The notes under the pieces: generated by a model
Told to the model about the DNA's origin: nothing
Database searches by the model: none
Seen by the model: only the letters and a program-made list of their open reading frames with translations
Source of the DNA: Yinghuangia seranimata
GTDB taxonomy: Bacteria > Actinomycetota > Actinomycetes > Streptomycetales > Streptomycetaceae
DNA length: 64,000 nt
Assembly (NCBI RefSeq): GCF_029953285.1
Contig: NZ_JASAOI010000007.1
Coordinates: forward strand, 62,001-126,000
Reading direction: 5' to 3'
Shown: in pieces, positions 1 through 64,000 of the stretch
Position numbering within the stretch: position 1 is the first letter of the stretch
Layout of the letters: each line of letters begins with the position of its first letter
Made by a program: the position numbers and the translations under genes

Positions 1-1
1 G

Positions 2-1888
2 TTGATGGGGGCGTCGCTGCACGCCGCCCTGCGGTTCGCGTACCGGCTGGAGCTGTCGGACCTGGAGGCGCCGCTGTTGGAGATGATGCGGACCGGGATG
101 ACGGACCAGGCGATCTGGTGGACCGGCGGCGTGTACGAGGGGATGAAGAACAGCGGCGAGCCGATCCTGACGGTGCCCGAGGTGATCACGTCGCTGCCGA
201 CGGAGCGCCCGTACACGTTCGCGGACTTGGAGCGGGACGCACCGGCGATGATCGCGGACTACCTGCGTCGGCCGAACGTGGCGGTGAACGACCGTGAGTC
301 CCTCGCGTTCGGCGGCGAGGTCGACAGCCCTGCCTTCATTGAGGGCATGTGCGCATCCGGGACCGGATCCGGGGCGTTCTGGCGCCCCGGCGGCTCCGGG
401 CTCACGCTCGCCGCCCCCGACGCCGCTGCGGGCACCGACAACGCCGGCGACCTGGAGGGCACAACGGCGCCTACGCCCCCGCCGCCTTTCCGGGCCCGCC
501 TGGAGGCCGTGAGTTTCCGCGTCCTGCGGGAGTGCGGCGACCAGTGGAACACCGCCGACGACATCTACTGGACCGGGTCCGCGGGCAGCGACCAGCAGGC
601 CGGCTCCATTTGGCGCTCGAACGAGTTCTCGCCGGCGAAGGAAGGGCAGACCTACCCGTTCCACGGCAACAACGTCGTCGCCGACCTTTCCGTGGGCAGC
701 CGGTTGGGCCTGTCGCTGCACTGCTGGGAGGCCGACCAGTCCAACGCCGAGTGGTACGACGCCCTGACGGCGCGCCTGAACTGGCTCTGCGACGAGATCT
801 TCAGCAACCCCGGTTTCCAGATCGGCAGCAACCTGCCGGGCGGAGAGGTCGCCGGGTGGATCGCCGACATCACGCAGCTCTTCGCGTTCATGCTGGAGCG
901 GTTCCGCAACAATGACGACCTGTCCGCCGCCCGCGGCGTCGTGCTCGACCGCTACGACCTGGCGATCTTGGCGCAACGCCGCGATCCGATGGTGTGGCAC
1001 TTCAACGGCGACGGCCATCATGCCCTCACAGTCCGCTACGCCGGCGACCAGGTGCCCTTCCACCCCGGCACGCTGGAATACGTCGTGCACGACGGCCGCA
1101 AGTGGTGCGCACCCATCCCTGTGCCGTGGGAGTCCGCGACGCCGCCGGGGCTGGTGGACTACCTCACCGTCCTGCACGCGGTGTTCCTCCGGCCCAGTGA
1201 CAATGCGCTGATGTGGTCGAAGCTGCAGAACCAGGTGTGGACCGAACCGCGCCGAATCCACAACCTCACCGCCGCGGCCGCGCCCGCGATGGTCCAGCAC
1301 GGCCTCAAACTGCGCGTCGTCGTCATCGGCACCGACCAGGCACCCGTCACCGTCACCTACGACGCCGCCTCGGGCTGGAGCCAGCCCCAGCGCCTGGACG
1401 GGCACCGCGCGGACAAGCTCGCACCCGCGCTCGAACACCGCCTGGGCCGCGTCTACCTGACGTATGTGGCCGACGGCGGCACCAAGTTGCGGCACACCGA
1501 ACTCGCCGACGGCACCTGGTCCAGCCCGGAAAGCTGGCCGGTCGACGTCGCCGACCCCGCCTCGCTGGAGTTCACCGGTTCGACCCTGCTGCGAGCGCAC
1601 CGCGGCCGCGAGGACTCCCGCTTCCACCTCTACGCCCGCGGCACCAACGGCGCTTGGCAGCCGCGCGGAAGCCTGGGCGGCTGGGAGCTCAAGGCCGGCC
1701 CCACCCTTGTCAACCACACCGGCGGGCTGTGGGCGATCCTGCGCGGTGCGAACGGCCGTCTCTACACCGCCCAGTACGACGGCTCCGCGTGGAACACCCC
1801 GCAGGAAGTCCCCGGCAACGCCCTGCCCATCCGCGAATCGGCCGCGTCCGCCCCCGGAGGCAAGCTGTACGTGATGTACCACCGCTGA
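2..1888 (+). CDS. Large protein with C-terminal propeller-like repeats (5'-partial)
   Basis: The frame is open to the left edge, so the true N-terminus may lie outside the window; 628 residues are visible. The middle part (about residues 165-345) holds a domain with a DDIYW-type acidic/aromatic motif, a FHGNN segment and a predicted helical stretch. From about residue 390 to the end there are irregular 45-50 residue repeats with WSKLQNQVW, ASGWSQPQRL, DGTWSSPESW and GSAWNTPQEV, the Trp/Pro spacing typical of sialidase-like or PLL-lectin beta-propellers. No signal peptide is visible, but the start is missing. A carbohydrate-binding or surface role is possible only by analogy with the fold. I do not recognise the family and give no enzymatic function. 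Confidence 0.6.
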   Translation: MMGASLHAALRFAYRLELSDLEAPLLEMMRTGMTDQAIWWTGGVYEGMKNSGEPILTVPEVITSLPTERPYTFADLERDAPAMIADYLRRPNVAVNDRESLAFGGEVDSPAFIEGMCASGTGSGAFWRPGGSGLTLAAPDAAAGTDNAGDLEGTTAPTPPPPFRARLEAVSFRVLRECGDQWNTADDIYWTGSAGSDQQAGSIWRSNEFSPAKEGQTYPFHGNNVVADLSVGSRLGLSLHCWEADQSNAEWYDALTARLNWLCDEIFSNPGFQIGSNLPGGEVAGWIADITQLFAFMLERFRNNDDLSAARGVVLDRYDLAILAQRRDPMVWHFNGDGHHALTVRYAGDQVPFHPGTLEYVVHDGRKWCAPIPVPWESATPPGLVDYLTVLHAVFLRPSDNALMWSKLQNQVWTEPRRIHNLTAAAAPAMVQHGLKLRVVVIGTDQAPVTVTYDAASGWSQPQRLDGHRADKLAPALEHRLGRVYLTYVADGGTKLRHTELADGTWSSPESWPVDVADPASLEFTGSTLLRAHRGREDSRFHLYARGTNGAWQPRGSLGGWELKAGPTLVNHTGGLWAILRGANGRLYTAQYDGSAWNTPQEVPGNALPIRESAASAPGGKLYVMYHR

Positions 1889-2400
1889 CTCGGGCCCTTT
1901 GCCGTCCGCGTGCTTGAACCCGGGCCGGCTTGCCGAGTTGCGCTCGTGGTTATCAGGGCCTTGTAGGTGCGACGCCGGGGCGGTGCGCCCGCCCCGGCGT
2001 CGACGCCAGACACGTCGTCCGGTGCGCGTGAGCATGGGCCCCACCGCGTCACGGTGTGCGCGGTTGGCGTCGCCGTGATCCTGCCCGGAAAGCAGCGGCA
2101 GTCGGCCGCCCCGGTGATCAGCCCGACCGTTGGTGCGGTTCCGCGACGAGCAGTGACGGCCTCCGCAGCGCCGACTTCGACTGGATGGCGGTCGTTGGGG
2201 CCGGGCAACGGCTCGGGGTACGCCCGAAGTTCGCCGGAGGTCGGCGGGGCGATCCACTCCGGTGCGATATTGCGTTGCGTTGACGATCGTCATGCTGAAA
2301 CCATTCAGCGCGGCTGGGCGCGTACTCCCAGCCGGACTGCCGAGCCGACGTCGTCGGCGGTCGGCCGAGTCGGCGCCACGATCACGAAGAAGGGCCTGCC
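1889..2400. other. Intergenic region without a supported gene
   Basis: About 510 bases separate the repeat protein from the MFS gene. Open frames exist on both strands but have no recognisable protein content or ribosome binding site and look like GC-driven artefacts. The only notable element is the palindrome/promoter-like site at 2280-2308. Confidence 0.5.
2280..2308 (+). promoter_or_regulatory. Candidate promoter with 12-bp palindromic operator
   Basis: TTGACG (2280-2285) resembles a -35 element and overlaps a perfect 12-base palindrome, TGACGATCGTCA (2281-2292). A weak -10 candidate (ATTCAG) follows after 17 bases. The site is about 110 bases upstream of the MFS/Eis operon, so a dimeric repressor could cover the -35 box. 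No regulator gene lies next to it. Confidence 0.35.
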
Positions 2401-3606
2401 ATGTCCGCTGCGCCGTATCGACAGGTGCTGGCCGTCCCCGGTGCGGGCACGTTGCTGCTGCTCACCCTTGCCGTCAGGATCCCGGTCACCGCGGGCGGCG
2501 TCACCGTGCTTCTGCACGTGGTCGACAGCCTCCACCGCGGGTACTTCGACGCGGGCCTCGTCGGCACCGCCGCGGCCGTCGGCACGGCCGTCGGCGCCCC
2601 GCAGGCGGGCCGGTTCATCGACCGGCTCGGGCTCCGTCCGGTGGTCGCGGCGACCACCGCGGTCGGATTCCTGACCTGGACGGCAGCGCCGTTCCTCCCC
2701 TATCCCCTGCTCCTGCTCGGCGCCCTGGTCAGCGGCCTGTTCAGTCCGCCCGTCTTCGCGGTCCGCCAATGCCTCGCCGCGGTCATGCCGAGCGACCTCC
2801 GCCACACGGCCTTCACCCTCGACACCATGGGCGTCGAACTCTCCTTCATGATCGGCCCGACACTCGCCGTCGCCGCGGCCACCGCGCTCGGCACCACCGC
2901 CACCATGATCGGGATCGGCGCCGCCCTCGGCGCCTCCGGAATCGCGCTCATCCGGCTCAACCCCACGACCCGCACGGCACAATCCGGCGATGCGGCGGCG
3001 CACGTGCCGCGCCGCCAATGGCTCACCGCCCGCCTGGTCGCCCTGTACATCGCGACCTGCGGCACGTCGTTCGTCGCGAACGGAGTGGGGCTGGGACAGA
3101 TCGCGGTCCTCAAGGAGCAGGACGCCCAGCTGTGGATCGGCCTGGTCGGCACCGCGTGGTGCCTCTACTCCGTGACCGGTGGATTCATCTACGGCAGCCT
3201 GCCCAAGGACCGCGTCTCCCCGCTGTTGCTGATCGGGCTGTTCAGCGCGCTGACGATCCCGCTGGCACTGCTCCCCACGCCGTGGCCCTGGCTCATCCTC
3301 GCGCTGCTCCCGACCGGCCTGCTCTGCACACCCGCATTCGCCTCGATCGTCGACGCGGTCAGCGCACTCGCCCCCCAGGCCTCGCGCGGCGAGGCCATGG
3401 GCCTGCAGATGAGCGCCTTCACCCTCGGCGGGGCCGCCTCCGGCCCGGTCCTCGGCTCGACCATCGACCACCACGGCCCCGGCTGGGCGTTCGCCGCCAC
3501 CGGTGCCATCGGCCTCGCCCTCGTCCTCCCGCTGGCCCTGCACACCTACCGCAACGTCAACGGCCCCGCCACATCACAGCCCTCCTTCCAAGAAAGCCGA
3601 CCATGA
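2401..3606 (+). CDS. MFS family transporter
   Basis: A 401-residue polytopic membrane protein with about 12 hydrophobic segments in two halves, the normal size for the major facilitator superfamily. The loop between TM2 and TM3 has a motif-A-like sequence, GRFIDRLGLRP, near residues 70-80. The substrate cannot be read from the sequence; small-molecule or drug export is most likely. The ATG at 2401 begins directly at the hydrophobic N-terminus. The stop overlaps the next gene's start (ATGA at 3603-3606), so the two genes are translationally coupled, and a shared role in resistance or export of a modified compound is plausible. Confidence 0.85.
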   Translation: MSAAPYRQVLAVPGAGTLLLLTLAVRIPVTAGGVTVLLHVVDSLHRGYFDAGLVGTAAAVGTAVGAPQAGRFIDRLGLRPVVAATTAVGFLTWTAAPFLPYPLLLLGALVSGLFSPPVFAVRQCLAAVMPSDLRHTAFTLDTMGVELSFMIGPTLAVAAATALGTTATMIGIGAALGASGIALIRLNPTTRTAQSGDAAAHVPRRQWLTARLVALYIATCGTSFVANGVGLGQIAVLKEQDAQLWIGLVGTAWCLYSVTGGFIYGSLPKDRVSPLLLIGLFSALTIPLALLPTPWPWLILALLPTGLLCTPAFASIVDAVSALAPQASRGEAMGLQMSAFTLGGAASGPVLGSTIDHHGPGWAFAATGAIGLALVLPLALHTYRNVNGPATSQPSFQESRP

Positions 3607-4898
3607 CGTCACGACCGAGCCGACACGTCGCCTGCAACCGCCCGAACCCGCCCGCCTCCGCCTCTTCCGGCATCACCGTGCGTTCCGCCGAGTCGGACTC
3701 ATGGGACGCGTGGGACGCGGTCATCCAACACGCCTTCGGTGAGGGCTGGTCCCCCGAATCGCGCGCCGCCTGGGACTCCCTGCGGGAGCCGGACCGTTGC
3801 CTCAGCGCCTATCTCGGCACCGAACTCGTCGGCACCGCCGGCGCCTACTCGTTCTCGATGACCGTGCCCGGCGGTGCCGCGCAGCCGGTGGCCGGGGTGA
3901 CCGCCGTCGCGGTCGCACCGACCGCCCGCCGACGCGGCGTCATGCGCGCAATGATGCGCCACCAACTGCACGAACTCCACGAGCACGGACGCGAGCCACT
4001 CGCCGCACTGACCGCCTCCCAGCCGCAGATCTACGGCCGCTTCGGGTACGGCCTGGCCACCTGGCGCATGCAACTGCGCGCCCGCACCGGCCCCGGCGCC
4101 CTGCCGGCGGCGCCGGCGGCCGCCGCGGACGTGCGCATGCGGCTCGCCGACCCGGCCGAGGCCTTGCCCGCGTGCCGCACGGTGTACGACGAACTCCTGC
4201 CCAGCCGACCGGGGTTGATGGCCCGCAACGACCTGTGGGCGCAGCGGCAGCTGCACGACCCGCCCGCCGAGCGCGGCGGCGCGTCGCCGCTGCGCTGCGT
4301 CCTGGCCGAGGCCGACGGCCAGGTGCGCGGATACGCCTACTACGCGACGAAGCCCGAATGGGGCCAGGAGGGCCCGCACGGCCGAACCGTCGTCCGCGAG
4401 GTCCACGCGCTCGACCCGGTCACCCGACTCGCCCTGTGGCGCTACCTGTTCGACCTCGACCTGATGTCGCATCTGGAGGTCAACGGGCTTGCGCCCGACG
4501 ACCCGCTGCTGCACCAACTCACCGACGTACGCGCAGCCAAGCCGTCCTTCATGGACGGGATGTACCTGCGCCTGGTCGACGCGGGCCGCGCGCTGGCCGC
4601 GCGCACCTACGCGGTGCCGGTCGACCTGGTGCTCGATGTCCATGACGCCTTCTGCCCGTGGAACACCGGCCGTTGGCGACTCACCGGCGACGAGCACGGA
4701 GCGCGCTGCGAACGCACCACCGCCGCCGCCGATGTGGCGCTGGGGGCAACGGAGTTGGGTTCGCTGTACCTCGGCGGCATGTCCGCGGCCTCCCTCGAAG
4801 GCGCAGCCCGGGTCATCGGCCTCAGACCTGGAGCGGTGGCCCGACTGGGCACCGCGTTCGCGCACGAGCCGCTGCCGCTGATGGCGTTCGGTTTCTGA
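3603..4898 (+). CDS. Eis-type GNAT N-acetyltransferase
   Basis: A 431-residue protein of the enhanced-intracellular-survival family: an N-terminal GNAT domain, a second GNAT-like region and a C-terminal sterol-carrier-like domain. The acetyl-CoA motif reads VTAVAVAPTARRRGVMRAMM around residues 99-118, with the R-R-x-G-V loop. The chain ends in LPLMAFGF; in Eis proteins the C-terminal carboxylate acts as general base, and this end is intact. Eis enzymes acetylate amines including aminoglycosides; the substrate here is unknown. The ATG at 3603 overlaps the MFS stop by 4 bases, and a longer upstream frame has no sensible protein content. Confidence 0.85.
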   Translation: MTSRPSRHVACNRPNPPASASSGITVRSAESDSWDAWDAVIQHAFGEGWSPESRAAWDSLREPDRCLSAYLGTELVGTAGAYSFSMTVPGGAAQPVAGVTAVAVAPTARRRGVMRAMMRHQLHELHEHGREPLAALTASQPQIYGRFGYGLATWRMQLRARTGPGALPAAPAAAADVRMRLADPAEALPACRTVYDELLPSRPGLMARNDLWAQRQLHDPPAERGGASPLRCVLAEADGQVRGYAYYATKPEWGQEGPHGRTVVREVHALDPVTRLALWRYLFDLDLMSHLEVNGLAPDDPLLHQLTDVRAAKPSFMDGMYLRLVDAGRALAARTYAVPVDLVLDVHDAFCPWNTGRWRLTGDEHGARCERTTAAADVALGATELGSLYLGGMSAASLEGAARVIGLRPGAVARLGTAFAHEPLPLMAFGF

Positions 4899-5021
4899 TG
4901 GTCTGCACGTCGACGGGCGGACCGAGACAGTGCGTTCGAGCGGGCAATGCTCGCGACTCGTGGATCCGCTGGAGGAATGTCAGTTGCCAAGCCCGCACCG
5001 CAGGTCGAACGATGACACCTT

Positions 5022-5810
5022 GTGACGACCTCAGGAGAGCAGTCCCTGCCCGGTGCCGCCAGGCCGGTTGCACTGGTGACCGGAGTCGGCCGCTCCGTCG
5101 GGATCGGTGCGGGCATCGCCCGCCGACTGGCCCAGGCAGGCTGGAACATCGCCTTCACGTACTGGACGCCATATGACGCGCGGATGGCCTGGGGCGTCGA
5201 GCCCGATGCGGCGGACACGGTCGCCAAGACCCTGGCGGAACGAGGCGCCGAGACGGCGGCCGTGGAGGCGGATCTCGCCGACCCGGGCACTCCGGAGCGG
5301 GTCTTCGACGAGGTCGAGCGCCGTCTCGGGGGCGTCACCGCGCTGGTGATGTGCCACTGCGAGTCGGTCGACTCCGGCTTGCTCGACACGACCCTGGAGA
5401 GCTTCGACCGCCACTTCGCGGTGAACGCACGCGCCACGTGGTTGCTGATCCGCGAGTACGGCCGACGCTTCCAAGGGGATCGGGGAGCCGGACGCGTCAT
5501 CGGCCTCACCAGTGACCACACCGTCGGCAACCTGCCCTACGGGGCCAGTAAGGGCGCGCTGGACCGCATCACGCTCGCGGCCGCCCACGAACTCGCCCAC
5601 CTCGGGATCACCGCCAACGTGATCAACCCGGGGCCGGTGGACACCGGGTGGATGTCCGACGAGATCCGCGACCACGTACTGCGACAGACGCCGCTGGGAC
5701 GGCTGGGCAGTCCGCAGGACACCGCTCACCTCGTGGAGTTCCTGTGCTCCCCGCAGGGGCAGTGGGTCAACGGACAACTGTTGAAGAGCAACGGCGGGTT
5801 GGCTGACTGA
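5022..5810 (+). CDS. SDR family oxidoreductase
   Basis: A 262-residue short-chain dehydrogenase/reductase. The nucleotide-binding glycine motif is TGVGRSVGIGAGIA (residues 20-33). The catalytic YGASK (Y183, K187) is present, with S174 in LTSDH and N145. The usual NAG motif is replaced by MCHCES, and the S-to-Y spacing is short, as in SDRs related to FabG-like ketoacyl reductases. It probably acts in the cytosol on a keto or hydroxyl substrate, which cannot be named. The GTG start at 5022 is weakly supported. No neighbour is tightly coupled, so it appears monocistronic. Confidence 0.75.
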   Translation: MTTSGEQSLPGAARPVALVTGVGRSVGIGAGIARRLAQAGWNIAFTYWTPYDARMAWGVEPDAADTVAKTLAERGAETAAVEADLADPGTPERVFDEVERRLGGVTALVMCHCESVDSGLLDTTLESFDRHFAVNARATWLLIREYGRRFQGDRGAGRVIGLTSDHTVGNLPYGASKGALDRITLAAAHELAHLGITANVINPGPVDTGWMSDEIRDHVLRQTPLGRLGSPQDTAHLVEFLCSPQGQWVNGQLLKSNGGLAD

Positions 5811-6103
5811 CCGTCGGCCTTGAGCGGCGGTCCGCGGCGCGCGTGGGCGGAAGCCGGCCACGGGTACACGTCGAGGACGCCGGCATCCGAGGCCGCCAGG
5901 ACGCCGGTGACCGACAGCGGCAACTCTCGAACCCTTCGGACATCGCGAATCTATGGCGGTCGTCACATCGAGAGAACAAACGCTTCGCCGACAGGTCCTC
6001 TGTGGAAGGATCACTGCGTAGCGACTGGCGGCCCGGCATGGAACCGACCATGAGGGAGCGGTCTGCGGGAGTCGGCCGCCTGGGCGCCCGCTGAGGAGCT
6101 GTC

Positions 6104-6901
6104 GTGAACGACTTCTCGGATGTGGACCGCAGCGGGCGCGCCGCGGAACTGGTCGAGCACCTCGATCACGTGGATCGAGCCCTGCGCGCGCCCGGCGGCC
6201 CCAAGGAGCGGCTGCGGGCACACCTGGCCCTCGCGCCGGGCAGCCGGGTCCTGGACCTGGGGTGCGGCGCCGGACACGAGCTGGTGCAGTTGGAGCGCGA
6301 CGGACTGTGCGCGTTCGGCGTGGACGCCAGCGCGACCATGCTGGCCGCGAGTCGGGCCCGTCTGGCGGGCCTGGGACATCCGGCGAGGCTGGTGCGCGCC
6401 GACGCCCAGCACCTGCCTTTCGCAGACCGGCAGTTCGACGGCTGCCGCATCGAACGCGTGCTGCAGCACGTCGCCAGCCCGGCGGCCGTGCTGGCCGGGG
6501 CTCACCGGGTGCTGCGCCCCGGCGGGCTCATCGCAGTGCTGGAGCCGGACTGGGCGTCGCTCACCCTCGTCTCCCAGGACGCGGAGGCGGCACGGGCCGT
6601 CGCCGACGAGGCGGGCGGGCACATCCCCCACCGGGACATCGGGAGGCACCTGCGCAGGCTGCTGGCCGACGCGGGCTTCGTCGACGTGCGCGTCGACGTC
6701 GAGCTCATGGTGTACGGCTCCGTCGAGGACCTGTCCCGCATGGTGTCGTTGGAACACGTCGTGGATCGCGCGTGCGCGGCCGGCCGGATCGAGCACTCCC
6801 GCGGCGTTGCGCTCCTGCGTGAGCAGCGTTCGCTCTCGAAGTCGGGGGCCTTCCACGCCACGATCCACCGCTCGGTTCTCGCGTGGGCCCGCCGCCCCTG
6901 A
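6104..6901 (+). CDS. Class I SAM-dependent methyltransferase
   Basis: A 265-residue UbiE/Methyltransf_11-like enzyme. Motif I is DLGCGAG (residues 51-57), followed by the acidic GVDAS strand end and the RADAQHLPFAD motif II region, then LRPGGLIAVLEPDW. Start GTG at 6104 follows AGGAGCTG closely. The substrate is unknown. The region directly behind its stop carries a remnant of another gene. Confidence 0.8.
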   Translation: MNDFSDVDRSGRAAELVEHLDHVDRALRAPGGPKERLRAHLALAPGSRVLDLGCGAGHELVQLERDGLCAFGVDASATMLAASRARLAGLGHPARLVRADAQHLPFADRQFDGCRIERVLQHVASPAAVLAGAHRVLRPGGLIAVLEPDWASLTLVSQDAEAARAVADEAGGHIPHRDIGRHLRRLLADAGFVDVRVDVELMVYGSVEDLSRMVSLEHVVDRACAAGRIEHSRGVALLREQRSLSKSGAFHATIHRSVLAWARRP

Positions 6902-7055
6902 GCCTGCCAAGATCAAGGTCCCGTCCATCGTCGTCAACGCCGACGCCGACGCCGGCGTCTACCCGGGCGACGCGGACGGCATCTTCGACGGCGTCGCCGG
7001 CGACGACAAGCAGCGCCTCGACCTCGCCGGCGACCGGTTCCCGGCGGCCCGGTAG
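6900..7055 (+). pseudogene. C-terminal remnant of an alpha/beta-hydrolase
   Basis: The frame after the methyltransferase stop encodes about 50 residues (KVPSIVVNADAD...VYPGDADGIFD...KQRLDLAGDRF) that read like the last strand and helix of an alpha/beta-hydrolase, where the nucleophile-supporting Asp and the catalytic His normally sit. The expected GDH is GDR here. There is no N-terminal part, no start and no ribosome binding site. I interpret it as decayed sequence; it is too short to be certain. Confidence 0.4.
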
Positions 7056-7111
7056 CCGCGCCGACGGCCCAGGCGTGTAGTGGGTGCGACCCCCCTGGGT
7101 AGCGGCCGTGC

Positions 7112-7921
7112 ATGAGTGATGCGAAGGCGTCGGCGCCTGGGCTGGTGCTGGTTACCGGGGCGTCCAGCGGGATCGGGTTGGAGCTGGCGGCCGAGTTCGC
7201 CGCGCGGGACTGGGACCTCGTGGTGTGCGCCGAGGACGCGGAGATCGAGCGGGCCGCGGAACAGCTGGCCGCGCTGGGCGGCGGGCGGGTCACGGCGGTG
7301 CGGCAGGACCTGCGCGGTTACGACGGCGTCGAACGGCTCTGGGCCGCCGCCTGTGAGGACGGCCGGTCGCCGACGGTCGCGGTGTTGAACGCCGGGGTGG
7401 GCCGCGGCGGGCCGTTCGTCGAGAACGACCTGCGGGACGAACTCGACGTCATCGCGCTCAACTGCGCCTCCACCGTGCACCTCGCCAAGCGGGTGCTCGC
7501 CGAGATGAAGCGCCGAGGCGAGGGAAAGGTGCTGGTCACCTCCTCCGCCACCGCGACCATGCCTGGCGCGTTCGAAGCCGTTTACACCGCCTCGACGTCG
7601 TTCGTGCAGTCGTTCGCGCTCGCGGTCCGCAACGAGCTCAAGGGCACCGGGGTCACCGTCACCTTGCTGATGCCCGGCGCGACCGACACGGAGTTCTTCG
7701 AGCGCGCCGACATGCTCGACACGCCCGTCGGCCACGGGCGGAAAGACGATCCCGCCGAAGTCGCCCGGCAGGGCTACGAGGCGCTCATGGACGGCATGGA
7801 GCGGGTCGTCGCCGGATCGCTGAGAGTGAAGGCGCAGTCCGCCGCCGCGTCCGTGCTTCCGGACAGCGTCAAGGCGCACATGCACCGGCGGCTGGCCGAG
7901 CCGGACTCGGACAAGGGCTGA
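7112..7921 (+). CDS. SDR family protein lacking the catalytic lysine
   Basis: A 269-residue classical SDR fold: TGASSGIG (residues 15-22), NAG (103-105), N127 and TSS (153-155) are all present. The active-site tyrosine is Y168, but the +4 position that is Lys in YxxxK is Thr (YTAST). That Lys normally lowers the Tyr pKa and binds the nicotinamide ribose, so the enzyme may be weakly active, inactive or mechanistically altered. The closest-looking family members are DltE/YqjQ-like SDRs. ATG at 7112 is the first start after a GC-rich leader. A USP gene follows 71 bases downstream. Confidence 0.75.
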   Translation: MSDAKASAPGLVLVTGASSGIGLELAAEFAARDWDLVVCAEDAEIERAAEQLAALGGGRVTAVRQDLRGYDGVERLWAAACEDGRSPTVAVLNAGVGRGGPFVENDLRDELDVIALNCASTVHLAKRVLAEMKRRGEGKVLVTSSATATMPGAFEAVYTASTSFVQSFALAVRNELKGTGVTVTLLMPGATDTEFFERADMLDTPVGHGRKDDPAEVARQGYEALMDGMERVVAGSLRVKAQSAAASVLPDSVKAHMHRRLAEPDSDKG

Positions 7922-7992
7922 GACCGATCGGCGCCGTACAGCGTGCCTACGCTGGGGAGAGGACGACGCGAAGCCGCTCCAGGGAGTGCGCC

Positions 7993-8910
7993 ATGACCTC
8001 TGGAACCGCCGCCGCGGCCGGGCAGGTGGTCTGCGGGGTGGACGGGTCGGACGCGGCCCGGCACGCCGTCGACTGGGCCGCTGACGAGGCGGCGCTGCGC
8101 GCGACGGGGCTGGAGCTGCTGCACGCGTGGGAGCCCAAGGCGTTCCAGCGCCACGACTGGTACGGGGAGCTCCTGCACGACGCCGGGGTCGAGGCGCTCC
8201 AGCACTACGCGGAGCGGGCCCGCACCCGGCGGCCCGGGCTCACCGTCACCACGGACATCGTCCACGACAAGGCCGCCGCGGTCCTGGAGGAGGCGTCCAC
8301 CCGGGCCGGGCTGCTGGTGGTCGGACGCCGCGGGCTCGGCGGTTTCACGGGCCTGCTGCTCGGTTCGGTGAGCCGCAAGATGGCCGGCCGCAGCCACTGC
8401 CCGCTGCTGGTCGCGCCCATGGACGAGACCGGCGAGCCCGGGGTGCCGACGGGCGGCGGCTTGGAGGGCCGCATCCTGGTCGGCGTCGCGGACGCCACAT
8501 GTACGCCGGCGCTGCACGCGGCGTTCGAGGAGGCCGAGCTGCGGCACGCTCCGTTGCACGCCGTCCACGCGTGGTCGCTGCCGCCGGTTCCGTCGTTCGG
8601 CATGCAGAGCCTGCCGGTGCCGGCCGACGATAAGGCCTTCACGGCCGCCCAGCGCGACGCGGAGTCGATGCTGAGCCTGGCCGTGGCCCCGTTCCGCGCC
8701 GAGTTCCCGGGCGTCGAGGTGACCGCGGAGGTCGTCCACCGGCCGCCGGTCGGGGCGATCGTCGACCTGTCCGACGGGGCCCGGCTCACCGTCGTCGCCA
8801 CGCACGCTCGCCGCCACGACATCGGCCGCACGATCGGGGACGTCACGTACTCCGCGCTGCACCACGCCCGTTCGGCGGTGCTGATGGTGCCGAGCGGCCC
8901 GCGCGCCTGA
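7993..8910 (+). CDS. Tandem universal stress protein
   Basis: A 305-residue protein with two UspA domains. Domain 1 has the full ATP-binding signature G-2x-G-9x-G-S in VVGRRGLGGFTGLLLGS; domain 2 lacks it (VVATHARRHDIGRTIG). It is very close to the USP at 20597-21505 (shared WEPKAF, HDWYGELLHDAG and TTDIVH segments), so the two are paralogues. Two-domain USPs of this kind belong to the DosR regulon in mycobacteria, but I see no DevR-type palindrome upstream of this copy. ATG 7993 is preceded by AGGGAG. Confidence 0.85.
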   Translation: MTSGTAAAAGQVVCGVDGSDAARHAVDWAADEAALRATGLELLHAWEPKAFQRHDWYGELLHDAGVEALQHYAERARTRRPGLTVTTDIVHDKAAAVLEEASTRAGLLVVGRRGLGGFTGLLLGSVSRKMAGRSHCPLLVAPMDETGEPGVPTGGGLEGRILVGVADATCTPALHAAFEEAELRHAPLHAVHAWSLPPVPSFGMQSLPVPADDKAFTAAQRDAESMLSLAVAPFRAEFPGVEVTAEVVHRPPVGAIVDLSDGARLTVVATHARRHDIGRTIGDVTYSALHHARSAVLMVPSGPRA

Positions 8911-8962
8911 CCGCCGAAGGCCGGATGCGGTTCACCCGGCGGCGGGCGGGTAGCCGCTGCGC

Positions 8963-9493
8963 ATGTATGCAGACGAGTCAGCCGTACGAGGAAGTCCCGC
9001 GCTCCGTAAGCCGATCCACCGCAACACCGGCCTCCGTGCCGCGCGCTGGGCCGCCCTGCCGGTGGCCGCGGCGCTCGCGCTGGGCCTGTCCGCGTGCGGG
9101 GAGGACGGCAACGGGCGGACGCCGGCCGACAAGGCCGCGTCGGCGGCCTCGCAGGCCGCCACGTCCGTGCGGAACGCGCTGGACGACGTCGGCCACAAGT
9201 TCGACGCGATCAAGCACGGCACCGCGGTCCCACGCGACGTCACCGTCGAGTCGACGTCGCATGACGCGGACGGACGCGCCACCGCGTCGCTGTCGGTGAC
9301 GAACACCACCGACAAGCAGGCCGACTTCCTGATCCAGGTCGACTTCCACAACTCCTCCGGCGACCTCGTCGACGCCGTGGTCGTCACGGTCAACGACGCG
9401 GCCCCGGGCTCCAAGGTGAGCGCGACGGCGCGCAGCCACGTCGACATCAAGGGCGACACGACGGCGAAGGTGCCCCGGGCGCTGCGGTACTGA
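8963..9493 (+). CDS. Putative lipoprotein with FxLYD-like domain
   Basis: A 176-residue secreted protein with a long positively charged N-region, a hydrophobic stretch (AALPVAAALALGLSAC) and a lipobox cysteine at residue 45. A short Ala-rich helix follows, and residues 85-176 look like a beta-sandwich (RATASLSVTNTTDKQADFLIQVDF), as in FxLYD domains. It is probably anchored outside the membrane. The start could be internal because the N-region is unusually long. Function unknown. Confidence 0.65.
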   Translation: MYADESAVRGSPALRKPIHRNTGLRAARWAALPVAAALALGLSACGEDGNGRTPADKAASAASQAATSVRNALDDVGHKFDAIKHGTAVPRDVTVESTSHDADGRATASLSVTNTTDKQADFLIQVDFHNSSGDLVDAVVVTVNDAAPGSKVSATARSHVDIKGDTTAKVPRALRY

Positions 9494-9550
9494 CCGACCG
9501 ATGCGGCTCGGCGAATCCGGAGGTGCCGGGTCCGATGCTCTGAACGGCCG

Positions 9551-9934
9551 TCAGGACACCAGTCCCGCCGCCCGCATCACGGCGTGCCACGGCGTCGCGT
9601 CGAAGATCAGCCGGATCCCGCTGATCCGGCCGCCCGTGAGCCGGAAGTGCTCGGCCGTGCGCTGGACGCCGACCGCGGGCAGGGTCGTGCGCACGTCGTA
9701 TACGAGTGTCGCTTCGGCCTCCCCGTACAGCTCGCTGACCAGGTCGACGCCCTCGACGGTGCCGAGGAACATGCCGAGTCCGGCGAGGTGTTCGGACGCG
9801 CTGTCCGACGCGATCAGCGGGCTCGCGAAGCGGAACGGCTCGGCGAGCGTGGCCGCGGCGGCGGGGACGTCGCCGCGGAACCGGGCCTCGTGGTACGCGC
9901 GGACGGTGGCGCGGGTCGTTGCCGTGCTGGTCAT
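9551..9934 (-). CDS. NTF2/SnoaL-like protein
   Basis: A 127-residue small alpha+beta protein starting at ATG 9934 (TSTATTRATVRAYHEARFRGD). The pattern of an N-terminal helix, an FASPL segment and a C-terminal ISGIRLIFDATPWH strand fits the NTF2-like superfamily, whose members are small hydrolases, isomerases or binding proteins. The start overlaps the stop of the upstream MarR gene (ATGA), so they form an operon and this protein is probably controlled by that regulator. Substrate unknown. Confidence 0.7.
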   Translation of the reverse strand: MTSTATTRATVRAYHEARFRGDVPAAAATLAEPFRFASPLIASDSASEHLAGLGMFLGTVEGVDLVSELYGEAEATLVYDVRTTLPAVGVQRTAEHFRLTGGRISGIRLIFDATPWHAVMRAAGLVS

Positions 9935-10506
9935 GCGGTGTCGGTCCCTTCGGGGGCGGCGGACAGGTAGGCCTCGAGGCGCTGCTGGTTCCGGACGAGC
10001 CGCAGGCACAGGTGGCGCAGCTGGTCGAGTTCGGCGTCGGTGAAGCCGTGGAACACGGCCGCCATGGCGCGCTGGGTGGGCGCGCGGAAGTCGTCCAGCC
10101 ACGCGACGCCCGCAGGGGTGATGCGGGCGAGGACGGAGCGGCGGTCGTCGGGGGCGGGGTCGCGCCGTACCAGGCCGTCGCGTTCGAGCGTGTCGACGAG
10201 CCCGGTGGCGTTGCGCGGCGTCATCCCGGCGGCACGCGCCAGGTCCCCGAGGCTCGCGCCGGGCTCGCCGGCGGAGTGCAGTCGGACGAGGACGTCCAGC
10301 GCCCCCGCGCTGAGCCCGCGACCGCCCGCGCCCTGCCCGCGCAGCCGCTCGACGGCCCGCTGCGCGCTCCGCGCGGCGGCCGCCGCCTCGAGTCGGAGCG
10401 TGTCGCCGTCTGCGGCGAACAGGCCCATGGCGGAACGGACTTGCGGGTCGTAGAGCAGCCCGTCGGCGTCTTCGGCGAGCTCGCCGTCATTATTTACGTA
10501 CTTCAC
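9931..10506 (-). CDS. MarR family transcriptional regulator
   Basis: About 191 residues from GTG 10506 (VKYVNND...). The winged helix covers LSAGALDVLVRLHSAGEPGASLGDLARAAGMTPRNATGLVDTLERDGLVRRDPAPDDRRSVLARIT with the conserved DxR wing (DDRRS), flanked by dimerisation helices. An ATG at 10578 would add 24 residues that look non-native, so I prefer the GTG. It is divergent from the flavin hydroxylase at 10672, and the AT-rich patch between them (10480-10620) is the natural operator region. It probably represses itself, the SnoaL-like gene and perhaps the hydroxylase. Confidence 0.75.
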   Translation of the reverse strand: MKYVNNDGELAEDADGLLYDPQVRSAMGLFAADGDTLRLEAAAAARSAQRAVERLRGQGAGGRGLSAGALDVLVRLHSAGEPGASLGDLARAAGMTPRNATGLVDTLERDGLVRRDPAPDDRRSVLARITPAGVAWLDDFRAPTQRAMAAVFHGFTDAELDQLRHLCLRLVRNQQRLEAYLSAAPEGTDTA

Positions 10507-10671
10507 AATGAAGATCTTCAGGGATAGGCGGTACACCGTCAACCGCCGACGCCCGTCGACACCACGAACAGCTGGCATCGCGCTGTCTATGGCAACTATT
10601 CACTCAGCTATGGGTGCATTCAGGTGATTCTTGCCATTCGAGGCCGATGCAGGTGGTTACGATCCACCGCT

Positions 10672-11919
10672 GTGACACAACGTCAGAATGCTCCGGCGGC
10701 CCACGACGCGGCCGATGTGGTGATCCTCGGAGCCGGGCCGGCCGGGCTGGTACTCGGGAACGTCCTGGTCGACAACGGGATCGACTGCGTGATCCTGGAA
10801 CGGGCCGACCGCGCACACGTCCAGACCCGGGCGCGCGCCGGGTTCCTCGCCGCGAACACCGTGCGGGTCCTCGAGCGCCACGGGCTGGCCGACGGCCTGC
10901 GCCGGCACGGCCACGAGCACAGCGTGTGCGAGTTCCGCACCGAGGACGGCCGGTTCCGGCTGGACTACAGCGGCCTCGGCACGGGCGAGCCGCACACCGT
11001 CTACCCGCAGCAGCACCTGGTCACGGACCTGCTCGCGCACTACCTCGACGCCGGCGGGCGGATCCGGTTCGGGACCGAGGCGGTCGCCGTACACGACGCG
11101 GACACCCCGCGTCCCTCGGTCCTGGCACGCGAGCCGGACGGCCGCCCGGTCACATGGCAGGCCCGGTACGTCGCGGGCTGCGACGGCCGGCACGGCGCCG
11201 CGCGGCGCTCGCTGCCGCCCGGCGCCGCGCACCGCCACCACCGCGACCACGGCGTCACCTGGCTGGGCCTGCTGGCCGAGGCGCCGCCGAGTCTCGACGC
11301 CGTGGGCTACGCGCTGCACGACCGCGGATTCGCCGGGCACATGGCCCGCACCTCCGAGACCACGCGCTACTACCTGCAGTGCGGACCCGGCACGACGGCC
11401 GACCCGAGCCCCGGCGAGAGCCCGGCCACCGGCCCCGCAGCGTGGCCCGACGAGCGGATCTGGGACGAGCTCGCCTTGCGCATGCGCGCGGCCGATTACG
11501 GCCCCCTCCGGCGCGGCCGCATCCTCCAGCGCACCGTCGTCGACCTGGAGTCCGACGTCCTCGAACCGCTGCGCCACGGCGCGCTGTTCCTCGTCGGCGA
11601 CGCCGCAAGCCTGATCAGTCCTTCCGCCGCGAAGGGCGCGAACCTCGCGGTGCTGGAGGCGGAGATCCTCGCCCACGCCCTGATCGAGGACGTCAAGAAC
11701 GCCGACTCCGCCGCGCTCGACGGCTACTCGGCGCGCTGCCTCGCGTACATCTGGCGCGCGCAGGAGTTCTCGCACTGGATGATCCGGCTGCTGCACGCCG
11801 CGCCGGGCTCCGACGACGCGGCGCTGTTCGAGAACCGGCTGCGCCGCGCGCGCATGGACGCGCTGCGCACGTCGCGGACCCGGCAGGACTGGTTCGCCGA
11901 GAACTACGTCGGCGTCTGA
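10672..11919 (+). CDS. FAD-dependent aromatic hydroxylase (4-hydroxybenzoate 3-monooxygenase-like)
   Basis: About 415 residues. The Rossmann motif GAGPAG (20-25) binds FAD, and FLVGDAASLISPSAAKGANLAVLEA near residue 309 matches the GD motif and the P-x-A-KG-N-L region of PobA-type class A flavoprotein monooxygenases. These use NADPH and O2 to hydroxylate phenols. GTG 10672 is chosen because a TACGAT -10-like hexamer lies only 8 bases upstream and no Shine-Dalgarno is visible, suggesting a leaderless transcript; an upstream ATG-like start adds non-conserved residues. It precedes an O-methyltransferase, so hydroxylation followed by methylation of an aromatic compound is a reasonable inference. 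Confidence 0.75.
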   Translation: MTQRQNAPAAHDAADVVILGAGPAGLVLGNVLVDNGIDCVILERADRAHVQTRARAGFLAANTVRVLERHGLADGLRRHGHEHSVCEFRTEDGRFRLDYSGLGTGEPHTVYPQQHLVTDLLAHYLDAGGRIRFGTEAVAVHDADTPRPSVLAREPDGRPVTWQARYVAGCDGRHGAARRSLPPGAAHRHHRDHGVTWLGLLAEAPPSLDAVGYALHDRGFAGHMARTSETTRYYLQCGPGTTADPSPGESPATGPAAWPDERIWDELALRMRAADYGPLRRGRILQRTVVDLESDVLEPLRHGALFLVGDAASLISPSAAKGANLAVLEAEILAHALIEDVKNADSAALDGYSARCLAYIWRAQEFSHWMIRLLHAAPGSDDAALFENRLRRARMDALRTSRTRQDWFAENYVGV

Positions 11920-11951
11920 CGCCGCGCTCCCCGCCCGGACCCGGGCCCTTG

Positions 11952-11990
11952 CCAGCACCGAAATCCAGCACCGAAATCCAGCACCGAACT
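11952..11990 (+). repeat. Three tandem 13-bp direct repeats
   Basis: CCAGCACCGAAAT occurs twice perfectly (11952-11964, 11965-11977) and a third time with one change (11978-11990, ending in ACT). The array fills the gap between the hydroxylase and the methyltransferase, 25 bases before the latter's start. It may be an iteron-like binding site or replication slippage. Confidence 0.9.
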
Positions 11991-12015
11991 GCACTGCACC
12001 GAGGATCACTTCGCG

Positions 12016-13704
12016 ATGACGACGCTGCGGACGACGCACGCCCTTGACGACACGGCCCGGCTCAGCGCGGCCGTGGACGTCGTCAGACACCAGGACACCA
12101 CCACGCTGCTCTCGCTCCTGCTGCCCGGCCTCGACGGCCTGGAGCTGCGGGCGCTGGTGGACCGCTGCCGCTTCGCGCACGCCGGGCTGCTGGTCTTCCC
12201 GCCGGACCTGGCGGCCCTGCGCGCCGAACTGGCGGCGCACGGCCTGGCCGCCCACGCCGAGCCGCAGCCGAGCGTCGTCGTCCGGGAGCGGCTGGCCGTA
12301 CGCCACCGGCGCGACGTCGCGGACCTCGACGTGGGGATCCTGCGTCCCGCGGTCCACGGCCCCGACGGGGAACAGCGCGCGGTGGAGCTGTTCGTGCTCG
12401 CCGTCCCGCCGGGTTCGGAACTGGCGGAGATCGCCGCCTACGAGCGGGACCGGAACCACGAGGCGCACCTGGCCTTCGAGGTCGAGCGGCCGGATCCGCT
12501 GGTGCTGCGCGGCCTGGCGTCGATCTTCGCCCGGCACGGCGCGACCGCGGACGGCGGCGGGTACAACCCGCACGAGGACGGCACGGTCTTCTACTTCGCG
12601 GCCCCCTCCGACGCGACGGCCGGGTACCGGCGGCTGGAACTGTACGCGCGCGGCGACCACCGGCAGGTCCTCGCCGAGCACCTCGGGGACGACCGGGTCG
12701 CGCAGCCCGCCGAGGCGCTCCTGCGCCTGATGACCGGCGCGTGGACGACGCAGGCCCTGGCGACGTGTGCGCAGCTGCGGCTGCCCGAGGCCATGGACAC
12801 CGGCGCCGGCGTCGCGGTCGAGGCGCTCGCGCGGGCGGTCGACGCCGAGCCGGAGAGCCTCGCGACGCTGCTGCGCTATCTCGTCATGCTGGGCGTCGCG
12901 GTGGAGGAGGGCGACGGTTTCCGGCTCACCGGGCTCGGCACGCTGCTGCGCGCGGACGAACCCGGCTCTATGCGGCCGCTGGCGCTGATGTACGGCGGCC
13001 CGTTCTACCAGTCGTTCGCGCTCCTGGCGCACGCCGTGCGGACCGGCCGCACCGGCTTCGAGCAGCTCTACGGCGAGAACCACTTCGACTACTTCGCGCG
13101 GCACGCCGAACTGGCCGACCGGTTCGACCGGTCCATGGCCGCGAGTGCGCGCATGTTCGAACCGCTCCCGGCGCACCCGGTGTTCGCGTCCGCGGGCGCC
13201 TCCGGCCCCAGGACGGTCGTCGACATCGCGGGCGGCACCGGGGAACTGCTCCGGCTGCTCCTGGCCGCGCACCCCGGCCTGCGCGGCGTCCTCCTCGAAC
13301 GCCCGCACGTCGTCGAGGCGGCCCGCCGGGCGCTGGGCGCGAGCGACGTCGGCGGACGATGCACGTTCCGGACGGGCGACTTCGCCGACGTCCCGGCCCA
13401 CGGGGACGTCTACGTGCTGTCCCGCGTGCTGCACGACTGGGACGACGACCGCTGCGTGGAGATCCTGCGGCACTGCGCCCGCGCCATGCCCGCGCACGCC
13501 GACCTGCTCATCGTCGAACGCCTGCTGCCGACCGACGGATCCCCGTCCCTGGCGACCGCGTGGGACCTGCACATGATGTGCAACGTCGGCGGCCGCGAAC
13601 GCCGCGCCGACCACTACGCCCGGCTTCTCGACGCCGCCGGGCTCCGGCTCGTCGGCTGCGCGCCACTGCCGTTGGGCGCGAGCGTGCTGCACGCCCGCGC
13701 CTGA
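12016..13704 (+). CDS. Two-domain O-methyltransferase
   Basis: 562 residues, much longer than the roughly 340 usual for this family. Residues 230-562 are a caffeate/acetylserotonin-type O-methyltransferase: winged-helix dimerisation part, SAM motif DIAGGTG (403-409) and catalytic HDWDD with H473. Residues 1-225 form an additional domain I do not recognise (LLSLLLPGLDGLELRALVDRCRF ... NPHEDGTVFYFAAPSDATAGYRRLELYARGD). It follows the flavin hydroxylase in the same direction and ends at a strong terminator, giving a two-gene tailoring unit for an unknown phenolic product. Confidence 0.75.
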   Translation: MTTLRTTHALDDTARLSAAVDVVRHQDTTTLLSLLLPGLDGLELRALVDRCRFAHAGLLVFPPDLAALRAELAAHGLAAHAEPQPSVVVRERLAVRHRRDVADLDVGILRPAVHGPDGEQRAVELFVLAVPPGSELAEIAAYERDRNHEAHLAFEVERPDPLVLRGLASIFARHGATADGGGYNPHEDGTVFYFAAPSDATAGYRRLELYARGDHRQVLAEHLGDDRVAQPAEALLRLMTGAWTTQALATCAQLRLPEAMDTGAGVAVEALARAVDAEPESLATLLRYLVMLGVAVEEGDGFRLTGLGTLLRADEPGSMRPLALMYGGPFYQSFALLAHAVRTGRTGFEQLYGENHFDYFARHAELADRFDRSMAASARMFEPLPAHPVFASAGASGPRTVVDIAGGTGELLRLLLAAHPGLRGVLLERPHVVEAARRALGASDVGGRCTFRTGDFADVPAHGDVYVLSRVLHDWDDDRCVEILRHCARAMPAHADLLIVERLLPTDGSPSLATAWDLHMMCNVGGRERRADHYARLLDAAGLRLVGCAPLPLGASVLHARA

Positions 13705-13717
13705 AGGACGATCCACA

Positions 13718-13760
13718 CGCCTGCCCCACCCCGCCAACCGCAGGGCGGGGCAGGCGTTTT
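13718..13760 (+). terminator. Rho-independent terminator
   Basis: The left arm starting CGCCTGCCCC (13718-13727) pairs with GGGGCAGGCG (ending at 13756), followed by TTTT. It closes the hydroxylase/methyltransferase unit. Confidence 0.8.
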
Positions 13761-13783
13761 GGCGTGCCCGCAAAACCACCAAC

Positions 13784-13797
13784 CGGCCGTTCGACCC
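13784..13797. promoter_or_regulatory. Degenerate DevR-type box
   Basis: CGGCCGTTCGACCC matches the window's recurring GGGCCG-NN-CGGCCC palindrome at 12 of 14 positions. It lies 111 bases upstream of the small His-rich membrane protein and would drive the 13908-14775 genes. Confidence 0.45.
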
Positions 13798-13907
13798 GGT
13801 GGCTCGGGCCGCCCTCCCCTGGGGAGCACCCCCGGCCGCGCGGGAACCTCATGGTGCGGAAAGGCGGGCGGCTCACCCGACTACCGCCGCACGAAAGGGG
13901 ATTCGCC

Positions 13908-14057
13908 GTGTTCGTCCTCGGAACCTACTTCTGGACCGTGCTCGGCACCGTCATCGCCTCCGCGGCTCTGGTCGCCGCGCTGGCCGCGGCCGCGCTCGGC
14001 GGCCGGCCCCACTTCCACCACCACCTGCACCACCGGCACGGGCTGCACCGCCGCTGA
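13908..14057 (+). CDS. Small His-rich membrane protein
   Basis: A 49-residue protein: MFVLGTYFWTVLG..., one transmembrane helix (residues 5-30), then a tail with about ten histidines (HFHHHLHHRHGLHRR). GTG 13908 is preceded by GAAAGGGG at good spacing; an ATG at 13851 in the same frame would add a charged 19-residue leader and lacks a ribosome site. The tail could bind metal or haem. It sits behind a degenerate DevR box and ahead of a DoxX-like gene. Function unknown. Confidence 0.6.
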   Translation: MFVLGTYFWTVLGTVIASAALVAALAAAALGGRPHFHHHLHHRHGLHRR

Positions 14058-14163
14058 CCAGGGAACCGCCGATCCATGCGCCACGAGCACCGCCGCACCA
14101 AGCAGCCGACCACCAGAGCCGCCGGACACACCGTCCGGCGGCCGCGCCCGAGGGGGAACCACC

Positions 14164-14775
14164 ATGGCCACACCGCACGCGCCCCGCCTGACCGGACGCC
14201 TGCACCTGCACCGCCGCACCGGCGGGGCCTCCGCCGGGACGGCCGTCCTGACCGCGGCCTCCGCCCGCGAGATCGCCGTCGCCGGACTCCGCGTCGTCCT
14301 CGGGTTCGTGTTCCTGTGGGCGTTCCTCGACAAGACCTTCGGGCTCGGCTACGCCACCCGCTCCGGCAAGGGCTGGATCGACGGCGGCTCGCCGACCAAG
14401 GGCTTCCTGTCCCACGTCGACGCCGGGCCGATGGCCGGGACGCTGCGCGGCTGGGCCGGCGAGACCTGGGCCGACTGGCTGTTCATGGCCGGCCTGCTGG
14501 GCATCGGCCTCGCGCTGATCCTCGGCATCGGCATGCGGATCGCCGCCGCGTCCGGCACCGCGATGATGGCCCTGATGTGGATCGCCGAATGGCCGCCCGC
14601 CAAACACGTCGAAAGCGGCGCCGCCAGCGGGTCGACGAACCCGTTCGCCGACTACCACGTCGTGTACGCGCTCGCGTTGATCGCCCTCGCCGCCGTCGCC
14701 TCCCGCAGCCGTTACGGCCTGGGCGCCCGCTGGGCCGAGCTGCCCGTCGTGCGGCGCAATCCGTGGCTGCGTTGA
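14164..14775 (+). CDS. DoxX-like membrane protein
   Basis: 203 residues with four hydrophobic helices: GLRVVLGFVFLWAFLDK, WLFMAGLLGIGLALILGIG, AASGTAMMALMWIAEW and VVYALALIALAAVA. The pattern, and the conserved FLDKTFGLG after helix 1, resembles DoxX/thiosulfate:quinone oxidoreductase small-subunit relatives. ATG 14164 follows AGGGGGAACC. Such proteins are linked to quinone redox chemistry and oxidative stress. Its context, just before an Rv1733c-like gene and CBS genes, suggests a membrane role in the hypoxic response. Confidence 0.7.
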   Translation: MATPHAPRLTGRLHLHRRTGGASAGTAVLTAASAREIAVAGLRVVLGFVFLWAFLDKTFGLGYATRSGKGWIDGGSPTKGFLSHVDAGPMAGTLRGWAGETWADWLFMAGLLGIGLALILGIGMRIAAASGTAMMALMWIAEWPPAKHVESGAASGSTNPFADYHVVYALALIALAAVASRSRYGLGARWAELPVVRRNPWLR

Positions 14776-14789
14776 GCGCACGTACCCCA

Positions 14790-14820
14790 GGACCGGCGGC
14801 GGACTGCCGCCGGTCCCTTT
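14790..14820 (+). terminator. Terminator hairpin after DoxX-like gene
   Basis: GGACCGGCGGC (14790-14800) pairs perfectly with GCCGCCGGTCC (14806-14816) over a 5-base loop, followed by CTTT. Confidence 0.65.
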
Positions 14821-14863
14821 CGTCCAGCCGCTGGGCAGCCGTGTCGTGATGGGAGGAACGCAC

Positions 14864-15343
14864 GTGAGCACCAAGGAAGACGGACGCACGGCCGCGCCGG
14901 GCCTGCGGCGCGTGTGGCTGCGGCGGCGCAACCCGCTGCGCACGCGCTCCCAGCGCCTGCACGAGCTGTTCACGGTCCTGGTGCTCCTGACCGTGTTCGC
15001 GCTGCCGGCGCTGGGCTTCCTGGTCGGCCGCGCGCACTTCCACGCCGCCGAGAGCCACCGGGCGGCCGTCGAAGGGCGTGCGCACCCGGTCACGACGGTG
15101 CTGCGCGACGACGTCCCGACCACCGTCTGGCTCGACGCGGCGGGCAACCCGACCACCGCTCCGCCGTCGCCGGAGGCGGTGTTCTCCGACGCCGCCGGCA
15201 TGGGCGTCCTGACGGTCCTGGGCGGCGCGGGCGTGCTGCTCGTCCTGTACTCGGTCGAGTACACCGTCTTCATGCGGTCCCGGATGGCCGCCTGGGCCCG
15301 TGACTGGCAGCGCACGGCCCCGTTGTGGACGGCTTCGCGGTGA
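14864..15343 (+). CDS. Rv1733c-like two-helix membrane protein
   Basis: About 159 residues. The architecture matches the actinobacterial family of the DosR-regulated mycobacterial protein Rv1733c: an Arg-rich N-terminus ending in RRRNPLRTRSQRLHE, TM1 (FTVLVLLTVFALPALGFLVG), an extracytoplasmic segment with AHPVTTVLRDDVPTTVWLDAAGNPTTAPP, TM2 (GVLTVLGGAGVLLVLYSVEYTVF) and a short basic tail with WARDWQRTAPLW. GTG 14864 has GGGAGG upstream; the ATG at 14846 does not. The molecular function of the family is unknown. The family assignment is from memory of its features. Confidence 0.7.
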   Translation: MSTKEDGRTAAPGLRRVWLRRRNPLRTRSQRLHELFTVLVLLTVFALPALGFLVGRAHFHAAESHRAAVEGRAHPVTTVLRDDVPTTVWLDAAGNPTTAPPSPEAVFSDAAGMGVLTVLGGAGVLLVLYSVEYTVFMRSRMAAWARDWQRTAPLWTASR

Positions 15344-15379
15344 CGGACCCGCCCGTTCGGGACCGGGTCGGCAGGTCAC

Positions 15380-15393
15380 GGGCCGTTCGGCCC
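15380..15393. promoter_or_regulatory. DevR-type box
   Basis: GGGCCGTTCGGCCC, a perfect copy of the recurring palindrome, 111 bases upstream of the CBS protein start at 15505. Confidence 0.7.
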
Positions 15394-15504
15394 TGTGGGC
15401 CCGTACCCGGGCCGGTGATCCTGGCAGGACAGGCAGTCCCCGGCGGCACCCGGGCACCCGTGCCGACCCCACTCCCCCACTCCGCCGTATCGAGGAGGCG
15501 CACC

Positions 15505-16050
15505 ATGGCCGTCAAGACACAGACCCGGCCCACGGTGGGCGCTGTCATGCACAGCCCGCTGGTGACGGTCGGCGCCGCCGACTCGCTGTGGACCGCCGTC
15601 GACGTCATGCTGACCACCGGCCTGCGCCACGTCGTGGTGACCCATGGGGACACGGCGCTGGGGGTGCTCGCCGACAAGGAGCTCGCGGCCGTGTGGGCGA
15701 CGAGCCCGCTCGGCCTCAAGCGGCGCCACGCCGCCGACGTGCTCCCCGCGAAGCCGCCGTTCGTGAGCGCCGACGCCGACGTGGTCGCGGCGGCCTGCCG
15801 GATGCGGTCCCAGGGACTGGAGGCCCTGGTCGTCGTGGACGACCGGAGCCGGCCGCTCGGGATCGTGACCGACCACGACCTGCTGGGCGTCCTCGCGGGC
15901 CTGTGCGAGGACCTCGAACCCGGTGTCGAACCCGGTGTCGAAACCGCTGTCGAGCCGGGTGTCGAACGCGGTGTCGCGTCGACCGCCGACGCGGCGGCCG
16001 ACCGCGCGCCGGTGCCGGCCGCCCCGTCCGCTCAAGGAGGGACGCCATGA
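15505..16050 (+). CDS. CBS-domain protein
   Basis: 181 residues with a CBS pair (about 8-130): VGAVMHSPLVTVGAADSLWTAVDVMLTTGLRHVVV, then ADVLPAKPPFVSADADVVAAACRMRSQGLEALVVVDD and [15 protein letters not shown] pairs bind adenylates; the DosR-regulated Hrp1 has the same layout. The C-terminal tail has five EPGV-type repeats (residues 138-157) not seen in the paralogue at 24980. The ATG at 15505 follows GAGGAGG. The stop overlaps the PPOX start (ATGA, 16047-16050), so both can be made from one transcript starting behind the box at 15380. Confidence 0.8.
   Translation: MAVKTQTRPTVGAVMHSPLVTVGAADSLWTAVDVMLTTGLRHVVVTHGDTALGVLADKELAAVWATSPLGLKRRHAADVLPAKPPFVSADADVVAAACRMRSQGLEALVVVDDRSRPLGIVTDHDLLGVLAGLCEDLEPGVEPGVETAVEPGVERGVASTADAAADRAPVPAAPSAQGGTP
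15916..15975 (+). repeat. 12-bp tandem repeat inside the CBS gene
   Basis: Five units of GAACCCGGTGTC, the first two identical and the rest with one to three changes, encode the EPGV-type tail. The unit length keeps the frame, so copy number could vary without breaking the gene. Confidence 0.85.
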
Positions 16051-16583
16051 CCACGCCGCACCTCGCCCAGCCCCTGGCGACGCTCGCCACGGACAGGGCC
16101 CTTCGGCCCTGTGCGCGAATGTCGCCCACAGATGACACTCGCCTGATGCCAACTGACACGACCCGACCGAACGCGCCCGAGTCGGCGGCGATGCGGGAAC
16201 TGGACCGCGGGGAAGCCCTGGAACTGCTCGGCCAGGTGCCGGTCGGACGCGTCGTGTACTCGCACGAGGCGCTCCCGGCCGCGCGGCCGGTCAACTTCGT
16301 GCTCGTCGGCTCGGACGTCGCCTTCCGGGTGAGCGGCGACTCCGAGCTGGCCGAGGCCGTGGACGGCAACGTCGTCGCCTTCGAGGCCGACCACATCGAC
16401 GTGCACCGGCGGATCGGCTGGAGCGTCGTGGTCACCGGCCTCGCCGAACTGCTGGAGTCCGGCCCGGCCTACGAGCGGATCGTCGCCGAGGCGCCCGAGC
16501 CGTGGGCCCCCGGCGAGTACGACCGCGTGGTCCGCATCCGGACGGAACTCGTCGCGGGACGCCGCATCACGCGCACAGCGTGA
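16047..16583 (+). CDS. Pyridoxamine 5'-phosphate oxidase-fold protein
   Basis: 178 residues from ATG 16047, which has an excellent AAGGAGGG. The conserved part begins near residue 50: LDRGEALELLGQVPVGRVVYSHEALPAARPVNFVLVGSDVAFRV and DIDVHRRIGWSVVVTGLAELLE, a split-barrel flavin/deazaflavin-binding fold related to PPOX and Rv1155/DosR-regulated relatives. The first 33 residues are low-complexity and contain a DevR-type box at DNA level (16096-16109). A second start, ATG 16146, would give a 145-residue form lying 36 bases downstream of the box. Both starts may be used: the long one by coupling to the CBS gene, the short one from an internal promoter. Confidence 0.75.
   Translation: MTTPHLAQPLATLATDRALRPCARMSPTDDTRLMPTDTTRPNAPESAAMRELDRGEALELLGQVPVGRVVYSHEALPAARPVNFVLVGSDVAFRVSGDSELAEAVDGNVVAFEADHIDVHRRIGWSVVVTGLAELLESGPAYERIVAEAPEPWAPGEYDRVVRIRTELVAGRRITRTA
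16096..16109. promoter_or_regulatory. DevR-type box inside the PPOX reading frame
   Basis: GGGCCCTTCGGCCC, one change from consensus, within a longer perfect inverted repeat, ACAGGGCC...GGCCCTGT (16093-16112). It lies inside the 5' end of the PPOX frame and upstream of the alternative ATG at 16146. Confidence 0.6.
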
Positions 16584-16649
16584 ACCGCCCGAGGGCGCGG
16601 TGAACCACTCGAAAGCGCGCCCCGGTGCCGCCGGGCGGCCGACGGCCGC

Positions 16650-18401
16650 CTAGCGGGGGTACCGGGCGCGCCACGACAGGACCGTGCCCTTGCCCCCGTC
16701 GCGCGGGACGACGTCGAAGTCGCCGTGCAGCTCCGCGGCGCGCGCGGCCAGGTTGGCCAGGCCGCTGCTGCGCTCCCGTTCGGTGGGCATACCCACGCCG
16801 TTGTCGGTGACGGTGATGCCCACCTCGGTCGGGGTCGCCTCCAGGGACACCTCGACGCGGGTGGCGTGGGCGTGCCGGGCGACATTGGACAGGGCTTCGC
16901 GGATGACGGCGAGGATGTGGTCGCCCATCTCCTCGGGCACCGCCGTGTCCAGCAGCCCTTCCAGGCGCAGGGTCGGGGTGAAGCCGAGTTGTTCGGCGGC
17001 GTGGTCGGCGAGTTGCAGGACGCGGCTGCGGAGCCCTGCGGCCTTGCCGCGCTCGCGGGCCTTGAGCGAGAAGATCGTGGAGCGGATGAGCCGGATCGTC
17101 TCGTCGAGGTCGTCGACGTTCCGCATGATGAGGTCGACGGCCTCGGGCCGGTCGACCATGCGTGTGACGCCCTGCAGCGACATCCCGGTCGCGAACAGCC
17201 GCTGGATGGCCACGTCGTGCAGGTCGCGGGCGATCCGGTCGCGGTCCTGGAACGTGGTCAGCAGTTCGGCCTCGCGGCGGCGTTCGGCGATCTCGAGGGC
17301 CAGCGCGGCGTGGCTGGCGAACCCGGTCACCATGGCGACGGTCGCCTCGGGAAACGCCGGGCGCCCGACGTGCGCGATGACCTGGAGCACGCCGCGGACG
17401 TGGTCGGAAGTGCCGAGCGGCAGCATGAACGCCGCACCGAGCCCCCGGTAGGCGTCGTTGACCGCGGACTCCTGGACCCGCGGGTCCTCGGACAGGTTGT
17501 CGGACACCGCGGTCTCGCCGGACGTGTAGACCTTGCCGGCCAGCGTCGTGCCGCTGCTGAGGACCAGGCCGCGCAGTTCGTCCGCGGCGTCGCCGTCGGC
17601 CGCGTCGACGACCAGGTCGTCGGTGCCCGGCACCGAGACCGCGACGGTGACCAGGTCGGCTCCGGCCATCTCCCGCACCGTGCCGGCGAAGGTCCGCAGG
17701 ACGTCGGACGGGTCGGCGCCGGACAGCAGGCTGCGGGTCAGCTCGGACGCCGCGGTCAGCCACTGCTCGCGCCGCGTCGCCTGGTCGTAGAGCCGCGCGT
17801 TGTCGATCGCCACGCCGGCCGCGGCGGCGAGGGTGCGCAGCACCGCCTCGTCGTCCTCGTCGAAGTCCGCGCCGCCGCGCTTCTCGGTCAGGTACAGGTT
17901 CCCGAAGACCTCGTCGCGGATCCGGATCGGCACGCCGAGGAACGTGTGCATCGGCGGATGGTTGGCCGGGAAGCCGAACGAGTCGGCGTGCTCGGAGATC
18001 TCGTGCAGGCGGATCGGGTGCGGGTCGCGGATGACCAGGCCGAGGATGCCGCGCCCGGCGGGGAACGGGCCGATCTTCGCGATGGTCTCGGACGTCATGC
18101 CGACCGGCAGGAAGCGGGCGAGCCGCTCCTCGTCGCCGATCACGCCGAGCGCGCCGTACCGCGCGTCGACCAGCGAGACCGCGGACTCGACGATGCGGCG
18201 CAGCACCGTCTCCAGCTCCAGGTCGCTGCCGACCGCCAGGACCGCCTCAAGGAGGGTGTGCACGCGGTCGCGGGTCGCGCGGACGACCCCGATGTGCGCC
18301 TGAAGTTCGTCGAGCAGCTCGTCGAGGCGCATGCGCGGGATGGGCGGGCGCTCGGCACCCTTCCGGGCGCGCTTCTTCTGCGGCTCGGCTTCGTCCGGCA
18401 T
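16650..18401 (-). CDS. devS: DevS/DosT-like GAF sensor histidine kinase
   Basis: 583 residues: two GAF domains (about 55-200 and 225-372), then a HisKA_3 dimerisation part with RDLHDVAIQRLFATG (phospho-acceptor H395) and a C-terminal HATPase (EALSNVARHAH N-box, DNGVGMP, SGLANLAARA). GAF-A contains NHPPMHTFLGVPIRIRDEVFGNLYLTEK; in mycobacterial DevS/DosT the haem-ligating His (about residue 149) lies in this segment, and H148 and H152 are available here. It is therefore a likely haem sensor of O2, NO and CO or of redox state. ATG 18401 has GGAGAGG. The matching regulator gene is 7 kb away at 25495, and no DevR gene adjoins it. It converges with the PPOX gene. Confidence 0.85.
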   Translation of the reverse strand: MPDEAEPQKKRARKGAERPPIPRMRLDELLDELQAHIGVVRATRDRVHTLLEAVLAVGSDLELETVLRRIVESAVSLVDARYGALGVIGDEERLARFLPVGMTSETIAKIGPFPAGRGILGLVIRDPHPIRLHEISEHADSFGFPANHPPMHTFLGVPIRIRDEVFGNLYLTEKRGGADFDEDDEAVLRTLAAAAGVAIDNARLYDQATRREQWLTAASELTRSLLSGADPSDVLRTFAGTVREMAGADLVTVAVSVPGTDDLVVDAADGDAADELRGLVLSSGTTLAGKVYTSGETAVSDNLSEDPRVQESAVNDAYRGLGAAFMLPLGTSDHVRGVLQVIAHVGRPAFPEATVAMVTGFASHAALALEIAERRREAELLTTFQDRDRIARDLHDVAIQRLFATGMSLQGVTRMVDRPEAVDLIMRNVDDLDETIRLIRSTIFSLKARERGKAAGLRSRVLQLADHAAEQLGFTPTLRLEGLLDTAVPEEMGDHILAVIREALSNVARHAHATRVEVSLEATPTEVGITVTDNGVGMPTERERSSGLANLAARAAELHGDFDVVPRDGGKGTVLSWRARYPR

Positions 18402-18559
18402 TACCTCTCCCCAGGCGACGGAGTCAGCACGCGGCGGCCCCGAGACGTCGTGTCGCCCCCATTGTGGCCCGGACACAGGTTCGCATGCGACCGGTGTGCC
18501 GCAAGCGGCGCACGGACTTCCCCGGAGGCCGCCCTCCGTGGCGGCTGAAAAGCGTGTGG

Positions 18560-19282
18560 TCAGAGCCTCGCCATCCACGCGTCGGTGATACCCGAAGCGT
18601 GGGCACGGCGCGACCGCGGGCGGCTGTCGTCGTAGTCGAAACGCAGCGTGTGCGTCACGCCGACGACACCGTCGACCGCGCGGCACAGCCTGACGACAAG
18701 CGGAATCAGGCTCTTCTGTTCCAGCACGCCGCTCAGGTGCACGCGGCCGTCCTCGACGGTGACCGCGACGGTGGCGGGGTTGATCCACAGGGCCCGGGTG
18801 AGGACCTGGTCGGCGATCTCGGCGCGGATGTCGGCGTCCGGGCGCAGGAACACGCGCAGCAGGTCGGCGCGGCTGACGATGCCGTCGAGGAAGCCCTCGG
18901 CGTCCACCACGGGCAGCCGCCTGACCCCGCGGCGCTCCATGAGCCGGGCGGCCTCCACGACGGTCTGGTCCGCCCGCACGGTGACCGCCGGGGCGGTCAT
19001 CAGGTCGGCGGCGCGCTGCCCCCGTGCCTTCGCCTGGGCGGCGCGGTGTGCGGTGTAATGGATGTGTGTGCGGGGGCCGTCGGCGGTCCCGCCTTCGGTG
19101 GCCTCCTTGCGCAGGAGGTCGGCCTCGGTGACCACACCGAGCACCCGGCCTTGGGCGTCCACCACCGGGACGCCGCTGACCCGCCGTTCCTGGATCGTGC
19201 GGACGATGTCCTTGAACTCGGTGTCGGGGCCGACGGAGACGACGTCGGCCGTCATCACCGCGCGGACGGTCTGGTGCGCCAT
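18560..19282 (-). CDS. CBS-BON protein
   Basis: 240 residues: CBS 1 (VRAVMTADVVSVGPDTEFKDIVRTI...GVVTEADLLRKEA), CBS 2 (DLMTAPAVTVRADQTVVEAARLMERRGVRRLPVVD...GIVSRADLLRVF), then a BON domain (IRAEIADQVLTRALWINPATVAVTVEDGRVHLSGVLEQKS). CBS pairs bind adenylates and BON domains bind membranes or lipids. It is a paralogue of 31279-31983. ATG 19282 follows GGAGGGATCCC. It is divergent from the alcohol dehydrogenase, with the box at 19415 in the shared promoter region 133 bases upstream. Confidence 0.85.
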   Translation of the reverse strand: MAHQTVRAVMTADVVSVGPDTEFKDIVRTIQERRVSGVPVVDAQGRVLGVVTEADLLRKEATEGGTADGPRTHIHYTAHRAAQAKARGQRAADLMTAPAVTVRADQTVVEAARLMERRGVRRLPVVDAEGFLDGIVSRADLLRVFLRPDADIRAEIADQVLTRALWINPATVAVTVEDGRVHLSGVLEQKSLIPLVVRLCRAVDGVVGVTHTLRFDYDDSRPRSRRAHASGITDAWMARL

Positions 19283-19414
19283 GGGATCCCTCCGGTGGGG
19301 TCGGATCGTGCCGGACAGGTGCGCGAAACGTGGTGCCTGAGGCGCTGTTCCCCCTCGGATCCACTGTCTCGGAAGGCCGCGCGGCACCACATGGGCTGAG
19401 GTCCCTACCGCATC

Positions 19415-19428
19415 GGGCCGAACGGCCC
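19415..19428. promoter_or_regulatory. DevR-type box between divergent genes
   Basis: GGGCCGAACGGCCC between the CBS-BON gene (minus) and the zinc alcohol dehydrogenase (plus, start 70 bases away). It could serve either or both. Confidence 0.7.
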
Positions 19429-19497
19429 TGTGGGGCTCGACCCTTTGGCGGGAGGCTCGGATTGGGAGCGAGACCCCCGCCGAACGGAGTGATCCCG

Positions 19498-20541
19498 ATG
19501 AAGGCCCTCACCTACCACGGCCCCGGGCGCCGCAGCTGGGCGGACGCCCCCGATCCCGCCCTGCGCGACCCGGACGACGCCGTCGTGCGCGTGGACGCGG
19601 TCACCATCTGCGGCACCGACCTGCACATCCTCAAGGGCGACGTGCCCGAGGTCGCGGTCGGCCGCACGCTCGGCCACGAGGCCGTCGGCACGGTCCTCGA
19701 GGTCGGGGCCGGCGTCCGCACCGTCGCGCCCGGCGACCGGGTACTCGTCTCGTGCATCTCGGCCTGCGGGCGCTGCAAGTCGTGCCGGTCGGCCGCGTAC
19801 GGGCAGTGCACGGGTGGCGGCGGTTGGGTGCTCGGGCACACGATCGACGGCACCCAGGCCGAGAAGGTCCGCGTCCCGTTCGCCGACATGTCGGTGCACA
19901 AGCTGCCCGAGACCGTGACGGACGAAGCGGCCGTGCTGCTCGCCGACATCATGCCCACCTCCTACGAAGTGGGCGTCCGCAACGGCCGGGTGGGTCCCGG
20001 CGACACCGTGGCGATCGTGGGCGCCGGGCCGATCGGCCTCGCCGCCGTGGTCACCGCGCGCATGTTCTCGCCGGCGTGCGTCGTCGTCGTCGACCCGGAC
20101 ACCGGCCGCCTGGACGCGGCGAAGCGGTTCGGCGCCGACGTGGTCCTGACCCCGGACCGCGACCCCGTGGAGGCCGTCCGGGCGCTGACGAACGACGGCT
20201 TCGGCGCGCACGTCGCGATGGAGGCCGTGGGCGTACCCGAGACGTTCGAGATGTGCACGCGCCTGGTCCGGCCCGGCGGGCACGTCGCCAACATCGGCGT
20301 GCACGGCCGCCCGGCCACGCTGCACCTCGAGGACCTGTGGATCCGGAACGTCACGATCACGACGGGCCTGGTCGACACCAGCAGCACGCCGATGCTCCTG
20401 GACATGCTGGCCGCGGGCCGGCTGGACACCGACGGGCTGGTCACGCACCGCTTCGGGCTCGACGAGATGCCGGACGCGTACGACGTGTTCGAGCGGGCCG
20501 CCGACACCGGCGCGCTCAAGGTCGTCCTGTTCCGCACCTGA
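19498..20541 (+). CDS. Zinc-dependent alcohol dehydrogenase
   Basis: 347 residues of the MDR family. The catalytic-zinc ligands are in TICGTD (C38) and GHEAVG, and the structural-zinc cysteines in CGRCKSCRSAAYGQC. The NAD(P) motif is GAGPIG near 170. The chain resembles isopropanol/butanediol-type or IdnO-like dehydrogenases; the substrate is unknown. Under low oxygen it could regenerate NAD+ by reducing an aldehyde or ketone. ATG 19498 follows CGGAGTGAT. A USP gene follows 55 bases downstream and probably shares its transcript from the 19415 box. Confidence 0.85.
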   Translation: MKALTYHGPGRRSWADAPDPALRDPDDAVVRVDAVTICGTDLHILKGDVPEVAVGRTLGHEAVGTVLEVGAGVRTVAPGDRVLVSCISACGRCKSCRSAAYGQCTGGGGWVLGHTIDGTQAEKVRVPFADMSVHKLPETVTDEAAVLLADIMPTSYEVGVRNGRVGPGDTVAIVGAGPIGLAAVVTARMFSPACVVVVDPDTGRLDAAKRFGADVVLTPDRDPVEAVRALTNDGFGAHVAMEAVGVPETFEMCTRLVRPGGHVANIGVHGRPATLHLEDLWIRNVTITTGLVDTSSTPMLLDMLAAGRLDTDGLVTHRFGLDEMPDAYDVFERAADTGALKVVLFRT

Positions 20542-20596
20542 ACCCACCCCTTCCCGCGGCGGCGAACCGCCCGCGACCCAGTCGAGGAGAGCGCAT

Positions 20597-21505
20597 ATGC
20601 CCACCCCCGCCACCGAGCCGCCCCGTCCCGTGGTCGTCGGCGTCGACGGTTCCGACTACGCCCGCAACGCCGTCGACTGGGCCGCCGACGAGGCCGCGCT
20701 GCGCGGCAGCCCGCTGGAACTGCTGCACGCATGGGAGCCCAAGGCCTTCGAGCCGCACGACTGGTACGGCGAACTCCTGCACGACGCCGGCGTCGACGTC
20801 CTCCAGCGACACGCCGCGCAGGCCCGCGAACGCCAGCCCGGCATCGCCGTGACCACGGACATCGTCCACGAGAAGGACACCGACACCCTGGAGGCCGCGT
20901 CCGAGCGCGCCGCGCTCCTGGTCGTCGGACGCCGCGGCCTGGGTGGCTTCACCGGCCTGCTCATGGGCTCGGTCAGCCGCTACCTGGCCGGGCGCAGCCG
21001 CTGCCCGCTGCTGGTGGTGCCCGCCGACGAGCACGGGGCCGGCGCCGTGGACCCGGAGCGGCCAGCCCGCAGGATCCTCGTCGGGATCGCGGACGTCTCG
21101 TGCGCCTCCGCGGCGCGCGCCGCGTTCGAGGAAGCGGCGCTCCGGGGGCTGGCGGTGAAGGCCGTCACGGCCTGGTCGCTGCCCCCGATACCCGCGTCGT
21201 CGGGCTACCTGGGCGCGGCGATGCCGGTGCCCGACGACGTCTACCGCTCGATCGGGCGCGCGGCGGAATCCACGCTGGTGGACGTCCTCGCGCCGCTGCG
21301 GGCGGAGTTCCCGCACGTGGCCGTGTCCGCCGAGGTGGTCCAGGGCCCGTCCGGGCAGGTCCTCGTGGAGGCGTCCGAGAACGCCGAGATGACCGTGGTG
21401 GCCGCGCACCGGCGCGCGCACGGCGTGGGCCGCACGATCGGCTCGACGGCGTACGCGGTCCTGCACCACGCCCACTCGCCGGTGCTGCTGGTCCCTGCCG
21501 GCTGA
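20597..21505 (+). CDS. Tandem universal stress protein
   Basis: 302 residues and two UspA domains. Domain 1 has the ATP motif GRRGLGGFTGLLMGS. Domain 2 (AAHRRAHGVGRTIGS) has lost the first glycine. It is strongly similar to the USP at 7993-8910 along its length. ATG 20597 follows GAGGAGAG. It is the second gene after the alcohol dehydrogenase and is closed by the hairpin at 21520-21551. As in mycobacterial DosR regulons, ATP-binding USPs probably help set the growth-arrest state. Confidence 0.85.
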   Translation: MPTPATEPPRPVVVGVDGSDYARNAVDWAADEAALRGSPLELLHAWEPKAFEPHDWYGELLHDAGVDVLQRHAAQARERQPGIAVTTDIVHEKDTDTLEAASERAALLVVGRRGLGGFTGLLMGSVSRYLAGRSRCPLLVVPADEHGAGAVDPERPARRILVGIADVSCASAARAAFEEAALRGLAVKAVTAWSLPPIPASSGYLGAAMPVPDDVYRSIGRAAESTLVDVLAPLRAEFPHVAVSAEVVQGPSGQVLVEASENAEMTVVAAHRRAHGVGRTIGSTAYAVLHHAHSPVLLVPAG

Positions 21506-21519
21506 CCCACCTCACGACA

Positions 21520-21551
21520 ACGCCCGGACCCTGCTCGGAGGTCCGGGCGTT
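21520..21551. terminator. Bidirectional terminator hairpin
   Basis: ACGCCCGGACC (21520-21530) pairs perfectly with GGTCCGGGCGT (21540-21550) over a 9-base loop. It separates the convergent USP and thpR genes, leaving thpR about 80 bases away. Confidence 0.75.
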
Positions 21552-21630
21552 CGTGCTGCGCGACCGCGCCCCCGGGCTCCACGGGGCCGCTGGGTGGCGG
21601 TCCGTGCCACGCGCTGATCCGACGCACCAC

Positions 21631-22215
21631 TCAGCGGAACCGTCCGGGTCGGCCTTCCAGCGGCCAGGCCGCAACGTCCTGATACCGCGCCGGGCCCGCG
21701 CCGATGGTGCTGTGGACCAGGTGAAGTGCCTCCGCGGTCCACTCGGCGCCCGCGAAATCAGCGAGCAGGGCGGCCGGAGCGGCGAGCGTGTACTCGCGCC
21801 GGCGCCCAGACGCGCGGGCCAGCGTCACGTGTCCGTGCCAAGGCCGTGATTCCACCGGGACGCCCGACCTCTCCGAGGCCCTGCTGACGCCCTGGGCCAA
21901 CGCCTGCAGCCCGGGCACGTCGCCGCCGACGCCCATCCACAGCACCCGGTCGGCGAACCGCCCGCCGTGCGCGAGGACGACCCGCTGGACGGGGTGGCGC
22001 GCGGCGACGCGGCCGAGCCGCCGCTCCAGCCCCGGCCGGATCTCGGGAGCGACGTCGCCCAGAAACGCGACCGTGACGTGCCAGCTTTCGGGCGCCGTCC
22101 AGCGGAGCTCCGGGAACCGGTCGCGGACCGGCTCCACCGCGCGACGCAGCTCGGCCACCGCCTCCGGCGGCGGCGTCAGTGCCACGAACAGTCGCAGTGG
22201 ACCCGGCTCGCTCAC
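21631..22215 (-). CDS. thpR: RNA 2',3'-cyclic phosphodiesterase
   Basis: 194 residues of the 2H phosphoesterase/LigT family. The two HxTx motifs are HVTVAFLG (near residue 46) and HVTLARA (near residue 128), the normal spacing. The family opens 2',3'-cyclic phosphates at RNA ends. The start is GTG 22215. It appears to be a stand-alone housekeeping gene between two terminator hairpins. Confidence 0.85.
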   Translation of the reverse strand: MSEPGPLRLFVALTPPPEAVAELRRAVEPVRDRFPELRWTAPESWHVTVAFLGDVAPEIRPGLERRLGRVAARHPVQRVVLAHGGRFADRVLWMGVGGDVPGLQALAQGVSRASERSGVPVESRPWHGHVTLARASGRRREYTLAAPAALLADFAGAEWTAEALHLVHSTIGAGPARYQDVAAWPLEGRPGRFR

Positions 22216-22334
22216 TACTTCAGCAAATCACCCGGCCGGGTCCTGGCGCGCCTCGAAGGCGAGCGCACGCGCCACACGGCGCGGGCTGATCCGAAGGATC
22301 CAGCGCGGACGGGAGACGGCCGGACGCAGGCTCG

Positions 22335-22398
22335 GCACGACGCAAGAGGCGGTTCCCTGCGGAGCTTCCGCGGGGAACCGCCCTCTCGCACGTCGTGC
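22335..22398 (-). terminator. Long stem-loop terminator after phosphoketolase
   Basis: An outer stem GCACGACG (22335-22342)/CGTCGTGC (22391-22398) encloses an inner stem around GCGGTTCCC/GGGAACCGC. It starts 9 bases past the phosphoketolase stop. Confidence 0.7.
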
Positions 22399-22406
22399 GC
22401 TACGCC

Positions 22407-24797
22407 TTACAGGCCCGTCGGCCGCGACCCTGGCCAGCGCCATTCGCGGACCTCCGGCAGGTCTTCGCCGTGTTCGCGGATCCAAGCGTGGTGGCGGGAG
22501 CGCATGTCGATCATCGACTGGCGTGCGGCGGCGGCGCGTTCGCCGAGGCCGGGGACGCGGTCGATGACGTCGACGACGCGCTGGTAGCGGTCGAGGTCGT
22601 TGAGGACGACCATGTCGAACGGCGTCGTGGTGGTGCCGTACTCCTTGTAGCCGCGCACGTGCAGGTTCGCGTGGCCGGAGCGCCGGTAGGTGAGGCGGTG
22701 GATCAGCCACGGGTAGCCGTGGTACGCGAAGATGACCGGCACGTCGGTGCCGAACAGGGCGTCGTATTCGGCGTCGGTCATGCCGTGCGGGTGCTCGGCG
22801 CGCGGCAGCAGACGCATGAGGTCGACCACGTTGACGACCCGGACGCGCAGGTGGGGCAGGTGGCGGCGCAGCAGGTCGACGGCGGCGAGGGTCTCCAGGG
22901 TCGGGACGTCGCCGGCGCACGCGAGCACCACGTCGGGCGTCCCGTGGTCGTTGGACGCGAAGTCCCAGATGCCGGCGCCGCGTGCGCAGTGCAGGCGGGC
23001 GGCGTCGATGTCGAGCCAGTTGTGCGCCGGCTGCTTGCCGGCGACCACGACGTTGACCAGGCCGCGGCTGCGCAGCACGTGGTCGGCCGTGACCAGGAGG
23101 GTGTTGGCGTCCGGCGGGAAGTACACCCGCACGACCTCGGGGCGCTTGTTGACGACGTGGTCGACGAAGCCGGGGTCCTGGTGGGAGAAGCCGTTGTTGT
23201 CCTGGCGCCACACGTGCGACGTCAGCAGGTAGTTGAGCGAGGCGATGGGCGGCCGCCAGCCGAGCTTGGCCGACTCGTAGAGCCACTTGGCGTGCTGGTT
23301 GAACATCGAGGAGACGATGTGCGTGAACGCCTCGTAGGTGGAGAACACGCCGTGGCGGCCGGTGAGCAGGTAGCCCTCCAGCCAGCCCTGGCAGGTGTGT
23401 TCGGACAGCATCTCCATGACGCGGCCGTCGCCGGCCAGGTGCCGGTCGATGTCGAGGTACGGGCCCTGCCACGCCTTGGCGGTCGCCTCGTACACCGCGC
23501 CGAGCCGGTTCGACTCGGTCTCGTCTGGGCCGAAGACGCGGAAGTCACGCCGCGCGGCGCTGGCTCCCATGACGTCGCGCAGCCACTCCCCCAGCGCGCG
23601 GGTGGGCTCGGTGACGGTGGCGCCGGGTTCGGGGACCTTGGCGGCGTAGGCGTCGACGTCGGGCAGCGGCAGCGCCCGCACGAGGGTGCCGCCGTTGGCG
23701 TGCGGGACGGCGCCGAGGCGCGTGTCGCCGGCCGGGACGTTGGCGAGCACGGCCGCGGTCGGGCCGCCGTGCGCGTCGAACAGGTCGTCGGGCCGGTACG
23801 AGCGCAGCCAGTCCTCCAGCGCGGCCAGGTGCGCGGGGTCCTCCCGCACACCGGCCAGCGGGACCTGGTGCGAGCGCCAGGTGCCCTCGACCGGGAGTCC
23901 GTCGACCTCGTGCGGGCCGGTCCAGCCCTTGGGGGTGCGCAGCACGATCATGGGCCAGCGGGGCCGCCCGACGGCGTGTCCGGCGCGGGCGGCGGCCTGG
24001 ACGCGGGCGATCTCGTCACAGGCGGCGTCCAGCGCGCGGGCCAGCGCGAGGTGCACGGCGGCGGGGTCGTCGCCCTCGACGTGTACGGGCGCCCAGCCGT
24101 AGCCGGCCAGCAGCGCGTCCAGTTCCTCGCGCGGCAGCCGGGCCAGGACGGCCGGGTTGGCGATCTTCCAGCCGTTCAGGTGCAGGATCGGCAGGACGGC
24201 CCCGTCGGTGACGGGGCTGAGGAACTTCGTGCTGTGCCAGGACGTCGCCAGTGGCCCGGTCTCCGCCTCTCCGTCGCCGACCACGCAGGCCACGAGCAGG
24301 TCGGGGTTGTCGAACGCGGCACCGAAGGCGTGGGAGAGGCTGTAGCCCAGCTCGCCGCCCTCGTGGATCGACCCGGGCACGACGGGGGCGATGTGGCTGG
24401 GGACGCCGCCGGGGAACGAGAACTGGCGGAACAGGGCGCGCATGCCCTCGGCGTCGCGCGGCACGTCCGGGTAGCGCTCGCTGTACGTGCCGTCCAGCCA
24501 CGCGCCCGCGAGCGCCGCGGGACCGCCGTGGCCGGGGCCGGTGACGTGCATGACGGTCGTGCCCCGGGTCCGGATCAGCCGGTTCAGGTGCGCGTAGATC
24601 AGGTTGAGGCCTGGTGAGGTGCCCCAGTGGCCGAGCAGCCGCGGCTTGATGTGCTCCGGCCGTAGAGGCTCGGCCAGCAGCGGGTTGTCCATCAGGTAGA
24701 TCTGGCCGACCGCGAGGTAGTTCGCGGCCCGCCACCACGCGTCGACCGCGTGGATGTCGGACGGTTCCGGGTCGGTCACCGGCACGAGCTCGGTCAT
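22407..24797 (-). CDS. xfp: Xylulose-5-phosphate/fructose-6-phosphate phosphoketolase
   Basis: 796 residues, the normal length. Thiamine-diphosphate enzyme that splits xylulose 5-phosphate or fructose 6-phosphate with phosphate to give acetyl phosphate plus glyceraldehyde 3-phosphate or erythrose 4-phosphate. Family motifs are plentiful: [14 protein letters not shown] at the N-terminus, [66 protein letters not shown]-type [20 protein letters not shown], and [15 protein letters not shown] near the end. ATG 24797 is 88 bases from the DevR box at 24887 and divergent from a CBS gene. Its product is the substrate of the acetate kinase at 27244, giving ATP without respiration. Confidence 0.95.
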
Positions 24798-24886
24798 GGG
24801 TTCCCCCTCGGGGGTCACGCGGCGCCGGCCTCCCGGCGCCGGGGAGCGCCGTATCCGACGCTGCCGTACGTACTGGACGGATGGCA

Positions 24887-24900
24887 GGGCCGAACGGCCC
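24887..24900. promoter_or_regulatory. DevR-type box between divergent genes
   Basis: GGGCCGAACGGCCC within an extended CAGGGCCG-AA-CGGCCCTG palindrome (24885-24902), almost midway between phosphoketolase (minus, 89 bases) and a CBS protein (plus, 79 bases). Confidence 0.75.
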
Positions 24901-24979
24901 TGTGACCTGGGGACGGACTGCGGGAGGCTCGAACCGAGGCGGTCGCGGAGGCGGCCGCCGCGGATCCGGGAGGACCGCC

Positions 24980-25438
24980 ATGACCGCCAAGACCGCACCC
25001 GTGGACCCGCACCACCCGGGCACCCGCCGCGATCCCGTCGCCGCGCCGCCGCGCGTGGCCGGGCTGATGCGCGAGCCCGTGGCCGTGGACGTCGCGGACA
25101 CGCTGTGGACCGCCATGGAAGTCATGCTCTCCCGCGGCCTGCGGCACCTCGTCGTGACACGCCAGGGCGCCTCCGCGGGCCTGCTGTCCGACCGAGACCT
25201 GGCCGCCACATGGGCGATGGATCCGCTGGGCCTGAAGAACCGTTGCGCCGGAGACGCGCTCGGTCCGGCCCGGCCCTTCGTCGCCCCGGACGTGGACGTG
25301 GTCCGCGCGGCGGCGCACCTGCGTACCGCGGGGGCCGACGCCCTCGTGGTCACCGACGCGGCCCTGGTGCCGCTGGGCGTGGTCACCGACCACGACCTGC
25401 TCGGCGCCCTGGCCGAGCTGCTGCGCGAGGACGCCTGA
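24980..25438 (+). CDS. CBS-domain protein (Hrp1-like)
   Basis: 152 residues with one CBS pair: [34 protein letters not shown] and [41 protein letters not shown]. It is a shorter paralogue of the protein at 15505 without the repeat tail. ATG 24980 follows GGGAGGA. Adenylate sensing is the family role. It lies 56 bases ahead of devR in the same direction, so read-through from the box at 24887 would put devR under its own control. Confidence 0.85.
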
Positions 25439-25494
25439 CGGGCGCTCGCGCGCGGTGCGAGACTGATAACCCCTGCCTGAAGAGATGAGTCGTG

Positions 25495-26163
25495 ATGACC
25501 TCCCCGAACCAGCCGATCCGGGTCTTTCTGCTGGACGACCATGAGATCGTCCGCCGCGGCCTGGCCGACCTGCTCGGCGCGGAGCCCGACATCGAGGTGG
25601 TGGGCGAGTCGGCGTCCGCGCAGGAGGCCATGCGCCGCATCCCCGCCCTCAACCCGGACGTCGCGGTCCTGGACGGCCGGCTGCCGGACGGCAGCGGCAT
25701 CGACGTGTGCCGCGAGGTCCGCTCGCGGTTCCCGCACATCCAGGCGCTGATCCTGACGTCGTACGACGACGAGGACGCCCTGTTCGCCGCGATCATGGCG
25801 GGCGCCGCGGGCTACGTCCTCAAGCAGATCCGCGGCACCGACCTCGTCGACGGCGTCCGCCGCGTCGCCGCCGGCCAGTCGCTCCTCGACCCGGTCATCA
25901 CCGCCAAGGTCCTCGAACGCGTCCGCACCGGCAACACCGTCGACCCCCGCCTGGCCGACCTCTCCGCCCGCGAACGCGAGGTCCTCGGCTTCGTCACCCA
26001 GGGCCTGACCAACCGCCAGATCGCCGAGAAGATGCAGCTCGCCGAGAAGACGGTGAAGAACTACGTCTCCGCCCTCCTCAACAAACTCGGCCTCGAACGC
26101 CGCGTCCAGGCCGCTGTGTTCGCCACCGAGGTCCAGCAGGGCCAGCCCCACACCGGCGCGTAA
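25495..26163 (+). CDS. devR: DevR/DosR-type response regulator
   Basis: 222 residues. The receiver domain has D14/D15, phospho-acceptor D60 (VLDGRLP) and K110; the LuxR-type HTH covers LTNRQIAEKMQLAEKTVKNYVSALLNKLGLERRVQAAVFATE. The recognition helix keeps K185, K188 and N189, equivalent to the DosR residues K179, K182 and N183 that read the GGG of its operator. This fits the GGG...CCC arms of the palindrome in this window. ATG 25495 is preceded in frame by GTG 25492; either may be used. It is probably phosphorylated by the DevS-like kinase at 16650-18401. The Streptomyces coelicolor equivalent is called OsdR. Confidence 0.9.
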   Translation: MTSPNQPIRVFLLDDHEIVRRGLADLLGAEPDIEVVGESASAQEAMRRIPALNPDVAVLDGRLPDGSGIDVCREVRSRFPHIQALILTSYDDEDALFAAIMAGAAGYVLKQIRGTDLVDGVRRVAAGQSLLDPVITAKVLERVRTGNTVDPRLADLSAREREVLGFVTQGLTNRQIAEKMQLAEKTVKNYVSALLNKLGLERRVQAAVFATEVQQGQPHTGA

Positions 26164-26172
26164 CCGCCTCCC

Positions 26173-27171
26173 TCAGTCCTCCGTCACCACGATGCGGCAG
26201 GCTCGCAGGGTGTCGGAGGGGACCGCCAAAGTGCGGCGGCCTGCGTCCCGGTGGGGAAGGAGGGACTCGTCCCAGCCGCCGGCCAGGAGCTGGTCGGGTG
26301 AGCTGAGGACGTCGTGGTCCACGCGGCCGGTGCAGGCCAAGTGGCCGGGGTACCCGTACGGCAGGCGATCCGTCCGCCACCCCGTCCACGCGGCGACGAC
26401 CCGTTCGTGCACCGCCGGGGGAACCCTGTCCGTCGTCCAGTAGCGCACGCGCCGGGCTGCCACGTCGATGACCACTCCCGCGCCTGGGGTGGCAGTAGCC
26501 TCCTCGGGCAGCGGGTAGGGGGGCTCCGCCGACAACACCGGCAGCACCGAATCGCCGTGGCGTGCAAGCCAGTCGACGACGGTCCAGTAGTCCAAACGGT
26601 AGTCCAGCACCGCGTTGTCGGGCCGGATGACACTGATGAGCGCGTAGGCGGAGAGGAACCAGTCCGCGGAAGTCTCCGCGTACCGCACGGTGATCTCATG
26701 CCGCCCGGCGTCCCACGCGACGAACCATTCGTCGCGCGAACACAGGGCGGCGAGTGGGACATCCGCCGGGGAGGGGTCGTCGGGAGCCACGGCAGGTGCG
26801 GCCTGGGGCACGGCGTCGAGAAGTTCCTGCCGACCACCCCACGCGTACCCGACGTCCCACCCCGACCACACCGGTGCCGCCGCGAACCACGCCGCGAAGC
26901 TGTCGGCGTGGGCGGCGCCGTGCAGGAAGGCACCGCATCGGAAGTGGCGCACACGGCGTTCGATCAGGTCGATGGCGACGGCCTGACAGTGCCAGGTGTC
27001 GACGAAGCCGAGCGCGCGCTCGTCGTGCGCCGGTATGCCCGCGCGGCGGACCATCTCCACCATGCCGGCGACATCGTCCGCACGGCTGAGGTCCCACCAA
27101 CTCTGCTTTTCCGCGGTGACCAAGCACCTGCCGTCCTTGTCACGGAGGATGTACGCCGTCCAGCAGCTCAT
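26173..27171 (-). CDS. Hypothetical protein, 332 aa
   Basis: A soluble, Trp-rich protein with no signal peptide or transmembrane helix. It reads MSCWTAYILRDKDGRCLVTAEKQSWWDL at the start, with recurring beta-strand motifs such as ERRVRHFRCGAF and ARRVRYWTTDR about 170 residues apart, hinting at two related halves. No family is recognised. The gene converges with devR (stops 9 bases apart) and codon use is like its neighbours. A near-perfect palindrome sits just 7 bases upstream of its ATG. Confidence 0.6.
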   Translation of the reverse strand: MSCWTAYILRDKDGRCLVTAEKQSWWDLSRADDVAGMVEMVRRAGIPAHDERALGFVDTWHCQAVAIDLIERRVRHFRCGAFLHGAAHADSFAAWFAAAPVWSGWDVGYAWGGRQELLDAVPQAAPAVAPDDPSPADVPLAALCSRDEWFVAWDAGRHEITVRYAETSADWFLSAYALISVIRPDNAVLDYRLDYWTVVDWLARHGDSVLPVLSAEPPYPLPEEATATPGAGVVIDVAARRVRYWTTDRVPPAVHERVVAAWTGWRTDRLPYGYPGHLACTGRVDHDVLSSPDQLLAGGWDESLLPHRDAGRRTLAVPSDTLRACRIVVTED

Positions 27172-27177
27172 CCCGCG

Positions 27178-27204
27178 AACGCTACGCCACGCGTGGCGTG
27201 CGTT
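27178..27204. promoter_or_regulatory. Long palindrome upstream of the 332-aa gene
   Basis: ACGCCACGCGTGGCGT (27184-27199) is a perfect 16-base palindrome, extended by AACGC/GCGTT with one bulged base. It lies in the ribosome-binding region of the gene starting at 27171 and 40 bases past the ackA stop, so it could be an operator, a translational hairpin or part of a terminator. Confidence 0.45.
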
Positions 27205-27243
27205 GTCGAAGAGCGGCGCACCGGGTCGGTGAGGGAAAGCGGG

Positions 27244-28398
27244 TCACAGGACAGGCTCGTCGTCGGCGGGCGGCGGGTCGTCCGCGAGTACGTGCCTCGT
27301 CTGGGCGGCGATTTCCAGGTCCTCTCGCGCGGTGACGACTAGCGTCGGCACCGTGGCGTCGAAGGCGCTGATGTCTCCGTCGGCGTGGGTGGTCTCGTTG
27401 GTTTCGGCGTCCAGTCGGACGCCGAGGAACGCCAGTCGGGCCGTGGCGTCCGCTCGGACGGCCGCGTCGTGTTCGCCTACCCCGCCGGTGAAGACCAGGG
27501 CGTCGAGGCCTCCCATCCCGGCGGCCATGGTGGCGATGCGGGTGCCCAGCCGGTAGGTGTACACCGCTCGGGCTTGGCGGGCTTCAGGGTCTCCTGCGGC
27601 GGCGGCGTCGCGGAGGGCCTTCATGTCGCCGCCGCCGGACGCGAGCGCGGAAAGGCCGCCGCCGTGTTCGAGGGCGTCGTCCAGCTCGTCGAGCGTGACG
27701 CCCTGGCGCAGCAGCCACACGAGCAGCCCCGGGTCGACGTCGCCGGGTCGGGTGGCCATGACCAGGCCTTCGGTCGGGGTGAAGCCCATCGTCGTGTCGA
27801 CGGACACTCCGCCGCGGACCGCGCACAGCGACGCGCCCGCGCCCAGGTGGCAGCTGACGACGCGTGCGGACGCCGGGCGCAGGCCGGCCAGTTCCGCGCC
27901 GCGCCGGGCGGCGTAGGCGTGGGACAGGCCGTGGAAGCCGTGCCGCCGCAGGTGCCATTTGTCGCGCCACGCGCGCGGCAGCGCGTAGGTCGCGGCCTCG
28001 TCGGGGATCGTGCGGTGGAAGGCGGTGTCGAAGCAGGCGACCGCCGGGGTGTCGGGCAGTGCCGCGCGGACGGCGTCGATGGCGGCGAGCGCGCGGCCCT
28101 GGTGCAGCGGTGCGAGGGGTGCCAGCGCGGCGATGCCCGCGACCACGTCGGGCGTCACCCGCACGGGGCCGGCGAAGGCGTTCCCGCCGTGCACGACGCG
28201 GTGCCCGACGGCGTCGACCCGGCCCGCGCCGCGTACGAATCCGGGGACGGCGGAGGGCGGGACGCCGTCCGGTGTGCCGATGTCCGCGTGCGCGCCCAGG
28301 CTGCCGTCGGGCTCCAGGACCGACAGCTTCAGGGTCGAGGACCCCGCGTTCACGACGAGGACCCGCGCCTCGGCGGCCCCCGGTGCGGTGGCGTTCAC
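27244..28398 (-). CDS. ackA: Acetate kinase
   Basis: 384 residues of the ASKHA fold. Motifs: VLVVNAGSSTLKLSVL (phosphate 1), HRVVHGG, CFDTAFH, GFHGLSH, CHLGAGASLCAV, DTTMGFTPTEGLVMATRPGDVDPG and VFTGGVGEH. It converts acetyl phosphate and ADP to acetate and ATP. The GTG start (28398) overlaps the flavodoxin stop (GTGA), so the two are coupled. No phosphotransacetylase gene is in the window, so acetyl phosphate probably comes from the phosphoketolase at 22407-24797. Expression probably comes from the boxes at 29002/29039. Confidence 0.95.
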   Translation of the reverse strand: MNATAPGAAEARVLVVNAGSSTLKLSVLEPDGSLGAHADIGTPDGVPPSAVPGFVRGAGRVDAVGHRVVHGGNAFAGPVRVTPDVVAGIAALAPLAPLHQGRALAAIDAVRAALPDTPAVACFDTAFHRTIPDEAATYALPRAWRDKWHLRRHGFHGLSHAYAARRGAELAGLRPASARVVSCHLGAGASLCAVRGGVSVDTTMGFTPTEGLVMATRPGDVDPGLLVWLLRQGVTLDELDDALEHGGGLSALASGGGDMKALRDAAAAGDPEARQARAVYTYRLGTRIATMAAGMGGLDALVFTGGVGEHDAAVRADATARLAFLGVRLDAETNETTHADGDISAFDATVPTLVVTAREDLEIAAQTRHVLADDPPPADDEPVL

Positions 28399-28910
28399 TC
28401 GGCCTCCAGTTTGTCGGCGATGCCCTCGGCCCACGCGTCGACGTCGGCCCAGTTGCGGAAGTCCCCGAAACGGCCGCCGATCATCCACATGAAGGGCCGT
28501 ACGCGCACGGGAATGTGCGCGGGTTCCAGGACCCCGGCGAAGGCGTGGAGGTCGCGCGGCTGGATGTAGTCCGCGTCGACGGCCACCGCGCGCGGAATGC
28601 CCGCGTGCGCGGCGAACCAGCGTCCGCGCCGTCCCCGCGCGGCGGGGGCCATGCCGACGCTGAACAGCCACAGCGGCCGTTCGGCCAGCATCCCGGCGTG
28701 CCGGTGCAGGAACTCGGCCCCTGACGGCAGCCAGTCGCCGTCGTGGATCGCGCTGCCGGCCACCACCGCGTGGTACTGCCACACGTGGTCGACGTCGGAC
28801 ACCGACCGCACCTCGACGCGGTGGCCTTCCCCGGCCAGCGTCGCGCCGATGCGCTCGGCGATCGACCGTGTGGAGCCGTGGCACGTCGCGTAGGCGACAA
28901 GGATGAACAT
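28395..28910 (-). CDS. Flavodoxin-domain protein
   Basis: 171 residues with the FMN phosphate loop YATCHGSTRSIAERIG (residues 7-22), the VVAGSAIHDGDWLPSGAEFL loop and WLFSVGM. It resembles HemG-like/menaquinone-dependent flavodoxins found in actinobacterial stress regions. A redox carrier or a protoporphyrinogen-oxidase-like role is possible. ATG 28910 follows GGAGGTGGGCC. It is the first gene of a two-gene operon with ackA. Confidence 0.8.
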   Translation of the reverse strand: MFILVAYATCHGSTRSIAERIGATLAGEGHRVEVRSVSDVDHVWQYHAVVAGSAIHDGDWLPSGAEFLHRHAGMLAERPLWLFSVGMAPAARGRRGRWFAAHAGIPRAVAVDADYIQPRDLHAFAGVLEPAHIPVRVRPFMWMIGGRFGDFRNWADVDAWAEGIADKLEAE

Positions 28911-29001
28911 GGCCCACCTCCCGGCGGCAGCGTCGTCTCCCAGCGTCGCGTTTTCGGCGGCGTTGTCCTCCCACCGTCCCGCGTCGCGGATCCCCGCCCC
29001 A

Positions 29002-29015
29002 GGGCCGTTCGGCCC
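29002..29015. promoter_or_regulatory. DevR-type box 1 of a tandem pair
   Basis: GGGCCGTTCGGCCC, 92 bases upstream of the flavodoxin-ackA operon. Confidence 0.7.
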
Positions 29016-29038
29016 CCTGCCCACCCCTGGCCCCGACG

Positions 29039-29052
29039 GGGCCGTTAGGCCC
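29039..29052. promoter_or_regulatory. DevR-type box 2 of a tandem pair
   Basis: GGGCCGTTAGGCCC, one change from consensus, centred 37 bases from box 1 and 106 bases upstream of the nitroreductase. A weaker GGGCCGAAGCC follows at 29086. Confidence 0.65.
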
Positions 29053-29157
29053 GTGCCGGCGGGCCCCACGCCCCTGACCCCGCGGGGCCGAAGCCACGAG
29101 CCTTGAAGTACCGGCGGATCTGGGACGACCGCCCGGCCCCGATTCCGGGAGGACACC

Positions 29158-30138
29158 ATGAACAGCGCGCCCCTGACCCCCAAGCAGCGTGAGCGGATCC
29201 TGAGGGCCGCGACGTCCGCCCCGTCCAAGCACAACACCCAGCCGTGGTGGTTCCGATGGGACGGCGACGACCTCGAGGTGCACATCGACCCGGACCGCAT
29301 GCTCGTCTTCGGCGACCCGCACGCCCGCGAGGCGCACATCGCGTGCGGCGCGGCGGTGTTCGCGGCCCGGCTGGGGTACGCGTCGCTGAACCTCGGCACC
29401 GAGGTGGAGCCGTTCCCCGACGACGACCGGCCGTCGTTCGTCGCCCGCGTCCGCGTCACCACAGCCGCGCCGGACCCGCGGTTCGAGACGCTGTACTGGA
29501 GCCTTCCGAGCCGGCGCACCAACCGCGCCCCGTTCAAGGACGCGGCGATCCCGCCGCTGGTCCTGGAGTACCTGCGCGACGCGGCCCGCGACGAGGGTAC
29601 GTGGCTGCGTGTCATCGAGCAGGAGCCCGCCTACGAGCGCCTGCTGACCCTGATCCGCGAGGCGACCGGCCTCGAGGAGGAGCACCTGCGCGAGGAACGC
29701 GCCCACTGGGTGGACGCCCCGGACGCGACGCACCGCAGCGACGGCATCCCCGCCCGCAGCCTGGGCCCGCTGCCGCACTCCCCCACCGGCGCGGTGCGCG
29801 ACCTCGCCGTCGGCCGCGACGTGACGGGCCGCGAGGCCATCGCCTTCGAGGCGCACCCCACGATCGCGGTGCTGGAGTCGCGCGGAGACGGCCCCGTGGA
29901 CTGGCTGGTCACCGGCCAGGCGCTGCTGCGCGTGCTGGTCACCGGGACGCGGTACGGCGTGGCCGCGTCGTTCGCGAACCAGGCGCTGGAGAACGCCGAC
30001 ATGCGCGACGAGGTCGCGTCCGAGGCCAAGCACTACGGCAACGCGCAGATGGTGCTGCGGCTCGGCATGGGCGTCGACGTCCCGCCGACCCCGCGCCGCG
30101 CGCTGAGCGACGTCGTGGCGCCGAAAGACGAGGGCTGA
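29158..30138 (+). CDS. Acg-type nitroreductase family protein
   Basis: 326 residues related to the DosR-regulated mycobacterial proteins Acg (Rv2032), Rv3127 and Rv3131: RAATSAPSKHNTQPWWFRWDGDDLEVHIDPDR at the N-terminus, an ACGAAVFAARLGYASLNL helix, SLPSRRTNRAPF in the middle and GQALLRVLVTGTRYGVAASFANQALE near the end. Acg proteins bind FMN poorly or not as active nitroreductases and are proposed to sequester FMN. ATG 29158 follows GGGAGGACACC. It is divergent from flavodoxin-ackA across two boxes. Confidence 0.85.
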   Translation: MNSAPLTPKQRERILRAATSAPSKHNTQPWWFRWDGDDLEVHIDPDRMLVFGDPHAREAHIACGAAVFAARLGYASLNLGTEVEPFPDDDRPSFVARVRVTTAAPDPRFETLYWSLPSRRTNRAPFKDAAIPPLVLEYLRDAARDEGTWLRVIEQEPAYERLLTLIREATGLEEEHLREERAHWVDAPDATHRSDGIPARSLGPLPHSPTGAVRDLAVGRDVTGREAIAFEAHPTIAVLESRGDGPVDWLVTGQALLRVLVTGTRYGVAASFANQALENADMRDEVASEAKHYGNAQMVLRLGMGVDVPPTPRRALSDVVAPKDEG

Positions 30139-30162
30139 AGGCTGAACCCGGCCTTCGCCGCC

Positions 30163-30176
30163 GGGCCGAACGGCCC
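30163..30176. promoter_or_regulatory. DevR-type box
   Basis: GGGCCGAACGGCCC, 73 bases upstream of the USP start at 30250. Confidence 0.75.
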
Positions 30177-30249
30177 TGACGTGGTGTCAGCACCGCGCGA
30201 AGAATCCCTGACGAGACGCAAAAACCCTTCAACAGAACAGGAGTCGGCG

Positions 30250-31179
30250 ATGATCGAGGGCACCGCCACACCGTCCGGCCACGTGATCGTCGCGGTCGAC
30301 GGGTCTCCCGCGGCGGACAACGCCGTGGACTGGGCCGCCGACGAGGCGGCGCTGCGCGGCACCGAGCTGGAGGTGCTGCACGCGTGGGAGTGGAAGGCGT
30401 ACGAGGCGAGCGACTGGTACGGCCACCACCTGTACAACGTCTCGTCGGAGGTCGTCCACAAGGCCTCGGAGCGCGCCCGGCGCCGGCGGCCCGAGCTGAA
30501 GGTCACCACGACGGTCGAGCACGGGCCCGCGGAGGAGGTCGTCACCACGGCGTCCGGCCGGGCGGGGCTCATGGTGACCGGCAGCCGCGGCCTGGGCGGG
30601 TTCGCCGGGCTGCTGCTGGGCTCGGTCAGCCGTGCCGTCGCGGCCGAGGGCCGGTGCCCGCTGCTGGTCGTGCGGTCGGGCACCGACGGCACCGCGGAGC
30701 CGCCGGTCGACGAGGACTTCCTGCGCCCCGACGGCCGCCCGGTGCTGGTGGGCGTCTCCGATGAGACGTGCCGCCCCGCCGTCGAGGCCGCGCTCGTCGA
30801 GGCGGTCGACCGGCACAGGCCCCTGCGCGCGTTGTACGCCTGGTCGTTCCCCGACATGCCGGTGCTCGCCGCGGTGCCGGTCGGGCCGAGCAGCGAGGCG
30901 GTCCGCACCTGCCAGCGCAACGGCGAGACGATCCTGAGCCAGACCCTCGCGCCCGTCCTCGAACGGTACGAGGACCAGTACAAGGGCGTCGAGGTGACGC
31001 CGGACGTCGTCAACGCGCCCCGCGCGACGGCCATGGTCGACGCGTCCGAGACCGCCTCACTGGTCGTGATCGCGACCAGGCGCCGCCCTGGCCGCGTGGG
31101 ACGCCACCTCGGCCCGGTCACGCACGCCCTGCTCCACCACTCCCACGCGCCCGTCCTGCTCATCCCCGTCGGCGCCTGA
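30250..31179 (+). CDS. Tandem universal stress protein
   Basis: 309 residues and two UspA domains. Domain 1 keeps GSRGLGGFAGLLLGS; domain 2 ends VIATRRRPGRVGRHLGPVTHALLHHSHAPVLLIP without the ATP motif. Related to the USPs at 7993 and 20597, but more diverged. ATG 30250 follows ACAGGAGTCGGCG. A CBS-BON gene follows after 99 bases, the same USP/CBS-BON partnership as at 18.5-21.5 kb. Confidence 0.85.
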   Translation: MIEGTATPSGHVIVAVDGSPAADNAVDWAADEAALRGTELEVLHAWEWKAYEASDWYGHHLYNVSSEVVHKASERARRRRPELKVTTTVEHGPAEEVVTTASGRAGLMVTGSRGLGGFAGLLLGSVSRAVAAEGRCPLLVVRSGTDGTAEPPVDEDFLRPDGRPVLVGVSDETCRPAVEAALVEAVDRHRPLRALYAWSFPDMPVLAAVPVGPSSEAVRTCQRNGETILSQTLAPVLERYEDQYKGVEVTPDVVNAPRATAMVDASETASLVVIATRRRPGRVGRHLGPVTHALLHHSHAPVLLIPVGA

Positions 31180-31278
31180 GGCCTGGCCGGGGTCTTGCCG
31201 GGGCCGCACCGCACGCCTGGCCCGGCGCCGACAAGACCCAGGCAGGCCCCGGCCCACCCGTCCTCAAAGGAGGCCGCC

Positions 31279-31983
31279 GTGCAGCACCAGCGTGTCGAGA
31301 ACCTGATGACCGAGCCTGTGGTCACCGTCCAGACCGACACCCCGTTCAAGGAGATCGTGCGCGTCCTGCGTGAACACGCCGTCAGTGCCACGCCCGTCCT
31401 CGACCAGGACAAGGCCGTGGTCGGCGTGGTGTCCGAGGCCGACCTGCTGCGCAAGGAGGCCGACAGTGAGGGGCCGGCGCGGCTGCCCGTCGCCGTGCAC
31501 TCGCGCCGCGCGGTGCGCGAGGCCCGGGGCAAGGCGGAGGGCGAGACCGCGGGCGAGCTGATGACCGCGCCGGCCGTGGTGGTCGGCCCGGGCGCCACGG
31601 TGGGCGAGGCCGCGCGGCTCATGGAGCGGCACGGCGTCAAGCGCCTCCCGGTGGTCGACGCCTCGGGACGGCTGCGCGGCATCGTCAGCCGCTGCGACCT
31701 GCTCCGCGTGTACCTGCGTCCGGACGAGGCGATCCGCGCCGAGATCCGCGACGACCTGCTGCGCCGCGACCTGTGGGTCGACCCGGACAGCCTCGACGTC
31801 CGCGTCCTCGACGGCGTGGTCACGCTCGCCGGCGAGATGGAGAACAAGACGCTCACCAGCCTGCTCGTCCGCATGGTGCGCGGGGTGGACGGCGTCGTGC
31901 AGGTGCACGACCGGCTCGCCTTCGCCGTGGACGACACCAAGCTGCGCCCCGGCGACGCCCCGCGCCCGGGCCGCCGGCTCTGA
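31279..31983 (+). CDS. CBS-BON protein
   Basis: 234 residues: CBS pair (VENLMTEPVVTVQTDTPFKEIVRVL..., ELMTAPAVVVGPGATVGEAARLMERHGVKRLPVVD) and a BON domain (RAEIRDDLLRRDLWVDPDSLDVRVLDGVVTLAGEMENK). Paralogue of 18560-19282. GTG 31279 has a strong AAAGGAGG. Probably co-transcribed with the preceding USP. Confidence 0.85.
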   Translation: MQHQRVENLMTEPVVTVQTDTPFKEIVRVLREHAVSATPVLDQDKAVVGVVSEADLLRKEADSEGPARLPVAVHSRRAVREARGKAEGETAGELMTAPAVVVGPGATVGEAARLMERHGVKRLPVVDASGRLRGIVSRCDLLRVYLRPDEAIRAEIRDDLLRRDLWVDPDSLDVRVLDGVVTLAGEMENKTLTSLLVRMVRGVDGVVQVHDRLAFAVDDTKLRPGDAPRPGRRL

Positions 31984-32300
31984 CCACACCCGGTACGACG
32001 AGGGCAAACGTTCCCTCCGCCCCGCCACCCCATATCCGCCATCACCCGAACGGTCCGTCCCCGGCGGGCCGTTCGGCCCTGTGCCGGGACTTTCGGCGGC
32101 AGCAGGCTTGGCGTGTCTGGGGGGACTTGCCGGGGCCACGCTGCCCGGCTACCGCGCGTTGCGGGCTCGGGAGGGCCGCCCGGGCCCCGGCGCGACGCGA
32201 CGGATGAGGGCTTGGGCCGTCAGGCCGGAACCAGGCCCGGCGCCGACAGGACCCCCCAGGCCTCAGTCGCCCAGGCGCAGGCTCGGACCCGGAGGCCCCA
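31984..32300. other. Long leader region with one box
   Basis: About 317 bases without a supported gene. It holds the DevR-type box at 32066-32079, followed by some 220 bases before the next start. No ORF here has convincing protein content; the stretch may be an untranslated leader or hide a small RNA. Confidence 0.45.
32066..32079. promoter_or_regulatory. DevR-type box
   Basis: GGGCCGTTCGGCCC. The next gene on the plus strand starts at 32301, an unusually long distance compared with the other boxes. Confidence 0.7.
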
Positions 32301-32990
32301 TTGGCACGCCACGAACTCGACGTCCTCCTCACGGAAGCCCAGCCAGGCGACTGTGACGGCGTCGCCGACCGGCTGAGCGCGTCGGGGCACCGCGTGCACC
32401 GCTGCCACCGCCGCGCCGACGCCGATGCGGACCCCGGAAAGGCCGGAGAGGCCGGAGAGGCCGAGAAGGCCGGCGACGCGCGCTGCGTCGCCTGGGAGCC
32501 GGGCGGCCGCTGCCCGCTCACCGCCGGGCCGATCGACCTGGTCGTCGACGCACGCACCGGTCACGGCCCCGAGACCCCGCGCGAACAGGGCGCGTTATGC
32601 GCGCTGCTGGCCAACGTGCCGCTGGTCGTGTGCGGCCCCACGGACACGCGGAACAGCCTGCTGCTGCGCGCCGACGTCGTCTGCCGTCCCGAGCGCCTCG
32701 CGCTCGCCTGCCACGCCGCGATGTCGCCGGTCGGCCCCGCCGCGCACCGGGCGGTGGCCCGCGCCGTCCGTACCGCGCTCGCCGACAGCGGCCGGCGGAG
32801 TCCGGAGATCTGCGTGCACCTGGAGCTGCGCGACCACACGGTGGTCGCGGACATCACGGTCGCCGCGCCGCCGTCGGCGACGACCTATCCGCGGGTCCGC
32901 TCGGCCGCCCGGATCGCGCTCGCGGCGTTCACCGACAGCTGGCCCTACGCACCCGTGACCGTCTACCACGGCACGGTCGCCGGGGCGTGA
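32301..32990 (+). CDS. Hypothetical protein with receiver-like N-terminus
   Basis: 229 residues from TTG 32301, which has GGAGG at proper spacing. The start LDVLLTEAQPGDCDGVADRLSASGHRVHRC looks like the first strand and helix of a response-regulator receiver, but the phosphorylation site is not evident (LVVDARTG). A Lys/Glu/Gly repeat (GKAGEAGEAEKAG, DNA 32436-32471) interrupts the domain. The C-terminal half has alternating strands and helices (ICVHLELRDHTVVADITVAAPP). Family not recognised. It is closed by a perfect hairpin. Confidence 0.55.
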   Translation: MARHELDVLLTEAQPGDCDGVADRLSASGHRVHRCHRRADADADPGKAGEAGEAEKAGDARCVAWEPGGRCPLTAGPIDLVVDARTGHGPETPREQGALCALLANVPLVVCGPTDTRNSLLLRADVVCRPERLALACHAAMSPVGPAAHRAVARAVRTALADSGRRSPEICVHLELRDHTVVADITVAAPPSATTYPRVRSAARIALAAFTDSWPYAPVTVYHGTVAGA

Positions 32991-32995
32991 CACCG

Positions 32996-33043
32996 CGAAG
33001 GGCGGTGCCGTGAAGAGGCCTGCACGGCACCGCCCTTCGTGTT
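32996..33043. terminator. Strong bidirectional terminator
   Basis: A perfect 17-base stem (32996-33012 with 33023-33039) with a 10-base loop, followed by TGTT. It sits between convergent genes. Confidence 0.85.
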
Positions 33044-33106
33044 CCCTCCTGCCCGGCCTCCGCCGCGCCCGCCGGGCTCCCCAGGACGACGGGCGCGGCG
33101 GCTTCG

Positions 33107-34513
33107 TCAGCGCGGCGCGCCGGCGGCCGGATCCAGCGCGGTGTTCGAGGCCGGGATCTCGGCGTGCCAGCCGAGGGTCCCGGTGATGCGGTCGCGCAGC
33201 GCGCGGCGCGCGTCCGGTGTGCCGTGGACGACGTACGTGACGGCGGGCTCGGCGCCGTGGCCGAGCCATTCGACGATCTCGCCCGCGTCGGCGTGCGTGG
33301 TCATGCCGGGCAGCCGGCCGATCTCGGCGCGGACCGGGACGACGTCGGGGCCGACGCGGACCTCCGTCGCGCCCTCGGCGAGCGCGTGCGCCGCCGTGCC
33401 CACCGGGGAACGCCCCTGCAGGAGGACGGCGTTGCGCGCGTCGGGCAGCAGCGCGCGCAGGTGCCGGGCGACGCGGCCGCCGTCGCCGTGGTGCGGCCCG
33501 GCGATCACCACGCGCGGGCCGGGGTCGGCCAGGAGCCGCCGCGACTCGGACGCGGAGCGGGTCTCCACGAGCTCTCCGACGTCCCAGGCCGCGGCGCCCA
33601 ATGCGAGCACCTCGGGCCGCAGTTCGGGCGAGCCGGCCAGCAGCGCGTCGCGCCACACGTCCACCGCGTCCAGCCCGGTCGGGCCGTCGAAGCACACCTT
33701 GACGCCGTCGGGCAGGCAGCCGACGCGGTGCAGCCGGGCGAGCTCGAACAGCACGGTGGCGATGTGGTCGACCGGCCCGGCCGGGACCAGCACGGTGCCG
33801 CCGCGGTCGAGCGTGGTGAAGACGATGTGGGCGAGCTTGTCGCGGTCGTCGCTGGGCAGGCGGCGGCCGTCGCCGTAGGCGGCCTCGACCATCACGGCGT
33901 CGGCGCCGGTGAACGGCTCGGGGTGACGCAGCAGCGGGTGTCCGTGCCGGCCGAGGTCGCCGCTGACCACGAGGGTTCCGGCGCCGTCGACGTCGAGGTG
34001 CGCCCAGGCGGAGCCGAGCGCGTGGCCGGCGCGGCGCAGCGTGCAGGTGACGCCGGGGGCGATCGGCGTCGGGGCGTCGAACTCCTGCGCGATGCCGAGC
34101 GCGCGGACGTGGATCGCCTCGCCGGCCGGGTCGTCCGGGGAGCCGGCCCCGGCGTCGTCGGCGGCGCGTTCGGCCGCCGCGGCCGGCCCTTCGTCCTCGC
34201 GCCGGGACAGCAGGTCGTCGCGCAGGCCGATGTCGGCCATGCGCAGCGTGTCCGGCGTCGCCGCCAGCACCCCGGCGAAGCCGCGCCGCACGAGCGCGGC
34301 GAGTCCGCCGGCGTGTTCGGGGTGGGCGTGCGTGAGCACGACCGCGTCCAGGGTGGACGCGTCGAAGGCGGTCAGGTCGGGCGAGGCGCCGCAGTCGACG
34401 AGCACGCGGGCCCGGCCGGTGTCGACGAGGGCGCTGGTGCCCGCGCCGCCGAGCGGGGTGACCGTGACGCTGCCGGGCCGGACGGCCCCGGGCGTCGGTC
34501 GGGTGGTGGTCAT
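33107..34513 (-). CDS. MBL-fold beta-CASP-type hydrolase
   Basis: 468 residues. Metallo-beta-lactamase motifs: VDCG (motif 1), HAHPEHAGG (motif 2; the usual HxHxDH has Glu in place of Asp), AGHALGSAW (motif 3) and VVSGDLGR (motif 4). Beta-CASP-like features follow: VEAAYGDGRR, VVIAGPHHGDGGRVARHL and TYVVHGTPDARRAL. Relatives include RNA endonucleases of the CPSF/RNase J type and exonucleases; a role in RNA turnover under stress is inferred. An acidic Ala-rich insert (about 105-135) is unusual. ATG 34513 is 49 bases after a USP stop. Confidence 0.75.
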   Translation of the reverse strand: MTTTRPTPGAVRPGSVTVTPLGGAGTSALVDTGRARVLVDCGASPDLTAFDASTLDAVVLTHAHPEHAGGLAALVRRGFAGVLAATPDTLRMADIGLRDDLLSRREDEGPAAAAERAADDAGAGSPDDPAGEAIHVRALGIAQEFDAPTPIAPGVTCTLRRAGHALGSAWAHLDVDGAGTLVVSGDLGRHGHPLLRHPEPFTGADAVMVEAAYGDGRRLPSDDRDKLAHIVFTTLDRGGTVLVPAGPVDHIATVLFELARLHRVGCLPDGVKVCFDGPTGLDAVDVWRDALLAGSPELRPEVLALGAAAWDVGELVETRSASESRRLLADPGPRVVIAGPHHGDGGRVARHLRALLPDARNAVLLQGRSPVGTAAHALAEGATEVRVGPDVVPVRAEIGRLPGMTTHADAGEIVEWLGHGAEPAVTYVVHGTPDARRALRDRITGTLGWHAEIPASNTALDPAAGAPR

Positions 34514-34562
34514 GGCCTTCTCCTGTGTGCGGTCAGGTCGTCGAAGGGTTCGGGGGCGGTGG

Positions 34563-35420
34563 TCAGAAGGGCACGACCGCGATGGCGCCGTGGGCGTGCA
34601 GCAGCGTCGCGTGGGCGGCGGTGCCCAGGTGCAGGCCCAGCGAGGTGCCGGAGGTGCGGCGGCCGACGACGGTGAGCGCGGCGTGCGCGGACGCTTCGAC
34701 GAGGGCTGCGGCGGCGGTGTCGTGGGTGACGGTGCGCAGCACGGGCACCTGAGGGTACTTCTCGGCCCATCCGGCGGTGGCCTCGGCGAGTTCGCGGGTG
34801 ACGGTGTCCTCGATGGCGGCCTCGTCGAGCACGGGTCCGCCTTCGAGGAGCGAGCCGGTCCTGGTCCAGCTGTGGACGACGCGCAGCCGGGCGCCGGGGC
34901 GGGCGGCGGCGGCCTCGAACGCGAAGCGCACGACGGTCTCGGCGGTGTCGCGCAGGTCCATGCCGAGGACGACGTCGCGGGGCTGGTCCTCGCCCGCGCG
35001 CTCCTCGCGCACCACGACGACCGGGCACCGCGCGACGGCGGCGGTGGTCAGGCTGGACGAGCCGAGCAGCAGGCTGCGGAACCCGCCGCGGCCGCGCGAG
35101 CCGACGACGAGCATCGCGGCGGTCTCGCTCTCGGCGGCGAGCGCCGCGCCGACCACGTCGGTGGCGTCGACGGTGGTGACGTCGACGGCGGGCGTCATCG
35201 CGCGGGCGGTGATCTCCGCGTGCTGGAGGAGGTTGCGTGCCTCGGCGTCGGCGATCAGGCGTCCGCCGGGGATGGGCAGCGGCAGGTGGCAGTGCACGAT
35301 GCGCAGCGCGAGGCCGCGCGCGCCGGCCTCCTGGGCGGCCCAGCGCAGGGCCGTGTCGGCGTGCGCGGATCCGTCGACGCCGACGGTGATGTGCGGTCGA
35401 CCGGCCGTCTGGCTCGTCAT
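34563..35420 (-). CDS. Tandem universal stress protein
   Basis: 285 residues and two UspA domains. Domain 1 has VVGSRGRGGFRSLLLGSSS (complete ATP motif). Domain 2 has VVGRRTSGTSLGLHLGTAAHATLLHAHG, lacking the second glycine. More distant from the three USPs above. ATG 35420 follows GGAGCACCCACC. It lies between the GNAT/acyl-CoA synthetase and the MBL gene with gaps of about 48 bases, suggesting a three-gene operon read from the box at 38301. Confidence 0.85.
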   Translation of the reverse strand: MTSQTAGRPHITVGVDGSAHADTALRWAAQEAGARGLALRIVHCHLPLPIPGGRLIADAEARNLLQHAEITARAMTPAVDVTTVDATDVVGAALAAESETAAMLVVGSRGRGGFRSLLLGSSSLTTAAVARCPVVVVREERAGEDQPRDVVLGMDLRDTAETVVRFAFEAAAARPGARLRVVHSWTRTGSLLEGGPVLDEAAIEDTVTRELAEATAGWAEKYPQVPVLRTVTHDTAAAALVEASAHAALTVVGRRTSGTSLGLHLGTAAHATLLHAHGAIAVVPF

Positions 35421-35467
35421 GGTGGGTGCTCCTCGGAAGTCGTCGGGGGCGTGCCTGGCGGACGGCG

Positions 35468-38182
35468 TCAGCGCACGCGGGGCAGGTAGGGGTCGCGGGG
35501 GTGGCGCGGCGCGACGCGGATGCGGGCGTCGACGACGGTCACGCCGTCCGGTGTGGCGATGGCGGGGTTGAGGTCGAGTTCGGCGATCTGCGGCAGGTCG
35601 TCGGCGAGGCGTGAGACGCGGTGCAGCAGGTCCTCGACGGCGGCGGTGTCGCACGGGGGCTGGCCGCGGTGGCCGTACAGGAGCCGGGCGGCCCGCGAGG
35701 AGGCGACGAGGTCCTTGGCGTCCAGGTCGGTCAGCGGGGTGAGCCGGGCGCCGTGGTCGTCGAGGATGTCGACGCGGGTGCCGCCGAGGCCGAACAGCAG
35801 CAGCGGGCCGAGGACTTCGTCCTGGTCGACGCCGACGATCAGCTCGACGCCGGGGGCGGCCATGGGCTGCACGATGGCGCCGGCCATGCGGCCGCCGAGC
35901 CGCTTGGCCAGGTCCTCGTACGCGGCGCGCACCGCCGCGTCGCCGGACAGGTCGAGGTGGACGCCGCCGACGTCGGTCTTGTGCGGCAGTTCGGGGCCGT
36001 ACGCCTTGAGCGCCACGGTCCCGGTCGGCGCGGTCGGCGCGAGGGCCCGCGCGGCGCGCACGGCCTCGTCGGCGTCGGAGGCGACCCGCGAGTGCGCCTG
36101 CGGGACGCCGTAGGCGTCGAGGACGGCCGTGCACCGGTCCGGCGGGAGCCATCCGCCGCCGGGGTGCTCGGCGAGGTAGGTGTCGACCGCGTCGCGGGCG
36201 CGCTCGGGGTCGACGCGGTCGAGCCGGGGCACGGCGCCGCGGGGCCGGGTGAGCCAGCGGGCGCGGTCGCGGGCGTGCGCGAGGGCGACGGCGGCGGTGC
36301 GGGTGTCGGAGAACACCGGGAGGGTGCCGTGCCAGGCGGGCAGCAGGTCGACGGCTTCGGGGCGTTCGGGGGCGACGACGGCGATGGGGATGCCGCGCAC
36401 CGCCGAGCCGCGCAGCAGGTCGGCGAGCGGGTCGCCGAGCGCGGTGGGCGCGAGGACGAGCAGCACGGCGCCGACGTGCCCGGTCGCCGCGATCAGGTCG
36501 ATCGCGCGGCGCAGCGCCTCGCCGGAGACGGTGGCGGTGGTGTCGACGGGGTTGGCGCAGTGTGCGCCGGCGGGCAGCAGCTCGCCGAGGCCGCGCTCGA
36601 GTTCGGCGCCCAGATACGGGACGGTCAGCCCGGCGTCGGCGCAGGCGTCGGCGGCGAGCACGCCGAGGCCGCCGGCGTTGCCGAGCACGGCGACCGCGTC
36701 GCCGGTGGGCAGCGGTTGGGCGTACATCAGCGCGGTGGCCGCGACGAGGTCGCCGAGCGAGTCGGCGGCGGTGACGCCGGCCTGCCGGAACAGCGCGGCG
36801 CGGGCAAGCGTCGGGGTGACGGCGGCGGCGGTGTGCGAGGCGGCGGCGCGGCGGGCGGGGGCGGAGCGTCCGGCGTCGACGGTGAGCACCGGGATCTGCC
36901 GGCCGGTGCGCCGCGCGATGCGGGAGAACTTGCGGGGGTTGCCGAAGGACTCCAAGTGCAGCACGGCGAGTTCGGTGCGCGGGTCGGTCTCGAACCACTG
37001 GAGCATGTCGTTGCCGCTGACGTCGTACTTGTCGCCGAGCGAGGCGAAGGTGGACACGCCGATGCCGAGCCGGTCGAGCTGGCGCAGCAGGGCGATGCCC
37101 ACGCCGCCGGACTGCACGGCGACGCCGGCGTGGCCGCTGCGGGGGCGTACGCCGGTGAAGTTGGCGTGCAGCGGCGCACGGCCGCCGGTGTCGGCGATGC
37201 CGACGCCGTTGGGGCCGACCATGCGCATGCCGTGCCGGTGGCAGGTGGCGCGCACGCGGGCGGCCTGGTCGGCGTCCAGCCCGGCGGTCACGACGACGAG
37301 GGCGGCGACGCCCGCCTGCCCGCACTCCTCGGCCAGGTCGGGGACGGCGTGCGCCGGGACGGCGACCAGGACGGTGTCGGGCAGCCGCGGCAGGTCCGCC
37401 ACGTGCCGGTAGGCCGGCATGTCGGCGATCCGGTCCGCCTCTGGGTGGAGCACGTACAGGTCGCCGGCGCCCCAGCCGGCGTCGACGAGGTTGGCGAGCA
37501 GCGCGCGGCCCACCGAGTCGGGGCGGCGTCCGGCCCCGGCGACCGCGACGGTGGTCGGCCGGAAGAGCGGCAGCAGGCTCGCGGTGTCGGCCTGCCGCTC
37601 GCGGATGCCCATCGCGGTCAGGAACTCCTCGCGGCCCGGGTCGTCGGCGGTCAGGTCGAGCGGGATGACGGCGGTGACGACGCCGGCCGCCATGCGGCGG
37701 TGCAGCGGCAGGCCCATGTCCTGCAGGACGCGCAGCATGGGCCGGTTGTCGGCGAGCACGTCGGCGGTCCAGCGGCGTACGCCCTGGTCGCGGGCGAGTT
37801 CGACGAGGTGTTCCAGGAGCAGCGTGCCGATGCCGCGGTGGTGCCAGTCCTCCGCGACGGCCACAGCGAGCTCGGCCTCGCCGGGCCCGGTCGGGTAGAA
37901 CTCGGCGGCGCCGACGACGCTGTCGCCGTGCCAGGCCAGCAGCGCGCCGCCGTCGGGGGCGTGCAGTCCGCAGACACGGCGGGCGGTCTCCTCGGCCGCC
38001 CGGCGCGAGCCGCCGAAGAACCGCATGTGCAGGCTCTCGGCGGACAGGCCGTCGAACAGCGCGCGGACCGCGGGCTCGTCGGCGGGCGTCGGCGGCGTCA
38101 GGCGCACCATGCGTCCGTCGGCCGCGAGGGCGTGGCGGACGTCCGACGGCGCTGTGCCGGCACCCGGGCTCGTGCTGGTCAT
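35468..38182 (-). CDS. GNAT / NDP-forming acyl-CoA synthetase fusion
   Basis: 904 residues. Residues 20-190 are a GNAT acetyltransferase (VAVAEDWHHRGIGTLLLEHLVELA, acetyl-CoA loop HHRGIG). Residues 210-340 are a CoA-binding domain (VAVAGAGRRPDSVGRALLANLV), 345-640 the succinyl-CoA-synthetase-like part (GPNGVGI, SGGVGIALL, AASHTAAAVTP), and 670-904 an ATP-grasp domain (VALKAYGPELPHKTDVGGVHLDL). The domain order differs from enterobacterial Pat, where GNAT is C-terminal, and matches actinobacterial lysine acetyltransferases that silence acyl-CoA synthetases. ATG 38182; box 119 bases upstream. It may adjust acetyl-CoA metabolism alongside phosphoketolase and acetate kinase. Confidence 0.85.
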   Translation of the reverse strand: MTSTSPGAGTAPSDVRHALAADGRMVRLTPPTPADEPAVRALFDGLSAESLHMRFFGGSRRAAEETARRVCGLHAPDGGALLAWHGDSVVGAAEFYPTGPGEAELAVAVAEDWHHRGIGTLLLEHLVELARDQGVRRWTADVLADNRPMLRVLQDMGLPLHRRMAAGVVTAVIPLDLTADDPGREEFLTAMGIRERQADTASLLPLFRPTTVAVAGAGRRPDSVGRALLANLVDAGWGAGDLYVLHPEADRIADMPAYRHVADLPRLPDTVLVAVPAHAVPDLAEECGQAGVAALVVVTAGLDADQAARVRATCHRHGMRMVGPNGVGIADTGGRAPLHANFTGVRPRSGHAGVAVQSGGVGIALLRQLDRLGIGVSTFASLGDKYDVSGNDMLQWFETDPRTELAVLHLESFGNPRKFSRIARRTGRQIPVLTVDAGRSAPARRAAASHTAAAVTPTLARAALFRQAGVTAADSLGDLVAATALMYAQPLPTGDAVAVLGNAGGLGVLAADACADAGLTVPYLGAELERGLGELLPAGAHCANPVDTTATVSGEALRRAIDLIAATGHVGAVLLVLAPTALGDPLADLLRGSAVRGIPIAVVAPERPEAVDLLPAWHGTLPVFSDTRTAAVALAHARDRARWLTRPRGAVPRLDRVDPERARDAVDTYLAEHPGGGWLPPDRCTAVLDAYGVPQAHSRVASDADEAVRAARALAPTAPTGTVALKAYGPELPHKTDVGGVHLDLSGDAAVRAAYEDLAKRLGGRMAGAIVQPMAAPGVELIVGVDQDEVLGPLLLFGLGGTRVDILDDHGARLTPLTDLDAKDLVASSRAARLLYGHRGQPPCDTAAVEDLLHRVSRLADDLPQIAELDLNPAIATPDGVTVVDARIRVAPRHPRDPYLPRVR

Positions 38183-38300
38183 GGCGGGGCGGTCCTTCCT
38201 GCGTGCGGGCACGGGACGCCGGGCGGCGGGCCCGGTGGCCGGCCTCGTGGTCCGCCGGCTTCCTGCTTCGACCCTCCCGCCGACGGCCACCTGCGGGTCA

Positions 38301-38314
38301 GGGCCGTTCGGCCC
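38301..38314. promoter_or_regulatory. DevR-type box
   Basis: GGGCCGTTCGGCCC upstream of the GNAT/acyl-CoA synthetase, USP and MBL genes (minus strand). Confidence 0.7.
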
Positions 38315-38380
38315 GGCCGACCGGGCCGAGGTGCTCGGGACCGGCCTCGTGGAGGCCGGTCCGGCACGCACCGCGGCGTG

Positions 38381-38695
38381 CTACTCGCGGTGCCGGGAGC
38401 GCAGCTGTTCCACCGCCTCGCGGTACTCCTCGGTCGACAGCTCACCGCGGGCGTACCGCATCGCCAGGACCTCTTCGGGTGTGACGGGCCCTTGGCCCGC
38501 CTCCGGCCCGGGGATGCGCGGGCGGTCGGCCCGGGTGGTCAGCCACCACACCAGGAGCGCGATCAGGGCGATGCCGAGGATCATCATCACCGGCCCGAAC
38601 ACCCACATCCACGCGGTGTCGTCGTCGCCCATGTGCCCGCCCCGATGCACGAACGCGACCGTCGAGCCTGCGGCCGCGACCACTGTGGCGCCCAT
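38381..38695 (-). CDS. SHOCT-domain membrane protein
   Basis: 104 residues from ATG 38695 (GGAGGAGG upstream). One transmembrane helix (WMWVFGPVMMILGIALIALLVWWLTT) is followed by a C-terminal SHOCT motif (TPEEVLAMRYARGELSTEEYREAVEQL). SHOCT domains are short helical hairpins at the ends of small actinobacterial membrane proteins, thought to mediate oligomerisation. A degenerate DevR box lies 62 bases upstream. Confidence 0.75.
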   Translation of the reverse strand: MGATVVAAAGSTVAFVHRGGHMGDDDTAWMWVFGPVMMILGIALIALLVWWLTTRADRPRIPGPEAGQGPVTPEEVLAMRYARGELSTEEYREAVEQLRSRHRE

Positions 38696-38757
38696 GTCCG
38701 CCACCTCCTCCGGGATCCCTCTACGCCCAGGCTGCGCGCGCGCAGGACGGAGCGACA

Positions 38758-38771
38758 GGGCCGAAGTACCC
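38758..38771. promoter_or_regulatory. Degenerate DevR-type half box
   Basis: GGGCCGAAGTACCC keeps the GGGCCG arm and the outer CCC of the other arm. It is 62 bases upstream of the SHOCT gene, within the typical range. Confidence 0.4.
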
Positions 38772-38773
38772 GT

Positions 38774-38807
38774 CACCTCGCGGGCACGCCGGCGTGCCCG
38801 CGAGGTG
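38774..38807. terminator. Hairpin between gadB and the SHOCT gene
   Basis: A perfect 34-base inverted repeat (two 17-base arms around a CC/GG centre) begins 7 bases past the gadB stop. It probably ends the nar-gad transcript. Confidence 0.7.
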
Positions 38808-38813
38808 TTTGGG

Positions 38814-40196
38814 TCAGTGGTGGAAAGCGGAGCGGTCCGCGTCGTGGGGGTGGCCGTCGGTGAGGCGCTTGATGGCGCGGCGCATGTCGTCGGCCAGGAG
38901 TTCGATCTCGTCGCGGTCGACGCCGTGGCGGACGAGGACGCGCTGGATGACGGTCTCCTGGCGGTCGGGCGGCAGCGGGTAGGAGGGCACCTGCCAGCCG
39001 CGCATCCGGAGCAGGTCGGACAGGTCGTACAGGCTCCACGAGACGGAGTCGGGGTCCGTGAGCGTGTACGAGACGGCCGGCAGCGCTCCCGATCCGTCGT
39101 ACAGCAGGGTGAAGGGGCCCATCTCGGCGATCTGCCCGGCGAGGTGCTGCGCCGTGCGCGCGCACGCCTGGTAGACCGCGCGGTACCCCTCCCGGCCCAG
39201 GCGCAGGAACAGGTAGTACTGGGCGATGACCTGGCCGCCGGGGCGGGAGAAGTTCAGGGCGAGGGTGGGCATGTCGCCGCCGAGGTAGCTGACGTGGAAG
39301 ACCAGCTCCTCGGGCAGGGCGGCGGCGTCGCGCCACAGCGCCCAGCCGACGCCGAGCGGGGCCATGCCGTACTTGTGGCCCGAGGAGTTGATGGAGGAGA
39401 CGCGCGGCACCCGGAAGTCCCACTTCAGGTCGGGGTGCAGGAACGGCGCGATGAACCCGCCGGACGCCGCGTCCACGTGCACGGGGACGTCGAGGCCGGT
39501 GTCGGCCTGGATCCGGTCGAGCTCGGCGGCGATCTCGGCGACGGGCTCGTAGGTGCAGGTGTATGTGACGCCGAGGATGGCCACGACGCCGATCGTGTTC
39601 TCGTCGACGTAGTCGCGCAGCTGGTGCGGCAGGAGGCCGGTCGCCCCGGCCTCCACCGGGACCTGGCGCAGTTCGACGTCGAAGTAGCGGGCGAACTTCT
39701 CCCAGCACACCTGGACGGGTCCGCACACGAGGTTCGGCCGGTCGGTCGCCTTGCCCTCCGCCTCGCGCCGCTTGCGCCACCGCCACTTGAGCGCGAGGCC
39801 GCAGAGCATGGCGGCCTCGCTGGAACCGGTCGTGGAGCAGCCCACGGCGGTGCCGCCGCCGGCCGGCGAGTGCCACAGGTCGGCGAGCATGTTGACGCAC
39901 CGCGACTCGATCTCCGCGGTCTGCGGGTACTCGTCCTTGTCGACGATGTTCTTGTCGAGGCAGAGGTCCAACAGGTGGCGCACTTCGTCGTCCGCCCAGG
40001 TGGTGCAGAAGGTGGCGAGGTTCTGCGCGGCGTTGCCGTCCAGCAGGAGCTCATTGCGCAGCACCTGGTAGACGATGTTGGGGGGCGTCGGGAGTTCGGG
40101 GAGGGCCCGTTTGGACAAGGCCCTCTCGCTCAGGGGCGACGCGAACACGTCGTTGGCGGCGTCGGCGGTGAGATCCGTGGCCTTGTGCAGCGCCAT
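38814..40196 (-). CDS. gadB: Glutamate decarboxylase
   Basis: 460 residues of the group II PLP decarboxylase family. Motifs: GCSTTGSSEAAMLCGLALKWRW, VHVDAASGGFIAPF and the PLP-lysine INSSGHKYGMAPLGVGW. It converts glutamate to GABA, consuming a cytoplasmic proton. ATG 40196 is 12 bases after the narI stop; an upstream GTG (40205) adds three residues. The gene is thus the last of a narGHJI-gadB unit with no promoter-sized gap. No GABA antiporter gene is visible nearby, so pH control by GABA export is not certain; GABA-shunt use is an alternative. Confidence 0.9.
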   Translation of the reverse strand: MALHKATDLTADAANDVFASPLSERALSKRALPELPTPPNIVYQVLRNELLLDGNAAQNLATFCTTWADDEVRHLLDLCLDKNIVDKDEYPQTAEIESRCVNMLADLWHSPAGGGTAVGCSTTGSSEAAMLCGLALKWRWRKRREAEGKATDRPNLVCGPVQVCWEKFARYFDVELRQVPVEAGATGLLPHQLRDYVDENTIGVVAILGVTYTCTYEPVAEIAAELDRIQADTGLDVPVHVDAASGGFIAPFLHPDLKWDFRVPRVSSINSSGHKYGMAPLGVGWALWRDAAALPEELVFHVSYLGGDMPTLALNFSRPGGQVIAQYYLFLRLGREGYRAVYQACARTAQHLAGQIAEMGPFTLLYDGSGALPAVSYTLTDPDSVSWSLYDLSDLLRMRGWQVPSYPLPPDRQETVIQRVLVRHGVDRDEIELLADDMRRAIKRLTDGHPHDADRSAFHH

Positions 40197-40208
40197 GGGG
40201 AGCACCTC

Positions 40209-41081
40209 TCATATCGCGTTGCTTGCATCTCCTCGTTCCACCCTGAGGCCGTTGGACGCACTCGGCGACTCGGCCGGTCCAGGCGAGGGCGCGGCCCGCC
40301 TGGTCCGCTCGGGGGCGTGCGGCGGGCCGGCGGGGGCGTGCTGCGCGGTGCCGGTGGCCCACTGGCTGCGGCGGGCCGCGGGCGTCCGGCTGCGGCTGTG
40401 TCGCCGGGACCGGTAGACGATGTAGGGCCGGAAGAGGTAGCCGACCGGGGCCGTGAACGCGTGAACGAGGCGGGTGAAGGGCCAGGCCGCGAACAGCAGC
40501 ATGGCGACGAGGGCGTGCACGCGGAAGGCGGCCGGGGCGGCGGTCATGGCGTCGACGTCGGGGCGCAGCGTGAGGACCGAGCGGAACCACACGGAGACGG
40601 TCTCGCGGTAGTTGTGCTGCTCGCCGACCGCGCCCGAGCCCACGAGGGTGGTGGTGAGGCCGGCGGCGATCGCCGCGACGAGCATCGCGTACATGGCCTT
40701 GTCGTTGCGGGTGGTCGCGCTGAACACGGGTCCGGTGGCGCGCCTCCGGTACACGAGGATGGCGAGGCCCGCGACGGTGGCGACGCCCGCGACGCCGCCG
40801 AGCACCACGGCCTGGGCGTGGTAGGCGGATTCGGACAGGCCCGCGCGGGTCGTCCACTCCTCGGGGACCAGGAGGCCGATGACGTGCCCGAAGGCGACGA
40901 CGAGGATGCCGAAGTGGAACAGCGGGCTGCCGATGCGCAGCAGCCGTGACTCGTACAGCTCGGAAGAGCGGGTGGTCCAGCCGAAGCGGTCGTAGCGGTA
41001 GCGCCATATGGTGCCGCCGACCAGGACGGCGACGACGACGTAGGGCAGGACCGCCCACAGCAGCAGGTCGAGGCCGGTCAC
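40209..41081 (-). CDS. narI: Respiratory nitrate reductase gamma subunit
   Basis: 290 residues. Cytochrome b subunit with five predicted helices: LLLWAVLPYVVVAVLVGG, FHFGILVVAFGHVIGLLV, AQAVVLGGVAGVATVAGLAILV, AMLVAAIAAGLTTTLVG and VHALVAMLLFAAWPFTRLVHAF, carrying the paired haem-ligand histidines (HFG, GH, VHA, LVHAF). It takes electrons from menaquinol to NarH. The tail after VGYLFRPYIVYR is basic and Ala/Pro-rich and longer than usual. GTG start overlaps narJ (GTGA). Confidence 0.9.
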   Translation of the reverse strand: MTGLDLLLWAVLPYVVVAVLVGGTIWRYRYDRFGWTTRSSELYESRLLRIGSPLFHFGILVVAFGHVIGLLVPEEWTTRAGLSESAYHAQAVVLGGVAGVATVAGLAILVYRRRATGPVFSATTRNDKAMYAMLVAAIAAGLTTTLVGSGAVGEQHNYRETVSVWFRSVLTLRPDVDAMTAAPAAFRVHALVAMLLFAAWPFTRLVHAFTAPVGYLFRPYIVYRSRRHSRSRTPAARRSQWATGTAQHAPAGPPHAPERTRRAAPSPGPAESPSASNGLRVERGDASNAI

Positions 41082-41719
41082 CGGCGCACGCTCCCCTCGG
41101 TGGCGACGGCGTAGGCGTCGAGTCCGACGGTCTCGGCGGGCGGGCCGCTGCGGGCCAGCTGCCGGGCGGCGTCGCGGTCGCGCGGGGAGGGGCCGGGGAG
41201 CAGGGTGCAGACCGCCTCGACGACGGCGTGGTACGGGGATTCGGCGTCGACGAGCGCGAGCCGGAGCAGTTCGAGGCCCGCGCGGTGCTCCTGGAGGAGG
41301 GCGAGCCCGTCCGCGAGGTCGGCGGTGGCCGCGTACTCCAGCACCAGCGGCAGGTAGTCGGGCAGCTCGCCGTGGTCGGGGTCGAGGCCCGCCCGGCGGT
41401 AGCGGGCCTTGAGACCGGCCAGCGCCGCGCCGCGGCGGCGGGTGTCCCCGTCGGTCCACCAGGTCAGGTAGAGGCAGCAGCGGCGGCGCCGGTCGAAGGT
41501 GGCGACATACGCCTCGGCCAGCGCGCCCGGCGGCACCGAACCTGCGTGGTCGAGGAATCCTGCGAGCGCGTCGCGGGCGCGGCCCGGCGGCAGCTCGGCG
41601 ACGGCTGCGGCGACCACCGGGAGCGTGCCGTGCATGCGCTCGTCGGGGTAGTCAAGCAGCACGGATGCCGCCTGGCACACGACCGCCGCCCGGCGCTCGG
41701 GGATGTCGGGGGTCGTCAC
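41078..41719 (-). CDS. narJ: Nitrate reductase assembly chaperone
   Basis: 213 residues. All-helical TorD/NarJ-like chaperone: ASVLLDYPDERMHGTLPVV, FLDHAGSVPPGALAEAYVATFDRRRRCCLYLTWWTDGDTRRRG and ELPDYLPLVLEYAA are family hallmarks. It is needed to insert the molybdenum cofactor into NarG. GTG 41719 overlaps narH by four bases. Confidence 0.9.
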   Translation of the reverse strand: MTTPDIPERRAAVVCQAASVLLDYPDERMHGTLPVVAAAVAELPPGRARDALAGFLDHAGSVPPGALAEAYVATFDRRRRCCLYLTWWTDGDTRRRGAALAGLKARYRRAGLDPDHGELPDYLPLVLEYAATADLADGLALLQEHRAGLELLRLALVDAESPYHAVVEAVCTLLPGPSPRDRDAARQLARSGPPAETVGLDAYAVATEGSVRR

Positions 41720-43404
41720 GGCTGCTCCTGGGTGTGCGGGGGCGGGAAGAGGCCGGCGGGGCGGCCCCTGCCGTCCCAGTTGAGGAGGTTCACGCGCGCG
41801 CCGGGACCGGCGGTGTCGGCGGGCGCGTCCGCGGTCTGGCGGTCCTTGAGCGCGTGGAACGTCTCGACCGACACCGGGACGGGGCGGCCGGACGCCTCGC
41901 CGAACGGGCCTCCGTACGCGCCGGGCCCGCCGTCGAAGTCGAGCCCGCACGCCGCCTCCGGGACCGGCCCGTCGGTCTCGTGGGCGGTGGGCACGACGTA
42001 GCGGTCGTGGTACTTGGCGATCGCGAGCAGCCGGTACAGCTCGGTGACCTCGGCGCCGGTCATGCCGGCCGCCTGGGCGATCGTCTCGTCTGCGGGGTCG
42101 CCGAGGTTGACGCGCCGCATGTACGAGCGCATCGCGGACAGCCGGCGCAGCACGGCCCGCACCGGCTCGGGGTCGCCCGCCGAGAAGAGTTCGGCGAGGT
42201 AGGCGACCGGGATGCGGAGCGCATCAACGGCGCCGAACAGGTTGTCGACGTCCTCGCCGTCGTGGCCGGACTCGGCGACCGCGTCGACCACCGGGGACAG
42301 CGGCGGGATGTACCAGACCATCGGCAGCGTGCGGAACTCCGGATGCAGGGGCAGGGCGACGCGATGGCGCTTGGCCAGCGCGTACACCGGCGACCTGCGG
42401 GCGGCGGCGAGCCAGTCCTCCGGGATGCCGTCGCGCCGCGCCGCGTCCTGGACGCGGGGGTCGTCCGGGTCGAGGAGCAGGTCCAACTGGGCCTCGTACA
42501 GGTCGTGCTCGTTCTCGACCGCGGCGGCCTCGCCGACCCGGTCGGCGTCGTACAGCACGAGCCCGAGGTAGCGCAGCCGGCCGACGCACGTCTCCGAGCA
42601 GACCGTGGGCAGCCCGACCTCGACGCGCGGGTAGCAGAAGTGGCACTTTTCGGCTTTGCCGGTCTTGTGGTTGAAGTAGATCTTCTTGTACGGGCAGGCG
42701 GTCACGCACATGCGCCAGCCGCGGCAGCGGTCCTGGTCGACGAGCACGATGCCGTCCTCGCTGCGCTTGTACAGCGACCCGGACGGGCACGAGGCGACGC
42801 ACGAGGGGTTGAGGCAGTGCTCGCAGATGCGCGGCAGGTAGAACATGTACGCCTGTTCGAAGGCGAAGCGGACGGACTCCTCCGCCTTCTGCCGCATGCG
42901 TTCGACGACGGGGTCCTGGTCGCAGACCTCGGCGCCGCCGCCGAGGTTGTCGTCCCAGTTGGCGCTCCACTGGATGCTGAGCGGCTCGCCGGTGAGCAGG
43001 GAGGTCGGCCGGGCGACGGGGAAGTCGTCGCCCAGCGGGGCCGAGGTGAGGTTGTCGTAGTCGTAGGTCCACGGCTCGTAGTAGTCGCGGATGTTCGGCA
43101 TGACGGGGTTCGCGAACAGGGTGAGCAGGCGGCGCAGCCGGCCGCCGGAGCGGGGTTTGAGGCGGCCGCCGCGGGTCCGCGTCCAGCCGCCGCGCCAGGT
43201 CTCCTGGTCCTGGTAGCGGCGCGGGTAGCCCTGGCCGGGGCGGGTCTCGACGTTGTTGAACCAGGCGTACTCGACGCCGCCGCGGTTGGTCCACACCTGC
43301 TTGCAGGTGACCGAACAGGTGTGGCAGCCGATGCACTTGTCGAGGTTCATCACCATCGCGAGCTGCGCCATGACGCGCCCCGGGGCGCGGTCGGGTCGGG
43401 TCAT
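41716..43404 (-). CDS. narH: Respiratory nitrate reductase beta subunit
   Basis: 562 residues. Ferredoxin-like electron-transfer subunit with Cys clusters CIGCHTCSVTCKQVW, CEHCLNPSCVASCP, CRGWRMCVTACPYKK (Trp in place of a Cys, as in the 3Fe-4S cluster of NarH) and CHFCYPRVEVGLPTVCSETCVGR. It carries electrons from NarI to NarG on the cytoplasmic face. The start shares one base with the narG stop (TGATG). Confidence 0.95.
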   Translation of the reverse strand: MTRPDRAPGRVMAQLAMVMNLDKCIGCHTCSVTCKQVWTNRGGVEYAWFNNVETRPGQGYPRRYQDQETWRGGWTRTRGGRLKPRSGGRLRRLLTLFANPVMPNIRDYYEPWTYDYDNLTSAPLGDDFPVARPTSLLTGEPLSIQWSANWDDNLGGGAEVCDQDPVVERMRQKAEESVRFAFEQAYMFYLPRICEHCLNPSCVASCPSGSLYKRSEDGIVLVDQDRCRGWRMCVTACPYKKIYFNHKTGKAEKCHFCYPRVEVGLPTVCSETCVGRLRYLGLVLYDADRVGEAAAVENEHDLYEAQLDLLLDPDDPRVQDAARRDGIPEDWLAAARRSPVYALAKRHRVALPLHPEFRTLPMVWYIPPLSPVVDAVAESGHDGEDVDNLFGAVDALRIPVAYLAELFSAGDPEPVRAVLRRLSAMRSYMRRVNLGDPADETIAQAAGMTGAEVTELYRLLAIAKYHDRYVVPTAHETDGPVPEAACGLDFDGGPGAYGGPFGEASGRPVPVSVETFHALKDRQTADAPADTAGPGARVNLLNWDGRGRPAGLFPPPHTQEQP

Positions 43405-46400
43405 CAGTAGGTCACCTCCTGGGCGCGGCGGCGGATCACGGTGACCTCGTCGCGCTGGTTGCCGGTCGGGCCGAGGTAGTTGAAGGCGAAGGACAGCTGC
43501 GCGTAGCCGCCGATGAGGTGCGTGGGCTTGACCAGCACGCGGGTGAGGGAGTTGTGGATGCCGCCGCGCCTGCCGCCCTTCTCGGTCAGCGGCACGTTGA
43601 CGAGCCGTTCCTGGGCGTGGTGGACGTAGACGGTGCCGTGCGGCATGCGGTGGGAGACGACGGCGCGCAGCACCATCACGCCATTGCGGTTGACGGCCTC
43701 GACCCAGTCGTTGTCGCGTACGCCGATCGCGGCGGCGTCCGCCGGGCTCATCCACACGGTCGGGCCTCCGCGCGACAGCGTCTGCATGATCAGGTTGTCC
43801 TGGTACTCGGAGTGGATCGACCACTTCGAGTGCGGGGTGAGGAAGCGCACGGTCACCTGGGCGGTGCCGTCGGGGCCGATGCGCGGTTCGCCGAACAGCC
43901 GGTTCATGTCCAGCGGCGGCCGGTAGACGGGCAGGGCCTCGCCGAAGTCGCGGACCCAGTCGTGGTCGAGCAGGAAGTGCATGCGGCCGGTGAGGGTGTG
44001 CCAGGGCTTGAGGTCCTCGACGTTGGTGGTGAACGGCGCGTAGCGGCGTCCGCCGGTCTCGCTGCCGGACCACTCGGGGCTGGTCAGCACGGGGACGGGG
44101 CCGGACTTGGTGTCCGCGAAGGTGATGCGCCGCTCGGCGCTGCCCTCGGCGAGGTGTGTGAGGGGCCGACCGACCCGCTCCTCCAGCACGCGGAACCCCT
44201 GGACGGCGAGGCGGCCGTTGGTGGTCGCCGACAGGGCGAGGATCGCCTCGGCCATCTTCGCGTCGGTGTCGAGCGCGGGACGCCCGGCGCCCGCGCCTGC
44301 GGACATCACGCCGTTGCGGTGGGCGAGATCGGCTACTTCCTCGTCGGGCCGCAGGACCAGGCCCTTGATCGGCAGGCCGAGCTCCTCGGTGAGCGGGCCG
44401 AGCGAGGCGAGCTTGTCGGCGACGGCTCCGTAGTCGCGTTCGACGACGGTGAGGACCGGCAGGGTGCGCCCGGGAGTGGCAGGGACGTCGCCGGCGCGCC
44501 AGTCGTGCACGGTCCCGTACGGCTGGGCGGTCTCCGCGGGCGTGTCGTGCTGGAGGGCGGTGGCCACGATGTCGTGCCGGACGCCGAGGTGCTCGCGGGC
44601 CAGGTCGCTGAAGCGGCGGGCGATGCCGTGGAAAGCGTCGAAGTCCGAACGGGCCTCCCACGGCGGGTCGATCGCGGGCGTGAACGCGTGCACGTACGGG
44701 TGCATGTCCGTCGACGACAGGTCGTGCTTCTCGTACCAGGTGGCGGCGGGCAGGACAACGTCGGCCAGCAGCGTGGAGCTGGTCATCCGGAAGTCCAGGG
44801 CGAGCAGCAGGTCCAGCTTGCCCTCGGGCGCCTCGTCCCGCCACACGACGTCGCGCGGGCGCAGCTCCGGCGGGGTCTCCGAGGCGCGCAGGTTCGCGTG
44901 CGTGCCGAGCAGGTGCTTGAGGAAGTACTCGTTGCCCTTGGCCGAGGAGCCGAACAGGTTGGCCCGCCACAGCGTCAGGCAGCGCGGCCAGTTCGCGGGC
45001 GCGTCGGGGTCCTCGCAGGCCCAGCCGAGCTCGCCCGCGGCGAGCTTGCGGGCGACGGCGTCGGCGGGCGCGCCGCCCTCGGCGGCGAGTTCGGCGGTGA
45101 TCTCGTCGGCGAGGTCGAGCGGGTTGCGGTCGAAGGTGGGGTACGACGGCATCCAGCCCAGCCGCGCGGACAACGCGAGCGTGTCGGCGGTGTGCATGCC
45201 GCGCAGCTCGCCGCGGGCGAGTGGCGACTCGAGCGCGTCGGCGCGGAATCCGTCGTAGCGCCACTGGTCGGTGTGCGTGTACCAGTACGCGGTCCCGATC
45301 GCCTGGCGCGGCGGGCGCGCCCAGTCGGTGGCCATCGCCATGGTCTGCCAGCCGGTGACGGGGCGGCACTTCTCCTGGCCGACGTAGTGCGCCCAGCCGC
45401 CGCCGTTGCGGCCCATGCTGCCGGTGAGCATGAGCAGCGCCAGGATCGCCCGATAGGTGGTGTCGCCGTGGAACCACTGGCAGATCCCGGCTCCCATGAC
45501 GATCATCGTGCGGCCGTTGGACCGTTCGGAGCTGCGGGCCATCTCGCGGGCGACGCGCACCACGGTCGCGGCGGGCACCGAGGTGAGCGGCTCCTGCCAC
45601 GCCGGCGTGCACGGGGAGTCGGGGTCGTCGTAGCCGGTGGGCCAGTCGCCGGGCAGGCCGTCGCGTCGCACCCCGTACTGGGCGAGCATCAGGTCGAACA
45701 CCGTGGTGACGCGGCGGCCGGCGATCCGGCGCACGGGCACGCCGCGGCGCAGGACTCCCCCGCGCTCCGCGCCCGGCGTCCCGCTGTCCTCGCCGCCTTT
45801 GCCGTCGTTGCCGTCGTTTCCGTCGGTGGGGGCGGCGGTGTCGAAGCGCGGCAGCAGGACCTCGGCGGTCTCGGCGTCCGCCTCCCACAGCGTCAGCCGC
45901 GGGTCGGTGTCGCCCAGGTCGAGGTTCCAGCGGCCCTTGCCGGACTCGCTCCAGCGGTCCCCCATCGTGCCGTTGGGCACCGCGGGCGCGTCCGTGGCGG
46001 CGTCCAGCAGGACGGTCTTCCAGGCCGCCTCGTCGGACGTGTCGCCCAGGTCGGAGGCGCGCAGGAAGCGGCCGGGCACGAGCGCGCCGTCCTGCTCGTC
46101 GAGGGTGACCAGGAACGGCAGGTCGGTGTACTTCGCGACGTAGTCGGCGAAGAACGGCACCTGCCGGTCGACGAAGCACTCCTTGAGGACCACGTGCCCC
46201 ATGGCCATCGCGAGCGCGCCGTCGGTGCCGGGCTGTGCGGGGAGCCAGGTGTCGGCGAACTTGGTGTTGTCGGCGTAGTCGGGTGACACGACGACGACCT
46301 TCTGGCCGCGGTAGCGGGCCTCGGCCATCCAGTGCGCGTCGGGCGTGCGGGTCACGGGGACGTTCGAGCCCCACATGAGCAGGTAGGCGGCGTTCCACCA

Positions 46401-47174
46401 GTCTCCGGACTCGGGGACGTCGGTCTGGTCGCCGAACACCTGGGGGGACGCCACGGGCAGGTCGGCGTACCAGTCGTAGAACGAGGTCATGCAGCCGCCG
46501 ACCAGTTCGATGAACCGCGAGCCGACCGCGTGCGAGACCATCGACATCGCCGGGATCGGCGAGAAGCCCGCGATCCGGTCCGGGCCCCAGGTCTTCGCGG
46601 TGTGCACGTGCGCGGCGGCGACGATCTCCTCGGCCTCGTCCCAACTCGCCCGGACGTGCCCGCCCTTGCCGCGCGCCCGCTGGTAGCGGCGGCGGCGCTC
46701 CGGGTCGTTCTGAATGTCCGCCCACGCCAGCACCGGGTCGCCGAGCCGGGCCTTGGCCTCGCGGTACATGTCGAGGAGGACGCCGCGGATGTACGGGTAG
46801 CGCACCCGGGTCGGCGAGTACGTGTACCAGGAGAACGCAGCGCCGCGCGGACAGCCGCGCGGCTCGTACTCCGGGGAGTCCGGCCCCACCGACGGGTAGT
46901 CGGTGGCCTGCGTCTCCCACGTGATGACGCCGTCCTTGACGAACACGTTCCACGAGCACGAGCCGGTGCAGTTCACGCCGTGCGTGGACCGCACGACCTT
47001 GTCGTGGCTCCAGCGGTCGCGGTAGAAGGCGTCGCCCTCGCGGCCGCCCTCGTGGAAGACGGCGCGCAGGTCGGCCGACGCGCGGCCGCGGGAGAAGAAC
47101 CGGCCCGCCCGCAACAGCGCGTCGGCCGCGGTGCCGGGCCGGCCGGCGGGGTTGGTCGTCTCGTCGTCCGTCAC
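43404..47174 (-). CDS. narG: Respiratory nitrate reductase alpha subunit
   Basis: 1256 residues. Catalytic bis-MGD subunit: FS0 cluster ligands H65, C69, C73 and C108 (HGVNCTGSCSW ... PRGCPRG) and the molybdenum ligand D244 in SFYDWYADLP, followed by SPQVFGDQTDVPES. A short Asn/Asp/Gly-rich stretch (DGNDGNDGKGGEDSG) near residue 450 looks like a loop insertion. The GTG start at 47174 has AGAGGTGA. First gene of narGHJI-gadB; the DevR-type box lies 122 bases upstream and is shared with divergent narK. Confidence 0.95.
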   Translation of the reverse strand: MTDDETTNPAGRPGTAADALLRAGRFFSRGRASADLRAVFHEGGREGDAFYRDRWSHDKVVRSTHGVNCTGSCSWNVFVKDGVITWETQATDYPSVGPDSPEYEPRGCPRGAAFSWYTYSPTRVRYPYIRGVLLDMYREAKARLGDPVLAWADIQNDPERRRRYQRARGKGGHVRASWDEAEEIVAAAHVHTAKTWGPDRIAGFSPIPAMSMVSHAVGSRFIELVGGCMTSFYDWYADLPVASPQVFGDQTDVPESGDWWNAAYLLMWGSNVPVTRTPDAHWMAEARYRGQKVVVVSPDYADNTKFADTWLPAQPGTDGALAMAMGHVVLKECFVDRQVPFFADYVAKYTDLPFLVTLDEQDGALVPGRFLRASDLGDTSDEAAWKTVLLDAATDAPAVPNGTMGDRWSESGKGRWNLDLGDTDPRLTLWEADAETAEVLLPRFDTAAPTDGNDGNDGKGGEDSGTPGAERGGVLRRGVPVRRIAGRRVTTVFDLMLAQYGVRRDGLPGDWPTGYDDPDSPCTPAWQEPLTSVPAATVVRVAREMARSSERSNGRTMIVMGAGICQWFHGDTTYRAILALLMLTGSMGRNGGGWAHYVGQEKCRPVTGWQTMAMATDWARPPRQAIGTAYWYTHTDQWRYDGFRADALESPLARGELRGMHTADTLALSARLGWMPSYPTFDRNPLDLADEITAELAAEGGAPADAVARKLAAGELGWACEDPDAPANWPRCLTLWRANLFGSSAKGNEYFLKHLLGTHANLRASETPPELRPRDVVWRDEAPEGKLDLLLALDFRMTSSTLLADVVLPAATWYEKHDLSSTDMHPYVHAFTPAIDPPWEARSDFDAFHGIARRFSDLAREHLGVRHDIVATALQHDTPAETAQPYGTVHDWRAGDVPATPGRTLPVLTVVERDYGAVADKLASLGPLTEELGLPIKGLVLRPDEEVADLAHRNGVMSAGAGAGRPALDTDAKMAEAILALSATTNGRLAVQGFRVLEERVGRPLTHLAEGSAERRITFADTKSGPVPVLTSPEWSGSETGGRRYAPFTTNVEDLKPWHTLTGRMHFLLDHDWVRDFGEALPVYRPPLDMNRLFGEPRIGPDGTAQVTVRFLTPHSKWSIHSEYQDNLIMQTLSRGGPTVWMSPADAAAIGVRDNDWVEAVNRNGVMVLRAVVSHRMPHGTVYVHHAQERLVNVPLTEKGGRRGGIHNSLTRVLVKPTHLIGGYAQLSFAFNYLGPTGNQRDEVTVIRRRAQEVTY

Positions 47175-47295
47175 CTGTCACCTCTGCACGCGCGTCACGG
47201 GGGCCGGGTGGCCCGGGGGTGGGACGCGTGGCCGCCGACCTGGGCTGCGGCGTTCGCGTCGGGTCGATGCTCGCGGGCGCGGCGGGACGCGGACA

Positions 47296-47309
47296 GGGTC
47301 GAACGGCCC
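47296..47309. promoter_or_regulatory. DevR-type box between narG and narK
   Basis: GGGTCGAACGGCCC, one change from consensus, 122 bases from the narG start and 163 from narK. Confidence 0.7.
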
Positions 47310-47471
47310 TGGGGAACGGGCTGATCGGTGCTTCTGACGGATCGGGCGCGGCGTCCAGCATGAGGCGTCATCGGGATCCGGCAGCTCCTCCGTGTCGACC
47401 CGAGCGGGAGCCGCCGCCGTTGGTCCGGGTCGGCCCCTGCGTCCGAACTCCCGCCCGGAAAGGGGACGTCC

Positions 47472-48707
47472 GTGAAGCCGCAAGCAGCCGCTTCCGCTTC
47501 GTCGCGCACCGCCCACAGCATGCTCGCCCTGGCCACGGCCGGCTTCACGGTCGGCTTCTGGGCCTGGGCGCTGCTCGCACCACTGGGCCCGGCTCTGCGC
47601 AAGGACCTGGGCCTGACCTCGTTCCAACAGGCGCTGCTGGTCGCGGTGCCCGTGGTCGTCGGCTCGCTCGCCCGCGTGCCGGTCGGCGCGCTGACCGACC
47701 GCGTCGGGGCCCGGCGGATGTTCCCGCTGGTCGCCGGGCTGACCATCGCTCCGGTGCTCTACCTCGGGCATGTCGCCGACTCCCTGCCGGAGTTCCTCGT
47801 CGGCGGGTTTCTGCTCGGGTTGGGCGGCACGACGTTCGCGGTGGGGGTGCCTCTGATCAACGCGTGGTACCCGGCCGAGCGGCGCGGCACCGCGCTCGGC
47901 GTGTTCGGCATCGGGATGGGCGGCAGCGCCGTCTCCGCCTTCACCACGGTCCGGATGTCCGACGCGATGGGCCGCGCCTTCCCGTTCGACGTGGTCGCCG
48001 CGGTCCTGGCCGTGTACGCGGTGGCGGCGGCCCTGCTGCTGCGCGACAACCCCGGGCGTGCCGTGCCGCAGGGGTCGTGGGTCGGGCGTGCGCTCGCGGT
48101 CGCGCGGATGCGGGCCACGTGGCCGCTCGCGCTGCTGTACGCCGTGGTGTTCGGAGGCTTCGTCGCGTTCAGCGTGTACCTGCCCACCTACCTGACCAAC
48201 GCCTACGACCTCGGCAAGTCGGACGCGTCCATGCGCACCGCGGGCTTCGTCGTGCTCGCCGTGGCGATGCGCCCCGTCGGCGGCTGGCTGTCGGACCGGT
48301 GGCGGCCCGAGAGCGTGCTGACCGCGTGCACGGCCGCGGTCACGCTGCTGGCGGCAGTCGCGGCGGCGCGGCCCGGGCTCGTGCCGCTGGGCACCGCGGT
48401 GTTCCTGGGCATGGCCGCGGCACTGGGGGCCGGCTCGGGCGCGACGTTCGCGCTCGTGGCGCGGCGCGTGCCGGCCGAGCAGGTCGGCGCGGTGACCGGG
48501 ATCGTGGGCGCCGCGGGCGGCATGGGGGGCTTCTTCCCGCCGCTGGTCATGGGGGCGATCTACGGGGCCGACGGCACGTACATGTGGGGGTTCCTGCTGC
48601 TGTCCGCCACGGCGTTGGCCACCACGGTGTTCACCGCGACCGTCGTGCGCGGAGGAGGCCGTGACCGTGTGCCCGCCGTCGCGACCGGCCGCCCGCGCGA
48701 GGTGTGA
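47472..48707 (+). CDS. narK: Nitrate/nitrite transporter
   Basis: 411 residues, about 12 helices, of the NarK branch of MFS. The family signatures GLGGTTFAVGVPLINAWYPAERRGTALGVFGIGMGGSAVSAF and GSGATFALVARRVPAEQVGAVTGIVGAAGGMGGFFPPLVMG correspond to the glycine-rich nitrate signature motifs in TM5 and TM11. It imports nitrate or exchanges it for nitrite. GTG 47472 follows AAAGGGGACGTCC. Divergent from narGHJI with a shared box. Confidence 0.9.
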   Translation: MKPQAAASASSRTAHSMLALATAGFTVGFWAWALLAPLGPALRKDLGLTSFQQALLVAVPVVVGSLARVPVGALTDRVGARRMFPLVAGLTIAPVLYLGHVADSLPEFLVGGFLLGLGGTTFAVGVPLINAWYPAERRGTALGVFGIGMGGSAVSAFTTVRMSDAMGRAFPFDVVAAVLAVYAVAAALLLRDNPGRAVPQGSWVGRALAVARMRATWPLALLYAVVFGGFVAFSVYLPTYLTNAYDLGKSDASMRTAGFVVLAVAMRPVGGWLSDRWRPESVLTACTAAVTLLAAVAAARPGLVPLGTAVFLGMAAALGAGSGATFALVARRVPAEQVGAVTGIVGAAGGMGGFFPPLVMGAIYGADGTYMWGFLLLSATALATTVFTATVVRGGGRDRVPAVATGRPREV

Positions 48708-48734
48708 GCGGATCGGCGCGGGAGCGGCGGGTGA

Positions 48735-48746
48735 GGCCGAACGGCC
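48735..48746. promoter_or_regulatory. Degenerate DevR-type box
   Basis: GGCCGAACGGCC keeps the inner arms but not the outer G/C pair. It lies 88 bases upstream of the complete box at 48822. Confidence 0.35.
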
Positions 48747-48821
48747 GCCGCCGTGCGCCCGTTCGGGTGGGAACGCGAAGGGGTCGGGCGAATCCGCGCC
48801 CGGCCGGGTAGTGGCGGGTTC

Positions 48822-48835
48822 GGGCCGTTCGGCCC
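48822..48835. promoter_or_regulatory. DevR-type box
   Basis: GGGCCGTTCGGCCC, 53 bases upstream of the USP start at 48889. Confidence 0.75.
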
Positions 48836-48888
48836 TGCCGCCGTCGGCCGCAGCGCGATGCGCTGGAGGACGAGCCAAGGAGGAGACC

Positions 48889-49752
48889 ATGTCCGCACCG
48901 GCACCGTCGGCGATCCTGGTCGGCTACGACGGCTCCCTCGACGCCCAACGGGCGTTGGCGTGGGCGGCGCAGCACGCGGCGCGCTCGGGCCGGGAGCTGC
49001 GGCTGCTCTCGGCCGTGCCGCACGCGCTGCTCGGCCGGCACCGCGAGGAACTGCACCAGGCGGTCCACACGATCCTGGACGGCGCGTCGGCGCGCGTGCG
49101 CGAGCAGCACCCCGGGCTGGCCGTGCAGACGCTCATGGCCGAGACGTCCCCCGCTGAGGCCCTGCTCGACCACGCCCACGACACGGCCATGCTGGTCGTG
49201 GGCCGGCGCGGGCACGGCGCGGTCGCCGACGCGCTGCTCGGCTCGGTCTCGCACCGGGTCGCCGCGCACGCCCCGTGCCCCGTGGTGGTCGTGCCGCCGG
49301 GCGGCCCGGTGTCGCCGTCCGCGACCGTCGTGGTGGGCGTGGCCGAGGCGTCGGACGCGCCGGTGCTGGACTTCGCCGTGACGTACGCGGCGGAGAGCGG
49401 CGGGGACGTCCTGGCGGTGCACGCGTGGTCGCTCCCGGTCTCCGGCTTCGCGCCCGAGCTCGCGATGCCGCTGTTGACCGACGCCCGCGAGATGCTGGCC
49501 GCCCGCGACGCGGTGCTGGGCAACGCGGTCGACGCCGCCCGCGGGCGGTTCCCCGGCGCGCGTATCGAGCCCTCGACCGTGGAGGGTCCCACCGGGCGGG
49601 TGCTGGCCGACGCGTCCGCGGAGGCCGCGATGCTGGTGGTCGGCGCGCACCGGCACCGCGGCCCGTTCCCGCTGCGGGTCGGCCCGACCGCGCACTACGT
49701 GCTGCGCCACGCGACGTGCCCGGTCACGGTGGTGCCCGTTCCCGGGCGGTGA
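48889..49752 (+). CDS. Tandem universal stress protein
   Basis: 287 residues with two UspA domains. Domain 1 has VVGRRGHGAVADALLGSVSH (complete ATP motif); domain 2 has VVGAHRHRGPFPLRVGPTAHYVLRHATCPVTVVP. ATG 48889 has AAGGAGGAGACC. It stands alone behind its own box, next to the nar locus, and converges with a response-regulator gene. Confidence 0.85.
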   Translation: MSAPAPSAILVGYDGSLDAQRALAWAAQHAARSGRELRLLSAVPHALLGRHREELHQAVHTILDGASARVREQHPGLAVQTLMAETSPAEALLDHAHDTAMLVVGRRGHGAVADALLGSVSHRVAAHAPCPVVVVPPGGPVSPSATVVVGVAEASDAPVLDFAVTYAAESGGDVLAVHAWSLPVSGFAPELAMPLLTDAREMLAARDAVLGNAVDAARGRFPGARIEPSTVEGPTGRVLADASAEAAMLVVGAHRHRGPFPLRVGPTAHYVLRHATCPVTVVPVPGR

Positions 49753-49768
49753 CGCCGCCTTCGGTGCG

Positions 49769-50416
49769 TCAGCGCGGCGTCGCGTCCAGATAGGTCAGGA
49801 CGGCGAGCACCCGGCGGTGGCCGGAGTCGCCCGCGGCCAGGCCCAGCTTGGCGAAGATGTTGCCGATGTGCTTGTGCACGGCGTTGTCCGACACCACCAG
49901 GCGCCCGGCGATGGTGGAGTTGTCGAGGCCCTCGGCCATCAGGCCGAGGACCTGCCGCTCGCGCGCGGTCAGCGTCGTCAGGGGGTCGTCCCGGCGGCGG
50001 ACGACCTGCGCGATGACCTCGGCGTCGAGCGCCATGCCGCCCGCCGCGACCTTGTGCAGGGCGTCGATGAATTCGGTGACCCGGCCCACCCGGTCCTTCA
50101 GCAGGTAGCCGACGCCCTGGTGGCCGGTGGACAGCAGCTCGGTCGCGTACGCCTGTTCGATGTACTGCGACAGGACCAGGATCGGGAAGTCCGTCCGCTT
50201 CCGGCGTATGGCGATCGCCGCTTGGAGGCCCTCGTCGCGGAAGGACGGCGGCAGGCGCACGTCCACGATGGCCGCCTGCGGCTCGTGCTCCTCCACCGCC
50301 GCGAGCAGGCCGTCGGCCGTCTCGGCGACGTGGGCGACCTCGAATCCGTGCTTGGCGAGGATGAGCTGCAGGCCCTCGGCGAGCAGCACGTTGTCTTCTG
50401 CGATCACGAGGCGCAC
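49769..50416 (-). CDS. NarL/LuxR-family response regulator
   Basis: 215 residues. Receiver with E7/D8 and phospho-acceptor D52 (AAIVDVRLPP), then a LuxR HTH (LTARERQVLGLMAEGLDNSTIAGRLVVSDNAVHKHIGNIFAKLGL). GTG 50416 lies within the end of the kinase gene (13-base overlap), so it is coupled to it. Target genes are unknown. The recognition helix (NAVHKHIGN) differs from DevR, so it should read a different site. Confidence 0.85.
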   Translation of the reverse strand: MRLVIAEDNVLLAEGLQLILAKHGFEVAHVAETADGLLAAVEEHEPQAAIVDVRLPPSFRDEGLQAAIAIRRKRTDFPILVLSQYIEQAYATELLSTGHQGVGYLLKDRVGRVTEFIDALHKVAAGGMALDAEVIAQVVRRRDDPLTTLTARERQVLGLMAEGLDNSTIAGRLVVSDNAVHKHIGNIFAKLGLAAGDSGHRRVLAVLTYLDATPR

Positions 50417-51495
50417 GGCAGCTCCACGGTGATGACGCTCGGGCCGCCGGCCGGGCTGTCGACGGTCATCTCGCCGTCGAGCGCCATCGCGCGGCGGCGT
50501 ATGCCGGCCAGGCCGGTGCCGCGGTCCTCGTCGGCGCCGCCCTCCCCGTCGTCGGTGACGCGGATCCGCAGGCGGTCGGCCTCGCGTTCGACGGTGACGG
50601 TCGCGGAGGAAGCGCCGCTGTGCTTGGCCGCGTTCGTCAGCGACTCGACGACCGTGAAGTAGGCGGCGGTCTCGACCGCGACGGGTACGGCGCCCAGTTC
50701 GCCCATGTCGAGCCGGGCGGGCACGCCCGACCGCGCGACGACGGCGCTCAACGCCCCGGACAGTCCGCGGTCGGCGAGGATCGGCGGGTAGATCGTGCGC
50801 ACCACGTCGCGGAGTTCGGACAGCGCGGCCTCGGCGCTGGCGTGCGCGTTCTCGATGAGGTTCTCGGCGGCGTCCGGCTCGTCGCGGACCGCCTGCCGCG
50901 CCAGGGCGAGCTGCATCGTCATCGCGACGAGGCGGCCCTGGGCGCCGTCGTGCAGGTCGCGTTCGATCCGGCGCAGCTCCGCGCCGTGCGCGTCGACGAC
51001 GTCGGCCCGGGTCTGCGTCAGCGTCTCCACGCGCGCCGTCATCCGCTCCTTCTGCGACGGTTCGAGGACGCGGGACTGCAGGCGGGCGAGCGGCGGCAGC
51101 ACGTAGTAGGCGGCGGCGCCGAGGACGACGGCCTGGAGACCGCCGAGGAACACCGCGTCGGCCCAGCCGTCGATCGCCACGTCGACCCACAGATGCGGGC
51201 CGTTGTCGGCCGGGAACGCCCACCACAGGGTCATTCCGATCAGGCCTTCGACGAGGTTGCCGAGGACGAGGAGTGCCAGCAGGCCCGCGGGAACGCCCGT
51301 CAGCGCGTTGAGCGCCAGCATGCGCCGCGTGGTCGGCGACGCGTCGATCTCCGCGCCGAGCCACCGCCGCGCGGCCGACCGCCGCCGGTTCGCCCAGCCG
51401 GTCACCGGGTGGGGCAGGAGGAACAGACCGCCGAGTGCGGCGAACAGGTTGCCGATCAGGTAGGCGCCGGCGCGCAGCGCTTTCGTTCCGTGCAT
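50404..51495 (-). CDS. Sensor histidine kinase (HisKA_3)
   Basis: 363 residues. N-terminal membrane part with several helices (AYLIGNLFAALGGLFLLPH, GVPAGLLALLVLGNLVEGLIGMTLWW, AVFLGGLQAVVLGAAAYYVLPPL), a linker helix, then ERDLHDGAQGRLV with H182 and a C-terminal ATPase (TNAAKHSGA, DDGEGG, GTGLAGIRRRAMALDG). No extracellular domain of note, so the signal is probably membrane-derived. ATG 51495. Partner of the regulator at 49769. Confidence 0.85.
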   Translation of the reverse strand: MHGTKALRAGAYLIGNLFAALGGLFLLPHPVTGWANRRRSAARRWLGAEIDASPTTRRMLALNALTGVPAGLLALLVLGNLVEGLIGMTLWWAFPADNGPHLWVDVAIDGWADAVFLGGLQAVVLGAAAYYVLPPLARLQSRVLEPSQKERMTARVETLTQTRADVVDAHGAELRRIERDLHDGAQGRLVAMTMQLALARQAVRDEPDAAENLIENAHASAEAALSELRDVVRTIYPPILADRGLSGALSAVVARSGVPARLDMGELGAVPVAVETAAYFTVVESLTNAAKHSGASSATVTVEREADRLRIRVTDDGEGGADEDRGTGLAGIRRRAMALDGEMTVDSPAGGPSVITVELPCAS

Positions 51496-51667
51496 GACGA
51501 TCAGTATGCGAATGTGATCGCCGCTGTGGGAGTACAGCTGGCTGTACCCCTGGGCTCGGGGTCCGACGTGGGCGTGCCCCGGCAGGGGGCGGCACGGGCG
51601 AACGCAGCCATGGTTACCGTGCCGTCCCCTCCCGGGGCACGCGTGCTGTCGCGTCGGGCTGCTGTGC

Positions 51668-52420
51668 CTAGGCCAGGCCGCCGGCGGGCCTGAGGAGCCC
51701 GTAGTGGCCGTCGAAGCGGCGGTAGAGGACGCGGCCGAAGCCGGTGTCCGGGTCCGCGTAGAACAGGTGCGGCAGACGGGCCTTCTCCAGCCGGTCCACG
51801 GCCTGTTCGTCGGTGAGTCGGTTCGCCGCGCCGGGCTGCAGCGTCCACGGGATGCCGCGGTTGTCCTTCGGCGGGCCGGCGGCGACGGTGCGGGCCACGC
51901 GGTAGCCGGTGGGGCCTACGCGGTAGACGACGGCCTCGGTCTCGGTGTCGGGGTCGACGAAGAGGTGGATGTCGTAGTCCATCGCGTCCATGGTCTGGGC
52001 CGCGGCGTCCGGCGAACACCACACCAGGGTGGGCGTCTTCACCCGCGCGATACGGGCCTGGCCCGGCGGCAGCGTCGCCGACGCGGCCGGCGCGGCGGCG
52101 GCCGAGGTCCACGGCCACGGCCGGGGACGCCACGGGCCGGTCACGTCGGCGATCCGCTGGCGCAGGGCGTCCGCCGCCCGCTCCGCCGCGGCGCCGACAC
52201 CCGCCGCCGAACACTGCACGCGCACGCGGCGCCCGTCGACCTCGGCGCCGATCTGCACGAGCCCCGCCCGGGTGGGGTCGCTCGCGCCGGTGAGCCGGAC
52301 CCGCACGTTCTCCACGAGCGCGTCCGCGCTGAGCGCCACCGAGGCCACCCTCGTCCGCGCGCCCGCGGCGAAGCCCTGTGCCATTCCGGTGACAGCGACC
52401 GTGATGTTCTTGACCGACAC
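51668..52420 (-). CDS. Ribosome hibernation factor with two C-terminal domains (RafH-like)
   Basis: About 250 residues from GTG 52420 (GAGAGG upstream). The N-terminal 100 residues (VKNITVAVTG...RVASVALSADALVENVRVRLTG) take the place of the HPF/YfiA domain. Two HPF C-terminal dimerisation units follow: MDYDIHLFVDPDTETEAVVYRVGPTGYRVAR and LTDEQAVDRLEKARLPHLFYADPDTGFGRVLYRRFDGHYGLLRP. The mycobacterial factor RafH, induced by DosR in hypoxia, also has two C-terminal domains. A variant DevR box lies 79 bases upstream. It probably stabilises ribosomes during oxygen-limited arrest. Confidence 0.75.
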   Translation of the reverse strand: MSVKNITVAVTGMAQGFAAGARTRVASVALSADALVENVRVRLTGASDPTRAGLVQIGAEVDGRRVRVQCSAAGVGAAAERAADALRQRIADVTGPWRPRPWPWTSAAAAPAASATLPPGQARIARVKTPTLVWCSPDAAAQTMDAMDYDIHLFVDPDTETEAVVYRVGPTGYRVARTVAAGPPKDNRGIPWTLQPGAANRLTDEQAVDRLEKARLPHLFYADPDTGFGRVLYRRFDGHYGLLRPAGGLA

Positions 52421-52498
52421 TGCACGCCTCTCATGCCGTCCGCGGCCACGTCGTGCCCGCTTCGTCGCGAGCTTCGACCCTACGATCGCCTGACGATA

Positions 52499-52512
52499 GG
52501 GCCATAGGGCCC
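52499..52512. promoter_or_regulatory. Variant DevR-type box
   Basis: GGGCCATAGGGCCC keeps perfect GGGCC/GGCCC arms with ATAG in the centre, 79 bases upstream of the hibernation factor. Confidence 0.55.
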
Positions 52513-52615
52513 TACTCCGACATCCCTGCACCAAAGCGGCCCCTGGCCGCGCCGATTTCGGGCCGGTCGCCGCACGCTGTCGGGGCGCCTCGACACCGCG
52601 AACCCGGGCCTCGGG

Positions 52616-52909
52616 CTACTTGCTCCGCAGCCGCCCCAGGGGGTCGGATTCCCCCTCCAGCGCGGCGGCGGCCGCCTTCCAGGCGGTGTCGTCGCGGTCG
52701 AGGGCGCTGCGCAGGTAGGCCGTGGTGAGCCGCTGGAGCAGGGCGACCCGGGCGGGGTTCTCGTCGGTCGTCTCGGCGACCTCGTACCCGGCGATCCCGC
52801 CGAGGGAGTGCTCGGCGCCGAACAGCGTGAGCAGGGTCTTGCCCGCGGAGCTGTGGACGTAGGGGTCGGTGAACCAGTCCGGCCCACGGGTGGACAGCTG
52901 GGAGCTCAT
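52616..52909 (-). pseudogene. C-terminal fragment of an alpha/beta-hydrolase
   Basis: 97 residues from ATG 52909. The text HSLGGIAGYEVAETTDENPARVALLQRLTTAYLRSALDRDDTAWKAAAAALEG resembles the end of chlorophyllase/PAF-acetylhydrolase-like actinobacterial hydrolases, where the His of the triad precedes LGGISGYD. The nucleophile elbow and most of the fold are missing. It may still be expressed as a small protein, but as an enzyme it is truncated. Confidence 0.5.
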
Positions 52910-53027
52910 GCGCGGCATCGGGAACCTCTGCATCGGCGCCGACAGCGACCCCCGCTACGACGCCCGCCCCCTGGTCGCGCTCCTCGTCGCGGGACTCGGC
53001 CGACCGAGCTGACCTCCGCGGCCGTGC

Positions 53028-54170
53028 TCAACTCCCGCGGCGCCGGGGGTCGGTCGTCGTCAGCCACGTGACCATGCGCGTGACGTCCGACCCGGACAGC
53101 ACGCCGAGGAGCCGGCCCTCGTCGATCACCAGCACCCGGTGCTCGGGCCCCGGTTCGAGCCGGGGCAGCAGGTCCCGCAGCGGCTCGTCGGGGCCGACCA
53201 CGGCGACCTGCGCGAGGGGCAGCATGACCGCTCCCACGGTCACCGCGCCGCGCCGGTACTCGGGCACGTGCTGCGCGGCGTGCAGCGTCAGCAGGCCGAG
53301 CGGGGCGCCGGCCTGGTCGGTCACCGGGTATGCGGAGTGCCGGTAGCGGTAGGCGTCGCCGAGGAGGAACTCGGCGACGGTGGCCGAGTCCGGCACGGTC
53401 ACGGGCTCGCGCGTCATGGCGTTGCGCACGGGGATCTGGCCGAGCGTCGCCCGCACCTCCGCCTGGCGGGCCTCCATCGTCGCCGCCGCGACCAGGAACC
53501 AGCCGATCGCCGCCAGCCACAGCCCGCTGAACGTGGTGCCGCGGATGAAGAGGAACAGGCCGAGGGCCACCAGCAGCCACCCGAAGGCACGACCCGCCGT
53601 CGCGGCACCGGTGGTCGCGCGCAGCCGGTCTCCGGTACGCCACCACAGCAGCGCGCGCAGGAGCCGGCCGCCGTCCAACGGCGCGGCGGGAATCGCGTTG
53701 AACACCGCCAGCGCGACGTTGATGACCGCGAGCCAGACCAGCGCGTCGACGGCCAGGCCCGCTCCGGAAGCCGTGTCCGCCGTCCACGCGCCCAGGGCGA
53801 ACACCCCGCCCAGCAGGAGGCTCACCAACGGCCCGACCCCGGCGATCCGCAGCTCCGCGCCCGGGGTCGCCGCCTCGCCCCTGAGCCGTGCGACGCCGCC
53901 GAGCAGCCACAGGACGATGTCGTCGACGTCGACCCCGTTCCGCCGCGCCACCACGGCGTGCGCCAGCTCGTGCGCGAGCAGGCAACCGAAGAACACGGCG
54001 GCCGTCAGCAGGCCCACCGTCCAGTAGGCCTCCGTCGAGTGCCCGGGATGCGCGTCCGGCAGCCGGCTGCGCGCCAACCCGATCGCGATCACCCCGAAAA
54101 TGACCGCGACGCTCCAGTGCACCCCGACCCGCACCCCGAGGATCCGCCCGAGCCGGAACGTGGCCCGCAC
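53028..54170 (-). CDS. Site-2 protease (M50) with CBS pair
   Basis: 380 residues. Membrane metalloprotease: HELAH with H67, E68 and H71, and the second zinc-binding segment NAIPAAPLDGGR, in about six helices. The C-terminal 140 residues are a CBS pair (NAMTREPVTVPDSATVAEFLL, GAVMLPLAQVAVVGPDEPLRDLLPRL, GVLSGSDVTRMV). The same architecture is found in the DosR-regulated mycobacterial protein Rv2625c. No clear box is seen directly upstream. The start is GTG 54170. It may cleave a membrane-bound regulator under adenylate control. Confidence 0.85.
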   Translation of the reverse strand: MRATFRLGRILGVRVGVHWSVAVIFGVIAIGLARSRLPDAHPGHSTEAYWTVGLLTAAVFFGCLLAHELAHAVVARRNGVDVDDIVLWLLGGVARLRGEAATPGAELRIAGVGPLVSLLLGGVFALGAWTADTASGAGLAVDALVWLAVINVALAVFNAIPAAPLDGGRLLRALLWWRTGDRLRATTGAATAGRAFGWLLVALGLFLFIRGTTFSGLWLAAIGWFLVAAATMEARQAEVRATLGQIPVRNAMTREPVTVPDSATVAEFLLGDAYRYRHSAYPVTDQAGAPLGLLTLHAAQHVPEYRRGAVTVGAVMLPLAQVAVVGPDEPLRDLLPRLEPGPEHRVLVIDEGRLLGVLSGSDVTRMVTWLTTTDPRRRGS

Positions 54171-54680
54171 CGTCCACTCCCAACCTCACACGCGGCACCC
54201 ACCCGGCACCGCACCACCGCGACGACGAGGCCTGTCGGACCTCACGCCGCCGCCGTCCTGCACCTTCGATGAAACCTCGCCCAGCCCGCCGAGGCCAGTC
54301 CCGAACGGCGCCCCCACCCCCCACCTCGGCATACGCCCGCCCGCTCCCCGACGCTCAGCACCGCCTACGTGCCGGGGCGCACGCCTGCACCGGCTCACCC
54401 GCCCGCTCGGGAGGAACCGTGGGCACCTCCGAATCCGATGTGCGTCGCGCACTCGGACTGCCCGACCCGACACCGGAGAACCCGGCCGGGGCCGACTTGA
54501 GGGCGTCCTCGGTAACACGTTTCCGGCCGACTCCACGCGGGTCGAGTGGCGCTGCGGGTACTGCGCGGGTGAGGGCATGCTCGGCGGTAACACCGCGTAC
54601 GACTACTCGTACCGCGCGGCCGTGAGGCTGCCCGGCGGGCCCTTCGTCGAGCCGCTCCCCCTGTGAGCGGGAGTGCGGTG
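54171..54680 (+). other. Region with a possible frameshifted small gene
   Basis: About 510 bases between two minus-strand genes. On the plus strand, SDVRRALGLPDPTPENPAG (from about 54438) and, in another frame, GVLGNTFPADSTRVEW...CGYCAGEGMLGGNTAYDYSYRAAV (about 54502-54666, stop 54664-54666) both have protein-like composition. A single frameshift near 54500 would join them. No family is recognised and no clear ribosome site is visible, so this is a weak call. Confidence 0.25.
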
Positions 54681-56690
54681 TCAGAGCCGGCGTCGGGACG
54701 TCGCGAGTTGGCTGAGCGTGTAGCCGGTGCCGGTGGGGTCGAGGTGCTTGGTGGCCTGTTTGAAGAGGTACTCGGCGCGCTCGTAGGAGAGTCGGCCGCG
54801 GCCTGTGTCGGGGCACAGGTCGGCGGGGGCGGGCGTCCTGGCCGGGGCGGGTCTGCGGTCCGCCAGGAAGAGCGGTCCTCGGGTGCGGCCGCCGACCAGG
54901 GCGGGCAGCAGGCGGGCGGCGCCGGAGCGCCAGGAGACCGGGACGGAAGCCGTTCGGCCCTCGGCCGTGACGCGGGCGCAGCGGGCCGTGAGGTCGAGGT
55001 CTTCGACGTTGACGGACAGCACCTTCGCGGCGCCGGCGCCCGACTCGAACACGATCCGCCAGAGCGTTCGTTCGCGTAGCGGCACCGCGGGCATCCGCCA
55101 CAGGGCGTCGAGTTGCCCGGCCCCCAGGGCCGGTCGCCCCGTGCGGTCCTCGAGTCGCCGCTCCACGTCGGCCGCCAGGTCTGCCACGGACGCCCAGGAC
55201 GAGAAGGAGCGGACCGCCGCGCGGTGGCGGTTCCACGTCGGGGCCGCCGTGGCGCCCCACGTGACGGCGAAGACCCGGCCCACCTGACCGGCGGTCACGT
55301 CGGCCAACGCGGTCCGCGGCCCGAGGTCGAGGCACAGCCGGTGCAGGGTCTGGCCGTACGACCGGACCGTCGCGGCGCCGAGGTCCTCGCGGGCGAGGAA
55401 GTCGCGGACGGCCCCGCCCAGGGTGACGCCCGCCGTCCGGGTCGGGGCGTCGGCCGCGCGGCGCAGGAGGAAGGCCCGTTCGGGCGCGTTGCGGGTGAGC
55501 GCGGCCGCGCGTTCGAACTCCGGCGCGGCCTCGGCGTGGCGCCCGAGCCTGGTCAGCAGGTCGCCGCGGACGACGGACAGCAGGTGGTAGTCCTTGAGCG
55601 CCGGATCGGCGGTGAGCGTGTCGACCACGTCCAACCCCGCCTGCGGACCGTACGCCATGCCCAGGGCGACCGCGCGGTTGAGCTGGACGACGGGGGACGG
55701 CACCAGGCGGATCAGCGCGTCGTACAGCGCCGCGATCTGCCGCCAGTCCGTCTCGTCCGCGGTCCTCGCCTGGGCGTGCGAGACGGCGATGGCGGCCTGG
55801 AGGACGTACGGCCCCGGCGGCCCGCCGACCTCGCGGGCCCGCAGCATCGCCGCGAACCCGCGCCGGATCAGGAGCTGGTCCCACCGAGCGCGGTTCTGCT
55901 CGTGGAGCTGGACGGGCTCACCGGAAGGGCCGGTGCGCGCCGCGCCGCGCGACGCCTGGATCTCCATCAGCGCGACCAGGCCGTGGACCTCGGCCTGGCG
56001 CGGCGCCAGTTCGGCGAGCAACCGCCCCAGGCGCAGCGCCTCAAGGCACAGCGACGGACGCATAAGGTCGTCGCCGGACGTCGCCGTGTAGCCCTCGTTG
56101 AAGATCAGGTAGATGACCTCGAGCACCGACGAGAGCCGTCCCGCGAGTTCGGGGCCCGGCGGGAGTTCGAACGGGATGCGCTCCTCGGCGAGGACCCGCT
56201 TGGCCCGGGCGATGCGCTGCGCGACGGCCTGCTCCGACACCAGGAACGCGCTCGCGATCTCCGCGGCGGTCAGGCCGCCCAGGAGCCGGAGCGTCAGGGC
56301 GGCTCGGGCGTCGGCGGGCAGCACGGGGTGGCAGGAGACGAACATCAGGCGCAGGACGTCGTCGTCCACGCGTTCCTCGAAGTCCCGCTCCTCCGCTCCC
56401 TGTTGTTCCAGCGTGCGGGCGAACTCACCGTGCTTGCGCGCCATCCGCTCGCTGCGGCGGAAGTGGTCGACGGCGCGCCGCTTGGCCGCGGTCATGAGCC
56501 AGGCGCCGGGGTTGTCCGGGACGCCCTGCGTGGGCCACTGCTCCAACGCCGCGACCAGCGCGTCCTGCGCGAGCTCCTCGGCGAGACCCACGTCGTGGAC
56601 CATCCGGGTCAGCCCGGCGATGATGCGCGCGGACTCGAACTTCCACACCGCGTCGATCGCGCTATGGGCGCCCGGGGCCGTCACGCGCAC
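54681..56690 (-). CDS. ECF42-type sigma factor fused to a degenerate tyrosine-recombinase domain
   Basis: About 669 residues. Residues 1-175 hold sigma region 2 (LAQDALVAALEQWPTQGVPDNPGAWLMTAAKRRAVDHFRR) and region 4 (LTLRLLGGLTAAEIASAFLVSEQAVAQRIARAKR). The DUF6596/TPR part follows (LEVIYLIFNEGY ... RAVALGMAYGPQAGLDVVD), ending near RAFLLRRAADAP, a normal ECF42 end. A further ~250 residues continue in frame: a SAM-like core-binding part (VRDFLAREDLGAATVRSYGQTL) and a recombinase catalytic-like part (LWRIVFESGAGAAKVLSVNVEDLDL ... RLSYERAEYLFKQATKHLDPTGTGYTLSQL). The catalytic Arg, the HxLRH box and the Tyr are absent. Start GTG 56690 or 56684. Confidence 0.8.
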   Translation of the reverse strand: MRVTAPGAHSAIDAVWKFESARIIAGLTRMVHDVGLAEELAQDALVAALEQWPTQGVPDNPGAWLMTAAKRRAVDHFRRSERMARKHGEFARTLEQQGAEERDFEERVDDDVLRLMFVSCHPVLPADARAALTLRLLGGLTAAEIASAFLVSEQAVAQRIARAKRVLAEERIPFELPPGPELAGRLSSVLEVIYLIFNEGYTATSGDDLMRPSLCLEALRLGRLLAELAPRQAEVHGLVALMEIQASRGAARTGPSGEPVQLHEQNRARWDQLLIRRGFAAMLRAREVGGPPGPYVLQAAIAVSHAQARTADETDWRQIAALYDALIRLVPSPVVQLNRAVALGMAYGPQAGLDVVDTLTADPALKDYHLLSVVRGDLLTRLGRHAEAAPEFERAAALTRNAPERAFLLRRAADAPTRTAGVTLGGAVRDFLAREDLGAATVRSYGQTLHRLCLDLGPRTALADVTAGQVGRVFAVTWGATAAPTWNRHRAAVRSFSSWASVADLAADVERRLEDRTGRPALGAGQLDALWRMPAVPLRERTLWRIVFESGAGAAKVLSVNVEDLDLTARCARVTAEGRTASVPVSWRSGAARLLPALVGGRTRGPLFLADRRPAPARTPAPADLCPDTGRGRLSYERAEYLFKQATKHLDPTGTGYTLSQLATSRRRL

Positions 56691-56758
56691 GATCAGAGCA
56701 CCGCCCGAGCCGCTGTGCAAGCCAGGGCGGTGCCCGTCACCGTAGCCGACCCCGACTC

Positions 56759-57073
56759 TCAGAAGAGCTGGCGCATGAGGGTCTCGCCGTCACCGATGAT
56801 CTTGAGGAAGCGCCGGGACAGCTCCATCGCCTCCTCCTTCGACTGCACCTCGATCAGCGCGTACCCGCCGACCGCCTCCTTCGCCTCGGTGAACGGCCCG
56901 TCGGTCACGGTGATCTCGCCGCCGGCCGACGTGATGAAGCTGCCCCCGAGCTCCATCCCGCCGGTGGCCAGCAGCACACCGGTCTTCGTCAGCTCCTCGA
57001 CGAACTTGCCCATCTCGGCGAACAGGGCCTCGTCGTGGCTCTTGTCGCTGGTGCTCGTCAGCAGGAATCGCAT
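56759..57073 (-). CDS. DGPF-domain (YCII-related) protein
   Basis: 104 residues: MRFLLTSTSDKSHDEALFAEMGKFVEELTKTGVLLATGGMELGG..., with the TDGPFTEAKEAVGGYALIEVQSKEEAMELSRRFL signature. DGPF proteins are the standing partners of ECF42 sigma factors and are usually among their targets. ATG 57073 has AAGGAGA. It lies 68 bases ahead of the sigma gene in the same direction, so the two may share a transcript. Confidence 0.9.
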   Translation of the reverse strand: MRFLLTSTSDKSHDEALFAEMGKFVEELTKTGVLLATGGMELGGSFITSAGGEITVTDGPFTEAKEAVGGYALIEVQSKEEAMELSRRFLKIIGDGETLMRQLF

Positions 57074-57135
57074 CGCCGTGTCTCCTTCGTGCTCGAACCC
57101 GTAGCCGGGCTTTCCCCTGTGCGTCGAACGACCCC

Positions 57136-57183
57136 ATGTGACAGGGAACGCAGCCCGCGCACCCGATGCGTTCCCTGTCACAT
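57136..57183. promoter_or_regulatory. Perfect 17-bp inverted repeat between divergent genes
   Basis: ATGTGACAGGGAACGCA (57136-57152) and its exact complement TGCGTTCCCTGTCACAT (57167-57183) flank 14 bases. Each arm reads TTCCCTGTCACAT pointing outward, one toward the DGPF gene (63 bases) and one toward the DUF998-like gene (137 bases). The TGTCACA could be a pair of back-to-back ECF -35 elements, with TCGA-like sequences farther out on both sides. Confidence 0.7.
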
Positions 57184-57203
57184 CCCCAAGACGACGCGTG
57201 GTC

Positions 57204-57297
57204 GAAAGCCGAAAGCCGAAAGCCGAAAGCCCAGAGCCCGAAGCCCGAAAGCCCGGAGCCCGAAGCCCGAAGCCCCGAAACCGACGCCGACGCCGAC
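57204..57297 (+). repeat. Heptanucleotide tandem repeat in the leader
   Basis: GAAAGCC is repeated four times exactly (57204-57231) and then decays into GAAGCCC/GGAGCCC variants to about 57297. It lies between the inverted repeat and the start of the DUF998-like gene. Confidence 0.85.
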
Positions 57298-57319
57298 GCC
57301 GCCACGAAAGGCCAACGCC

Positions 57320-58006
57320 ATGACCACCGCCGCCGCCACCGCCACCGCCACCGCCTCCCTCCCCCGAGCCACCTCCCCCGCCTCGGCCACGACTCGACGC
57401 CTGCTGACCGCCGGCGCCCTGGCCGCACCCGTCTGGGCGGTCGTCTCCCTCACCCAAGCCCTCACCCGAAACGCGTTCGACCTGACCCGGCACCCCCTCA
57501 GCGCCCTGGCCAACGGCTCGCTGGGCTGGATCCAGATCACGAACTTCCTGGTGTCGGGAACGCTGTTCATCGCCGGATCCGTCGGCCTGCGCCGCGCCCT
57601 CCTCGGCACACCGGGCGCGACCTGGGTGCCCCGCCTCGTCATGACCGCCGGCATCGGCATGATGGCCGCCGGCATCTTCCGCATGGACCCGATGGACGGC
57701 TTCCCGGCCGGCACGCCCTCCGGCACCCCGGACACCCAGTCCTGGCACAGCAACCTGCACATGGTCAGCGGAATGCTGTCCTTCACCGCCCTGGCGGCCG
57801 CCTGCTTTGTCCTCGCCCGCCACCACTCCCGCGCCGGCCGACCCCGCACCGCCATCGCCTCCCGCACCGCAGCCGCCGCCCTCATCGCCGGCAACGCCTG
57901 GGCCCTCTCCGGCGCCCCTGCAGGAGCCCTGACCATGGCCGTAGGCGTCACCACCGCCATGACCTGGATCAGCACCACAGCCTTCCGCCTCCGCACCCCC
58001 GTCTGA
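57320..58006 (+). CDS. DUF998-type membrane protein
   Basis: 228 residues with six hydrophobic helices (LLTAGALAAPVWAVVSL, ITNFLVSGTLFIAGSVGL, LVMTAGIGMMAAGIF, MVSGMLSFTALAAACFVLA, AAAALIAGNAWALSG, LTMAVGVTTAMTW). FRMDPMDGFPAGTPSGTPDTQSWHSNLHMVSG is the family signature loop. Function unknown. ATG 57320 follows GAAAGG. Divergent from the DGPF gene across the inverted repeat, so it is a candidate target of the ECF42-type sigma factor. Confidence 0.8.
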   Translation: MTTAAATATATASLPRATSPASATTRRLLTAGALAAPVWAVVSLTQALTRNAFDLTRHPLSALANGSLGWIQITNFLVSGTLFIAGSVGLRRALLGTPGATWVPRLVMTAGIGMMAAGIFRMDPMDGFPAGTPSGTPDTQSWHSNLHMVSGMLSFTALAAACFVLARHHSRAGRPRTAIASRTAAAALIAGNAWALSGAPAGALTMAVGVTTAMTWISTTAFRLRTPV

Positions 58007-58031
58007 GACCCCACCACCGAACGCCCCCTCA

Positions 58032-58062
58032 GAGGCCCTGCCGGATTCCCCGACAGGGCCTC
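58032..58062 (+). terminator. Hairpin after the DUF998-like gene
   Basis: GAGGCCCTG (58032-58040) pairs with CAGGGCCTC (58054-58062). Confidence 0.5.
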
Positions 58063-58179
58063 CGGCGCACCCCCTGACAACCCCGGAGGCACCGCCCGAC
58101 AACGCCATCGATATGGTTCCGGCGGATTGCGGACGGGGCGCGGTTCTCACGCCTTTGCACATCTCAGCCAGGAGCACCC

Positions 58180-58701
58180 GTGCGCGCCCGCATCGCCACC
58201 GTCAGCGTCGTCTTCGCCCTGTCCCTCGTCACCGCGGGATGCGGAGGCGGGGACGACGCGGGAGCGATGCCGACGACCGCAGCCAGCTCTGCACCTACGC
58301 CTGGCCTCCAGACCGAATCGGCCGCCGGCACCCCGACGAGCGCACCCGCCGGCACCCCGAGCCGCACCGCCTCAGCCGCTCCGCCCGCCATCGACACGGG
58401 CTCGATGCACCTGGCCGAGGCCGCACAGGCCGCCGGCGTACAGGCGCCGAGTTCCGCAGCCGTCGCCGCCTATTTCGCGGACCTGAACGCGATCGACCCG
58501 GCGATCATCGGCGGACGCCCCACCATGATGTCGCTGATGTTCAACAGCCTGGGCACCTGCCGAGCCCTCGCGAGCCACCGGGACCCGCAGAACCTCCTCG
58601 TCCAGACGCTGATGAGTTTCAGCAACGACCAGATCCAGCTCACCCGCGACCAGGCCACCCGCGTCATCGACGCCATCCGCCGCAACCTCTGCGCCGCGTA
58701 A
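58180..58701 (+). CDS. Putative lipoprotein
   Basis: 173 residues. A short signal peptide (MRARIATVSVVFALSLVTAGC) with the lipobox Cys at 21, a Thr/Pro/Ala-rich linker (to about 70), and a helical C-terminal part with two cysteines (GTCRAL, NLCAA) that could form a disulphide. A DUF732-like fold is possible. GTG 58180 follows CCAGGAGCACCC. Function unknown. Confidence 0.7.
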   Translation: MRARIATVSVVFALSLVTAGCGGGDDAGAMPTTAASSAPTPGLQTESAAGTPTSAPAGTPSRTASAAPPAIDTGSMHLAEAAQAAGVQAPSSAAVAAYFADLNAIDPAIIGGRPTMMSLMFNSLGTCRALASHRDPQNLLVQTLMSFSNDQIQLTRDQATRVIDAIRRNLCAA

Positions 58702-58868
58702 GACCGCGGCCACACGCCTGCACCGCACGCGCTGTCCGCGCGTCTCAGCAGGACAGCCGCGTCACCACCGCGTCTCCCGCCAGCACGGGCGTCGGAAAAG
58801 CGGTTGGCTTCATCCGGCTGGCGGGCGAGAGTGGGGCCGCAGTCCCGACGGGCGGGGCTACGAGGGTC

Positions 58869-59717
58869 ATGGAGCAGCCTGCTTTGACGGAGACCACGCC
58901 GTATGACGCTGACCGAAGTGCCTTTACGCGTGCGGCGCTTGCACGTCTGGTCCTCAGCGACACCAGCGCGGAGCTCGCCGATGTGGCGGGGAATCTCGCG
59001 ATCACGCGCTTTGACGATCAGACGGGACTGGGCGGGCGGGCCAGTGAGGCCGCGGCCGTGCGGGAGAGTGCCGAGCGGCTCGTCGCCGAGGCGGTGATCT
59101 TCGAGCGGGAGCGCGGGAGTTCGTGGGAGGAGATCGCCGGATATCTTGGGATTGACGCGGACAGCGCTCGCGAGCGGTTCACCCCGGCGGTCGAGCGCTG
59201 GCACCGTGCCTTTGAGGAGCCGTACCGGCTGGACGAGAGCGGGCGCAAGCGCGTGCTGCAGCTGCCCTTCGCGGCGTACGACCCCGAGTCCGTGTGTCGG
59301 CTGCTCGATCTGAGGGTGCGTCTTCGCGTCTACTTCAACGACGAGCACCCCGTCAGCGGGGCACTGCGTTCCGATAGCGCGGCCGACGGGGCTCAGGCTC
59401 CGGACTACGACCTCGGCGGCCGGGTTATGCGCGAGGACCTCGGTCGGCTCATGCGCCTGCTGGCGCGCTTCGCGCACGCGGACGGCGGTCCGACCGACTG
59501 GGACGCCGTTGCGGCGGGACTGCGCGGCACGGACGAGGACGAACTCGACGCATGGGATGCCTACGTCGTGGAGGGCACCTCGACGTCGCTCCGCATGCGG
59601 TTCGCGAACGTCTCCCGTGACGACGGACTTGTCGAGGTCGTCGTTTCGGGGGCGACGGACCGCGAACTGCGGTTGCGGATCGACACGTTGTTCACGGTCT
59701 TCGGCCCTGACGCGTAG
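58869..59717 (+). CDS. Hypothetical protein with HTH-like segment
   Basis: 282 soluble residues from ATG 58869. RLVAEAVIFERERGSSWEEIAGYLGIDADSARERFTPAVERWHRAF (about 75-120) resembles a helix-turn-helix as used in sigma region 4 or small regulators, followed by mixed alpha/beta sequence. Family not recognised. The stop lies inside a terminator stem. Confidence 0.6.
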   Translation: MEQPALTETTPYDADRSAFTRAALARLVLSDTSAELADVAGNLAITRFDDQTGLGGRASEAAAVRESAERLVAEAVIFERERGSSWEEIAGYLGIDADSARERFTPAVERWHRAFEEPYRLDESGRKRVLQLPFAAYDPESVCRLLDLRVRLRVYFNDEHPVSGALRSDSAADGAQAPDYDLGGRVMREDLGRLMRLLARFAHADGGPTDWDAVAAGLRGTDEDELDAWDAYVVEGTSTSLRMRFANVSRDDGLVEVVVSGATDRELRLRIDTLFTVFGPDA

Positions 59718-59735
59718 GGGCCGTCAGGGCCGAAG
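59699..59735 (+). terminator. Hairpin overlapping the stop codon
   Basis: CTTCGGCCCTGACG (59699-59712) pairs perfectly with CGTCAGGGCCGAAG (59722-59735); the TAG stop is in the loop. It lies between this gene and the convergent hmp. Confidence 0.75.
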
Positions 59736-59822
59736 CCGGACCGTCCACGAGGCCGGGCGCCGGGTTGCGGCGCGAACCGAGGTCCGCGCCGAAGCATGCC
59801 CGGCGTCCGGCCCGAACGGGTT

Positions 59823-61019
59823 CTACTGCTGCCCGAGCCAGAGGTCCGGGCCGAAGACCTCGTAGTGGATGGCCTCGGCGGGGACGCCGCGGCGCAGGAG
59901 GTCTCCGCGGACCGCGCGCATGAACGGGAGCGGGCCGCACAGGAACGCCGTAAGTCCGTCCGGGAGTTCGAGCGCGTCGAGGTCGGCCTGGCCGACGGCC
60001 GCGTCGGTGTCGGGGTCGGCGGCGTCCTCGTACCAGACGTGCAGGGTCGCGCCCGGGTGGGCGGCGACGAGGTCGCGCTGTTCGGCGCGGTGGGCGTGGT
60101 CGGCGGGGCCGCGGTCGGCGTGGACGACGGTCACCGGTCGGGTCGATCCGACGGCGGCCAGGTGGTCGAGGATGGACAGCATCGGGGTGATGCCGATGCC
60201 CGCCGAGGCCAGCAGCAGCGGGCCGTCGCCGTCGGGCAGGACGAGGTCGCCGAACGGCAGGGACACGTCGAGGACGTCGCCGACGCGGGCGTGCTCATGA
60301 AGCCGGCTCGACACCTCGCCCTCGGGCCCGACGCCGCCGCGGACGCGCTTGACGGTGATGCGCCACTGCGCGGCACCGGGCGCCGCGGACAGGCTGTACT
60401 GGCGGATCTGCCGTGCACCGTCCGGGAGTTCGACGCGCACGCTGACGTACTGCCCGGCCTTGAACGCCGGCGCGGCGGTGCCGTCGGCGGGCCGCAGGAC
60501 GAACGAGACGGCGTCGGCGGTCTCTTCGTGCCGCTCCGCGATCTCCATGCGCTGCCAGATGTCGCCTTCGGTGCGCCCGGCGTCCTGGTACAGCCCGGCC
60601 TCGAGGGCGATGAGCGCGTTGGCCATCAGCCAGTAGACCTCGTCCCACGCCGCGGCGACCTCGGGGGTGACGGCGTCACCGAGGACGTCGACGATGGCGG
60701 CGAAGAGGTGCTGGTGGACGATCTTGTACTGCTCGGACGTGACACCCAGCGCGGCGTGCTTGTGGGCTATGCGCGCCAGCATGGCGTCCGGGCGGGCGTC
60801 GGGCCGCTCCACGAGCATGGTGGCGAACGCCGCGATGGATCCGGCCAGGGCCTGGCGCTGTTCGCCGTTGGCCTGGTTGCCGCGGTTGAACACGTCGCGC
60901 AGGAGCTCCGGGTGGGCCGCGAACATCCCCGCGTAGAAGCGCTGGGTGATGTCGCCGAGGGCGGCGCCCACCGCGGGGAGGGTGGCGCGGACGACCGGTA
61001 CGGACTGCTCAGAGAGCAC
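59823..61019 (-). CDS. hmp: Flavohaemoprotein (NO dioxygenase)
   Basis: 398 residues: globin domain (1-135) with the proximal His H88 in RIAHKHAALGV, B10 Tyr Y29, then FAD (RQYSLSAAP) and NAD domains (LASAGIGITPMLS, FLCGPLPFM). It oxidises NO to nitrate with O2 and NADPH. GTG 61019 has AAAGGAG. nsrR lies directly upstream, and an NsrR-like operator sits in the 76-base gap. It removes NO that nitrate respiration through NarG can generate. Confidence 0.95.
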   Translation of the reverse strand: MLSEQSVPVVRATLPAVGAALGDITQRFYAGMFAAHPELLRDVFNRGNQANGEQRQALAGSIAAFATMLVERPDARPDAMLARIAHKHAALGVTSEQYKIVHQHLFAAIVDVLGDAVTPEVAAAWDEVYWLMANALIALEAGLYQDAGRTEGDIWQRMEIAERHEETADAVSFVLRPADGTAAPAFKAGQYVSVRVELPDGARQIRQYSLSAAPGAAQWRITVKRVRGGVGPEGEVSSRLHEHARVGDVLDVSLPFGDLVLPDGDGPLLLASAGIGITPMLSILDHLAAVGSTRPVTVVHADRGPADHAHRAEQRDLVAAHPGATLHVWYEDAADPDTDAAVGQADLDALELPDGLTAFLCGPLPFMRAVRGDLLRRGVPAEAIHYEVFGPDLWLGQQ

Positions 61020-61032
61020 GGTGACTCCTTTT

Positions 61033-61055
61033 ATTTGGTAAAGGATCTTCGTATT
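61033..61055 (-). promoter_or_regulatory. NsrR-like operator upstream of hmp
   Basis: Read toward hmp, the 23 bases consist of the half site AATACGAAGAT, one base, then CTTTACCAAAT. This matches the S. coelicolor hmpA1 NsrR site as I remember it at about 18 of 23 positions. It directly precedes the ribosome binding site. Confidence 0.65.
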
Positions 61056-61095
61056 TTTCGGCCCGATGCGCCCTGCCCTCGTAGGGCGCTCCGGG

Positions 61096-61539
61096 TCAGT
61101 CTTCGGTGCGGTCGGACAGTCCGATCAGCACGGGCCCCGTGGGTGACGAGACCAGATCGCCGACGGTCAGCCCGTCCAGCGACGCGTAGAACGCCTCCTG
61201 CGCGTCGCGTAGTGCCCGCCGCAACCGGCAGGCGCCGCGGAGCGGGCACGGCGGGTCGCCTGCGCACGCAACGACCTCACCCTCCCCCTCCAACTCCCGT
61301 ACCAGCCACCCGACGGTGGCCGACCGGCCGAGGCCGGTGAGCTCAAGGCCGCCGCCGCGGCCCCGGCGTGCGTCGACGACGCCGAGTTCGCGCAGCCGCG
61401 AGACGGCCTTGGCCATGTGCGTGTACGGGACGGCGACGTCGTCGGCGACCTCACGCGTGGTCACCACCGCCTCCGCGTCGGACACGGCAAGGCGCATGAC
61501 GGCGCGCAGCGCCAGGTCAGTGAACTTCGTCAACCGCAC
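61096..61539 (-). CDS. nsrR: NsrR-type Rrf2 repressor
   Basis: 147 residues. Rrf2 winged helix (TKFTDLALRAVMRLAVSD...TTREVADDVAVPYTHMAKAVSRLRELGVVDARRGRGGGLEL) and three cysteines spaced C-x5-C-x5-C (CAGDPPCPLRGAC) as [Fe-S] ligands. NsrR binds a NO-sensitive iron-sulphur cluster and represses hmp. The GTG start at 61539 is 15 bases from a near-perfect 11-1-11 operator, so it probably represses itself as well. Confidence 0.9.
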   Translation of the reverse strand: MRLTKFTDLALRAVMRLAVSDAEAVVTTREVADDVAVPYTHMAKAVSRLRELGVVDARRGRGGGLELTGLGRSATVGWLVRELEGEGEVVACAGDPPCPLRGACRLRRALRDAQEAFYASLDGLTVGDLVSSPTGPVLIGLSDRTED

Positions 61540-61554
61540 GCCAGGACGCTATCA

Positions 61555-61577
61555 AATACGCATCGGCGATACGTATT
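61555..61577. promoter_or_regulatory. NsrR-like operator upstream of nsrR
   Basis: Half sites AATACGCATCG and CGATACGTATT around a single G match each other at 10 of 11 positions, the 11-1-11 layout of NsrR sites. Confidence 0.75.
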
Positions 61578-61634
61578 CAGATGAGGTGTCCCGCGCCACA
61601 TCCGCCTTGCGTCGGATCCTATGCACCCGACATT

Positions 61635-61649
61635 GGGCCCGAGAGGCCC
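61635..61649. promoter_or_regulatory. Degenerate DevR-type box
   Basis: GGGCC-CGAGA-GGCCC, with one extra central base, 9 bases before the complete box at 61658. Confidence 0.3.
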
Positions 61650-61657
61650 CGGTCCCT

Positions 61658-61671
61658 GGGCCGTTCGGCCC
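61658..61671. promoter_or_regulatory. DevR-type box upstream of nsrR-hmp
   Basis: GGGCCGTTCGGCCC, 119 bases upstream of nsrR on the minus strand. No plus-strand gene is supported downstream. Confidence 0.6.
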
Positions 61672-61798
61672 TATTGGGACCCCTCCCCCGTGCCGGGATC
61701 ATGGCGCGACGGCAGGGAGGGGTTCGTAGCCCTCACGCGCATCTGCGCACCCCTCCCGGCCGGTCTGTTCGTGCACACGCAAGGAAACGCGGCGGCGT

Positions 61799-62260
61799 TC
61801 AGGCGCCGAGATGACGCTGGAACTCGTCGATCGTGCGCCGCCGCATGGTGAAGAAGCCGAGCCAGGACCCGTCGGCGTAGTGGACGCGGAACCGCGCCAC
61901 CACCTGGAGCCGGGGTCGGCGTTCGACGCGCACGACCCACCCGCGCGGCACCTCCCACACCGGGGTGCCGTTCATGTGGTTCACCAGGCCGACACGCCGG
62001 TCGGTGATCCGCAGAAGGAGTGCCCCCGTGGTCTCGGGCATCGACGCGGCGATGCTGCCCGCGCCCCCGGAGACCGCCCCGACGCTCTGCATCAGCCGGT
62101 CGCCCAACTCGGCCCCGCGCCGCCCGCGTCCGTCGGGATTGAAGTGGTTCAGACGGACGCCTTTGGCGCTCTTCGCCGGTACGGCGATCCCGTACGCCAC
62201 CAGCACCTCGGCCGGTTCCAGCCCTGCCGACGCCGCCTGCTCCCGCACGGATTCCGCCAC
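61799..62260 (-). CDS. Hypothetical protein, 153 aa
   Basis: From GTG 62260 (GGGGGAGGGG upstream). The C-terminal 90 residues (TTGALLLRITDRRVGLVNHMNGTPVWEVPRGWVVRVERRPRLQVVARFRVHYADGSWLGFFTMRRRTIDEFQRHLG) look like a PH/GRAM-type beta barrel ending in a helix. Function unknown. It ends about 130 bases before the box at 61658. Confidence 0.65.
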   Translation of the reverse strand: MAESVREQAASAGLEPAEVLVAYGIAVPAKSAKGVRLNHFNPDGRGRRGAELGDRLMQSVGAVSGGAGSIAASMPETTGALLLRITDRRVGLVNHMNGTPVWEVPRGWVVRVERRPRLQVVARFRVHYADGSWLGFFTMRRRTIDEFQRHLGA

Positions 62261-62295
62261 GTTCGCCCCTCCCCCGTCCAATAAAGGGGACGAGC

Positions 62296-62958
62296 CTATC
62301 CACCGGGCCGGACGAGCCCCGACTCGTAGGCGAACACGACCGCGTGGATGCGGTCACGGAGGTCGAGCTTGGCCAGCACCCGGCCCACGTGGGTCTTCAC
62401 CGTCGTGTGCCCGATGTGCAGCCGCTCCCCGATCTCGGCGTTGGTGAGGCCCGCCGCGACCAGGGCGAGCACCTCGCGCTCACGGTCGGTGAGCATCCTC
62501 AGGCGCGCCTGGTCGCGCGGGTCCGCGAGGCCGGTGAGGTGCTGTTCGAGCAGCCGGCCGATCACGGACGGCGCGACCATCGCGTCGCCGCGCAGCACGC
62601 CCCGTACCGCGACCAGGAGTTCGGGTGCCGGGGCGTCCTTGACGACGAACCCGCCGGCTCCGGCGCGCAGCGCGGCGTACGCGTAGGAGTCCAGGTCGAA
62701 GGTCGTGACGATCAGCACGCGCGGCGCGTCGTCCCGCGCGCAGATCCGTTCGGTCGCGGCGATGCCGTCCAGACCGGGCATGCGGACGTCGAGCACCACC
62801 AGGTCGGGGGCCAGCTCGCGCGCCAGTTCGACGGCTTCGGCGCCGTCCGCGGCCTCGCCGACCACCTCGAGGTCGGGCTGCGACCCGATGATCATGCGCA
62901 GCCCGACGCGGACCAACTCCTGGTCGTCGCACAACAGGACACGGGCCACGTCGGTCAT
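62296..62958 (-). CDS. NarL/LuxR-family response regulator
   Basis: 220 residues. Receiver with D11/D12 and phospho-acceptor D57 (VVLDVRMPG), and a LuxR HTH (LTDREREVLALVAAGLTNAEIGERLHIGHTTVKTHVGRVLAKLDLRDR). The recognition helix TTVKTHV is of the common NarL type and differs from DevR's KTVKNY. The start overlaps the kinase stop (ATGA). Targets unknown. Confidence 0.9.
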   Translation of the reverse strand: MTDVARVLLCDDQELVRVGLRMIIGSQPDLEVVGEAADGAEAVELARELAPDLVVLDVRMPGLDGIAATERICARDDAPRVLIVTTFDLDSYAYAALRAGAGGFVVKDAPAPELLVAVRGVLRGDAMVAPSVIGRLLEQHLTGLADPRDQARLRMLTDREREVLALVAAGLTNAEIGERLHIGHTTVKTHVGRVLAKLDLRDRIHAVVFAYESGLVRPGG

Positions 62959-64000
62959 GCGGCCACCGGCCTGTTCCCAGCGCCTGCGCGGTCGACCGGC
63001 AGGTCCGCACGCAGGGCGAACCCGCCGTCGGACGTCGCCCCCGCATGGACCCGCCCGCCGAACATCGCCACCCGCTCCTCCAGCCCCCGCAGCCCCTGCC
63101 CCGCCGACGGCAGCCCGGCCGGCGCCGCGGTCCCCGCCGCGTTGCGCACCTCGATCCGCACGCGCCGCCCGGCGGTGTGCGCGGCGCCGAAGTCGACGTG
63201 CACGGTGCCCGCCGCGTCCGGGGCGGCGTGCTTGACCAGGTTGGTCAGCCCCTCCTGGACGACGCGGTAGACCTGGAGCGTGAACGACGCGGGCAGGCCG
63301 TCCGACTCACCGGTGGTGGTGTAGTCGATCGGCGCGCGACCCAGCGAGCACCGGGCGACCAGTTCGCCTATGTCGCGCGATCCGGGCTGCGGACCGAGGG
63401 CGGCCTCGGGCGCCCGCAGGACCTCCAGCAGCACACGCAGGTCGTGCAGCGCTGCCCGGCCGGTTTCGGAGACGATGTCCAACGTACGGTCGACCGCGGC
63501 CGGATCCGCGTGCCGGACGAGCTTCGCCCCTTCCGCGTTGAGCACCATGACCGAGACGCTGTGCGCCAGCACGTCGTGGATCTCCCGTGCCACGCGGGCG
63601 CGTTCCTCCGCGACCGCGGCCCGGGCCAGCGCCTCGCGCTCGGACTCGGCGAGCCGGGCCCGGCGTTCCACCTCGGCCAGGTACTCGCGACGAGAGCGGT
63701 TGAACGCGCCGAGCAGCGCCGCCGACGCGAACAGCAGCGCGGTCGCGCCGGGCGTCATCACGCGCACGTCGGCGTCCACCTGCGGGTACGTGGACACGGC
63801 CCACACCAGCGTCAACCCGGCGGCGAAAGCCGCCAGTCGCGCGGCATCGCGCACCAGTCCACGCACGACGAGGGTGTAGAGCACGGCGGCCAGCGCGACG
63901 TTGCCGCGCTGGATCTCGTCGCCCCACACCTGGCCGGCGAACTGCACGAGACCGGCCGCCGCGACAACGACGGCCACCAGCCTCGGGTGCCGCCGACGCG
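62955..64000 (-). CDS. Sensor histidine kinase, 5'-partial
   Basis: The frame is open at the right edge; about 348 residues are visible. Membrane helices (VVVAAAGLVQFAGQVWG, VALAAVLYTLVVRGLV, AFAAGLTLVWAV, ATALLFASAALLGAF) are followed by HisKA_3 with REIHDVLAHSVSVMVL and an ATPase domain (TNLVKHAAPDAAG, QGLRGLEERVAMFGG). It resembles DesK/YdfH-type kinases. Partner of the overlapping response regulator. Confidence 0.85.
   Translation of the reverse strand, partial: RRRHPRLVAVVVAAAGLVQFAGQVWGDEIQRGNVALAAVLYTLVVRGLVRDAARLAAFAAGLTLVWAVSTYPQVDADVRVMTPGATALLFASAALLGAFNRSRREYLAEVERRARLAESEREALARAAVAEERARVAREIHDVLAHSVSVMVLNAEGAKLVRHADPAAVDRTLDIVSETGRAALHDLRVLLEVLRAPEAALGPQPGSRDIGELVARCSLGRAPIDYTTTGESDGLPASFTLQVYRVVQEGLTNLVKHAAPDAAGTVHVDFGAAHTAGRRVRIEVRNAAGTAAPAGLPSAGQGLRGLEERVAMFGGRVHAGATSDGGFALRADLPVDRAGAGNRPVAA

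Follow-up and report, generated by a model that had tools for sequence, protein, structure and literature searches.

What might a bacterial sigma factor gain from a recombinase that seems to have lost its active site? The question is raised by one gene of a 64,000-nucleotide stretch of the Yinghuangia seranimata genome (hereafter the window). A first-pass annotation, made from the letters alone, had described it as an ECF42-type sigma factor fused in frame to a catalytically dead tyrosine-recombinase domain. The in-frame fusion proved sound: translation of the minus strand gives an uninterrupted 669-residue frame with zero internal stops, and the Pfam domains, together with the AlphaFold2 fold of the C-terminal part, bear it out. 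The features of the locus are collected in Table 1. In the window protein, Pfam places Sigma70_r2 at residues 25-82 (4.3e-10), Sigma70_r4_2 at 117-165 (1.9e-11) and DUF6596 at 185-285 (1.1e-35), with weak TPR_2/TPR_16 matches, under their own cut-offs, at about residues 372-402; the NCBIfam sigma70-ECF model gives 54.3 bits for a cut-off of 42.9. Phage_int_SAM_1 at residues 436-500 (E 8.5e-4) scores 20.0 bits against a gathering score of 22.3, which it exceeds in two relatives (L039 and L045).

Table 1. Coordinates of the features of the fused locus in the window
Feature	Coordinates	Strand	Basis or remark
Fused gene, ECF42 sigma factor and dead tyrosine-recombinase domain (by alignment)	54681..56690	(-)	669 aa, GTG start at 56690, TGA stop
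sigma2 and sigma4 domains, residues 1-170	56181..56690	(-)	Pfam
sigma4 recognition-helix segment SEQAVAQRIARAK, residues 152-164	56199..56237	(-)	
Ordinary ECF42 C-terminal extension, DUF6596 and TPR-like, residues 185-415	55446..56138	(-)	
Tyrosine-recombinase-derived domain, core-binding and truncated catalytic, residues 416-669	54684..55445	(-)	Pfam, alignment, AlphaFold2, fold search
Gly553 codon, position of the catalytic Arg in standalone relatives	55032..55034	(-)	alignment
RLSYERAEYLFKQAT, residues 633-647, within the most conserved segment of the domain	54750..54794	(-)	alignment, AlphaFold2
YCII/DGPF gene, immediately 5' of the fused gene	56759..57073	(-)	Pfam YCII 8.5e-12
TCGACG, -10-like, YCII-sigma promoter	57122..57127	(-)	
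Half-site TTCCCTGTCACAT of the YCII-sigma promoter, in the -35 slot	57136..57148	(-)	
Second, inverted half-site TTCCCTGTCACAT, divergent promoter	57171..57183	(+)	
ACGACG, -10-like, divergent DUF998 promoter	57191..57196	(+)	
Divergent DUF998 membrane-protein gene, predicted co-target	57320..58006	(+)	Pfam DUF998 2e-36; start codon

TPR-extended ECF42 factors include Sven_0747 of S. venezuelae, ECF-10 of P. putida and RpoE10 of S. meliloti. The window locus has the sigma2/sigma4 pair, the TPR-type extension and the adjacent YCII/DGPF gene of this group, but not its TGTCGA/CGA promoter, which we take to be the group motif and which is present here in the non-fused sisters; the difference is confined to the -35 half. 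We assign the fusion to ECF42 by its domains and by its place in the tree as sister to the non-fused proteins, as a variant, atypical member. Seven paralogs in the same genome are 44-52% identical to the window protein over about 400 residues. The systematic survey of neighbours around the fusions covered YCII and DUF998, which were matched at 32 and 23, respectively, of the 33 named fused loci; a DUF1801 gene is the alternative divergent partner to DUF998.

The trivial explanations that the first-pass annotation had itself raised (a fusion unique to this assembly, a sequencing error, an ordinary ECF42 extension) all fell away. Among the matches listed, the fusion is found at about 60 loci in five actinobacterial families, with 61 fused open frames among 86 loci (two are the window itself and one is frameshifted later on), and complete, independently annotated Streptomyces plasmid records carry the same architecture; these frames and plasmids, together with the dN/dS values given below, rule out an assembly or sequencing artefact. 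An ordinary extension is ruled out by 20 non-fused sisters (the top of a ranked list, hence non-random, and all of one family), whose frames, measured from stop to stop, are too short at 423-502 aa (about 430 in most). The fused clade is monophyletic (99/93) beside the non-fused sister clade (100/97) and, on this topology, the fusion arose once. Duplicate strains (L017 of L050, L019 of L059) and the second window copy (L001) were dropped. Among 394 family genomes there are at least 30 carriers (hand count among the matches listed), two of them with a frameshifted fusion (G131 and G182). Two phage records match the fused protein, both over the sigma part only. Literature searches in open-licence PMC papers turned up none with a sigma-recombinase fusion named in its title or the beginning of its abstract.

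The extra domain is predicted to retain a recombinase fold. AlphaFold2 modelling of residues 411-669 with 41 sequences gave a mean pLDDT of 94.6, and the fold matches of the model were XerA, VchIntIA, XerH, Tn1549 Int, lambda Int and Cre (best VIA Z = 14.8 over 230 residues, to VchIntIA). As modelled, the domain has the core-binding plus catalytic fold of a tyrosine recombinase, with the catalytic part truncated. What had been claimed of its active site was borne out: in the window protein Gly takes the place of the catalytic Arg (ESGAG, residues 549-553), the HxLRH box reads SQLAT and, in the domain alignment, the chain stops short of the Tyr. Over the 57 fused rows of that alignment (which leaves out L036), the first-Arg column holds R once, the beta-hairpin Lys column K once and the box-His column H three times, and the H/W and Tyr columns are residue-free in all 57. 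The box-Arg column (A in the window protein) is R in 30 and K in 23; with R or K in 53 of the 57, the active-site region has not simply been abandoned. The 13 rows labelled as standalone have the first Arg in 11, the Lys in 11, the box His in 12, the box Arg in 12, the H/W in 11 and the Tyr in 11. One of these rows, L076, is truncated where its contig stops and, although counted as standalone in the alignment and the domain tree, is probably a fusion given its absent catalytic residues. By alignment, the recombinase-derived domain is predicted to be catalytically dead: the R-K-HxxR-H/W-Y set is incomplete and the nucleophile gone. The fused proteins share a conserved end point, 13-43 residues past a RAEYLFK motif, and the RLSYERAEYLFKQAT helix is predicted to contact DNA.

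A domain deprived of its catalytic residues could be a neutral remnant of read-through into a neighbouring integrase gene; the two frameshifted carriers would fit, as would a dN/dS that, in 15 of 16 pairs, is higher for the C-domain than for the ECF part. We find this very improbable. The C-domain ratios themselves (0.19-0.53 in the 16 pairs) led us to reject a relic and, judged from these codon comparisons, the recombinase-derived domain is subject to purifying selection; the conserved end point, the confidently modelled fold and a single origin retained across families also argue against a remnant.

What such a domain may read is suggested by the promoters. Before the YCII gene of the non-fused sisters, TGTCGA-N17-CGA is found in 19 cases out of 20, the sister -10 being CGACG, but TGTCGA-N15..19-CGAC is found in none of the 62 fused upstream regions (duplicates L150 and L161 excluded). 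A half-site with at most two mismatches, separated by 7-8 bp from a -10 with at most one, is present in 59 of these 62, against 0 of the 20 sisters and 0 of 310 shuffles. With the CGACG -10 and the '-35 slot' assigned via spacing and the sisters' promoters, not via mapped start sites, the fused promoters have kept CGACG and exchanged TGTCGA for TTCCCTGTCACAT. The motif is missing at L046, L139 and L062; the L139 gene is frameshifted, and L062 retains the half-site with its -10 elsewhere. The TGTCAC within the half-site was considered as a shifted TGTCGA and ruled out, its distance from CGACG being 10-11 bp instead of 17. A second arm exists in 47 of the 62 fused loci, usually forming an inverted pair between divergent genes, with 22 bp between the arms in the window and 8-10 bp in most relatives. 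Nine fused loci have no recognisable second arm (at least five mismatches) yet retain the promoter, and at single-arm loci the half-site is still 7-8 bp from the -10.

The motif also follows the fusion from genome to genome. The 10-mer plus CGACG pattern occurs in 28 of the 394 family genomes, namely in 25 of the at least 30 fusion carriers and in 3 of 364 others (Fisher 2e-31, kinship ignored; reversed-pattern control, 0); one of the three non-carrier matches, G120, has a half-site with two mismatches. In a phylum-wide background control, the full motif was found in 1 of 296 genomes, the window's own. There the exact 13-mer is confined to the fused locus; at up to one mismatch both arms and one further place are found, and the reversed control also gives one. 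In G182 the fusion is frameshifted yet the promoter is perfect.

Inverted pairs of this 13-mer, or of a variant particular to the subfamily, recur upstream of int in the standalone relatives. In the layout there, two inverted arms flank a centre of 6-7 bp and a direct copy follows at 66-78 bp; it was found in 8 of the 11 loci scanned (L178, L181, L182, L081, L063, L072, L071 and L082); by its arrangement it resembles a resolvase core site. The scan found no irs-like pair in L179 (82 bp of upstream sequence), L180 and L073; at L073 a divergent pair is marked despite the negative scan. The exact TTCCCTGTCACAT is present as an arm and as the third copy at L081, as an arm at L072 and as the third copy at L063; the arms at L071 are TTCTGTGTCACAG, and L082, L178, L181 and L182 have half-site variants. 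The window domain and the Nonomuraea integrase L063 share 56% identity over 191 residues. In the domain tree (which leaves out L078 and L083) the L063/L081 branch sits among the fused rows, its order relative to the fusions being weakly supported; the int frames of both loci look interrupted. Among the genes adjacent to int at five plasmid loci, there is a Tn3 transposase at one (L180), mer genes at three and neither at one.

A palindrome lying between divergent genes is a typical mark of a repressor. A separate DNA-binding protein could thus read the one found here, the match to integrase sites being a coincidence or a still-mobile recombination site, and the neighbour survey, limited to YCII and DUF998, leaves room for a third conserved regulator. 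We give this very little credence: shuffling a 10.7 kb locus base by base produced a copy of the 13-mer (at most one mismatch) in 0 of 20 trials, but such copies lie upstream of the domain's own relatives, and the site tracks the fusion among the family genomes.

The sigma4 recognition helix has changed as well. In sigmaE, R176 and S172 contact bases, and T169 makes backbone and hydrophobic contacts (PMC6713349). At the R176 equivalent, all 27 of 27 non-fused proteins have R, against 4 of 59 fused ones, and this site ranks first for relaxation among 388; the T169 and S172 equivalents rank second and 12th. The window protein is one of the four that retain this base-contacting Arg (R162), and it also retains Q158. 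In the fused proteins position 155 is T16/V12/R10/A7, position 158 Q25/R25, and position 162 otherwise varies (A/G/T/D/E); at position 161, 57 of 59 have A, against V in 20 of 20 sisters. On this comparison, the DNA-contact positions of the sigma4 helix are relaxed in the fused clade. The backbone-contacting R and K are retained in 58 and 57 of the 59, respectively, which suggests that sigma4 still touches DNA.

These retained residues would also suit a sharing of the half-site between the two readers, in which an altered sigma4 takes TTCCC as its -35 and the recombinase domain reads either the rest (TGTCACAT) or the partner arm, which would add affinity or gate a signal. TTCCC lies 16-17 bp from CGACG, near the N17 of the sisters, the Ala at position 161 could be a new specificity, and the second arm, where present, could host the recombinase domain. 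We hold such a sharing to be possible but doubtful: TTCCC is nearly invariant, yet helix residues 155, 158 and 162 vary; it also belongs to the half-site at the Nonomuraea integrases, where we know of no sigma-factor action; and the nine loci without a recognisable second arm keep the promoter.

Alternatively, the domain might be an on-board autorepressor: bound to the palindrome, possibly in dimeric form, it would keep the promoter blocked or looped until released by a signal. The mostly paired half-sites would suit it, and there are precedents: MrpR is a dead tyrosine recombinase that acts as a repressor, its recombinase function lost (PMC10516654), and TnpI binding modulates promoters within its own irs site (PMC7157771). 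Single-arm loci, however, keep the half-site at its distance from the -10 and, with the TGTCGA element gone from the fused promoters, another upstream contact must support transcription. We judge this explanation unlikely.

The explanation that we favour, at a probability of about 0.6, is that recognition of the -35 passed to the dead recombinase, its ancestral half-site being retained. An ECF42 sigma factor would have captured most of a tyrosine recombinase, resembling the actinobacterial plasmid and transposon integrases with a TnpI-like site, and, with it or after it, the half-site of that recombinase. Catalysis would have been discarded with the first Arg, Lys, box His, H/W and Tyr, whereas the half-site-reading body, made up of the core-binding domain and the leading portion of the catalytic domain, would have been kept. 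Within the holoenzyme, the unchanged -10 (CGACG) would be read by sigma2, and the 13-bp TTCCCTGTCACAT, in the former place of the sigma4-read TGTCGA, by the recombinase-derived domain, which is tethered C-terminally of sigma4 and the TPR extension. Base reading by sigma4 would then have relaxed, leaving mainly backbone contacts. The target promoter, usually divergent, would drive the YCII-sigma operon (autoregulation) together with DUF998 or DUF1801, so that the locus would form a self-contained one-locus switch. From comparing sequences we infer that the domain binds the half-site and supplants the -35 contact, as well as the regulon. As counterpoints, the half-site overlaps the -35 slot, where sigma4 and the recombinase body must both fit; the second most relaxed helix site corresponds to a backbone contact in sigmaE, not a base contact; and the window protein itself keeps R162 and Q158. 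The first-pass proposal of a second DNA contact finds comparative support in the occurrence of TTCCCTGTCACAT both at the promoter and at standalone int sites, but this contact would seem to replace the -35 one, not to add to it. With slightly less assurance, we lean towards the wider proposal that -35 reading was handed from sigma4 to a domesticated recombinase, site and protein being co-opted together and spread as one module, on chromosomes and plasmids, in Actinomycetota. We know of no such promoter recognition by bacterial sigma factors.

If this is true, a sigma factor can come to have one of its promoter elements read by a different, unrelated DNA-binding fold, and a new promoter element can be imported together with its reader, an 'addressing' domain being captured from a mobile element along with its address. 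This would bear on how sigma/promoter pairs acquire new specificities and would offer a natural route to orthogonal promoters (13-bp half-site plus CGACG). The ECF42 group, for which we know of no signals, would gain a compact one-locus member (YCII, sigma, DUF998) whose target and regulator can be named.

With ECF42 the fusion shares sigma2, sigma4, DUF6596/TPR, the upstream YCII/DGPF gene and the CGACG-type -10 of the sisters; unlike ECF42, it adds about 250 recombinase-derived residues, is without the TGTCGA -35, and has a relaxed sigma4 helix and a divergent DUF998 or DUF1801 partner. Its identity to L063, and the identical half-site shared with L063, L081 and L072, liken it to TnpI/irs-type resolvases and to plasmid integrases beside mer/Tn3. 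The standalone integrases, however, mostly keep R, K, HxLRH, H and Y (11-12 of 13), whereas the fusion is without the nucleophile, and their arms have a shorter centre and a third direct copy. Other ECFs also bear an extra domain behind sigma4 (SnoaL in ECF41/SigJ, CorE-type, zinc-finger ECF52); the SnoaL_2 domain of SigJ reportedly modulates promoter recognition. Passages of two surveys describe regulation of extended ECFs without a separate anti-sigma, with extensions that sense ligands or bind proteins and, in these passages, none that is a recombinase-derived promoter reader (PMC8999054, PMC8103513). Our background on ECF42, ECF classification and sigmaE draws on these two, on PMC6180224 and on PMC6713349. 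Dead recombinases, for their part, would gain a fate beyond phage repressors such as MrpR (YopR of SPbeta). MrpR and SroF (phi3T) have the recombinase fold, and control of transcription is what we propose for the fusion too, but they are stand-alone phage repressors, whereas the fused domain sits in a sigma factor, with its site at the -35 position. Structures of the MrpR/SroF type were among the fold matches of the window domain (8a0a, Z 9.5; 9rgl, Z 10.1; 9rd5, Z 10.0; and 8bj6 in Foldseek).

The first-pass annotation had described the gene as a complete ECF42 sigma factor carrying a C-terminal tyrosine-recombinase part, and both halves were borne out. Residues 1-415 show the normal ECF42 layout in Pfam (sigma2 and sigma4, then DUF6596 with a weakly scoring TPR region) and residues 416-669 are recombinase-like. 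The structure prediction that it had called for gave this C-terminal domain a mean pLDDT of 94.6 and a pTM of 0.79 (AlphaFold2, 41 sequences; mean pLDDT 87.8 for the full-length protein), and tyrosine recombinases matched nearly the entire model in Foldseek and VIA-align. The top VIA-align match was VchIntIA (Z 14.8, 230 residues, 3.5 Å); XerH (14.7), Tn1549 Int (14.5), lambda Int (14.1) and Cre (14.0) were also matched. A profile of the domain found XerD (E 5.4e-5), the catalytic Arg of which aligns with a degenerate column. None of the seven further ECF42-like paralogs of this genome (44-52% identity) matched past query residue 426, and the C-terminal part had no second match anywhere in it. 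No report of a sigma-recombinase fusion was found in the titles and abstract openings of the open-licence literature.

Coordinates of the fused gene and its downstream neighbour in the window
Feature	Position	Strand	Remarks
Fused ORF	54681-56690	minus	GTG start, 669 residues
M50 site-2-type protease with CBS domains	53028-54170	minus	directly downstream of the fused gene

The catalytic columns of 57 fusions were compared with those of 13 rows labelled standalone (separate integrase genes related to the domain), one of which, L076, is probably a cut fusion. Among the fusions the first catalytic Arg and the catalytic Lys are each present once and the box His three times, and the H/W and Tyr residues are absent from all 57; the box Arg column is the exception, since 30 fusions have R there and 23 have K (53 of 57), the window protein having A. 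Judged by these columns, the fusion domain has lost catalysis, as had been proposed. Its C-terminus lies 13-43 residues past the RAEYLFK motif, against 66-75 residues in the standalones other than L076. The segments RSYGQTLRRL, TWNRHRAAVRSF, LNVEDLDL, RTRGPLFLADRRPGPAR and CPxTGRxRLSYERAEYLFKQAT are conserved. The domain is unlikely to be a relic; over 16 close pairs its dN/dS is 0.19-0.53, versus 0.14-0.26 for the sigma part, which indicates purifying selection, weaker than on the sigma part in 15 of the 16. Autorepression is another unlikely alternative; a known precedent for a protein of this fold without recombination is MrpR, which acts as a repressor (PMC10516654).

The fusion is present in related genomes. 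The C-terminal part was matched in 170 of the 394 genomes of the family, many matches being standalone integrases; a hand count of open frames with an adjacent sigma match (G030 checked individually) gave at least 30 fusion carriers, the fused frame being broken in two, G131 and G182. The scan of named genomes returned at least 48 loci; among the matches listed, 33 distinct named loci yield full-length fused rows, and the genera include Streptosporangium, Microtetraspora, Streptomyces, Kibdelosporangium, Amycolatopsis, Pseudonocardia, Actinomycetospora, Hamadaea, Amorphoplanes and Rhodococcus. At the 33 named fused loci the order is divergent DUF998 - YCII - sigma, with YCII matched in 32 and DUF998 in 23; Streptomyces sp. 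NBC_00250 and two S. anulatus strains have it on complete plasmids, in the same order. The sigma parts of 86 rows were placed in a maximum-likelihood tree rooted at the midpoint, with long-branch warnings for the paralogs; the 59 fused rows group as a single clade (99/93), neighboured by the 20 non-fused sisters (100/97). Horizontal transfer of the window's fusion is suggested, since it groups with Streptosporangium canum L039 and G020 (100/99), apart from its congener G001; fusions other than the window's are carried by linear plasmids of Streptomyces.

The intergenic regions of the fused loci have one block in common. In 59 of 62, a half-site, TTCCCTGTCACAT (up to two mismatches), has TCGACG (up to one mismatch) 7 or 8 bp downstream; this pattern occurs in none of the 20 non-fused sisters or 310 shuffles. 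The three exceptions are L046; L062, which has the half-site without the -10; and L139, where the gene is frameshifted. The frameshifted fusion of G182 (L142) still has a perfect half-site and -10; in that of G131 (L139/L143, G131:C186) the half-site is gone too. Nineteen of the 20 sisters carry TGTCGA-N17-CGA ahead of the YCII gene (CGACG in the printed sequences) and no half-site there; in the twentieth, L121, neither YCII nor the promoter site was detected. TGTCGA-N15..19-CGAC is found in 0 of 62 fused upstreams. Judged by sequence, then, the -35 was exchanged and the -10 retained. Counted upstream from CGACG, the half-site covers about 9-22 bp and so overlaps the old -35 slot (18-23 bp). 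Of the 62, 47 also have a second, inverted arm (up to two mismatches); the centre measures 8-10 bp in 44 loci and 22 bp in the window. The deepest-branching fusion, L062 of Acrocarpospora, has at 2960-2998 a pair of half-sites in the same orientation, spaced by 26 bp instead of inverted, and its -10 elsewhere.

A 10-mer plus CGACG pattern is found in 28 of 394 family genomes, 25 of them fusion carriers (Fisher p 2e-31, relatedness ignored). The other three, G120, G129 and G160, lack the full 13-mer (up to two mismatches) save one two-mismatch site in G120. Of 296 genomes sampled across the phylum, 1 has the full motif, that of the window. There the 13-mer (up to one mismatch) is present at both arms and at one other place, a reversed control also occurring once, so that the predicted regulon is a single divergent promoter. 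The half-site stays constant where DUF1801 replaces DUF998 as divergent gene (Pfam, L049, L050, L054) and, by inspection, at Kitasatospora L097 (G206:C16, 1515), where a second site precedes an interrupted DUF1801-like frame without Pfam match. Both arms share one consensus departure in L140 (G162; TTCCCTGCCACA) and in L052 (TGTCGCAT), as if following one reader.

The sigma4 recognition helix of sigmaE was aligned by motif, V170, I174 and A177 included, to ECF42 TVAQRIVRAK. All 27 non-fused proteins have R at the R176 equivalent, against 4 of 59 fused ones; no other of the 388 sites is more relaxed, and the equivalents of T169, S172 and R171 rank 2nd, 12th and 22nd. In sigmaE, R171, S172 and R176 contact bases, R173 and R178 the backbone, and T169 the backbone and, hydrophobically, G-34 (PMC6713349). 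Of the backbone-contacting residues, the R173 equivalent persists in 58 of 59 fused proteins and the R178 equivalent in 57. General divergence does not explain this, since mean pairwise identity is similar (0.73 fused, 0.76 sister); base reading by sigma4 appears relaxed in the fused clade. The window protein retains R162 and Q158, with A at 155 and 161. Most simply, the half-site would be read by the recombinase-derived domain instead of sigma4. Reading shared between the two parts is less likely, and an unrelated protein as the reader is improbable.

Three standalones tested are integrases (Pfam Phage_integrase, 1e-11 to 1e-14). At 8 of 11 loci scanned, the region upstream of the integrase gene contains two inverted half-sites of 12-13 bp around a 6-7 bp centre and, 66-78 bp further along, a third copy in direct orientation. 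When a 10.7 kb locus was shuffled 20 times, no copy with up to one mismatch arose. This layout resembles the TnpI site, which lies upstream of the resolvase gene, has inverted repeats IR1-IR2 as its core along with two direct repeats, and contains promoters (PMC7157771). The exact sigma-promoter 13-mer occurs in L081 (one arm and third copy), L072 (one arm) and L063 (third copy, both arms being one mismatch away); L071 carries TTCTGTGTCACAG, and L082 and the plasmid integrases L178, L181 and L182 their own versions. The scan found no paired site in L179 (82 bp upstream only), L180 or L073, where a separate comparison marked a divergent pair; L065, L074, L085 and L086 have one arm only or the third copy only. 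L063 and L081 are nearest in the domain tree, their exact position, among fused rows, being weakly supported; L063 and the window domain share 56% identity over 191 residues, and both the L063 and the L081 integrase frames look interrupted near the core-binding domain. Of five plasmid integrase neighbourhoods examined, three hold mer genes and one a Tn3 transposase. Together with L180, L071 and L072, the integrases L178, L181 and L182 possibly form a group of TnpI-like resolvases that has been little described and in which every member has a half-site version of its own. A TnpI-type (irs-like) site is seen at most of this set and was not found at L180; on actinobacterial plasmids, some members have mer genes or a Tn3 transposase as neighbours.
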